A program made the translations under genes and the position numbers. Under the pieces are notes generated by a model. It worked only from the letters and a program-made list of their open reading frames with translations, was not told the DNA's origin and did no database searches. A stretch of DNA of 34,801 bases from Verrucomicrobiota bacterium. GTDB taxonomy: Bacteria; Verrucomicrobiota; Verrucomicrobiia; Chthoniobacterales; UBA10450. Location of the stretch: assembly GCA_003218305.1 (NCBI GenBank), contig QHMY01000044.1, positions 1 through 34,801 of the forward strand, in the 5' to 3' direction. This document shows, piece after piece, positions 1-34,801 of the stretch (the stretch's first letter is position 1; each line of letters begins with the position of its first letter).

Positions 1-2
1 GG

Positions 3-131
3 GGCCGGCTTTGGATCAATAGCCTGGCGCGCGCCGCTGTATTATCTCCGCGGGTCGCTTCGACGTTTTTGGAAGTGGCGCGGTTTCAACCGGCGCTCCT
101 TCGGCTTCTGACCTCGAAGATCGTGCGTTGA
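3..131 (+). CDS. C-terminal fragment of an unidentified protein, cut by the window edge
   Basis: A frame open from the left edge ends in TGA at 129-131. The 42 visible residues are hydrophobic and basic, with a stretch FQPALLRLLTSKIV near the end, a composition often seen at the C-terminus of FAD-dependent oxidoreductases. Frame 1 is also open from the edge and stops at 109-111, so the reading frame is not certain. No domain can be identified from this piece. The choice of frame 3 rests only on a more natural residue mix. Confidence 0.3.
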   Translation, partial: GRLWINSLARAAVLSPRVASTFLEVARFQPALLRLLTSKIVR

Positions 132-159
132 TTCAGCTGGTTCGCACGGCAAGCGTCAA

Positions 160-220
160 GGAGCGGCGGTTTACAAACCGCCGAACCGAAAAACAGAAGG
201 CGGTTTGGAAAGCCCTTTCC
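160..220. repeat. REP-like inverted repeat with GGAG foot
   Basis: GGAG at 160-163 is followed by a perfect hairpin: CGGCGGTTT at 164-172, a two-base loop, and AAACCGCCG at 175-183. A second, less perfect half with GGCGGTTT (199-206) and AAAGCCC (209-215) follows after a short A-rich spacer. The GGAG plus hairpin layout resembles REP units. It lies downstream of folD and of the left-edge gene, so it might also act as a terminator for either. Confidence 0.5.
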
Positions 221-242
221 TTGGGTGCGCAAGACAGGACCG

Positions 243-1118
243 TCAAATCTGACGACAGGCCTTCACCGTATTCGCCATCAGCATTGCAATCGTCATCGGA
301 CCGACGCCTCCCGGTACAGGCGTAATAGCTGAAGCTTTGGGCGAGACTTCACTGAACGCCACATCTCCAACCAGCCGGTAGCCGCGCTCCGTCGTCGCGT
401 CGTCTACGCGATTGATTCCAACATCGATGACGACAGCGCCTTCGCGTACGTGCTCCGCGCGGACAAACTCCGGCTGCCCAATGGCCGCGATCAGGATGTC
501 GGCCGAGCGAGTGATTTCAGCCAGTTGCCGGCTGCGCGAGTGGGCAACAGTCACCGTCGCGTCACCCCCGCGGCCCTTTCGCATCAACAAAAGCGCCAGC
601 GGTTTTCCCACGATCATGCTTCGGCCGAGGACAACGACGTGGGCGCCGGAGATTTCGATTCCGCTTTCGATGAGCAAGCGCTGGCAACCGAGCGGCGTGC
701 AGGGCACAAAACCGCTTTCATCGCCGAGCGCCAGTTTGGCGACATTCGCGGGGTGAAAGCCATCGACATCCTTCGCCGGATCGAGCGCTCGCACGATGGC
801 CGCTTCATCGATCTGTTTCGGAGGAGGCGACTGAACAAGAATTCCGTGAATGGCGGGATCGCGATTCAATTCTTCCACGCGCGCCAGCAGTTCGGACTGG
901 GTGGTTTCGGTAGGCAGTTCGAGTTTCACCGAGTGCAGCCCGAGATCGCGGCACATCTTGTCCTTGGAGCGGACATACGCACGCGAGGCCGGGTTGTCTC
1001 CGACGAGAACCACGGCGAGGCCCGGGGTCAGTCCGCGCTCTTTCATTCCCGCGATTTCGGTTCGGAGATCGGCGTAGACTTTTTCGGCAATCTTCCGGCC
1101 TTCGATGAGTTGTGGCAT
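243..1118 (-). CDS. folD: Bifunctional methylenetetrahydrofolate dehydrogenase / methenyltetrahydrofolate cyclohydrolase FolD
   Basis: FolD interconverts 5,10-methylene-THF, 5,10-methenyl-THF and 10-formyl-THF in cytosolic one-carbon metabolism. The 291-residue protein has the family's usual length. Visible motifs are the substrate-site [13 protein letters not shown] with its Tyr and catalytic Lys, the QSPPP segment, PCTPLG, the nucleotide-binding [14 protein letters not shown] and the C-terminal [11 protein letters not shown]. The start is taken as the ATG giving [15 protein letters not shown], because this matches family N-termini. A TTG 36 bases upstream would add 12 unsupported residues. 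It is the last gene of a cluster with ubiX and an acyltransferase, 67 bp after the latter. No clear Shine-Dalgarno site precedes it. Confidence 0.95.
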
Positions 1119-1185
1119 GGCTAGGAGTGGAGCAGGCGTTTCGACTTCGCTCAACAGGGCAAACGAAAAAAGGAACGCGGCGCAC

Positions 1186-1830
1186 TCATTTTTGTTCCAC
1201 CAGGCTCATCATGGCTTCCTGTAACCGAAGGCGTTCCGCTTCGAGCTGATTTGCATCCGTGGCGGGCGCCATCTGGAGCGGTGCGCCGAAACGAGCTCGC
1301 AAGCGGGCAAAGGGGTGGGGGACGACAAAACGGTCCCAGCTCTTCAGCCGCCAGCAGCGCGAGTACTCCAGATGGATCGGAACCACGGGTGCGCCGGTTT
1401 TTTGGGCGAGGAAAACGACTCCCGGGCTGGTTTCATAAACCGGACCTCGAGGACCATCCGGCGTGATCAAGACGTTCATCCCAGCCGCGAGAGAGTCGAC
1501 CAGTTGGCGCAGGGCAATTACGCCTTTGCGTGAGCTCGATCCGCGAACCGTACCGTAGCCGGAACGCTCGATCAGAGTGGCGACGAGATCCCCGTCACGG
1601 CTGGCACTGATCAATCCCAGGCTTTGCCGGCTGGGAAAGCAGGGATCAAAAACGCGTGGCAGCATCAGGAGGCGGTTGTGCCAGATCGCGAAGATAACCG
1701 GCCGCTCCCGAACGAAGCCCACCACGTTTTCCGGATCGTCCACCTGCAGCCGAAGGGTTCGTGCCCAGAGGAGGTATAAGGCGTAGCCAACCTCGATCAA
1801 TGCGCGGGCCCGCCAGCTATCCAACTTCAC
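1186..1830 (-). CDS. DUF374-type lysophospholipid acyltransferase family protein
   Basis: This 214-residue protein belongs to the DUF374 branch of the lysophospholipid acyltransferase superfamily. In Gram-negative bacteria such proteins are linked with lipid A or phospholipid acylation at the inner membrane. It shows an N-terminal hydrophobic segment ([12 protein letters not shown]), the motif [10 protein letters not shown], then [23 protein letters not shown] and TPDGPRGP, in the usual order. The GTG start at 1830 overlaps the ubiX stop codon as GTGA, which suggests translational coupling. The same frame stays open far upstream inside ubiX, but that part is low-complexity antiframe sequence and is not included. 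The acyl donor and acceptor cannot be deduced. Confidence 0.82.
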
Positions 1831-2396
1831 GGGCGCGGGGTCTTGGTGGTGTCGTCGCGCCAGCGGTAGGCCGAGGGATTGGGGAGGCCCAGTTGATCCA
1901 GGATACGCCAGACTACCGTGTCGGCCACGGCCTCCACCGTCCCAGGCCGGCTGTAAAAGGAGGGGATCGCGGGCAGAACGACTGCGCCCGCTTCCAGGAG
2001 GGTCACCACGTTGCGCGCGTGAATGAGGCTCCACGGAGTTTCGCGAGGCACCAGGATTAGCTTGCGCCGCTCCTTCAGGAAAACGTCTGCCGCGCGCAGG
2101 AGCGCAGTGTCGCTGCAACCCGAAGCGATCCGGCCCAGCGTAGCCATCGAGCAGGGCACGATGACCATGGCATCGAAGCGCGCAGAGCCGCTGACGAAGG
2201 GAACGTTGAGATCATTCTCACCGTGTTCCACGACGCCGGAAGGCACGACCAACTTCTCGACCTCCTGCGCAGCGACCTGTTTCGCGTGACCGCTCAAGAC
2301 GAGATGGACCTCGTTCGCGGCGCAATCAATCTGCGCGAGGAGGCGCTGCAGGTAGATCGTGCCACTGGCGCCGGTGGCCGCGATGACGAGCTTCAT
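1827..2396 (-). CDS. ubiX: Flavin prenyltransferase UbiX
   Basis: UbiX joins dimethylallyl phosphate to FMN to make prenyl-FMN, the cofactor of UbiD-type decarboxylases used in ubiquinone or menaquinone synthesis. The 189 residues match the family length. Visible are the N-terminal FMN-binding ATGASG at residues 7-12, PCSMATLGRIASGCSD in the middle, and KLILVPRETPWS with the conserved PRE(T/S)P. No ubiD-like gene lies in the window, so the partner must be elsewhere. It heads a minus-strand cluster: its stop overlaps the acyltransferase start by 4 bp and folD follows. Upstream is a short divergent spacer shared with the glyoxalase gene. Confidence 0.93.
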   Translation of the reverse strand: MKLVIAATGASGTIYLQRLLAQIDCAANEVHLVLSGHAKQVAAQEVEKLVVPSGVVEHGENDLNVPFVSGSARFDAMVIVPCSMATLGRIASGCSDTALLRAADVFLKERRKLILVPRETPWSLIHARNVVTLLEAGAVVLPAIPSFYSRPGTVEAVADTVVWRILDQLGLPNPSAYRWRDDTTKTPRP

Positions 2397-2431
2397 TCGC
2401 CTAAGGAATCACATTCGGTGCGCAAACACTA

Positions 2432-2450
2432 GTCATCCCGAGCCGGGGAT
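2432..2450. repeat. Single arm of the TGTCATCCCGAG palindrome family
   Basis: The bases GTCATCCCGAGCCGGGGAT match the outer end of the large inverted repeats at 8243, 17507 and 23823. No facing arm is visible nearby, so this looks like a decayed or solo half-element in the ubiX/glyoxalase divergent spacer. Confidence 0.5.
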
Positions 2451-2493
2451 TTGCATTTGAAATTGCCGGCGAGCACGCGCAATTAGTGGGGCG

Positions 2494-2883
2494 ATGGTCA
2501 AAAAGCTTCTCCACACTCGATATCGGGTGACCGATCTGGAAAAGACCGTTTCTTTCTACCGCGACGTTCTCGGTTTGCAGGAAACGCGACGGCACACCTC
2601 CGGTCGAGGTTCGCAATTGGTTTTCTTCAAGGCGCCGGGGAGCGAAGAGGAAATTGAAATCTGCAAGTTCGATGACAGCGGTCCCGTAGTGGTCGGTCCG
2701 GATCTGACCCACCTGGCTTTCGAAGTCGACGACATCGAGCAATTCGCCCGTGAGTCCGCCAGGAAAGGCTACCCGCTCTCCGACGGTCCGCACCCCAATG
2801 GCAAAAATGGCGCAATCGCCTTCATCGACGCGCCCGAAGGTTATGAGATCGAACTGATTCAACGGGACCGTGCCACCGGTTGA
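2494..2883 (+). CDS. Glyoxalase I-like VOC-fold protein (probable lactoylglutathione lyase)
   Basis: A 129-residue vicinal-oxygen-chelate protein made of two beta-alpha-beta-beta-beta modules. The spacing of metal ligands fits glyoxalase I, which isomerises the methylglyoxal-thiol hemithioacetal in the cytosol: H7 (LLHTRYRV), E55 (EEEIEI), H73 (LTHLAFEV) and E120 (GYEIELIQ). The substrate motif DLEKTVSFYRDVLGL follows the first strand. All four ligands being present favours an active metalloenzyme. Other VOC lyases share the fold, so thiol specificity is inferred. It stands between ubiX (divergent) and a carboxypeptidase gene 46 bp downstream. Confidence 0.85.
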   Translation: MVKKLLHTRYRVTDLEKTVSFYRDVLGLQETRRHTSGRGSQLVFFKAPGSEEEIEICKFDDSGPVVVGPDLTHLAFEVDDIEQFARESARKGYPLSDGPHPNGKNGAIAFIDAPEGYEIELIQRDRATG

Positions 2884-2929
2884 TTCTGTCTCTTGCGCGC
2901 CGGGAAACTCTCTCCATAAATTGCCACCG

Positions 2930-3838
2930 ATGAGACGCTCTCGTGAATGGACCATATTTTTTTGCGCGATTCTGTGCGGACTCTTCTGTGTCGCCGCCAA
3001 ACCGAAACAGCAGTTCAAGCCGGTCCGGCCCATGGGGCAGCCCGAGACTCCGGCAGCTGTCCCGAAGGCCCAACCAGTCATCCCAGAGCCGGGAACCGTC
3101 TCGAAGATCGCTCCCACCACGAAAGCCGCTTCCGTCATGGTGATCGACGCGAGATCCGGCGAAATCTACTACGAGAAAAATGCGGATGCGCCGCGGGCTG
3201 CGGCCAGCACGCAGAAACTCCTGACCGCCCTAATCGTCGCGGAACGCGGATTTCTGGACCATCAGGTTACGGTCGAGCCGGTCGATACTATGGCCGAGCC
3301 GGTCAAGTTGAACATCAAAGCGGGCGAGACTTATCAGCGAATCGATTTGCTTCGCGCCCTCCTGGTGAAGAGTCCGAATGACGTCGCCCGATGTCTCGCG
3401 CGAGACTCGGCCGGAAGCGTCGAAGCATTTGCCGAGCTGATGAACGAAAAGGCGCGCCAGCTGGGGGCGACCAACTCGCATTTCCGAAATCCGAACGGCC
3501 TTCCCATACCTGGCCAGTATTCAACCGCGCGCGATCTCTCCATGATCGCCAAGGCGGCCTACGCGAATTCCACTATTCGTTCCATTGTTTGCCTGCCGCA
3601 GCTGGTCTTTCGCTATTCGAATGGCCGGACGCGCGAGCTCGAAAACACCAATAAAGTCCTGAGACGGCTGCCGTATTGCAACGGGATGAAGACCGGTTAC
3701 ACCGAGGCCGCCGGCCATTGTCTGATCGCAAGCGGCGCCCGGCCGGGCCGGGACATTATTGTGGTCGTGCTCGGTGACAGCAAAGCCGGAGTCTGGAATG
3801 ACGCCTCCGCTCTGCTTTCGTGGGGCCTTTGGATGTAG
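2930..3838 (+). CDS. Exported D-alanyl-D-alanine carboxypeptidase (peptidase S11 family)
   Basis: A low-molecular-mass penicillin-binding protein that trims the terminal D-Ala from peptidoglycan stem peptides in the periplasm. The protein of 302 residues starts with a signal sequence (RR, then a hydrophobic run to about residue 23). A Pro-rich linker follows, to about residue 63. The three active-site motifs are intact: S93-T-Q-K96, S148-P-N150 and K254-T-G256. The protein ends soon after the peptidase domain, so the C-terminal membrane-anchoring domain of PBP5-type enzymes is missing and it is probably soluble or loosely attached. The start is the ATG that gives the signal peptide; an in-frame ATG at 2870 lies inside the glyoxalase gene. 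Confidence 0.9.
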   Translation: MRRSREWTIFFCAILCGLFCVAAKPKQQFKPVRPMGQPETPAAVPKAQPVIPEPGTVSKIAPTTKAASVMVIDARSGEIYYEKNADAPRAAASTQKLLTALIVAERGFLDHQVTVEPVDTMAEPVKLNIKAGETYQRIDLLRALLVKSPNDVARCLARDSAGSVEAFAELMNEKARQLGATNSHFRNPNGLPIPGQYSTARDLSMIAKAAYANSTIRSIVCLPQLVFRYSNGRTRELENTNKVLRRLPYCNGMKTGYTEAAGHCLIASGARPGRDIIVVVLGDSKAGVWNDASALLSWGLWM

Positions 3839-3961
3839 TGACCGCGGGTCGGCTCAGGGCGATCTCTTCCAGGCTCTACGACAGGCCCTCTTGAGGCCAC
3901 CGGAGATGGCCGTAGCCAAAGGGCTCGGCTCGATTTTGGACTTCGGAAACCCGAACGCCGA

Positions 3962-4219
3962 TTACAGGCCGCCCATCGCGCTGGTCCGCATCAGAGGCGT
4001 AGGAACAAGAGCCGGATTTTGGTCGGGGTCGCTCGATTGGTTTGGCGGCACGTCTTCTGGTCCTTCGGCAACGGGGGCGGGCCCGTTCGGGTTAGTTTCG
4101 GCAGTGACGTAGCGAGCTTGCTGCTCGCGAAGCGTCTCGCGTTTGGCCGAGGTGTGTGTCGATTGGCAGGCGGCAAAGAAGCCGAGGGTTAGCAGGCAAG
4201 CGGCAATTTTAATCATCAT
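3962..4219 (-). CDS. Small putative lipoprotein
   Basis: An 85-residue protein with a textbook lipoprotein signal: MMIKIAACLLTLGFFAAC, lipobox FAAC, lipidated Cys at residue 18. The mature part is short, polar and Pro/Asn-rich, without a recognisable domain. A GGAG lies 10 bases before the ATG. Gln rather than Asp follows the Cys, which in the E. coli rule would permit outer-membrane sorting. It is convergent with the carboxypeptidase gene; the 123 bp between them hold no obvious terminator. Function unknown. Confidence 0.7.
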   Translation of the reverse strand: MMIKIAACLLTLGFFAACQSTHTSAKRETLREQQARYVTAETNPNGPAPVAEGPEDVPPNQSSDPDQNPALVPTPLMRTSAMGGL

Positions 4220-4246
4220 TTTTTTAGGACTCCGTGGAAGCGTTAA

Positions 4247-4263
4247 GTCGGGTTTCCCCCGAC
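4247..4263. other. Short GC-rich hairpin upstream of the small lipoprotein gene
   Basis: GTCGGG (4247-4252) and CCCGAC (4258-4263) form a six-base stem with a five-base loop. It sits between the end of the MTA phosphorylase gene and the start of the lipoprotein gene. A weak terminator or leader structure is possible; there is no clear T-run on the minus strand. Confidence 0.3.
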
Positions 4264-4360
4264 GGTCTTTATAATTACCATAGTTTATTCCGATTTGGCA
4301 AGAAGGTTTTTTGCGAACCGCGACTCATTTTTGAGAGAGGCCCCTTCACCCGGCTCTTCC

Positions 4361-5230
4361 CTAGGTAAAACGGCCCAAAATCGGCCCCAATTTCCTCTGG
4401 GTGGCGGCCGGCCAGAGCTTGCGATCGGTCACCAGAGCCGAATCCAGGGCCCGATGTTCGGGCCAGTCGGGTTCGGCGGGAATTTGGGGGATGACTTCCG
4501 CGAGGACTTTTTTCGCAGTCTCCGCGTTTGCCGTCAAATGCGCGAAAATCGTCTGTGCCGTGACCGGCTCTTCTTCGACCTTCCAACAATCGTAATCAGT
4601 GATCATCGCCAGAGTGGCGAGAGCGATCTCGGCTTCCCGGGCCAGCTTCGCCTCGGGCAGGTTGGTCATGCCAATCACGTCGAAGCCCTGGCGGCGGTTC
4701 GACTCCGATTCCGCCCGCGTCGAGAAAGCCGGGCCATCCATGTTCACGTAGGTGCCGCCGTTGTGCACTTTGAGGTCCAGCTTGCGCGCAGCTTCCGCCA
4801 GGAGGTTTCGCAGATTGGTCGAGATCGGCTCCGCAAAAGCAATGTGCGCGGCGATGCCTTCTCCAAAAAAGGTGTGCGCGGTGCGCTGGCTCGTCCGGTC
4901 AAAAAATTGTGACGGCAAGAGCAGATCGCGCGGCGCATATTGTTCCTGAAGGCTGCCGACTGCGGTCACGCAGATAATCCAGCGAACGTTCAGCGAACGC
5001 AGCGCGTAAATATTGGCTCGATGATTCAGCTCGTGCGGGAGGATGCGATGGCCACGGCCGTGCCGCGGCAGAAAGTAAACCTGCCGTCCCTGCATCTGCC
5101 CGCCGATCAGGGCGTCGGAAGGTTCGCCGAAGGGCGTTTCGACACGCTGCTCGGAAGGGTTTTCCACGCCCTCCATCTGATAGAGGCCGCTTCCGCCGAT
5201 AATGCCAATGGCCGGGGTGTCTCGATTCAT
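4361..5230 (-). CDS. mtnP: S-methyl-5'-thioadenosine phosphorylase
   Basis: MtnP cleaves methylthioadenosine, the by-product of polyamine synthesis, to adenine and methylthioribose-1-phosphate, feeding methionine salvage and adenine reuse. The 289-residue protein has the trimeric purine nucleoside phosphorylase fold. The phosphate-binding GIIGGSGLY is at the N-terminus, then PRHGRGHRILPHELNHRAN, NMDGPAFSTRAES and GMTNLPEAKLAREAEI. The Asp residues of ITDYDCWK near residue 220 are those that select 6-aminopurines over 6-oxopurines, favouring MTAP over PNP. The ATG at 5230 is used; a TTG two codons upstream is the alternative. It is divergent from miaB. Confidence 0.9.
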   Translation of the reverse strand: MNRDTPAIGIIGGSGLYQMEGVENPSEQRVETPFGEPSDALIGGQMQGRQVYFLPRHGRGHRILPHELNHRANIYALRSLNVRWIICVTAVGSLQEQYAPRDLLLPSQFFDRTSQRTAHTFFGEGIAAHIAFAEPISTNLRNLLAEAARKLDLKVHNGGTYVNMDGPAFSTRAESESNRRQGFDVIGMTNLPEAKLAREAEIALATLAMITDYDCWKVEEEPVTAQTIFAHLTANAETAKKVLAEVIPQIPAEPDWPEHRALDSALVTDRKLWPAATQRKLGPILGRFT

Positions 5231-5358
5231 TTCCAAGGAAAGTGAGGCGCAAGCTTTTTAGCTGACGACCCGTCCAAAGCAAGTCGCAAGGTTGCTCGGT
5301 TTCTGCCCTCCCGGACCGCAGTCCAGGGATTCCGTGGCGTTATTGCTTCAATCGGGCG

Positions 5359-5381
5359 AACATGGCGCGTCTCGCCGTGTT
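5359..5381. other. Hairpin in the miaB leader
   Basis: AACATGGCG (5359-5367) and CGCCGTGTT (5373-5381) pair at eight of nine positions around a five-base loop, ending 20 bases before the miaB ATG. It could influence miaB expression or be fortuitous. The rest of the 171 bp mtnP/miaB divergent spacer shows no other clear signal. Confidence 0.3.
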
Positions 5382-5401
5382 GTGCCATTTTCCCGTCCGC
5401 C

Positions 5402-6781
5402 ATGCCGAAATTCTTCATCAAAACCTACGGCTGCCAGATGAATGAACGTGACTCCGAACAGGTTGCGCATTCGCTTCTCGCGCGCGGTTATGAACGCGCG
5501 GCGCATGAATCCGAGGCGGATGTCGTCCTGCTCAACACCTGCAGCGTTCGCGACATGGCCGAGCAAAAGGCGATCGGAAAAATGGGGATGCTTGGCCAGA
5601 TCGCAAAGCGCCGGCCCGAGGTTGTTTTTGGCTTTCTCGGATGCATGGCCCAGGCGCGGGGGAACGCGCTTTTGGCGGGCCTCCCTCACGTGGATCTGGT
5701 TGTCGGCACGCAAAAATTCCATCGCGTCGCGGATTACGTCGAGGAGTTGCGGGAGAAAAAGCTAGCGCGCAGGATGGATGATCCTCGTTTCTCCATCTGC
5801 GATATCGGCGAAGAAACCGGCTCGGAGGAAACCATTCGCGATCATGAAGTGAAGCGACAACAGGCGACCGCCTTTGTCTCCATCATGCAAGGCTGCAACA
5901 TGCATTGCACCTTTTGCATAGTGCCGCAGACGCGCGGCGCGGAACGAAGCCGCTCGATTGAAGAAATCGTGCGCGAGGCTGGTGAACTGGTGGCGCGAGG
6001 GGTCAAGGAAATCACCCTGCTCGGTCAAATCGTGAACCTGTTCGGGCGGCACGAGATGGCGAAGGCGAATGGCAGGAGCCCGTTCGTTCAATTGCTGGAG
6101 GCGGTTCACGAAATCGACGGTCTGGAACGGCTCCGATTTACCTCGCCGCATCCGATTGGATTTCGCGATGACCTTATCCAGGCGCTGGCCGAGCTCCCGA
6201 AGTTGGCCGAACACGTTCATCTTCCTCTCCAATCGGGATCGGACCGCATTCTTAAGGCCATGCATCGTCCTTACACCGCCGGGAAATATCGGAATCTGGT
6301 CGAGCGCATTCGCGGGGCGCGCCCGGGCATTGCCCTCACGACCGATGTGATTGTCGGTTTTCCGGGTGAGGACGAAGGCGATTATCGGCAGACTCGCGAT
6401 CTGGTGGAGGAGATACAGTTTGATAATGCATTCATCTTTCGTTACTCGCCCCGGCGCGATACGCCCGCGGCGACCATGGCCGGGCCGGTTGATGAGCGGG
6501 TGAAGGAGCAGCGAAATCAGGACCTGTTGAGCGTGGTCGACGCGTCCGCGCACCGCGCCAATGAGCGTTTGGTTGGGCGTCGAGTCGAGATTCTTTGTGA
6601 AGGACCGAGCCGGACGAATGCGGCGCGGCTGATGGGCCGCACCCGCACGAACAAGATTGTCGTCTTTGAAGGGAACCAGGAACACATCGGCGAGATTTTC
6701 GAAATCAACGTCGAGCAGGCGAACGGATTCAGCTTGTATGGAACGCCGGTCGTGCAAACCTCCTCTCCGACCTACGCATGA
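5402..6781 (+). CDS. miaB: tRNA-2-methylthio-N6-dimethylallyladenosine synthase MiaB
   Basis: A radical-SAM methylthiotransferase that adds a methylthio group to i6A37 of tRNAs reading UNN codons. The 459 residues hold three domains: UPF0004 with cluster ligands C11, C47 and C81; the radical-SAM domain with CxxxCxxC at C165, C169 and C172; and a C-terminal TRAM domain from about residue 385. The N-terminal FIKTYGCQMNERDSE is diagnostic for MiaB over RimO or MtaB. The usual GQNVNSY is here GQIVNLF, a divergence worth noting. The gene is followed by a membrane protein gene with ATGA overlap. No strong Shine-Dalgarno sequence precedes the ATG. Confidence 0.94.
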   Translation: MPKFFIKTYGCQMNERDSEQVAHSLLARGYERAAHESEADVVLLNTCSVRDMAEQKAIGKMGMLGQIAKRRPEVVFGFLGCMAQARGNALLAGLPHVDLVVGTQKFHRVADYVEELREKKLARRMDDPRFSICDIGEETGSEETIRDHEVKRQQATAFVSIMQGCNMHCTFCIVPQTRGAERSRSIEEIVREAGELVARGVKEITLLGQIVNLFGRHEMAKANGRSPFVQLLEAVHEIDGLERLRFTSPHPIGFRDDLIQALAELPKLAEHVHLPLQSGSDRILKAMHRPYTAGKYRNLVERIRGARPGIALTTDVIVGFPGEDEGDYRQTRDLVEEIQFDNAFIFRYSPRRDTPAATMAGPVDERVKEQRNQDLLSVVDASAHRANERLVGRRVEILCEGPSRTNAARLMGRTRTNKIVVFEGNQEHIGEIFEINVEQANGFSLYGTPVVQTSSPTYA

Positions 6782-7329
6782 TTTATCATTTGTCTCTCCA
6801 AACGGCTGGATTGATCGCTGGCCTGTTCCTTGTGCTGGTTGGCCTCCCGGGGCTGATCATGCCTGAGTTCGCCCGCGGGTTTGCCCAGCGATTGCCCCGA
6901 TCTCGCGTGGCTGGTTTCACTCTTTTGACGGTGGATTTGTTTTGGACCCTCTGGCTGCTTGCCACGATGGAAATGGGGGAGTTTTCCAGTTTTCGCCGAC
7001 CGCTGCTCATCGCTCTGCCGATTGGTTTCTTCCTGGTCTTGAGGTTCGTCGATGAATTCCTGGCCGTTCGCGCGCTCGGCATTCTTTTCCTTCTCGGCGC
7101 TGAACCGCTCCTCGACGCTGCCTTTTTTCGCATGGAATCGAGCCGACTTCTCGTGACGGTGTTTGCCTATCTCTTGATCGTTGCTGGTCTGTTCTGGGTC
7201 ACGATGCCGTATCTTCTCCGCGACCAGATCAATTGGAGCGCTCGCCGGCCGTGGCGCTGGCGATTGACGCACGTGCTCGTGTTGCTTTACGGAGCCGCGA
7301 TTCTGGCGTGTGCCTTCATGCGGTATTGA
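6778..7329 (+). CDS. Multi-pass membrane protein of unknown function
   Basis: A 183-residue protein made mostly of hydrophobic segments. About five membrane spans are predicted by eye: residues 9-28, 46-63, 74-91, 122-142 and 162-180. No catalytic motif or known family was recognised. Its ATG overlaps the miaB stop as ATGA, and its own stop overlaps the proposed TTG start of the glycosyltransferase gene. The three genes therefore look cotranscribed and translationally coupled. The coupling to a heptosyltransferase-like gene suggests an envelope role, but this is only contextual. Confidence 0.75.
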   Translation: MIYHLSLQTAGLIAGLFLVLVGLPGLIMPEFARGFAQRLPRSRVAGFTLLTVDLFWTLWLLATMEMGEFSSFRRPLLIALPIGFFLVLRFVDEFLAVRALGILFLLGAEPLLDAAFFRMESSRLLVTVFAYLLIVAGLFWVTMPYLLRDQINWSARRPWRWRLTHVLVLLYGAAILACAFMRY

Positions 7330-8240
7330 AGCAGATTCTGGTCATCCGCGGCGGCGCGATTGGCGATTTCGTTCTCACTCTGCCGGCAATCAAGCTCCTC
7401 CGCGACGCGTTTCCGCAGGCGCGCCTCGAGATTCTCGGTCATTGCTCCATTGCCGCGCTGGCCGAACGGCGATTTTACGCCCACGCGACCCGCTCGATCG
7501 AATCCGGATCGCTCGCTCCTTTCTTCGCCAGAGGTGCGATGCTTTCCGCGGAGTGGGCCACGTACTTTGCCAGCTTCGATTTGATCGTGAGCTATCTCTT
7601 TGATCCCGACGGGATTTTTCAGGAAAACCTGAAATGCTGTGGGATCGGGATGTTTATTACAGGTCCCTCAAAGCCAGTCGACCAGGGAAAACATGCAGCG
7701 CTTCAACTGGCCCAACCTCTGGAACAGCTTGGTCTGTCGTTGGAAAGTCGCGCGGCGGTAATTTATCCGGCCGAGGAAGATCGTGAGTTCGCCCGAAATT
7801 TTCTGGGTGATGCCGGCACTTCCGTCATCGCGCTTCATCCAGGCAGTGGAAGCGAGAAGAAGAATTGGCCGATTGAGCGATGGACGGAGCTTGGCCAACA
7901 TCTTTTCTCAAAGGGCAACAAGATCCTTGTCGTGGGAGGCGAAGCAGATGCGGAGCGTTTGCGGGTGTTGGGGATGGCCTGGAAGGACAAGCCGGTTCGA
8001 CTCGCCTGGAGCCTCGCACTGCCGCACCTGGCGGCTTTGTTTGAAGGCTCGGTTTTCGTCGGGCACGACAGCGGAATTTCCCATATCGCTGCGGCGGTGG
8101 GCGCGCGCTCTGTTCTCCTCTATGGTCCAACTGATCCTGCAGTCTGGGCACCCGCTAATGAAAATGTGACGGTGCTGCGAGCGCCGGACGGTGATTTGGG
8201 TTTGCTGGCTGTCGATAGGGTAATCGCGGCGGTCGCCTGA
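7326..8240 (+). CDS. Glycosyltransferase family 9 (heptosyltransferase-like) protein
   Basis: GT9 enzymes transfer heptose or related sugars to the LPS core at the cytoplasmic face of the inner membrane. The 304-residue protein begins with the family signature KQILVIRGGAIGDFVLTLP. The C-terminal domain has HPGSGSEKKNWP (171-182), VVGG (202-205), FVGHDSGISHIAAAVG (244-259) and LLYGPTDPAVW (264-274), which form the nucleotide-sugar site. The start is inferred as TTG at 7326, overlapping the upstream stop by 4 bp. A longer reading to 7233 would add a non-homologous 31-residue stretch. The exact acceptor sugar is unknown. The gene is convergent with dnaN across a palindromic element. Confidence 0.86.
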   Translation: MKQILVIRGGAIGDFVLTLPAIKLLRDAFPQARLEILGHCSIAALAERRFYAHATRSIESGSLAPFFARGAMLSAEWATYFASFDLIVSYLFDPDGIFQENLKCCGIGMFITGPSKPVDQGKHAALQLAQPLEQLGLSLESRAAVIYPAEEDREFARNFLGDAGTSVIALHPGSGSEKKNWPIERWTELGQHLFSKGNKILVVGGEADAERLRVLGMAWKDKPVRLAWSLALPHLAALFEGSVFVGHDSGISHIAAAVGARSVLLYGPTDPAVWAPANENVTVLRAPDGDLGLLAVDRVIAAVA

Positions 8241-8242
8241 GT

Positions 8243-8382
8243 TGTCATCCCGAGCCGCACAGACCGGGATCGCGACCTGGGAGGAGCGCCGACCCTCTAA
8301 TACATATACCGTCACCCTTTTTGTTGAAGGCGAACATTGGCAGTTGCGGGGTCCCTCGTCGTCTGGGCGACTCGGGATGACA
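8243..8382. repeat. Large inverted-repeat element, TGTCATCCCGAG family (partly decayed)
   Basis: The element begins TGTCATCCCGAG (8243-8254) and ends CTCGGGATGACA (8371-8382). The right arm is well conserved with the elements at 17507 and 23823; the left arm diverges after about 22 bases and the centre is unrelated and AT-richer. It fills the 163 bp convergent gap between the glycosyltransferase gene and dnaN. Confidence 0.8.
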
Positions 8383-8403
8383 AGCTTAAGAAGAAAGCGC
8401 CCC

Positions 8404-9501
8404 TTATGCGCTGATGCGCATCGGCATCAGCACGTAGAGGAACGGAGTCTGAATCTTCAGCACGCCGGGGCTCATTTCATCGATCAAATCGAGAAAGACT
8501 TCGTCCTCCGTCAGCGCCCGCAACGGCGCCATGAAGAACTCGGGATTGAAGGCGATGGAAAAATCCCGGCCCTTGTAAACGACCGGCAGCGATTCCTTCG
8601 CCTCGCCCACTTCAGGCGTATTGGCGGTGATATCGATGTTGTTCTTGCTGAAATTTAGTTTGATCGAGTTCGATTTGTCGCTCGCAAGCAGGGAAACCCG
8701 CCGAAGCGAGTTCAGGAAAGTCTCGCGCTCCAGAGTGACGCGCTCCTTCGTCTCGGAAGGAATTACCTGCTTATAATTCGGATAGTTGCCTTCGATCAAT
8801 TTTGAAACCAGGAGCGTGTTGTTCAAGTCGAACGCAATCTGACCGCTGCCAACGCTGACCTTGACCTCGCCATCATCGGTCAGGAGCCGTTGCAATTCGG
8901 TGACCGCCTTGGTCGGGACGATGATATCGGTCTCGTGGCTGCGCGGAAATTCCAGTTCGATGTCCACCATGGCCAGGCGGCGCCCGTCCGTCGCCACGAG
9001 GGTGAGCTTGTTCTCCTTCAGGCTGAAAAGGAGGCCGTTCAGCACGTAACGTGTCTCGTCGGTCGAGATCGCGTAGGACGTCTTGCGCAATCCGTCGCGC
9101 AAATCTTTCTGGCGAATGGTGATGACTTTCGCGCTGTCAAACTTCGGCAGGGGCGGAAACTCTTCCTCCGGCAGGCCGAGTATTTTGAAAAAACTCTGGC
9201 CGCTTCGAATGGAAGCCGCGTTCTTTCCATCGACCTCGACCTGAACTTCGCTCGAGGGAAGTTCGCGAATGATGGTGAAAAGGCGGCGGGCCGGCAGAGT
9301 CGTCGCACCTTCCTTTTCGACGTTTGCCTCGAAGCTTCCGCGAACGCCGACATCCAGGTCGGTCGTCGTCAGATGGACGTCATTGCCCTTGGCCTGCAAC
9401 AAGACGTTGGAAAGAATGGGGAGCGTCGTGCGAGTACTGACGACGTTTTGAACCTGTTGCAGACCCTCGAGCAACTTTTCCTTCGTGACGTTGAATTTCA
9501 T
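8404..9501 (-). CDS. dnaN: DNA polymerase III subunit beta (sliding clamp)
   Basis: DnaN is the ring-shaped processivity clamp of the replicative polymerase. The 365-residue protein has the normal length and three repeated clamp domains. It shows MKFNVTKEKLLEGLQQVQNVV at the start, LPILSNVLL, the middle ATDGRRLAMVDIE, and the C-terminal YVLMPMRIS that forms part of the hydrophobic partner-binding cleft. It lies 76 bp downstream of dnaA on the same strand, the classic order next to a replication origin. No ATP-binding or enzymatic motif is expected or seen. Confidence 0.96.
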   Translation of the reverse strand: MKFNVTKEKLLEGLQQVQNVVSTRTTLPILSNVLLQAKGNDVHLTTTDLDVGVRGSFEANVEKEGATTLPARRLFTIIRELPSSEVQVEVDGKNAASIRSGQSFFKILGLPEEEFPPLPKFDSAKVITIRQKDLRDGLRKTSYAISTDETRYVLNGLLFSLKENKLTLVATDGRRLAMVDIELEFPRSHETDIIVPTKAVTELQRLLTDDGEVKVSVGSGQIAFDLNNTLLVSKLIEGNYPNYKQVIPSETKERVTLERETFLNSLRRVSLLASDKSNSIKLNFSKNNIDITANTPEVGEAKESLPVVYKGRDFSIAFNPEFFMAPLRALTEDEVFLDLIDEMSPGVLKIQTPFLYVLMPMRISA

Positions 9502-9577
9502 GCAGGTACGGAAAGCTAAGATGTAAGGCTTACGTTTTTGTTCGGCAACCGCAATCTCACCGGTGGCCCGCCATTCC

Positions 9578-10936
9578 TCAACGTTGCAGCGCGCTATCGA
9601 TGAACGAGATGGTCTGCCGAATGTTGTCCTGTTCCTGCATTCGCCGCTTCACCAGTTTGCACGCGTGCAGCACGGTGCCGTGATCGCGGCCGCCAAAGGC
9701 ATCCCCAATTTCGTTCAAGGATGCCTTGGTCAATTCCCGCGCCAGATACATCGCGATTTGCCGCGGGAAAGCAATGTTGGCCGGGCGGCGCTTGCTTGTC
9801 ATGTCCGCGAGGCGCACATCGTAATGTTCCGCCACCCGCCGCTGGATTTGCTCGATCGTGACGGCGTGCCGGGCCTCTTCCTGCAAAATATCCTTCAGCA
9901 GGTGCTCGACCACGTCGTTGGTCAGCTCCTTGCCGCTGAGGGACGCAAACGAAGCAACGCGCATGAGCGCTCCTTCCAGCCGGCGGACGTTCGTGCGAAT
10001 GCGAGTCGCCAGGAAGTCGAAGGTTTCGTCGCGTAACTTGATCCCGAGGGTGTGCGCTTTCTTGCGCAGGATCGCCATTCGTGTTTCCACGTCGGGCGGC
10101 TGCAGCTCGGCGGTGAGACCCCATTCAAAACGGGAGACCAGCCGATGCTCGAGGTTCGCGATTTCCGAAGGTGGGCGATCGCTCGAGAGCACGATCTGCT
10201 TATGGCCGTCAAAGAGCGTGTTGAAGGTGTGGAAAAATTCCTCCTGGGACCGCTCCTTGCCTCCGAGAAACTGGATGTCGTCGATCAGGAGCAAGTCCGC
10301 CTGGCGATACCGTTTCCGAAATTTCACCAGATTGTTGTGCTGAATCGCGTCGATGAATTCGTTGATGAAAAGTTCGCTCGAAAGGTACATGACCTTCGCG
10401 TTCTTTTTGTGCATCCCGACGTGTTGACCGATCGCCTGCATCAAATGCGTTTTGCCCAGGCCCACGCCCCCGTAGATGAAAAGCGGATTGTAGGTTCGCG
10501 CCGGCGATTTCGCGACCGCGAGGCTCGCCGCGTGCGCGATCTCATTGTTCGGGCCGATAACAAACGATTCGAAAGTGTTCCTCGGATTAAGTCCCAGAGC
10601 GTTGCTGGATTGTTTGGCTTCCCGGGAATTTTCCCGCGCAAATTCTTTCCCGGGAATCTCCGGGAGATTCTCCGCTTCCGTTCCCTCCGAGGCCGAAGAA
10701 AACTTCACTTTCCGCGGGGCGCCAAAAGCCGTGACGATCGCCGCCTGCAACGCCGTCATGTGATTACTCTCGATCCAGAATTGGTAAATGTTGTTCGGAA
10801 CGCGAAAGGTAAACGCTTCGTCCGTCGCCTGGACGAGCTTAACCGCGGAAAACCAACGCTTGAAAGTATCGGGGCTAACCTGCGGCTTGAGCGCTGCCGA
10901 CAATTTCTGCCATAGCTGAGCGTGTTTCTCTTCCAT
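9578..10936 (-). CDS. dnaA: Chromosomal replication initiator protein DnaA
   Basis: DnaA binds 9-mer boxes at oriC and, as an ATP-bound filament, opens the duplex. The 452-residue protein shows all four domains: domain I (about 1-80, LWQKLSAALKPQVSPDTFKRWF), a short linker, the AAA+ core and the DNA-binding domain. The core carries Walker A GGVGLGKT (156-163), Walker B LLIDDIQFL (216-224) and SSDRPPSEI; the DNA-binding domain carries GRDHGTVLHACKLV (416-429). The start is the ATG at 10936 giving MEEKHAQLW. The frame is open 68 codons further up, but that sequence is unlike any DnaA N-terminus. No convincing Shine-Dalgarno sequence is present. Confidence 0.96.
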   Translation of the reverse strand: MEEKHAQLWQKLSAALKPQVSPDTFKRWFSAVKLVQATDEAFTFRVPNNIYQFWIESNHMTALQAAIVTAFGAPRKVKFSSASEGTEAENLPEIPGKEFARENSREAKQSSNALGLNPRNTFESFVIGPNNEIAHAASLAVAKSPARTYNPLFIYGGVGLGKTHLMQAIGQHVGMHKKNAKVMYLSSELFINEFIDAIQHNNLVKFRKRYRQADLLLIDDIQFLGGKERSQEEFFHTFNTLFDGHKQIVLSSDRPPSEIANLEHRLVSRFEWGLTAELQPPDVETRMAILRKKAHTLGIKLRDETFDFLATRIRTNVRRLEGALMRVASFASLSGKELTNDVVEHLLKDILQEEARHAVTIEQIQRRVAEHYDVRLADMTSKRRPANIAFPRQIAMYLARELTKASLNEIGDAFGGRDHGTVLHACKLVKRRMQEQDNIRQTISFIDSALQR

Positions 10937-11446
10937 ACCGGACTTGTTAACAGCGTTAAACAACCCGCCGCGCGACAGGCGGAGGCAAAATTTGCGAGGT
11001 AGAATGGAATTCGGCAGCGTCGTCCCCTGACAACTCCCGAAGTAAATTCTCTCGGGAAAACTGGATCGCACCAAGGAAATACGAGGGAAAAATGACTCGG
11101 GCAGCGACCGTGGATGGAGCAGGCCGGGAGGCAAACACACTTTCCTCGGCTGGCTTGGTTGCTCGGGCGGGTGTTATATTCATTCTAACTTTTGGTAAAT
11201 TGCTCTAAACTGTTCACACCTTATTAACACCGGGTTTGGTCTCTCCCTGCCAGCGGCTTGAGATTAGAAACCGTACCGAGATGCGACAAGCAAAAACCTG
11301 AACTTTATTTTTGTTTGCTGATCAAAAAAATCTTGACGAAAAATCCGGTGAAGCGTTGCGACGAACGTACGCGCGGATGCCTGCAGGCGAAGTTGACCCA
11401 ACCCCCGGGCACGGCAACGTTGCTGCCGCAATTCGCCCGCGTCGCC
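10937..11446. other. Gene-poor spacer upstream of dnaA; candidate oriC / dnaA promoter region
   Basis: This 510 bp stretch between divergent genes has two AT-rich patches, near 11172-11230 and 11298-11350, in an otherwise GC-rich window. Loose DnaA-box-like 9-mers are TTATTAACA (11221-11229, two mismatches to TTATCCACA) and the palindromic TTGTTAACA (10944-10952). The dnaA-dnaN order and the AT-rich segments are what is expected at a bacterial origin. No cluster of perfect boxes is seen, so the call is tentative. A 38-codon reading frame at 11092-11208 is listed separately. Confidence 0.35.
11092..11208 (+). CDS. Possible small ORF (38 codons) upstream of dnaA
   Basis: An ATG at 11092 preceded by a purine-rich GAGGGAAAA opens a 38-residue frame whose second half is hydrophobic (VARAGVIFILTFGKLL). 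It could encode a small membrane peptide. It sits in the candidate origin region, and no homologue is recognised, so it may be a chance frame. Confidence 0.15.
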   Translation: MTRAATVDGAGREANTLSSAGLVARAGVIFILTFGKLL

Positions 11447-12034
11447 ATGTCGCGTTCCCTGAAAATGCCTGCCCATTCGTACCGCGTAATTAAGAGTCGA
11501 CCGCCCCAAGCGCGTTTTTTTCGTGGTGCTCTGTCTACATTTTTTCTGGTCGCGTTCGCTGTTTCCGCGCCGGCCGTGGACGACATTCCGCCGCCCTTCG
11601 GATTTCACTGGAATGATTCGATGACGAAGGTCGAGCAAGTCCTGGTGGGAGCAAAGTCCAAGATCATTACCAAGGAGCGAAAGGAAAAGCGCAACGTATG
11701 GACCGTCGAAGGACTCGTCCAGCCCGGTCTGAAGCGGACGCTCTTTACCTTCAAGGAAGGTTTTCTCGTCGAAGTGGAACTGCAGTACGAATACCCGGAC
11801 TGGAGTATCGAGCGTTACAACGATCGGATGGGCGAAATCAGGCGCTATTTCGACGCGAAATTCGGCACTGGGAAATTGGTTTCGCGATCGCGCGACACTG
11901 ATTCGGATGTGATCCAAACCCTGGTGGGCTACCAGTGGATTGTAAACGGGACGATGCTCGAGCTCTTTTATTTCTCGGCCCAGCGCGACCTGATGGTTTT
12001 CCGCAGTATTACCGTCACCTACAAGGCGATCTGA
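11447..12034 (+). CDS. Exported hypothetical protein
   Basis: A 195-residue protein of no family I recognise. A basic N-terminus is followed by a hydrophobic stretch, ALSTFFLVAFAVSAPA, which looks like a signal peptide cleaved after about residue 42. The mature part starts DDIPPPFGFHWNDSMTKVEQ and is mainly mixed alpha/beta with many aromatic and charged residues. The phrase FGFHWNDSMTKVEQVL resembles the opening of small periplasmic proteins in which a Gly-Met/Ser-x-x-x-V turn precedes a helix; that is a weak similarity. ATG codons at 11447 and 11465 are both possible starts. The frame remains open up to 11258, but that part has no protein-like character. It is convergent with def. Confidence 0.65.
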   Translation: MSRSLKMPAHSYRVIKSRPPQARFFRGALSTFFLVAFAVSAPAVDDIPPPFGFHWNDSMTKVEQVLVGAKSKIITKERKEKRNVWTVEGLVQPGLKRTLFTFKEGFLVEVELQYEYPDWSIERYNDRMGEIRRYFDAKFGTGKLVSRSRDTDSDVIQTLVGYQWIVNGTMLELFYFSAQRDLMVFRSITVTYKAI

Positions 12035-12061
12035 GGCGCTTGGGCCAAGAGGTCGAACGCT

Positions 12062-12625
12062 CTACCTCAAATTGCGCTGAGTTTCCTTCTGCAACCGCTT
12101 GAGCCGGCTGGACAGGCTCGCTTTTGCGACCGAGCTCATCCGGTCGATAAAAAGAATGCCGTTTAAGTGATCGACCTCATGCTGCAAAGCGCGCGCGAGC
12201 AGGCCCGCCGCCTCAATGATGACCGTTTCCCCTTCGAGCGTTTGCGCTTCCACGCGCACGGAGACCGCCCGGTCGATGTCTGCCGTAATGTCGGGAAAAC
12301 TCAGACAACCTTCATTGCCGAGATCGATTTCTTCATCCAGTTGGAGTTTCGGGTTGATCAGGATCAGCGGCATGGCGCTCGCCGGATCGACCTCAACCCC
12401 ATTCAATCTCATCCAGCTCGGGCGATCTTCGACCTCCGAAACATCGAGCACGGTGAGTTGAAGCGCGGCGCCCACTTGCTGGGCCGCAAGACCGACGCCA
12501 CGAGCCCCATGCATCGTCTCAAGCATGTCGGCTGCGAGAGCGCGAATCATCTCGTTGACCTCGTCGATGGGCTTACCCTTCGCCCGCAGGATGGGATTCC
12601 CGTATTTTACGATCGGCAATTTCAT
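12062..12625 (-). CDS. def: Peptide deformylase
   Basis: Def removes the formyl group from the N-terminal methionine of nascent proteins, using a ferrous or other divalent metal. The 187-residue protein contains the three family motifs: GVGLAAQQVG (motif 1), EGCLSFPD with the metal-binding Cys (motif 2) and QHEVDHLNG with the two His ligands and catalytic Glu (motif 3). The ATG overlaps the exbD stop as ATGA, making it the last gene of a tonB - exbB - exbD - def run. A housekeeping gene coupled to a transport energiser is unusual in most phyla. Confidence 0.95.
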   Translation of the reverse strand: MKLPIVKYGNPILRAKGKPIDEVNEMIRALAADMLETMHGARGVGLAAQQVGAALQLTVLDVSEVEDRPSWMRLNGVEVDPASAMPLILINPKLQLDEEIDLGNEGCLSFPDITADIDRAVSVRVEAQTLEGETVIIEAAGLLARALQHEVDHLNGILFIDRMSSVAKASLSSRLKRLQKETQRNLR

Positions 12626-13029
12626 TTCCCGCCGTGGGTGAAGGCGGGCAGGTTCTTCACCCCCGCGAGCTTTAACGCGTCCATTACTTTGATGATCGTC
12701 CCGAACGAGGCTTTCTTGTCGGCCTGGAGGGCCAGGGCCGATTTGCGTGACGGCGGCAATTCCCTCACGGAGGTTTCCAGCTCCTCGGGGGTGACAATCT
12801 GGCCGTCGAGCCGGATTTCATCCTTCTCATTCACGCTCACGACGGCGTGTTCGAACTCCGCGGTCGCGTTCGCCGCGGTCTTTGATTCGGGAAGATTGAT
12901 CTGAACTTCCGGCTGATCCTTTTTGAAAGTGGTCGAGACGACGAAGAAGATCAGGAGAATCGTCAGAATATCGACGAGCGAAACGATGATGATGGAAGGC
13001 GCCCGCCTTTTTCGGACTGCGATCTTCAT
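12622..13029 (-). CDS. exbD: ExbD/TolR family biopolymer transport protein (first set)
   Basis: ExbD is the single-span partner of the ExbB proton channel. It carries the membrane Asp that takes part in proton flow. The 135-residue protein has a short basic N-terminus, one membrane span (IIIVSLVDILTILLIFFVV) with the key Asp at residue 20, and a periplasmic domain. It follows exbB by 22 bp and overlaps def by 4 bp. Sequence differs clearly from the two ExbD proteins at 27.8-29.3 kb, whose span reads PLIDIMFFLLASFMM, so the two sets are not recent copies of each other. Confidence 0.87.
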   Translation of the reverse strand: MKIAVRKRRAPSIIIVSLVDILTILLIFFVVSTTFKKDQPEVQINLPESKTAANATAEFEHAVVSVNEKDEIRLDGQIVTPEELETSVRELPPSRKSALALQADKKASFGTIIKVMDALKLAGVKNLPAFTHGGK

Positions 13030-13051
13030 GGCAACAAAATCGGATGGACCG

Positions 13052-13741
13052 TCACACCAGAGGAGCGCTCGCCGGCACGTTGGAGCGAAGTGGGCGTCCC
13101 TCCTCGCTGCCGGCCCGGCCGTAGTAACACTTGGCGATCAGATCGGAGACGATCGATTCCATCTGGACGGACAGGACCTCGACTTTCTTTGAAAAATAGC
13201 TGAACGCGATCAGGCTCGGCACCGCGATGGAGAGCCCGAAGATGGTGCAGTTGAGGGCCATGGAGATACCGAGCGCCACGGATTTCGTGTCGGACGCCCC
13301 GCTGCTGAGGCCCAGCCCTGAGAAAACCTGGACCAGTCCCGCGACGGTTCCGATCAAGCCGATGAGCGGCGCGATGCCGGTCACGACTTCGAGCACGATC
13401 AGCCCCCGCTCCAGACGCACCAACTCGGCGCGCGCCCGGGTTTGCGCAAACTCGATATTCTCCGAACGCGGCCAGCGCATATGCTGCAACGCCACGCGCG
13501 TGATCCGGGCGAGGGAAGAATTGTCCTCGTTCACGATGCGAGTGAGCCGCTCCGCGCTTCCGCCGGGAACGAGGCGTTCGATCTCGCTTTCAATCACCAG
13601 CGGCAGGACCTTTTTCTCCCGCAAGGTCAGGGTGCTGAGCACGATCGTTGTTACAGTGACGATCGAGCAGGCGAGCAGTGGCCACATGAAAAGGCCGCCG
13701 CGGGTGAAAAAGCTAACCATGGTCTGAAGCGTTTCGGTCAT
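13052..13741 (-). CDS. exbB: ExbB/TolQ/MotA family proton channel protein (first set)
   Basis: A 229-residue inner-membrane protein with three spans: about residues 16-36, 115-140 and 152-178. The second and third spans carry the conserved channel segment GIAPLIGLIGTVAGLVQVF and the polar NCTIFGLSIAVP. It forms the pentameric channel around ExbD that energises TonB using the proton gradient. It starts 25 bp after the tonB-like gene and precedes exbD. TolQ cannot be excluded by sequence alone, but the linked TonB-like protein and lack of tolB or pal favour a TonB-type or related role. Confidence 0.88.
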   Translation of the reverse strand: MTETLQTMVSFFTRGGLFMWPLLACSIVTVTTIVLSTLTLREKKVLPLVIESEIERLVPGGSAERLTRIVNEDNSSLARITRVALQHMRWPRSENIEFAQTRARAELVRLERGLIVLEVVTGIAPLIGLIGTVAGLVQVFSGLGLSSGASDTKSVALGISMALNCTIFGLSIAVPSLIAFSYFSKKVEVLSVQMESIVSDLIAKCYYGRAGSEEGRPLRSNVPASAPLV

Positions 13742-13766
13742 GGGCGGTATGGGAAGGATTCGGTCG

Positions 13767-14807
13767 TCATCGGTTTGAATAGGCGGTAAAGGAAAAATCC
13801 ACTGGCATTCGGCCTTCGGGTAAGGTTCCGATCAGGTCCGGCGGAATGGGAGGAATGTGCGCTTCCTGAAATGATTGCAAGCAGATGTTAGCGAACGCTT
13901 CATTGGCGTTGTTCGAGACGATCCGCAAATTCTGAACGTGGCCCTGGGCATCCACCTGTGCCTCGAGGTGCGCCGTCCCAATGCTGACGAGGTCCATTTT
14001 CTTATTCATGTAATAATACCAACGCGAGCCGATCGCATCTGAAACGGCCTTTTGGTATTTGCCGAGCGGTGTTCCGACTGCGTTGACCGAGGAAGGACCG
14101 CGCGTGGTCAGCCGGCCCGAAATGCGAGTCTGCTCTTTTTGCGCCTGATAATTGGAAGCGGCCAGCTCTGGCTTCGGCCTCGGCGCTGCCGGAGGCGCTG
14201 ACGCCGCGGTCGTCGGAGGCGGCGAAGTTTCCGTTTCGTCCGGCGCCTTGATCGGTGGGGGCGGCGAGGTCTTCAACAGGGCGTATTGCTCCTGCTCGGG
14301 GGTAGAGGCCGGTGCCACGGTCGGGGTCGAAGCGGGCGCTTCCGAAGGTCGTGGCCTCAGCTGTGGCGGTTGCTCCTGGGTCGCGACCGTTGCCGGCCGC
14401 TCGGGCTGCGGCTTCGAACCGTCCGTGGGGAGCGAATAATCGTGCGTCTCCAGGTTAACCACCGGACGCTCCTTGCCATCCTGGGTGGGCAACGGCAGGT
14501 CACCCGTCGCGGGTAGCGTGCTGGCCGCGAGCGAGTTCGCGTTCGATTCGAAGGTCTGCTCCTTCGGTTTTTCCACCGACTCCTTGTCTGGAGCGGTTTC
14601 CATAAAGGGCGGATCTTTGGGAGCGGATGGAGGCGGCGTGGCGGACAAATCGACGATGGTCAGTTCCACCGGTTTGTCTTCGAGCGGGGGTGGGGGCGCC
14701 GACGAACTGCCGAACGCCGCGAGCGAGAATCCCACCAAAAAATGGAGAAGGAGCGATACGAAAATCGCCAGCGCAACTTTCCGACCCTCCTTTTTCTGTT
14801 CCATCAT
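13767..14807 (-). CDS. TonB/TolA-like energy-transducing protein (first set)
   Basis: A 346-residue protein with one N-terminal membrane anchor (ALAIFVSLLLHFLVGFSLAAF). A long Pro/Ala/Thr/Glu-rich periplasmic linker runs to about residue 220. The C-terminal globular domain contains IGSRWYYYMNKKMDL and VDAQGHVQNLRIVSNNANEAF. This plan is that of TonB and TolA; the His in SLLLHFLVG matches the conserved anchor His of TonB. The C-terminal domain differs from canonical TonB (no YP motif), so it may be a TolA-like or a lineage-specific variant. It is the first gene of the run with exbB, exbD and def. Confidence 0.75.
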   Translation of the reverse strand: MMEQKKEGRKVALAIFVSLLLHFLVGFSLAAFGSSSAPPPPLEDKPVELTIVDLSATPPPSAPKDPPFMETAPDKESVEKPKEQTFESNANSLAASTLPATGDLPLPTQDGKERPVVNLETHDYSLPTDGSKPQPERPATVATQEQPPQLRPRPSEAPASTPTVAPASTPEQEQYALLKTSPPPPIKAPDETETSPPPTTAASAPPAAPRPKPELAASNYQAQKEQTRISGRLTTRGPSSVNAVGTPLGKYQKAVSDAIGSRWYYYMNKKMDLVSIGTAHLEAQVDAQGHVQNLRIVSNNANEAFANICLQSFQEAHIPPIPPDLIGTLPEGRMPVDFSFTAYSNR

Positions 14808-14890
14808 TTGAACGTGATACGGCTCACCCCAGTTTCACTCCCCGGATAATATCGCACAACGGAGAGCCTAACAACGTTCGCCCCTCGATC

Positions 14891-15745
14891 TCATGGCGCG
14901 GCGGTCCCAGGGGTCGCGCCGCCTTTTCGCGCGTGATGAAAGAGGTATTGCTGCGCATATCCGCCATGCTCTCCAAAGTAGGTCTCACAAAAGGCGCGGA
15001 GTTGAGTCGCGGTCACTTTTTGCTGGTTGGGAAAGTATTTTTGCCTCAAGACGCGCTCGATCCAGACATCGATTGGAAACGCGCGAAGCCGCTCGTAAGC
15101 AAAGAGCATCACACAATTAGCAACCTTTGCGCCCACCCCGGGCAGCTCGCAGAGGCGGGCCCTTAATGTCTCCTCGGAAAGAGTGCTCCACTGTTCGAGA
15201 TCGGCGTCGCCGGAGGCAACCAGGCGCGCGGTCGCCAGAAGGTTCTTTGCCCGGTAGCCGAGCGCGCAGGCCCTCAGGTCCGGTTCGGTGAGCTTCGCGA
15301 CCCGGGAGGGGGTGGGAAAGGAGGGCGCGGCGCACTCCTTGACGCGGTGGCGCTGGCCGTACCGAGTTCGCAACGCCCGGGAAATCTGACGAATGTGCGC
15401 AACCTGTTTCATCGAGGAGGTGATGAAGGTGGCCAGACATTCCCAGCGCGGTTGCCGGATGATGCGCAAGCCCTGGCAGAAATCGCGAGCCGCGGTCAGG
15501 GCTGGATCGTCCGGGAATGATCGGCAGATCTTCGCGAGCTGGTGATCGAGCGCAAAATAGCTCGTTATTGTTTCCGCGGTCACACCGCTGAAGCGGAGCC
15601 GTTTTCCCCGTTGTTCCACGAAGACGCCGCGGGGGCCGATCGCTCCTGCAAAACCGTCGCCGCATTTTTCCCAGTGGAAGACCTGGCCCGAGTCGAGCGT
15701 GCGCGAGAGATCGAAATCAGGCGCTTCCAACTCCATCCATCTCAT
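14891..15745 (-). CDS. ogg: 8-oxoguanine DNA glycosylase (Ogg1-type, HhH-GPD)
   Basis: A bifunctional glycosylase/AP lyase that removes 8-oxoguanine from DNA. The 284-residue protein has the OGG N-terminal domain (FDLSRTLDSGQVFHW, the mark of eukaryote-like Ogg1 proteins) and the helix-hairpin-helix core LCELPGVGAKVANCVMLF with the Schiff-base Lys at residue 207. The catalytic Asp lies in AFPIDVWIERV at residue 226. Starts at 15745 (MRWMELE) or 15736 (MELE) are both possible. The frame continues upstream into a palindromic repeat, which is not part of the protein. A DNA repair role separate from the MutM pathway is expected. Confidence 0.88.
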   Translation of the reverse strand: MRWMELEAPDFDLSRTLDSGQVFHWEKCGDGFAGAIGPRGVFVEQRGKRLRFSGVTAETITSYFALDHQLAKICRSFPDDPALTAARDFCQGLRIIRQPRWECLATFITSSMKQVAHIRQISRALRTRYGQRHRVKECAAPSFPTPSRVAKLTEPDLRACALGYRAKNLLATARLVASGDADLEQWSTLSEETLRARLCELPGVGAKVANCVMLFAYERLRAFPIDVWIERVLRQKYFPNQQKVTATQLRAFCETYFGEHGGYAQQYLFHHARKGGATPGTAAP

Positions 15746-15840
15746 TAGCCACAGATTAACACGGATAAACACGGATGGGGGAGGGGTCGCGTCAGCCTCG
15801 GGATGAAAATCCGTGTTTCATCCGTGTTCATCCGTGGCTA
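15746..15840. repeat. Inverted-repeat element, CCACAGATTAACACGGAT family
   Basis: A left arm of 31 bases (15746-15776, starting TAGCCACAGATTAACACGGA) faces a right arm at 15809-15840 ending CATCCGTGGCTA. Each arm holds internal iterations of ACACGGAT. It fills almost the entire 108 bp between the divergent ogg and symporter start codons and touches the ogg ATG. Any promoter for either gene must lie inside or across the element. Confidence 0.85.
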
Positions 15841-15853
15841 AATACCCCATCTC

Positions 15854-17482
15854 ATGGATTTCCGCCTCGCTATCGATATCGGCGTTCTCCTGCTCTACTT
15901 CGTCGTCATCATCTTCATCGGTCTGCGGATGGGCCGGAAGGACGACAGCCTCGAGGACTTCGCGCTCGGCGGCCGGCGCATTCCTTGGTGGGCGGTATTG
16001 GCTTCCCTGATCGCGGCTGAAACCAGCGCCGGCACCTTTTTCGGAACGCCCGGGGAAGGTTTCAGTCACCGCGATTACACCTATTTGCAGCTCGCGTTTG
16101 GCACGATCATTGGGCGCATTCTCGTCAGCTACATTTTCATCAAGCCCTATTACGACTACAAGGTTTTCTCGATCTACGAATATCTGACCGCGCGCTTCGG
16201 GGTAGCGAGCAAGAATGCGGCTTCCGCGGTTTTCATGATTACCCGCCTGCTCGCTTCCGGCGCGCGGTTGTATGTCGCCGCCATCGCCCTCGCCCTGGCT
16301 TACGAAATGATCAGCGGCGCCCAGCCCAACCAGACCCAGACCCTCTGGATCTATCTCGGCGCCACCATTGCCATCGTCATTCTGACCGCGATCTACACCA
16401 CCTTTGGCGGGATCAAGGCCGTGATTTGGACCGACCTGATTCAAGCTTCGATCATGATCGGAAGCGCGGTCATCGCGCTCGGTTTGTTGTATTCGGCGAT
16501 TCCGGGAGGATGGGATGAAATCGTGCAACGCCGGGGCCCGTTTCAGGTTTCCGACCTCATTGCCACCGGTCTCGATCCAGCCCGGCATGGCTGGGATAAA
16601 ATCAAGGGCATGTTCGAGACGGAATACACGATCTTTGCCGGCCTGATCGGGGCTGTTTTCATCACCATGGGCACTCACGGAACGGATCAGGACATGGTCC
16701 AACGAATGTTGACCGCGCCTGACATCCGCCGGAGCCGCCGGTCGTTGATTCTCTCGGGGCTGGCCGATATCCCGATTGCCTTCACCTTTCTTAGCATTGG
16801 GCTGTTGCTCTGGGTCTATTACCAGGCCCATCCCGATTCGACGCTGCCCAAGAGTCCAAACGAAACCTTCTGCCACTTTATTCTGTATCAAATGCCGGTG
16901 GGACTTCGCGGGTTGCTCCTGGCGGGAATTTTTGCCACGGCCATGGGATCGTTAAGCACCGCCTTGAATGCGCTCGCCACCAGTTTCACCCGGGACTGGT
17001 ACGAACCGTACATCAATCCCGGCGCGACCGACGCGCAAAGCCTGCGCGCGGTCCGATGGGCCACCGTCTGGTTTTCGGTTCTGATGATTATCGTGGCCTC
17101 GACCACGGCCTACCTCGTGATCGTGCATCCCACCATGCGGATCATTCCAATCGTACTGGGCATCTTCGGCTACACCTATGGCTCGTTGCTCGGGGTGTTT
17201 TTCGCGGGCATGCTCACCAAAACGCGCGGGGACGATCGTGGCAACATCCTGGCCATGATCGCCGGCTTTGTCGTCGTCGCGATCCTGAGCGGCCTGCCGA
17301 ACAACGTCGCGAAAATTTTCGGGACGACAGCTTACGAGCAGCCTTCCTGGCTCCCGGTCATGGAATTTCCCTGGTGGATTTTCTTCGGAACGCTCGTCAC
17401 GTTCCTGGTGGCGATCTTGTTCAAGACCAGTCATCAACAACTGGCGATCAATAAGATCGGGGCCGCGGCCTCGCAAAGGTAA
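15854..17482 (+). CDS. Sodium:solute symporter family protein
   Basis: A 542-residue inner-membrane transporter of the SSS family (SGLT/PutP/PanF type), with about 13 spans. The first helix region IDIGVLLLYFVVIIFIGLRM leads into the conserved GGRRIPWWAVLASLIAAETSAG segment, which contributes to the first sodium-binding region. Later come FGGIKAVIWTDLIQ and the motif GTHGTDQDMVQRMLTA, typical of the family around helix 6-7. The substrate (sugar, amino acid or acid) cannot be read from sequence. It is divergent from ogg over a repeat-filled spacer and convergent with aspS over another palindrome. Confidence 0.9.
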   Translation: MDFRLAIDIGVLLLYFVVIIFIGLRMGRKDDSLEDFALGGRRIPWWAVLASLIAAETSAGTFFGTPGEGFSHRDYTYLQLAFGTIIGRILVSYIFIKPYYDYKVFSIYEYLTARFGVASKNAASAVFMITRLLASGARLYVAAIALALAYEMISGAQPNQTQTLWIYLGATIAIVILTAIYTTFGGIKAVIWTDLIQASIMIGSAVIALGLLYSAIPGGWDEIVQRRGPFQVSDLIATGLDPARHGWDKIKGMFETEYTIFAGLIGAVFITMGTHGTDQDMVQRMLTAPDIRRSRRSLILSGLADIPIAFTFLSIGLLLWVYYQAHPDSTLPKSPNETFCHFILYQMPVGLRGLLLAGIFATAMGSLSTALNALATSFTRDWYEPYINPGATDAQSLRAVRWATVWFSVLMIIVASTTAYLVIVHPTMRIIPIVLGIFGYTYGSLLGVFFAGMLTKTRGDDRGNILAMIAGFVVVAILSGLPNNVAKIFGTTAYEQPSWLPVMEFPWWIFFGTLVTFLVAILFKTSHQQLAINKIGAAASQR

Positions 17483-17506
17483 CCGGCCGGCATGCGACTC
17501 TAAGCG

Positions 17507-17627
17507 TGTCATCCCGAGTCGCGCAGACGACGAGGGACCTCGCAACTGCAATTGAACGGTCTCGGCTGGCTGAATGCGTTACTTGCAGTTGCGAGGTCCC
17601 TCGTCGTCTGCGCGACTCGGGATGACA
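17507..17627. repeat. Perfect large inverted repeat, TGTCATCCCGAG family
   Basis: Left arm 17507-17551 and right arm 17583-17627 are exact reverse complements over 45 bases, around a 31-base loop. It is the best preserved member of the family and lies between the convergent symporter and aspS genes. Its transcript would form a very stable hairpin from either strand. Confidence 0.93.
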
Positions 17628-17657
17628 TGCTTTGCGTTGCGCGCCCGGTCGGCGCGG

Positions 17658-19430
17658 CTACGCGTTTTTTTCGCCGGCCAGCTTGATTCCCAGATCGCGG
17701 AGCTGGCGTTGATCGACATCGGCGGGCGATTGCGACATGAGGTCTATCCCGCGATTATTTTTCGGAAAGGCCATCACGTCGCGGATCGATTGTTCGCCGC
17801 AGATGAGCATGACCAATCGGTCGAGGCCGAGGGCGATCCCGCCATGGGGCGGTGCGCCGAGCCTGAAGGCGCGGAGCAAATGCCCGAACATCACCTGCTG
17901 CTCCTCCGCGTTGACGCCAAGGACGCCGAACATCTTCTCCTGCAATTCCGGTTCGTGAATTCGGATGCTGCCACCACCGATCTCGACCCCGTTCAAGACC
18001 ACGTCGTAAGCTTCGGCCCGAACTTCGCCGAACTTCTGCGCGTCCAGCAACGGCACGTCCTCCGTTTTCGGTCGGGTGAAAGGATGGTGCACGGCGTTCC
18101 ATTTGTTGTCTTCCGCACTCCACTGCAGCAACGGGAAATCGGTCACCCAAAGGAAATCGAGCTGCTCGTTGCCCTCGAGGAGTTTTTGATATTCAGCGAT
18201 ACGTAACCGGAGCCGGCCCAGCACTTCGCAGGCTATGTCCCATTTGTCCGCCGCGAACAGGATCAAATCGCCCTCCGCGACTTCCAGTTTCGATTGCAGC
18301 GCCGCCTTTTCCTCGGCGGTAAAAAACTTCACGATTGGTGATTTCCATTCGCCGTTCTCGACCTTGATGAAGGCGAGTCCTTTCGCGCCAAAGTTTTTCG
18401 CGATCTCCGTCAGTTCGTCGCTTTGCCCAATCGTCAGGCTGGCAAAACCCTTGGCATTAATCGCCTTTACGACCCCGCCGGCATCAAGCGCGCCGCGAAA
18501 GACTTTGAAGCTGCTCGACTTGAAATCCTCACCGAAATCAACCAGTTCCATTCGAAAACGGCGGTCCGGTTTGTCGCTGCCGTAACGGCCGACCGCTTCG
18601 CGATACGTCAGACGCTCGAACGGCGTCTTGATCTCGATCTTCCGCGTGGCCTTAAACACGGCGGCCAGCATTCCCTCAGTCAGCGCGAAAATATCATCGG
18701 GCTCGGCAAAGGACGATTCGATGTCGATCTGGGTGAATTCCGGCTGCCGATCCGCGCGAAGGTCTTCGTCCCGGAAACATTTTGCGATCTGAAAATATTT
18801 TTCGACGCCGGCCACCATGAGCAGCTGTTTGTATTGCTGCGGCGCCTGCGGCAGCGCGTAAAACTTCCCGGGGGCAAGCCGGCTTGGGACGAGAAAATCG
18901 CGCGCGCCTTCCGGCGTGCTTTTGGAAAGGATCGGCGTCTCGACTTCGATGTAACCCTGGCCGTCGAGATAGTCGCGGGTCGCTTTAGCGGCTTGGTGAC
19001 GCAGGCGCAGGTTGCGCGCGAACCGCGGCCGGCGCAGATCGAAATAGCGGTAAGTGAGCCGGAGATCTTCGTTGGAAATCTCAGTGTCGAGCGGAAAGGG
19101 CAGATCGGCGGCGCGATTGAGAATCTCTAACTCGCTGGGGAGCAGTTCGATATCGCCCGTGGCCAGCTTTGGATTTCCCGTTCCCGCAACGCGAGGCGCG
19201 ACTTTGCCGGTCACCCGGATGACATCCTCGCTTCGCAACGAATGGGATTGCTTCGCGAGTTCCGCATTTTCCTCCGGCCGGAAGACCACCTGGGTTAAAC
19301 CTTCGCGATCGCGCAGGTCGATAAAAATGACTCCGCCATGATCCCGCGACACATGGACCCAGCCGGCGAGCGTTACCTGCTGGCCGATGTGTCTTTTCCG
19401 CAGTTCGTTGCAGTGATGGGTCCGGTACAT
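17658..19430 (-). CDS. aspS: Aspartate--tRNA ligase (bacterial type)
   Basis: A class II synthetase of 590 residues charging tRNA-Asp. The N-terminal OB fold has GWVHVSRDHGGVIFIDLRDREG; motif 2 is FRDEDLRADRQPEFTQID; motif 3 is GIALGLDRLVML; the bacterial GAD insertion lies between about 280 and 410. The OB fold reads RDHGG, with His where discriminating E. coli-type enzymes have Leu, so it may be non-discriminating and also charge tRNA-Asn. The start at 19430 has a GAGG six bases upstream. It lies eight bases after the hisS stop, and the Shine-Dalgarno overlaps the end of hisS, so the pair is an operon. Confidence 0.95.
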   Translation of the reverse strand: MYRTHHCNELRKRHIGQQVTLAGWVHVSRDHGGVIFIDLRDREGLTQVVFRPEENAELAKQSHSLRSEDVIRVTGKVAPRVAGTGNPKLATGDIELLPSELEILNRAADLPFPLDTEISNEDLRLTYRYFDLRRPRFARNLRLRHQAAKATRDYLDGQGYIEVETPILSKSTPEGARDFLVPSRLAPGKFYALPQAPQQYKQLLMVAGVEKYFQIAKCFRDEDLRADRQPEFTQIDIESSFAEPDDIFALTEGMLAAVFKATRKIEIKTPFERLTYREAVGRYGSDKPDRRFRMELVDFGEDFKSSSFKVFRGALDAGGVVKAINAKGFASLTIGQSDELTEIAKNFGAKGLAFIKVENGEWKSPIVKFFTAEEKAALQSKLEVAEGDLILFAADKWDIACEVLGRLRLRIAEYQKLLEGNEQLDFLWVTDFPLLQWSAEDNKWNAVHHPFTRPKTEDVPLLDAQKFGEVRAEAYDVVLNGVEIGGGSIRIHEPELQEKMFGVLGVNAEEQQVMFGHLLRAFRLGAPPHGGIALGLDRLVMLICGEQSIRDVMAFPKNNRGIDLMSQSPADVDQRQLRDLGIKLAGEKNA

Positions 19431-19438
19431 GAAGGGCC

Positions 19439-20740
19439 TCACTCTGGGCGGGGCGACGAATCTCGCAAGTCAGGAGGCAAGGAGTTTGTCCGGCCGCGAA
19501 GCGTACTCATGGTGGTTGAATCGTTCAGCAACTCCGTTTGCGGAACGAGTTTCTGATCGCCGGTCTTCAGATCTTTAACCTTCACTTGCGGCCATTCGTC
19601 TCCGAAGAGGATCGCGAGCCGGGCGCCAAGTTGTTCGGCGGCCTGAAACTGCTTCCCGACTTTCATGGGCGTTAATGGAAAATCGACCCGATGACCACGA
19701 TCGCGAAGCGATTGGATCTGTGCGAGCGCGTCGGCTCGGCGTTCTTCCTTCGCGATGACAACGTAGATATCGAGATTCTGATGGTCAGCGATGGCCTCCT
19801 CCATCTTCTTTTTGGCCACCGGGGTCTCACCAATCAACTCTCCGAGGACCACGTCGCCCATGGCGAAGCCAAGCGCGGGTAGCGAAACCGCTCCATCGCT
19901 GAGTTGCTGAATCAAATTGTCGTAGCGGCCACCACCGGCAAGCGCGCGCAGCTTCCCACCGCGATCGAACGCCTCGAACACCACCCCGGAGTAGTAGGCC
20001 AGCCCGCGCACGATCCCGAGATCGATCTTCACGAACTCGGCCATGCCCCGGTTTTTGAGCGAAGCCAGGAGCCGGTCCAGTTTTTCGCTTTGGCCGCCTT
20101 CATCGAGAATTTTGAAAATCGGCTCTGCCAGCGGGCCCAGCCGGCTCGCCGTTTTTTCACGAGGTTCGCGCTCGCTCTTGTCGATCGCCTGCAAGATTTC
20201 CTGCCACTGCGCTTCCGGCAGATTGTGCGTTCGAAGGAAATCGATCCAGAATTCGCGGTCGCTGATTCGGACAACAACATCCTCCGCCGTAAATCCAAAC
20301 GCGCGCAGAAGGTCGACGCAAAGCGCAATCAATTCCACATCCGCTTCGACCGAAGCCTCGCCGATGACGTCCGCGTTGAATTGATAATGTTCGCGGAGGC
20401 GGCCGCGTTGCTGTTTTTCGTACCGAAAACATTGCGGGATGGAAAACCACTTGAGCGGTTTCTTGAATTCGCGGTCATGGGCCGCGACGACGCGCGCCAG
20501 AGTAGGCGTCAACTCCGGGCGCATCGCCACTTCGCGGTCGCCTTTGTCGATGAAATTGAAAAGCTGGGCCACAATTTCGGGCCCGCTCTTTTTCGTATAG
20601 AGAGCCGTCGGCTCCAGAACTGGCCCGTCCCACTCCACGAAGCCGTATCGCCGCGCGACTTCTCGCCAGCGTGCGAAGACGTAATTGCGTGTGGCGCAAT
20701 CGTTTGGGAGAAAATCGCGAAAGCCTGGAAGCGGTTGCAT
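19439..20740 (-). CDS. hisS: Histidine--tRNA ligase
   Basis: A class II synthetase of 433 residues charging tRNA-His. It shows PLPGFRDFLP at the N-terminus, motif 2 PQCFRYEKQQRGRLREHYQF, the histidine-binding loop IVRGLAYYSGVVFEAF, then AGGGRYDNL, and a C-terminal anticodon-binding domain (DIYVVIAKEERRADALA onward). The loop reads RGLAYY where E. coli has RGLDYY; the Ala form occurs in several other bacterial lineages. The ATG at 20740 is preceded by GAGGT at good spacing and starts MQPLPGF, so the 22 extra upstream codons are rejected. First gene of hisS - aspS. Confidence 0.95.
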   Translation of the reverse strand: MQPLPGFRDFLPNDCATRNYVFARWREVARRYGFVEWDGPVLEPTALYTKKSGPEIVAQLFNFIDKGDREVAMRPELTPTLARVVAAHDREFKKPLKWFSIPQCFRYEKQQRGRLREHYQFNADVIGEASVEADVELIALCVDLLRAFGFTAEDVVVRISDREFWIDFLRTHNLPEAQWQEILQAIDKSEREPREKTASRLGPLAEPIFKILDEGGQSEKLDRLLASLKNRGMAEFVKIDLGIVRGLAYYSGVVFEAFDRGGKLRALAGGGRYDNLIQQLSDGAVSLPALGFAMGDVVLGELIGETPVAKKKMEEAIADHQNLDIYVVIAKEERRADALAQIQSLRDRGHRVDFPLTPMKVGKQFQAAEQLGARLAILFGDEWPQVKVKDLKTGDQKLVPQTELLNDSTTMSTLRGRTNSLPPDLRDSSPRPE

Positions 20741-20969
20741 GGTTACCTCGGGTCGGGATTTCTTTCCGAGGCGTCGGACTTTCCTATCTGATTCGTCGCC
20801 AAGCAAATGGGTCGAGCGCCTCGGGAGAGCGTCCCAATCAGTTGAAAATCAAGACAGCCATAGTCTCTGCCGTTTACGAAAATCAAGTGCGGTTGAATAA
20901 ACTCCAGCTTCGGGCAGTCGGATGAATGCACGACGGAGAGCATCCGTTTAACCAAAGCAAAGGACAAAC

Positions 20970-21407
20970 ATGAAACAAAACAGATTGATTAAATTAATGG
21001 CAGCCGGAGCCGTCAGCGCAATCGCGCTCACCACAGCTTTCGCGCAAACTTCTACCACCACCAGCACGACCAAGACCGACCCGGTCACGAACTCGTCGAG
21101 CACGACGACCTCCACCGTCACGACGGACGGTTCGGGCACGATCACGTCCTACACGCCGGGCACGGACTATATTTCGTTCCGCACGGAGACGAGTAGCACG
21201 CCGGTGAAGTACTACTACACCAAGAGCACGACCATCGTCGATTCAGACGGAAAGACGGTTGAATGGTCCATGCTCAAGCCCGACATGCCGGTGAAATACA
21301 CCTACGTGAAGGACGGCGATCGCATGGTGGTCAGCAAGATCACGCTGCAGAAGCCGATCTCGACCTACGAGAAGACGACTACGACCACGACTACGACCAA
21401 GCCCTAA
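20970..21407 (+). CDS. Secreted Thr/Ser-rich protein of unknown function
   Basis: A 145-residue protein with a clear signal peptide: MKQNRLIKLM, then a hydrophobic run, likely cut after AFA at residue 25. The mature region starts with a Thr/Ser-rich stretch (about residues 26-60), has a central part with GTDYISFRTETSSTPVKYYY and DSDGKTVEWSMLKPDMPVKY, and ends in an eight-Thr run. AAAGGA lies upstream of the ATG. No family was recognised; the central part could be a small beta-fold domain. A strong terminator follows, so the gene appears to be a single transcription unit. Confidence 0.75.
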   Translation: MKQNRLIKLMAAGAVSAIALTTAFAQTSTTTSTTKTDPVTNSSSTTTSTVTTDGSGTITSYTPGTDYISFRTETSSTPVKYYYTKSTTIVDSDGKTVEWSMLKPDMPVKYTYVKDGDRMVVSKITLQKPISTYEKTTTTTTTTKP

Positions 21408-21418
21408 CGGGCAGTTGT

Positions 21419-21435
21419 AGTTTCGAATCGAAACT
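21419..21435. other. Short hairpin after the Thr-rich gene
   Basis: AGTTTCG (21419-21425) and CGAAACT (21429-21435) form a perfect seven-base stem with a three-base loop, just ahead of the main terminator. It may help stop transcription or protect the 3' end of the message. Confidence 0.45.
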
Positions 21436-21440
21436 GAGAG

Positions 21441-21481
21441 CGCCCGCGGAACGTGTTTCCGCGGGCGTTTCTTTTCTTCTT
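21441..21481 (+). terminator. Rho-independent terminator
   Basis: CGCCCGCGGAA (21441-21451) pairs perfectly with TTCCGCGGGCG (21457-21467) around a five-base loop and is followed by a pyrimidine run rich in T (21468-21481). This is the clearest intrinsic terminator in the window and serves the Thr-rich secreted protein gene. Confidence 0.9.
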
Positions 21482-21484
21482 CAA

Positions 21485-21536
21485 TGTGGGAGCCGCCTTT
21501 GTGCGGCGATTTCGGGACACAAAGGTCCCTCTCACA
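21485..21536. repeat. BIME-like element of two inverted REP units, TGTGGGAG family
   Basis: The 52 bp element starts TGTGGGAG and ends CTCTCACA. Inside are two hairpins: GCCGC-CTTTGT-GCGGC and, on the other strand, GGGAC-CTTTGT-GTCCC. Both hairpins share the loop CTTTGT and both units have a GGAG/GAGAG foot when read outward-in, the layout of paired REP units. It lies between the terminator and the end of galE. Confidence 0.75.
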
Positions 21537-21539
21537 TTT

Positions 21540-22511
21540 TCAATCACCGTAGCCGTTGGGAAATTTCTGGTGCCATTTCCAGGCGCTTTGGATGATCGCT
21601 TCGAGGTTTTGGAATTGCGGGCGCCAGCCCAGCTCTTTCTGAATTTTCTCCGAGGAGGCGATGAGGCGGGGCGGGTCGCCGGGCCGGCGAGGCTTTTCCA
21701 CGACGGGGATTTTATGGCCGGTCACCTTCCGGCAACAATCGATCACTTCGCGCACGCTCGAACCACCGCCGGTGCCCAGATTGTAGAATTCGCTCCTGGG
21801 CGACGCCATGGCCAGAATGTGCGCGCGCGCGAGGTCCAGAATGTGAATGTAATCGCGGATACAAGTACCGTCCGGCGTGTCGTAATCGGTGCCGAAGATT
21901 TCGACCTGGGGGTTTTGCCCCAGCGCGACTTTCAACACATTTGGGATCAGGTGGGTTTCGCAGCGATGTTCTTCGCCAAAATTCTCTGACGCGCCGGCAG
22001 CATTGAAATAGCGGAGCGCCACGAAACGCAAACCGTGAATCTCGCCGTACCAGCGCAGGATTTTCTCGAAGGCCAGTTTCGATTCGCCATACGGATTGAT
22101 CGGACGTTGCGGCAGCGTCTCGTCGATCGGAACTCGTTCGGGCGGGCCAAAAGTCGCGCAGGTCGAAGAAAAGACGAGCTGCTTTGGGCCGGTGGTGACC
22201 ATGGCGTCGAGCAGGTTCAAGCCGTGGCTGATATTGTTCCGAAAATATTTCGAAGGATTTTGCATCGACTCGCCCACCAGCGCGTTGGCGGCAAAGTGCA
22301 TGACCGCCTCGGGTTGGAACGCGGCGAGTGTCGCTTGGATACGATCGCGATCCGCCAGGTCGCCTTCCATGAACTGCGCGCGCGAATCAACCGCCCGCCG
22401 ATGGCCTTCCGACAGATTGTCGAATATGCCGACGGTGTGGCCCTCGTTGAGCAACAACTCGGCGCAAACGCTGCCGATGTAGCCTGCGCCGCCAACCACG
22501 AGAACTTTCAT
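21540..22511 (-). CDS. galE: UDP-glucose 4-epimerase
   Basis: GalE interconverts UDP-glucose and UDP-galactose with bound NAD, supplying sugars for LPS or exopolysaccharide. The 323-residue extended short-chain dehydrogenase has the NAD-binding GGAGYIGS (7-14), HFAANALVGESM, the catalytic Thr in SSTCATFG (T117), and Y141-G-E-S-K145. Later it has ALRYFNAAGA and DGTCIRDYIHILDLARAH, typical for GalE. The ATG at 22511 is followed by KVLVVGGAGYIGS. The frame stays open up to 23120 through the neighbouring lipoprotein gene in a different phase; that extension is coincidental. Confidence 0.93.
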   Translation of the reverse strand: MKVLVVGGAGYIGSVCAELLLNEGHTVGIFDNLSEGHRRAVDSRAQFMEGDLADRDRIQATLAAFQPEAVMHFAANALVGESMQNPSKYFRNNISHGLNLLDAMVTTGPKQLVFSSTCATFGPPERVPIDETLPQRPINPYGESKLAFEKILRWYGEIHGLRFVALRYFNAAGASENFGEEHRCETHLIPNVLKVALGQNPQVEIFGTDYDTPDGTCIRDYIHILDLARAHILAMASPRSEFYNLGTGGGSSVREVIDCCRKVTGHKIPVVEKPRRPGDPPRLIASSEKIQKELGWRPQFQNLEAIIQSAWKWHQKFPNGYGD

Positions 22512-22567
22512 CCGGGAAGTTGGGGCGTTCCCGCGGGGCCTGTCAAAACAAACCGCGCGGGGGGTCG

Positions 22568-23062
22568 TCAGCTCTTGTTGGCTTCGATCCCCGCGATCAT
22601 GCGTCGAACGAGCCCGTTCTTCTTGCGCGGCGCCAGAACCTTGAGGCTCTGTTGCTTCGAGCCCCATTCCAAAATATCGATGTCGACCCGGCGGACGCCC
22701 CATAAACGCATTGCCCGTCGGTTGCTCATGTAGAGATCGATCGTGTTGGTGCCGACCAGCGCGCCGCCATAATCGTCGATGATGTAGCGGTCTTGCGTGC
22801 CGACGATCTGGAACCGTGTCCCGAGCGGAAAACGTGACCAGTCGGCCGCCGCGCTCACGTGCCCCGCACCGGACAAGGTCTTTCCCAGCGCGTTGCGCCC
22901 GCCGCCTCTTTCCGTGTGTGTGTAAGCGGTTGTCCGGACGTTGGTAATGCGGCTTCCGTAAGCAGTGGGCTTTTGCTTGCTGGCTTGCGGGGTGGGGGTT
23001 TCGCAACTGGCGATCAGGCAGGCCAGCGCGCCGATACCGGCAAATTTGAGATAGGTCGACAT
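22568..23062 (-). CDS. Lipoprotein with a C-terminal 3D (double-psi beta-barrel) domain
   Basis: A 164-residue protein with a lipobox LIASC and the lipidated Cys at residue 20. After a short linker comes RTTAYTHTERGGG, then ADWSRFPLGTRFQIVG and YIIDDYGGALVGTNTIDLYM. These fit the 3D domain, named for three Asp residues (here D74, D97 and D109), which is found in MltA-type lytic transglycosylases and Rpf/YocH-like wall proteins. A role in peptidoglycan turnover at the outer membrane is likely, though no separate transglycosylase domain is present. It lies 56 bp upstream of galE on the same strand. Confidence 0.8.
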   Translation of the reverse strand: MSTYLKFAGIGALACLIASCETPTPQASKQKPTAYGSRITNVRTTAYTHTERGGGRNALGKTLSGAGHVSAAADWSRFPLGTRFQIVGTQDRYIIDDYGGALVGTNTIDLYMSNRRAMRLWGVRRVDIDILEWGSKQQSLKVLAPRKKNGLVRRMIAGIEANKS

Positions 23063-23136
23063 CAGCGCTGAAACCGGTCATTACCGATTGAAGGCAGGGG
23101 TGGCAAGCGATAATTTGCACGGCCCGCTGGCTTTAT

Positions 23137-23793
23137 ATGTCGTCACTCCGTGCCAACCAGGCGCTTGTCGCCGACGAAATCCTGCTCGATGGCCGGCTTG
23201 CGCTCTTTCATCAACGGGAGCGCTGGCTTGCGGTGGCGGACCTGCATTTCGGCTATGAATTGAGCCAGCGCGCGGCGGGCCGGCTGGTGCCGATGTGGGG
23301 AATGGCGTCGATCGCCGAGCGTTTGCTCCAGTTAGTTGCCGAATATCGGCCGAGCCGTCTGGTCATTCTGGGCGATTTGGTGCACGACAAGACGGCAGCC
23401 GGGGCAGCAGGTGAATTGCTTGAAAGGATCCGGGCTTTTTGCGAACCGATCGTTGTGGTCGGAAACCACGATCGGCAACTGCGCGGCCAGGTCGAGATGT
23501 TCGAATCATGGGAAACCGAGCGTTTCTATTTTCACCATGGTCATTGCCTGGCCGAGGCGGAGGCGCGAATCCAGGTCATCGGCCATCATCATCCCGCGGG
23601 GACAATCAGGGATGGAGCGGGACTTCGGTTAAAATGTCCGGCTTTCGTTCAGCAATCGCGTTGCTGGATCATGCCGGCGTTTTCCCCCTGGTCGAGCGGA
23701 ACGAGCTGGTCGCAGGACGAACAGAGCCGGGTCTGGCTTTGCACGCCGGAGCGTGTCTTGCGGTTGCCAGAAAGCGAACCCGCGCCGATTTAG
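23137..23793 (+). CDS. pdeM: PdeM-like metallophosphoesterase (ligase-associated DNA damage response type)
   Basis: A 218-residue calcineurin-fold phosphoesterase with every metal-binding motif in order: D35-L-H37 (VADLHFG), G79-D80-LVHDK, G109-N-H-D112, H134-G-H136 and G149-H-H-H-P153. The N-terminal DEILLDGRLALFHQRERWLAVADLHFG matches the family annotated as ligase-associated DNA damage response endonuclease PdeM. Such genes often accompany a DNA ligase and an Lhr-type helicase; neither is in the window, so this copy is isolated and the symbol rests on sequence pattern only. Convergent with mscL over a palindromic element. Confidence 0.8.
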   Translation: MSSLRANQALVADEILLDGRLALFHQRERWLAVADLHFGYELSQRAAGRLVPMWGMASIAERLLQLVAEYRPSRLVILGDLVHDKTAAGAAGELLERIRAFCEPIVVVGNHDRQLRGQVEMFESWETERFYFHHGHCLAEAEARIQVIGHHHPAGTIRDGAGLRLKCPAFVQQSRCWIMPAFSPWSSGTSWSQDEQSRVWLCTPERVLRLPESEPAPI

Positions 23794-23822
23794 GGCTTGA
23801 TCAATAAGACGAGTGGATACGC

Positions 23823-23912
23823 TGTCATCCCGAGCGTAGCGAAGCGAAGTCGAGGGACCCCGCCGCACCGCGAGACGCTCATCGGGGTCCCTCGACTTCG
23901 CTCGGGATGACA
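23823..23912. repeat. Large inverted repeat, TGTCATCCCGAG family
   Basis: A 90 bp element with a right arm of 30 bases (23883-23912) matching the left arm (from 23823), except for a ten-base insertion, TAGCGAAGCG, in the left arm that looks like a local duplication. It lies in the convergent gap between the phosphoesterase gene and mscL. Confidence 0.88.
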
Positions 23913-23920
23913 GCCTGGCT

Positions 23921-24379
23921 CTAAACGCGCGCAGTCCCGGCCAATTCCGTCGTGCAGTGCGGGCAGCGGGTGGCTTTGATCGGGATCGTCATCTGGCACG
24001 CCGGGCAATCCTTGGAAACCGGCGCGGCATCTTCGCTTGACCGCTTCATCCTGTTAAGCGCCCGAACGACCAGGAAAATGCAAAACGCAACGATGATGAA
24101 ATTGATCACCAGGGTAATGAAGTTGCCGTAGTTCCAGGTGATCGCGCCGGCCTTCACGGCATCGGCTGGGGTGAGGTAGGTCGCGCCGCCCGGGGCATCT
24201 TTGAGGACCAGGAATTTGTTGGAGAAATCAAGGCCGCCGGTCAGCAAACCGATCGGGGGCATCAGGATGTCCTTCACCAACGAGGTCACAATCCCTCCGA
24301 ACGCGGCCCCGATAATTACGCCGACAGCCAGGTCGATGGCGTTCCCTTTGATGGCGAACTCTTTGAATTCCTTGAACAT
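23921..24379 (-). CDS. mscL: Large-conductance mechanosensitive channel with C-terminal zinc ribbon
   Basis: MscL opens under membrane tension to release solutes during osmotic downshock. The 152-residue protein has the N-terminal helix [20 protein letters not shown], the first span with [21 protein letters not shown], a periplasmic loop and a second span ([19 protein letters not shown]). Instead of the usual charged cytoplasmic helix bundle, the C-terminus carries two CxxC knuckles, C125-P-A-C128 and C139-P-H-C142, a zinc-ribbon pattern. It lies 13 bp after leuS, probably cotranscribed. The zinc ribbon may bind metal or partners; its function is unknown. Confidence 0.93.
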
Positions 24380-24392
24380 TCCCAGTGTTCTC

Positions 24393-27077
24393 TCAATTGG
24401 CGACCACGTTCACAAGCTTTTTGGGCACAACGACAACCTTGCGAATGGTCTGCTCGCCCACGGCATTTTGAACCTTAGGGTTGGAGCGTGCGGCGGTTTC
24501 GAGAGCGGCGTCGGTGGCATCGAGAGCCACGGTGATCTTGTCGCGGAACTTGCCGTTTACCTGCAGGACGATTTCGATTTCGTCTTCGATCAGGAGCCGC
24601 TCATCGTGCTCGGGCCAGGGCTGGGCGGTAATCTGGTCGCTCCCGGCAGGAAACTTCCGGGCCAGGGTTTGCCAGAGCTCCGAAGTGAGGTGAGGCGCAA
24701 ACGGATTCAACAGGACCAGGAGGGTGCGCAGAGCGGACAGAGGTTTGGCCGGCGCGTTGGTCAGCGCGTTCACCATGATCATCATCTGGGAGATCGCGGT
24801 ATTGAAGGAGAGCGTTTCGATGTCGCCGGTAACTTTCTTGATCGTGGCGTGCAGGATTTTCACCTCAGATTTCTGCGGATCCACGTCCTGCACCTCATCC
24901 GAAAGCACCCATTCCCCCGCCTGATTTTCCTCCATGATCAGGCGCCAGACGCGGGCCAGGAATCGCGAAACGCCTTCGACCCCCTTCATGCTCCACGGTT
25001 TCATTTGCTCCAGTGGCCCCATGAACATCTCGTAACAACGAAACGCATCCGCGCCGTGGATTTCTATGACGTCGATCGGATCGATCACGTTGCCCCAGCG
25101 TTTCGACATTTTGCGGCTGTCCTCGCCCAGGATCATGCCCTGATTGACCAGGCGCTGGAATGGCTCGGGGGTCGAGAGGTGCCCGAGATCGAAGAGCACT
25201 TTGTGCCAAAACCGGGCGTAAAGAAGATGCAGCACCGCATGCTCAACCCCGCCGATGTAAAGATCGACGCCCCCCGGCTTCGCTGGGAATGACGAAGGTC
25301 GAATGTCGAATGACGAAGTCCCGGCTGGTTCGGGTTTCGTCATTCCTTCGACATTCGTCATTTGTCCTTCGTCATTGCGCCCGCCCATCCAATATTGCTC
25401 CGGCTCGCGGCCCACGAACCGTTGGTCGTTCCCCGGATCGCAGTAGCGGAGGTAGTACCAACACGAACCCGCCCATTGCGGCATGGTGTTCGTTTCGCGC
25501 GACGCGTTGTCCGAATAACGAATCCAATCTTTCGCTTTCGCCAGCGGCGGTTCGCCGGTTCCGGTCGGCTTGAAATCGTCGAGCGCCGGCGGCTCCAGGG
25601 GGAGTTCCGATTCCGGCAGCGCTTCGTGTTTGCCCTCACGCCAGATTATTGGAAACGGCTCTCCCCAATAACGCTGACGGGAAAAAAGCCAGTCGCGCAG
25701 CTTGTAACGAGTGTCCCGCCGTCCGTGCCCGTTTTGCTCAAGCCAATCGATGATCCTGGCCGTCGCCTCCACTCGCGAAAGTCCGTTAAGCAGCGGCGAA
25801 TTAATGGCGGTTCCGATCCCGGTGTAGCCGATCGATTCCTCTGCCGTCTTTTCCGGCGCCTGGATGACGGGAACAATTTGCAGGCCGAATTTCTTCGCGA
25901 ACTCGAGATCGCGTTCATCGTGCGCCGGAACGCCCATGATCGCGCCCGTGCCGTAGCCCATCAGGACGTAGTCGGCGATCCAGATTGGAATCCGTTCCTG
26001 GTTCACCGGATTCATCGCGAACGCGCCCGTGAACGCGCCGGTCTTCTCCCTGGCCAGGTCGGTGCGTTCGAGGTCGGATTTCGTGGCGATTTCGGCCCGA
26101 TAGGCTTTGATCGACTCCCGCTGCTCGTCGGTCGTGATCTGATCGACCAAGGGATTTTCCGGAGCGATGACCATGTAGGTCGCGCCGTAGAGCGTGTCGG
26201 GTCGCGTCGTGAAGACTGAGATGGTAGGGACGCCGGGCTGCGGCGTCCGGTCGTCGCAGCGCGACGACCCTACCACAGCGAATCGAATCTCTGCGCCTTC
26301 GCTGCGTCCGATCCAATTCCGCTGGAGCGCTTTGAGGGAGTCGGGCCAATCCAGATCTTCGAGCCCGTCGAGCAAACGATCCGCGAGCGCCGTGATGCGC
26401 AACATCCATTGGCGCATCGGCCGGCGGACCACCGGGAAACCGCCCACTTCACTCTTGCCGTCGATGACCTCTTCGTTCGCCAGGACGGTGCCGAGTTCCT
26501 GACACCAATTCACCGGGACTTCAGCTACATAAGCGAGCCGCACGCTGTCGGGGTCATCGCCGCGGTAGCTGGAAATGGGCTCCGCTTTTTTCGTCTCCGG
26601 GTTGAACCAGGAATGATAGATCTGAAGGAAAATCCACTGGGTCCATTTGTAGTAGGCGGGATCGGTCGTGTTGACTTCGCGTTCCCAATCGTAGGAGAAA
26701 CCGATTCGTTTCAGCTGCGTCTTGAACTTGGCCACGTTCTCCCGGGTGGTGACGGCAGGATGCTGCCCGGTCTTGATCGCATACTGCTCGGCGGGGAGGC
26801 CAAATGCGTCCCAACCCATCGGGTGCAGGACGTTGAAGCCGCGCAGGCGTTTGTAGCGCGCGACAATGTCGGTCGCGGTGTATCCCTCAGGGTGTCCGAC
26901 GTGCAGCCCCGCCCCGCTGGGGTAGGGAAACATATCGAGCGCGTAATATTTCGGCTTCGCCGGGTCGAAATTCTCCTCGCCGGGGTTCGGCGCATGGAAC
27001 GAACGGTTCTGGTCCCAGATCGCCTGCCACTTCGGCTCGATCTGGTCGAAAGGATAAGGTTTGCGGCGCTCGCTCAT
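24393..27077 (-). CDS. leuS: Leucine--tRNA ligase carrying two in-frame palindromic insertions
   Basis: A class I synthetase charging tRNA-Leu and editing mischarged products. The 894-residue protein has the HIGH-type H59-V-G-H62, the CP1 editing domain with [14 protein letters not shown] from about residue 291, [30 protein letters not shown], and KMSKR at 656-660. It is about 50 residues longer than typical. Residues 268-286 ([13 protein letters not shown] region) and about 568-597 (with [10 protein letters not shown]) are encoded by palindromic elements at 26222-26275 and 25288-25376. Removing the first leaves a normal-looking junction. The frame is intact, and the gene is almost certainly functional because no other leuS is visible here. 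Confidence 0.95.
25288..25376. repeat. Inverted-repeat element (AATGACGAA family) inside leuS
   Basis: The left arm begins AATGACGAAGG (25288) with repeated GAATG(T/A)CGAA words. The right arm (25335-25376) reads as the reverse complement, ending CCTTCGTCATT, and is about eleven bases longer. On the leuS strand it is read without stop codons and contributes a peptide containing [10 protein letters not shown] between QYWMGG and VDLYIGG of the synthetase core. Confidence 0.85.
26222..26275. repeat. 54 bp BIME-like pair of REP units inside leuS
   Basis: Two head-to-head 27 bp units. Each begins TGGTAG when read from its outer end and continues as a hairpin: GGACGCC-loop-GGCGTCC on the plus strand (7 bp stem) and GGTCGTCGC-GCT-GCGACGACC on the minus strand (9 bp stem). 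The outer ends TGGTAGGG and CCCTACCA also pair. Both units are multiples of three and free of stops in the leuS frame, so 18 codons are added exactly. Confidence 0.92.
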
Positions 27078-27084
27078 GAGGAAA

Positions 27085-27151
27085 GAATCAGGAACACAGG
27101 AACGCAGGAAAGAAACTGAAAAATGTTCCTGCCTTCTTCTTTTCCTAATTC
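27085..27151. repeat. Inverted-repeat element between leuS and rdgB
   Basis: Left arm 27085-27110 (GAATCAGGAACACAGG...) pairs with right arm 27126-27151 at 21 of 26 positions, around a 15-base loop. It occupies most of the 84 bp divergent spacer between the leuS and rdgB start codons. A spurious upstream start for rdgB (27123) falls inside it. Confidence 0.75.
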
Positions 27152-27161
27152 ATTTTATTGG

Positions 27162-27764
27162 ATGCACCAGTTTTTGCTCGCCACCCGCAACTCGCACAAA
27201 ACCCGGGAATTCGCGGAGATCCTGGGTGAGGCGTTCGATATCCGTGACCTGGCGGACGCGCCGGAATTGCCGGTGATCGAAGAAACCGGCCTGACCTTTG
27301 AGGCGAACGCGATTCTCAAAGCGGTCGAGACGTCGAAACACAGTCAGGGGCTGGTCGTCGCGGATGACTCCGGCCTGGAAGTGGACGCCTTGAATGGGGC
27401 GCCCGGGATCTATTCTGCACGTTATGCGGGTGAAGACGCCACTGATGCGGAAAACGTCGCGAAACTCCTGGCGGCGCTCAACAGTGCTCCTGGTCCCCGT
27501 TCAGCGCGTTTTTGTTGCGTGCTCGCGCTCGTGCGGGAAGGAACGGTCCTGGGAACATTCCATGGCCTGGTCGAAGGAACGATCACGAGCGCACCTCGCG
27601 GGAACAGCGGATTCGGATACGATCCCGTGTTCCAACCAGAAGGTTTCGACCAAACCTTCGCGGAACTCGATCCAGCCGAGAAAAATCGAATAAGTCACCG
27701 TGCGCGCGCAATTCAGGCGTTGCGCCGGGCGCTGCTGGATCGGGCGAAAGAGAAACCGGACTAG
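27162..27764 (+). CDS. rdgB: XTP/dITP diphosphatase (RdgB/HAM1 family)
   Basis: This enzyme hydrolyses non-canonical purine nucleotides (dITP, XTP) to monophosphates, keeping them out of DNA and RNA. The 200-residue protein has the N-terminal LLATRNSHKTREF (Asn and Lys of the substrate site), VVADDSGLEVDALNGAPG with the catalytic Asp pair, GNSGFGYDPVF and the C-terminal SHRARA. The ATG at 27162 gives MHQFLLATRN, matching the family; the longer frame from 27123 starts in a repeat. It is divergent from leuS and convergent with exbD, sharing a CTAG at the two stop codons. Confidence 0.93.
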   Translation: MHQFLLATRNSHKTREFAEILGEAFDIRDLADAPELPVIEETGLTFEANAILKAVETSKHSQGLVVADDSGLEVDALNGAPGIYSARYAGEDATDAENVAKLLAALNSAPGPRSARFCCVLALVREGTVLGTFHGLVEGTITSAPRGNSGFGYDPVFQPEGFDQTFAELDPAEKNRISHRARAIQALRRALLDRAKEKPD

Positions 27765-28240
27765 GGTTTCGGCGGGGGCGGGGGCGCGGCTCCAGGGCCG
27801 GGCGGCGCGCCCGCTCCCGGCTCGCCCGTCGCAGTCTTGATCTGGTAGCCGATCTTCTGAATTCCAACTCCACGAGCCTGGTCCAGCACGGTGATCACGT
27901 CGCCATGCAGGGCGAGCTTGTCCGCGCTAATGGAGATCTTCACGTCCTTATTCGCTTTGAACATTTCGGACAAGCGAGGAAGTACCTGGTCGCTGGCCAT
28001 CATCACGTTGTCGAAGTAAATGACATTTCCTTCGGACACCCGGATCGAGACGTAATCCTTTTTCTGATCCGGCGGGATTGGCGGGCTATTTGCCGACGGC
28101 AGATTGACGCGGATGCCCTTCATGTGGGTCTGCGTAAGGCTCACCATCATGAAACTGGCGAGCAGAAAGAACATGATGTCGATCAACGGAATGATCTCAA
28201 TCCGTGCATGTTTTTTCGGGATTGGGGACCGCATTTTCAT
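27761..28240 (-). CDS. exbD: ExbD/TolR family biopolymer transport protein (second set, distal copy)
   Basis: A 159-residue protein with a short cytoplasmic start, the span IEIIPLIDIMFFLLASFMMVSL carrying the channel Asp, and a periplasmic domain. It ends in a Gly/Pro-rich tail of about 25 residues (GAGAPPGPGAAPPPPPKP) not seen in the sister copy at 28876. The first 40 residues of the two copies are almost identical, so they arose by duplication. It is the last gene of exbB - exbD - tonB - exbD, one base after tonB. Its stop overlaps that of rdgB. Confidence 0.9.
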   Translation of the reverse strand: MKMRSPIPKKHARIEIIPLIDIMFFLLASFMMVSLTQTHMKGIRVNLPSANSPPIPPDQKKDYVSIRVSEGNVIYFDNVMMASDQVLPRLSEMFKANKDVKISISADKLALHGDVITVLDQARGVGIQKIGYQIKTATGEPGAGAPPGPGAAPPPPPKP

Positions 28241-28241
28241 A

Positions 28242-28871
28242 TTAGTACGATGCCCCAGTCATGGTGAAAGTGATCGGGATCCGAACTCTCGGGACCGTCC
28301 CAGGCTTGAACCTGGCGCGTCGGAAAGCCGAGGTCGCCGCGTTATCCAAAATGGGACTTCCGGTACTCGCTCCCATGCTCGCATCGGTTACGCTCCCATC
28401 CGGGCCAACCGAAACAACGATCGTTCCGCTCCCGGTGATCTTCGATCGTCGGGCTTCATACGGGTATTCAATGCGAGGCTTGTAAACCATGGCTGCCTTG
28501 CCCGTGGGAGCCGGCCCGGTCGTCCCGGGGCTCGTGGGGCGCGCGATCGGTGCCACCGGCTTGTTTGACGGTGGACGCTTTGGCGGCGGCGTGGGCTTTT
28601 CTTCGACAAATTCGGGCTGCTGCTCCGGAATGGCGTCGGGCGGGGGTGGTGGAGGCGGCTCTTCTTCCGGAGGCGGCGTGGGCATCGGCGGCTCGGGCGC
28701 CGTGTCGAGGGATAACTCTACCGCTTCGGGAAGGTCTGATAGATCGGCCGGTGGGGGCTCGGCGGGATGAATCGACGCGATCACCACCGCGGCGAAGTGG
28801 ACTGCGAGAGCTCCCCCGATGGCGGTGAATACCTGCCACCGTGGCGGAGGACGATAAAGCAGCGGACCCAT
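28242..28871 (-). CDS. tonB: TonB family energy-transducing protein (second set)
   Basis: A 209-residue protein with an N-terminal anchor (VFTAIGGALAVHFAAVVIASI, including the His typical of TonB) and a Pro/Glu-rich linker from about residue 37 to 125. The C-terminal domain has IEYPYEARRSKITGSGTIVVSV and DGSVTDASMGASTGSPILDNAA. The YP motif and the GSG-V-V-DG pattern are those of canonical TonB C-termini that touch the TonB box of outer-membrane receptors. It lies between two exbD genes. No TonB-dependent receptor is in the window, so the cargo is unknown. Confidence 0.88.
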   Translation of the reverse strand: MGPLLYRPPPRWQVFTAIGGALAVHFAAVVIASIHPAEPPPADLSDLPEAVELSLDTAPEPPMPTPPPEEEPPPPPPPDAIPEQQPEFVEEKPTPPPKRPPSNKPVAPIARPTSPGTTGPAPTGKAAMVYKPRIEYPYEARRSKITGSGTIVVSVGPDGSVTDASMGASTGSPILDNAATSAFRRARFKPGTVPRVRIPITFTMTGASY

Positions 28872-28875
28872 AACG

Positions 28876-29304
28876 CTATTTTGAAAGGCCAGAGAGGGCC
28901 TCGCTCTTTATTTCAAAGGAAATCTTGTTGAAGCCCGAACTGCGGATTTCGTCCAACATACGGGTCACATTACCGTGCAGGCTCTCTCGGTCGGCCCGAA
29001 TGAAAATCTTGGCGTCGGGCGAGGTGAGGTAAACCTGGCGAAGCTTGGGCAGAATTCCCTCCAGCGGAATTTTGTCCTTGTCCCAATAGTAATACCCGTC
29101 GCGATCTACGGACAACGCGATGTATTCCTTCTTGTTTTGGGTGACACCCGATTTGCCGGTGGGGAGAGTTACCTTCATCCCCTTCATCACCGTCTGGCTC
29201 AGGCTCACCATCATGAAGCTCGCCAGCAAAAAGAACATGATGTCGATCAACGGAATGATCTCGATCCGCGCTTTTTTGTGGGGAATGGGCGAGCCTAATT
29301 CCAT
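28876..29304 (-). CDS. exbD: ExbD/TolR family biopolymer transport protein (second set, proximal copy)
   Basis: A 142-residue protein with a basic start (IPHKKARIEII), the membrane span PLIDIMFFLLASFMMVSL with its key Asp, and a periplasmic domain. It is four bases upstream of tonB and nine after exbB. The periplasmic half differs considerably from the distal copy while the membrane half is conserved. This suggests a shared channel but different periplasmic contacts. Confidence 0.9.
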   Translation of the reverse strand: MELGSPIPHKKARIEIIPLIDIMFFLLASFMMVSLSQTVMKGMKVTLPTGKSGVTQNKKEYIALSVDRDGYYYWDKDKIPLEGILPKLRQVYLTSPDAKIFIRADRESLHGNVTRMLDEIRSSGFNKISFEIKSEALSGLSK

Positions 29305-29313
29305 ATTCAGCCC

Positions 29314-30240
29314 CTAGATTGAAGAACGGGTCGCGGAACTTGGAGTGGCTCCGGTGATTTCCACCTGTTTCAATTTGCTTTGCGCTTCCAACATAACTTC
29401 GAGGTTCGTTGCCGCAGTCTGTAGTTCGAACTCTAAGTTAGACACGCGGGACGTGAAAAAGTTAAAGGGAATCAGCGCAAAAATCGCGATTCCGAGACCG
29501 CACGCCGTGGCGATAAGCGCTTCGGCGATACCGCCCGTTACCGCCGTGACGGCCAATTCTTCATTACCCAGCGAAGCGAATGACCTCATCAGACCGGTAA
29601 TCGTGCCCAACAATCCGAGCAACGGAGCGAGGGTTACGAGGGTGTCCATCACCACCAGGAAACGGCCCGCACGTTTAATCTCGATGCCGGCGGCGACCTG
29701 TAACGCACCCTGCAGAGAAGCGTGCTGATGGTTCAGTCCATTCCACATCATGCGCAAAACCGGGTCGCGCGAATCGCGGGACAACCGGGAAGCCTCGGCC
29801 ACATCGCCCACTTCGATGGCGGTAAAGACCTTCTCAATCCGCTTGGGATCGCGGCGCATCCAACGCCCGAGCCACCAGAAAATGCGCTCCAGCACCACGG
29901 CCAGGGCCACGATCGACACCACCAGGATCGGATACATGATGTAGCCGCCCTTGTTGAAGTTATCGATGAGGAAATTACCGGTCAGGTTCTCTTCCGTCTT
30001 TGGCGCCTCTTTGCTCGCGGTCGCCCCCGGTGAGGCGTTGGCCAGCGGGGTGACGCTCGCCATTGCGGTCGCCGGCGTCATGCCTGCGACGGGTGACATC
30101 CCGGCCGCGGGCGACATTGCAGCAGCGGGCGAAATCCCGGCCGCCGGGCTGGCCGCCGCGGGTGGGGGAGGCGGCGGTTGGCCAAAGGAGGACAACGCGA
30201 GAGTGATGGAGCAGAGGCTGGCGATTAGCAGTGTTTTCAT
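29314..30240 (-). CDS. exbB: ExbB/TolQ/MotA proton channel protein with exported N-terminal repeat region (second set)
   Basis: A 308-residue protein. It starts with a signal-peptide-like segment (KTLLIASLCSITLALSSFG), then a poly-Pro run and five tandem six-residue repeats (consensus SPAAGM) at residues 31-60. A linker follows, then the ExbB core: spans near 103-123, about 210-232 (VTLAPLLGLLGTITGLM) and about 250-275 (ALIATACGLGIAIFALIP). The N-terminal extension should lie in the periplasm, possibly to bind TonB or the wall. The start is the ATG at 30240; an upstream ATG would add 46 residues lacking a signal. First gene of exbB - exbD - tonB - exbD. Confidence 0.88.
   Translation of the reverse strand: MKTLLIASLCSITLALSSFGQPPPPPPAAASPAAGISPAAAMSPAAGMSPVAGMTPATAMASVTPLANASPGATASKEAPKTEENLTGNFLIDNFNKGGYIMYPILVVSIVALAVVLERIFWWLGRWMRRDPKRIEKVFTAIEVGDVAEASRLSRDSRDPVLRMMWNGLNHQHASLQGALQVAAGIEIKRAGRFLVVMDTLVTLAPLLGLLGTITGLMRSFASLGNEELAVTAVTGGIAEALIATACGLGIAIFALIPFNFFTSRVSNLEFELQTAATNLEVMLEAQSKLKQVEITGATPSSATRSSI
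30061..30150 (-). repeat. Five tandem 18 bp repeats encoding (S/T)PxxxM units in ExbB
   Basis: The region encodes SPAAGI, SPAAAM, SPAAGM, SPVAGM and TPATAM in a row. The 18 bp units are similar at DNA level, so the copy number may vary between strains by slippage or recombination without breaking frame. Confidence 0.8.
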
Positions 30241-30447
30241 AGGGTTGATTGGAAAGTTTTTTTCCCGGCTCGAATTTGGATCAGGATTTCTGCTTCTTTT
30301 ATCCTCAATCAGGCAAGCTTGAGTCCAGCAAAACTTTCGCGTTTGTCTTTTTGGCGTTTCGGACTTTGACGAGGCCACTAAACATATTTCGCATCATCCG
30401 ACGGTTTGGGCCGTAGCTTAGGTTGAGGAAATTGCGGCTGGAAAGAA

Positions 30448-31224
30448 CTATTTTCGTGATCCTCCGCCAAGCCCAACGGAGTTGCGCAAGGGCGGCCAAT
30501 CTCCCAATCGCGCTTCCAGTTCGTCGCCCGGCTGGATTGGCCCCACCCCGGAAGGCGTCCCGGTCAGGATAAGATCGCCCGGCAGGAGGGTGAGAGACTG
30601 GCTGGCAAAGGCGACGATTTCCGCCACCGAATAAATCATCTGGCTCGTCCGCGCCTGTTGTTTCACCTCGCCATTCTGGCGCAGGGTGATTTCCAGATCG
30701 CGGACGTCGACTTCCCGATAAACGAACGGTCCGACCGGCGTGTAGGTATCGAATGACTTGCAGCGTCCGAACTGTTTCTCGGACGTCTGCAGATCGCGAT
30801 CGCTGATATCTTCGCCGAGCGTATAACCGAAAACATGCTCGAGCGCCCGGTCGACGCTCACATTCTTCGCGGTCGTCCCAAGGACGATTCCCAATTCCAC
30901 CTCGAAATCGGTTTTATGCTCCGGGAAAGCGATCTCGATGGTGCCGCCATGAGGGAGAAGCGAGGTAGGCGCTTTGAACCAGATCAACGGGGTGCCGAGC
31001 GGTGTCCGCTTCATCTCCTTGATGTGATCGGCGTAATTAAGGCCGACCGCGATGAGCTTGCTAGGTGCGACGGGCAGATCGATTTGAAGGTCGCCCAGCG
31101 GCAGGACCCGACCGTAGAATTCCACCCCCAGCCAATACGGTTTCGTCAGGACATGGACGGAATCACCCCGCACCTCGCCGTAGAAAAGTTCGCCGTTGGA
31201 TCTAAAGCCGCCAAAAGTTTGCAT
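30448..31224 (-). CDS. Fumarylacetoacetate hydrolase family protein
   Basis: A 258-residue FAH-fold enzyme acting on a beta-diketo or hydroxydienoate acid, as in aromatic catabolism or oxaloacetate tautomerisation. Visible motifs are GLNYADHIKEM, WFKAPTSLLPHG, the metal-binding FEVELGIVLG (E108 and E110), GEDISDRDLQ (D139), KSFDTYTPVGPF (K156) and the C-terminal GDLILTGTPSGVG. The ATG at 31224 gives MQTFGGFRSNGELFYGEV; an ATG at 31272 is the alternative. Further upstream the frame runs into a palindrome (31341-31427), so longer versions are rejected. The 207 bp between its stop and the exbB start hold no clear signal. Confidence 0.88.
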   Translation of the reverse strand: MQTFGGFRSNGELFYGEVRGDSVHVLTKPYWLGVEFYGRVLPLGDLQIDLPVAPSKLIAVGLNYADHIKEMKRTPLGTPLIWFKAPTSLLPHGGTIEIAFPEHKTDFEVELGIVLGTTAKNVSVDRALEHVFGYTLGEDISDRDLQTSEKQFGRCKSFDTYTPVGPFVYREVDVRDLEITLRQNGEVKQQARTSQMIYSVAEIVAFASQSLTLLPGDLILTGTPSGVGPIQPGDELEARLGDWPPLRNSVGLGGGSRK

Positions 31225-31340
31225 GCCCAATAAAGAGCGGTAGGGCGAGACTCTGTCGAGCCGACAAAACATTGCGGGCTTGAGGAGAATCGAGGGCAAC
31301 CATTCCGGCTGCTGAATCGTCGTTGAACCGCAGCTGCCGT

Positions 31341-31427
31341 TCGTCCTCGTCCTCGTCCGTCGTTCTCGTCCTCGATTCCCTCTTTTCCGGAACGAGGACG
31401 AGGGACGGCGACGAGGACGAGGACGAG
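31341..31427. repeat. Inverted-repeat element, CGTCCTCGTC family
   Basis: The left arm (31341-31380) is built of CGTCCT/CGTTCT words; the right arm (about 31387-31427) is its approximate reverse complement with CGAGGACGAG words. The loop is short and contains CTTTTCC. It lies between the phosphodiester glycosidase-like gene and the FAH gene. It also generates a false Arg-rich N-terminal extension of the FAH frame. Confidence 0.82.
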
Positions 31428-31451
31428 AAAATCGCGCGTGACGATTCAGCT

Positions 31452-32222
31452 CTACTTCGGAACGACCGCCACGAAATTGCGGACCGTCTTTTGCTCGGAG
31501 ATGGAGAAGGGCTCGCTTTTGCGGGCAAACCAAAACGCGCTGGAGGAACCGCCATCAAGATTGAGCGCGCGTTGCACTTTCAGGCCGGGCGCTAATTCTG
31601 ACGTCGCCAGGATTTTCGCCACCTGCGCCAGGGTGACGCCGGAACAAAACCCGATGGCGGCACGCTCCGCGGAGCCGGTGAGAATGAAAGTGCGGCGCGC
31701 TGGTCGCGTGGCGTTTAGGCCAGGGACCGGCTGACCGCGATCGACCAGGAATGGGCCGCATTGCAGCGCCTCGACGGGCTTTCGCTTCGAGGAATATTCC
31801 GCGGTCCTAAGCAATTGGAGCTGCCCGTGCGTAACCAGCATCACTCCGCTCAGCAAGCGCGCTTTGCGCAGGGGCGCGATCAGTTTTCCCTCGCTGATCA
31901 GTAGTCCCACCGGCTTGTTTTCCGGATCGAAATATCCGCCATTCACGCCGGCCAGGCAATTCTCGCGGGGCATGAGCGTGGCGAGATCATTCTCGGCGGT
32001 CGGGTTATCGATGACGCGCAAGGTGGCGGATTTCGTCGAGAAGAGAGCCAGGTCCAGGGTCGCTCGTTCCCGGGTTTCAGCATCGGCAAGTTCAATGCGG
32101 CGATGTTCGATCCCGGCCGCGGAACCTGGTTCGGTTTGCGAAGAGGTGACGGCCCATTCCGCGCGGACCGTCCCGGCCAGAAACAGGGCGAGGACGAGTC
32201 TTGCGCTAAGCCGGACCGCCAT
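31452..32222 (-). CDS. Exported phosphodiester glycosidase (NAGPA)-domain protein
   Basis: A 256-residue protein with a signal peptide (RLSARLVLALFLAGTVRA) and the conserved segments of the phosphodiester glycosidase/DUF2233 family: CLAGVNGGYFDPENKPVGL, EALQCGPFLVDRG, TFILTGSAERAAIGF and ALNLDGGSSSAFW. The human member uncovers mannose-6-phosphate tags; bacterial members probably cleave GlcNAc-phosphodiester or related wall or lipid linkages in the periplasm. The start overlaps the end of the upstream TPR gene by 17 bp, which suggests cotranscription. The substrate is unknown. Confidence 0.83.
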   Translation of the reverse strand: MAVRLSARLVLALFLAGTVRAEWAVTSSQTEPGSAAGIEHRRIELADAETRERATLDLALFSTKSATLRVIDNPTAENDLATLMPRENCLAGVNGGYFDPENKPVGLLISEGKLIAPLRKARLLSGVMLVTHGQLQLLRTAEYSSKRKPVEALQCGPFLVDRGQPVPGLNATRPARRTFILTGSAERAAIGFCSGVTLAQVAKILATSELAPGLKVQRALNLDGGSSSAFWFARKSEPFSISEQKTVRNFVAVVPK

Positions 32223-34203
32223 GTTTTTTCAGCAGTTCGATGAAACGCGGGTTGTCGCGCAGCGAATCCCAAATCGGGACCACCTTGAGAACAGCGACTG
32301 TTATATTGCTCGGTCGCGAAAGGAGACCATCCAGCAGGTCGATGGCCTTTTCCTGCTCGCCGACGATTGCATAAACTTCCGCGAGCGTTTGGGTCATGGC
32401 CGGACCCTCGAAAGCATCAACACTTTCCGGAAGTATTTCCGTGGCCCGTTTCGCCTCCGCAATGGCTGCGTCTTTCTCGCCCAGGAAAGCGAGGAGGTGG
32501 GACAATTTTGCATGTCGCGTCGCGTCATTGGGGGCCTCGTTGAGATATGTCTCCGCGTAGCGTCTGGCGGTGAGAAGGGCCTCGCGCGCGCCGGCCTCGT
32601 CCTTCAGCATTTTTTTCGCGATGCCGATCACCGCATATTTTCCGCAGAGGGCGCCAAGGTCTTTTCCCAGCGCGTCATCCTTCACGGCTTCCGCGTCGCG
32701 TATCGCCTCCGCATACTTGCGTTGCCAGAGCCACGCCTGCGCGATTTCCGTTATCATATGGGCTTTTTCGCTCTCCGGCATTGTGCTGGCGGAAATCAGT
32801 TTGAGGCCGCGTTCCGCGATCGCGAAGGTCCCTTTTTCCAGAACTTCCGTCTGGGCTTTGATGGACCAGAGACCCATGGAATCTTTCAATTTCAGCCCGC
32901 GATCGATGAGCCTGTTCGCGGTGTCGAAATCTCGCTGCATCTGGAAGTTGAACGCGAGATTCTGCAGGGGCCAGGTATCGTTCGGGCTCAGGGTTACGGC
33001 TTTCTCGAGATTTGCGGTCGATTCCTTCCATTTTCCCTGGCGCCTCTGGATTGCGCCGATGGCGAGAAAAACTTCCGCTTCGTTCGGCAACCCCTTCTGC
33101 GCGATCGCGAATTCCTTCAACGCGTTCTCATAGTCGCGATCGCCGTAATAGAGTGAAAAACCGAGAGCGAGATGACATTCCGGACAATCCGGTTGGAGTT
33201 TCAAGGCCCGTTCTGCCAGCGCGCGCGACTTCTCGCGGCGTGGGGGCGTTGGATCGTAAGTATGATAGATCCAGCTCTCCAACCGGGAGAAATCCGCGGC
33301 GGCCAGCGCGAAATTCGGATCCATTTGGAGGGCCCGCTCGTAAAGTTGTTCCGCCTGTTTCAGCTTCTCTAAATCCTCCATTTGCATGTGGAGGGTGTGC
33401 GCCTGGACGAAGGCGAGATAGGCTTCCCCGTTCTCAGTGGGCTTGCGCGTCATCTGGGCCTTCTCGGTTGGCGAAAGCTTCGCTTGCAGTTCGTGCGCGA
33501 TCTTCTGGGCCAGATCGGTCTGGATCGCGAAGACGTCCGTTAGATCGCGATCGTAATCCTCCGCCCAGATATGTTCGTCGTTCAAGGCGTTGATCAGCTG
33601 CACGTTGACGCGAACTCGATTGCCGGCTTTACGCACGCTTCCCTCGAGAATCGTCGAGACGCCCAGGGCCTGCCCGATTTCGCGCACGTTTTTTTCCTTG
33701 CCCCGATAGGACATCACTGACGTGCGCGAAATGACCTTCAGGTCGCCAATTTTGGCCAGGTTCGTCAGGATGTCGTCCTGAATGCCGTCGGCGAAAAAGG
33801 CGTTCTCCTTGTCGTCGCTGAAATTCTCAAATGGGAGCACCGCGATCGATTTATCGATCTTGCGGGCCGAGGCGCGCGGCAAAAGGAAGGAGCCGGCGGC
33901 AGCGGAAACGATGACCCCGACCGCAACCAGCGCGATAACGTTCCTACGCCGGCGCGGGGCGGATGGCGTCGGCGGCGTCGCCCGAATCCCTTCCGGAGTC
34001 ACCTCCAGGGCCCAGGCGAGGATCAATGAAATCGGAAAGCCAATGAGCAGGATAATGATGACAAGCCGCAGGGCCCACGATGGAAGTTCCCACGCGGGGA
34101 AGACCGCGGAAGCCAGTTGGATCGCGCCGCCGGCCACGACGACGTACGCCGCCGCGACGCGATAAACCTTGCGGCGCTTAGCCTCCTCGAAGAACCCGCT
34201 CAT
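32206..34203 (-). CDS. Membrane-anchored TPR protein with FlgO/TolB-N-like domain
   Basis: A 665-residue protein. The N-terminus FFEEAKRRKVYRVAAAYVVVAGGAIQ with two spans (about 14-35 and 43-65), plus a third near residue 90-108, resembles proteins annotated as adenylate-cyclase-associated TPR sensors. After residue 117 comes KSIAVLPFENFSDDKENAFFADGIQDDIL and LKVISRTSVMSY, the FlgO-like domain that often follows kinase or winged-helix modules. Here no such catalytic or DNA-binding module is present. From about residue 255 to the end are some eight to ten TPR units. A scaffold or sensory role at the membrane is likely; the ligand is unknown. Confidence 0.82.
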   Translation of the reverse strand: MSGFFEEAKRRKVYRVAAAYVVVAGGAIQLASAVFPAWELPSWALRLVIIILLIGFPISLILAWALEVTPEGIRATPPTPSAPRRRRNVIALVAVGVIVSAAAGSFLLPRASARKIDKSIAVLPFENFSDDKENAFFADGIQDDILTNLAKIGDLKVISRTSVMSYRGKEKNVREIGQALGVSTILEGSVRKAGNRVRVNVQLINALNDEHIWAEDYDRDLTDVFAIQTDLAQKIAHELQAKLSPTEKAQMTRKPTENGEAYLAFVQAHTLHMQMEDLEKLKQAEQLYERALQMDPNFALAAADFSRLESWIYHTYDPTPPRREKSRALAERALKLQPDCPECHLALGFSLYYGDRDYENALKEFAIAQKGLPNEAEVFLAIGAIQRRQGKWKESTANLEKAVTLSPNDTWPLQNLAFNFQMQRDFDTANRLIDRGLKLKDSMGLWSIKAQTEVLEKGTFAIAERGLKLISASTMPESEKAHMITEIAQAWLWQRKYAEAIRDAEAVKDDALGKDLGALCGKYAVIGIAKKMLKDEAGAREALLTARRYAETYLNEAPNDATRHAKLSHLLAFLGEKDAAIAEAKRATEILPESVDAFEGPAMTQTLAEVYAIVGEQEKAIDLLDGLLSRPSNITVAVLKVVPIWDSLRDNPRFIELLKKHGGPA

Positions 34204-34277
34204 TTCGGTTCAATTACAAACATGCCCGTAAGCTGAGACAAGATTCTTCCTTCACTGTTGCAGCTATTATCGTTGGG

Positions 34278-34291
34278 GCAGCGATCGCTGC
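34278..34291. other. Perfect 14 bp palindrome in a short spacer
   Basis: GCAGCGATCGCTGC reads the same on both strands with no loop and contains GCGATCGC. It lies in the 120 bp between two TPR genes on the same strand. It could be a binding site for a dimeric protein. No further signal is seen in this spacer. Confidence 0.35.
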
Positions 34292-34323
34292 TCCGGAAAT
34301 CGTGGCGAGAAGGAGGGGAGCGG

Positions 34324-34801
34324 TCAGGGTTTCCTTTCGAATTTCTTGAGCATTTGCTCGAACCGCGGATCGGCCCGGAGCGGGTCCCAGACTGGGTCGA
34401 GCCGAAGCTCCGCCATCGTGGCGCCGGAGGGAGTTTGCAGCGATCGATCAAGCAGGGCGAGCGCCGTCTCAAAATCGCCGCACATCATGTGGATGCGCGC
34501 CCGGCTGATTGCCAGGATCGGGCCATCGAAGGCGTCTTTCGATTCCGGAAGCAATTCCACTGCCCGTTTTCCCTCAGCCAACGCTTCTTGGCACCGTCCC
34601 AGCCCGGCATAAATCAATCCGAGCAACGCATGGCGCGGCCCGTCCTCCGGGCTTTCGGCGACCGCGTTTTCGGCTTTGGCGCGCGCATCTTCGTAGCTGG
34701 CCCTGGCTTTCGCGTCATCCTTCTTCTGGGAGTAAACTGTCGCCAGCAGGAAAGACCTGGAAAGCGGCGCGCTGGTTTCGCCGCGAGATTTTTCGGCGGG
34801 G
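34324..34801 (-). CDS. TPR protein, C-terminal part, paralogue of the preceding gene; cut by the window edge
   Basis: The visible 158 residues run from the right edge to TGA at 34324. They contain TPR units (SPEDGPRHALLGLIYAGLGR, EALAEGKRAVELLPESKDAFDGP) and end with LRLDPVWDPLRADPRFEQMLKKF. The end of the complete neighbour reads IWDSLRDNPRFIELLKKH, and both have the phrase LPES-DAF-GP, so the two are clear paralogues by tandem duplication. The N-terminal domains lie outside the window. Presumably it has the same membrane anchor or a related sensory head. Confidence 0.75.
   Translation of the reverse strand, partial: PAEKSRGETSAPLSRSFLLATVYSQKKDDAKARASYEDARAKAENAVAESPEDGPRHALLGLIYAGLGRCQEALAEGKRAVELLPESKDAFDGPILAISRARIHMMCGDFETALALLDRSLQTPSGATMAELRLDPVWDPLRADPRFEQMLKKFERKP

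Follow-up and report, generated by a model that had tools for sequence, protein, structure and literature searches.

What is the paired-hairpin element lying against the end of a galE-like gene in this Verrucomicrobiota genome, how does it relate to an element of similar plan within leuS, and what kind of enzyme could account for both? We addressed these questions in a window of 34,801 nucleotides, the whole stretch of DNA that was analysed (contig QHMY01000044.1), and by comparison with related genomes. The argument turns on the following features:

20970..21407, + strand: small open reading frame of 145 aa with no Pfam match, the left convergent neighbour, conserved in 8/8 relatives compared
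21440..21478, + strand: terminator-like hairpin with a T-rich tract, belonging to the convergent small gene, from direct reading, kept in relatives
21483..21538, no strand: whole REPIN, heads out, 2-nt spacer (direct reading; R1 model; fold)
21483..21509, + strand: REP unit a, with AATGTGGGAG head, GTGG foot, 5-bp stem GCCGC/GCGGC, loop CTTTGT and tail CGA (R1 46.4 bits; fold)
21512..21538, - strand: REP unit b, inverted, with AATGTGAGAG head, foot GTGA, stem GGGAC/GTCCC, loop CTTTGT and tail CGA (R1 44.7 bits; fold)
21540..23120, - strand: galE-like open reading frame (Pfam Epimerase), the right convergent neighbour; its real start is probably inside, and galE is a name inferred from the Pfam match
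26224..26250, + strand: leuS REP unit a, GTAG foot, 8-bp stem (R2 44.8 bits; R2 was built with this unit)
26247..26273, - strand: leuS REP unit b, inverted (R2 48.7 bits; R2 was built with this unit)

Direct reading of the window places the galE element at 21483-21538. The earlier note had described a 52-bp two-hairpin element at 21485-21536; the element is real, but those bounds fall two bases short at each end. It is 56 nt long and consists of two REP units of ~27 nt, inverted with their heads outward across a 2-nt spacer (AATGTGGGAGCCGCCTTTGTGCGGCGA-TT-TCGGGACACAAAGGTCCCTCTCACATT). The foot, given in that note as GGAG/GAGAG, had been read from two bases too far in: unit a starts with AATGTGGGAG and unit b with AATGTGAGAG, which makes the foot GTGG, canonical for the GT[AG]G class, and the GTGA of unit b is one change away. 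The two hairpins do share the loop CTTTGT, which lies on opposite strands (ACAAAG on the + strand) because the units are inverted, and their stems differ by compensated changes, both as first described. Folding of the 56-nt strand gives -13.8 kcal/mol (z -4.2), a value matched by 0/200 shuffles. The supposed identity of plan with the leuS element holds in that both are inverted paired units, but the whole galE strand favours a single long imperfect hairpin, whereas the leuS element folds as two hairpins. The galE copy is extragenic, one base from the galE-like stop codon and just past the terminator-like hairpin. At gathering thresholds, Rfam has no match in the window. A hand-written degenerate pattern with as many as 3 mismatches allowed likewise had no hit there; this pattern was unfit for the real unit, and the R1 covariance model was used instead. 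Five more inverted repeats occur in the window (17489-17645, 23821-23914, 15745-15841, 25288-25376 and 31341-31426), several of them between convergent genes, and one type among them, TCATCCCGAG..., recurs in orthologous gaps of G003, G004 and G007.

The galE element has many relatives in its own genome. A DNA search with the element found 11 further matches there, and R1, built from 17 own-genome units (12 distinct) with the unit consensus AATGTGGGAG-NNNCCTTTGYGNNN-CGA, found 70 at E<=1 and 68 at E<=0.01, 14 of these 68 at the top score. Given 68 genome units, the galE element is not a chance structure. Within 200 bp, 52 of the 68 units are paired and 16 unpaired; all 26 neighbouring pairs are oriented head-out, and their spacers measure 1-117 nt (median 22). 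Across the 17 aligned units, chosen with no pairing requirement (alignment A1), AATGTGGGAG is invariant but for one base, unit b has the foot GTGA, and the loop is nearly constant. The stems have 98.3% of cells paired, with 3/5 pairs varying on both sides, and 0/500 shuffles matched the covariation score. Among 51 own-genome units with flanks, C comes after the tail in 84%, with T (49%) or A (29%) next, while the bases outside the head of the same 51 units show no conservation and no strong T-rich or terminator signal; we therefore do not claim terminator targeting as a rule for R1. The family is confined in its spread, matching in 31/58 genomes searched: 31/37 of the same bacterial family (Verrucomicrobiota, Chthoniobacterales; own genome included) and 0/21 from the order's other families.

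A second REPIN family, this one with the foot GTAG, is represented by the leuS element (26224-26273), in which GTAGGG..GGCTG or CGCTG..CCGG occurs two times in inverted order. Searching with it gave 44 matches in its own genome and matches in 6/9 genomes searched. Its copies likewise show stem covariation with foot and loop constant (alignment A3), a signal biased upward in that A3 rows were required to have at least 6 of 8 paired positions. The leuS REPIN lies within the open leuS frame, and near-identical copies of the element stand at matching distance from galE in G004 (95%) and G005 (98%).

Y1/RAYT genes are common in these bacteria, with four in the own genome carrying Pfam PF01797 and matches in 21/21 relatives searched. 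One clade of them keeps company with R1. A profile of five R1-linked RAYT proteins (A2) matches strongly (>250 bits) in 6/37 family genomes (G002, G004, G007, G016, G021 and G028), and in 6/6 of these R1 units adjoin the clade gene; four more named loci with R1 beside the RAYT (L195, L196, L197 and L199) bring this to 10/10 distinct loci. At L192, L193, L195, L196 and L197 a single REP faces outward on either side of the RAYT gene, as in a REPIN whose spacer is the gene. A tree of 130 distinct Y1/RAYT cores groups the R1-linked RAYTs in one clade of nine rows with support 100/99, the tenth having been cut short and so left out. The tree has few columns and its deep forks are unsure, and only this nine-member clade is relied on. 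An R1 unit of at least 30 bits accompanies 9/9 clade rows vs 1/121 other cores, with weaker matches (20-30 bits) at L149, L200 and L201; this clade-count comparison was made separately from a label-change test on the tree, in which 118 rows had no label and 500/500 shuffles were as low. Genomes that have the clade RAYT carry more R1 units (median 20.5, n=6) than genomes that lack it (median 3, n=31; p 0.0026 in a one-sided Mann-Whitney test); relatedness among the genomes inflates the counts. As to what these proteins are, L066 (83.8 bits) and L159 (96.6 bits) exceed the cut-off of 80 for the NCBIfam REP-associated transposase NF047646, the HUH motif PDHWH is invariant in 5/5 RAYT sequences, and A2 matches the TnpArep structure 4er8 (E 6.1e-9). 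Among named records, the linked gene occurs in those of Spartobacteria, Chthoniobacterales and other Verrucomicrobia MAGs, Candidatus Udaeobacter among them.

R2 keeps different company. Across 117 Y1/RAYT loci (93 + 24) and L302-L313, with L102-L107 and L191-L218 left out, R2 matched 2/117: the G005 RAYT, with R2 pairs on both sides, and an own-genome IS200-like gene, with one R2 unit 430 bp upstream. The G005 RAYT falls outside the R1-linked clade in the tree, and a G009 gene 62% identical to it is also flanked by R2 units. At L305 (G004:C35) R2 units still flank a broken R2-type RAYT.

The two cognate enzymes were not found in the own assembly, which is 88.7% complete, either by the A2 profile search for the clade RAYT or by a search with the G005 protein for that of R2; incompleteness may be the cause of both absences. 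In G003, which is 97% complete, the A2 search found no clade RAYT, and 26 R1 units are present. Several other RAYT arrangements came to light. A RAYT of another clade in the own genome (L132:1442-2092; G000:C25) has a single R1 unit ~110 bp downstream. At L066, L085 and L086 an MFS transporter gene has a RAYT-REP unit at its end, so that REP bases encode its last residues (NVGGASVPRPT); in the own genome and in G003 the MFS gene is present and that unit is not. Y1/RAYT domains also occur within very long open frames of ~700-1500 aa (for example G006:C25:57360-57662 and G003:C15:6543-6809), and these may be RAYTs fused to other domains.

The pairing of repeat with enzyme extends well beyond R1 and R2. 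Searched mechanically to 330 bp from the RAYT core, 71/130 loci have repeated foot-hairpins, vs 8/400 random placements. Between nearest RAYTs (neighbours below 85% identity, 67 pairs with reciprocal pairs counted twice), REP units agree at 15.8 of 20 positions vs 9.1 when shuffled (maximum 10.6 in 1000). REP likeness tracks RAYT likeness, and several RAYTs with one repeat type each is an arrangement that holds widely in these genomes. The earlier note had proposed two families of one geometry, a mechanism acting on structure and a separate enzyme for each family, and had looked to stem covariation with constant foot and loop among genome copies, and to several RAYT genes, for confirmation. 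The covariation is present, foot-hairpins accompany many RAYTs, GTGG units stand beside one RAYT clade at all ten loci and GTAG units accompany another RAYT, present in G005, in G009 and, as a broken gene, in G004. That proposal is supported, with both cognate RAYTs absent from the own assembly and movement driven by RAYTs being the likely process by analogy.

We are highly confident that the galE element is a REPIN, a non-autonomous inverted REP pair that a RAYT would mobilise, and that the leuS element is its parallel in a separate RAYT system. The role of RAYTs as movers is carried over from published work on other species, where RAYT processing of single-stranded REPs is described in the available portions of one account (PMC8266576). 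When the strand is single, as in lagging-strand DNA, a RAYT would recognise the foot and stem-loop, cut beside the hairpin at a CT- or CA-type dinucleotide, and move or copy the REPIN. In the same portions of that account, the E. coli and Stenotrophomonas enzymes cut CT, the Marinomonas enzyme cuts CT or CA, and in Marinomonas the foot helps to choose the cut (PMC8266576); the C then T or A after the R1 tail would fit such cutting. A second RAYT system, parallel but separate, with its own loop and the foot GTAG, would have produced the leuS element. The two elements would share their geometry because their enzymes belong to one superfamily, and the families would differ in sequence because the enzyme clades are separate.

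The galE element itself is of a known kind, and the less expected part is the recurrent use of its site. The gap between the galE stop and the terminator was compared in 36 family genomes, in which the terminator motif is kept in 30, lacking in 5 and cut by a contig end in 1. By eye, 23/30 slots hold an inverted-repeat or foot-hairpin element, some of them decayed; four (G008, G017, G026 and G014) have at most 13 nt between the stop and the A-run, and three (G015, G016 and G021) have no clear element. In G008, G017 and G026 the stop codon leads directly into the terminator A-run, leaving the slot cleanly empty, and these could be deletions rather than sites that were never filled. The R1 model finds its family at the slot in G000, G019 and weakly G029, and the R2 model in G004, G009 and weakly G006. 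Other slot elements resemble RAYT flanks, against background medians of 14-16: that of G003 at 24 of 25 positions (flank L138 of G003 itself), that of G005 at 25 of 27 (flank L092 of G005 itself) and that of G007 at 26 of 27 (flank L162 of G006), with weak matches in G001 and G002 (18 and 20 of 24). The slot is filled by at least five RAYT-linked families across relatives. Automatic counts give an inverted pair in 7/30 slots vs 0/2000 random stretches and a foot-hairpin in 15/30 vs 66/2000, a contrast that is partly one of intergenic against coding DNA, since the random windows include coding DNA. Among orthologous gaps near galE in nine genomes, a mechanical REPIN detector was positive in 4/8 galE slots vs 3/214 other slot-by-genome cells; it is conservative, having missed the galE-slot elements of the own genome, G004 and G005 that are plain by eye. 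Sister species hold different REPIN families in this gap (window 21408-21540; orthologues in L249-L258 and L275-L299). On balance we favour the view that these few bases are a shared landing slot that received independent insertions from at least five unrelated RAYT-REPIN families, possibly at least ten, through either a target preference common to RAYTs of different foot types or host selection for a mobile stem-loop.

The slot also bears on whether selection retains the element for its function as a 3' structure, such as an mRNA stabiliser, a transcription barrier or a gyrase-type site, with mobility incidental or past. Its position between convergent genes and beside a terminator suits such a role, as do the 23/30 slots filled, by eye, with different sequences of similar shape, and roles for REPs in mRNA stabilisation and termination are proposed in the available portions of a survey of GTAG repeats (PMC3733652). 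Yet the slot is clean-empty in G008, G017 and G026, and a functional structure leaves the tie of each repeat family to one RAYT clade unexplained, so that we consider this reading unlikely, if worth keeping in mind. We rejected, as very improbable, that the element is the MITE of a conventional DDE transposon, bounded by terminal inverted repeats and duplicating its target: the outer ends are indeed inverted repeats (AATGTGGGAG / CTCTCACATT), but each unit folds on itself with a covarying stem and constant loop, the spacers vary, and the family has Y1 transposase genes for neighbours. A chance hairpin, or an intrinsic terminator present as a single copy, is suggested by a hairpin at a gene end; this reading was likewise rejected and has next to no probability, given the 68 dispersed units, the separate conserved terminator-like hairpin with T-rich tract that adjoins the element, and the GAAGAAGAAAAG that follows it on the galE strand with no T-run.

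As a REPIN, the element takes its place among well-described systems, as far as the available portions of the literature show (PMC3116915, PMC3733652, PMC6006769, PMC8266576). Going by the accessible text on Pseudomonas fluorescens SBW25 (PMC3116915), its REPINs resemble ours in having inverted REP doublets as the main form, many dispersed copies, and several REP groups per genome with a RAYT to each; they differ in phylum and sequence, in the cognate RAYT that our own assembly lacks, and in inter-REP spacings of 71 and 110 bp, compared with the shorter R1 median of 22 nt. The TnpAREP/REPtron systems of E. coli, Stenotrophomonas and Marinomonas, in what is available of their descriptions (PMC8266576, PMC6006769), likewise have tnpAREP flanked by cognate REPs, a GT[AG]G foot and a Y1 transposase homologous by sequence. 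R1, with its perfect 5-bp stem and 6-nt loop, comes nearest in layout to the Marinomonas 5-bp REP of those descriptions, and the many RAYT clades across our genomes set them apart from these systems. Verrucomicrobial GT[AG]G repeats are already reported in Opitutus: the accessible part of the GTAG-repeat account of prokaryotes (PMC3733652) includes Opitutus terrae GTAG-20 with GTGG, which we liken to our elements by description (verrucomicrobial palindromes with GTAG/GTGG ends) and not by sequence, and that part does not name the R1 family. Our literature search, by title and abstract and mostly without subscription papers, met no description of the R1 family or of such a slot (a REPIN with convergent genes, an insertion site or a terminator; Spartobacteria).

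These genomes bear on two open questions: the choice of sites by REPINs and the upkeep of several RAYT systems within one genome. Many RAYT-REPIN pairs, distinct in sequence, are available in this family of soil bacteria, together with one orthologous site that is empty or differently filled from genome to genome. Target choice and host selection are therefore testable here, through the comparison of strains and with small RAYT proteins on short DNA.
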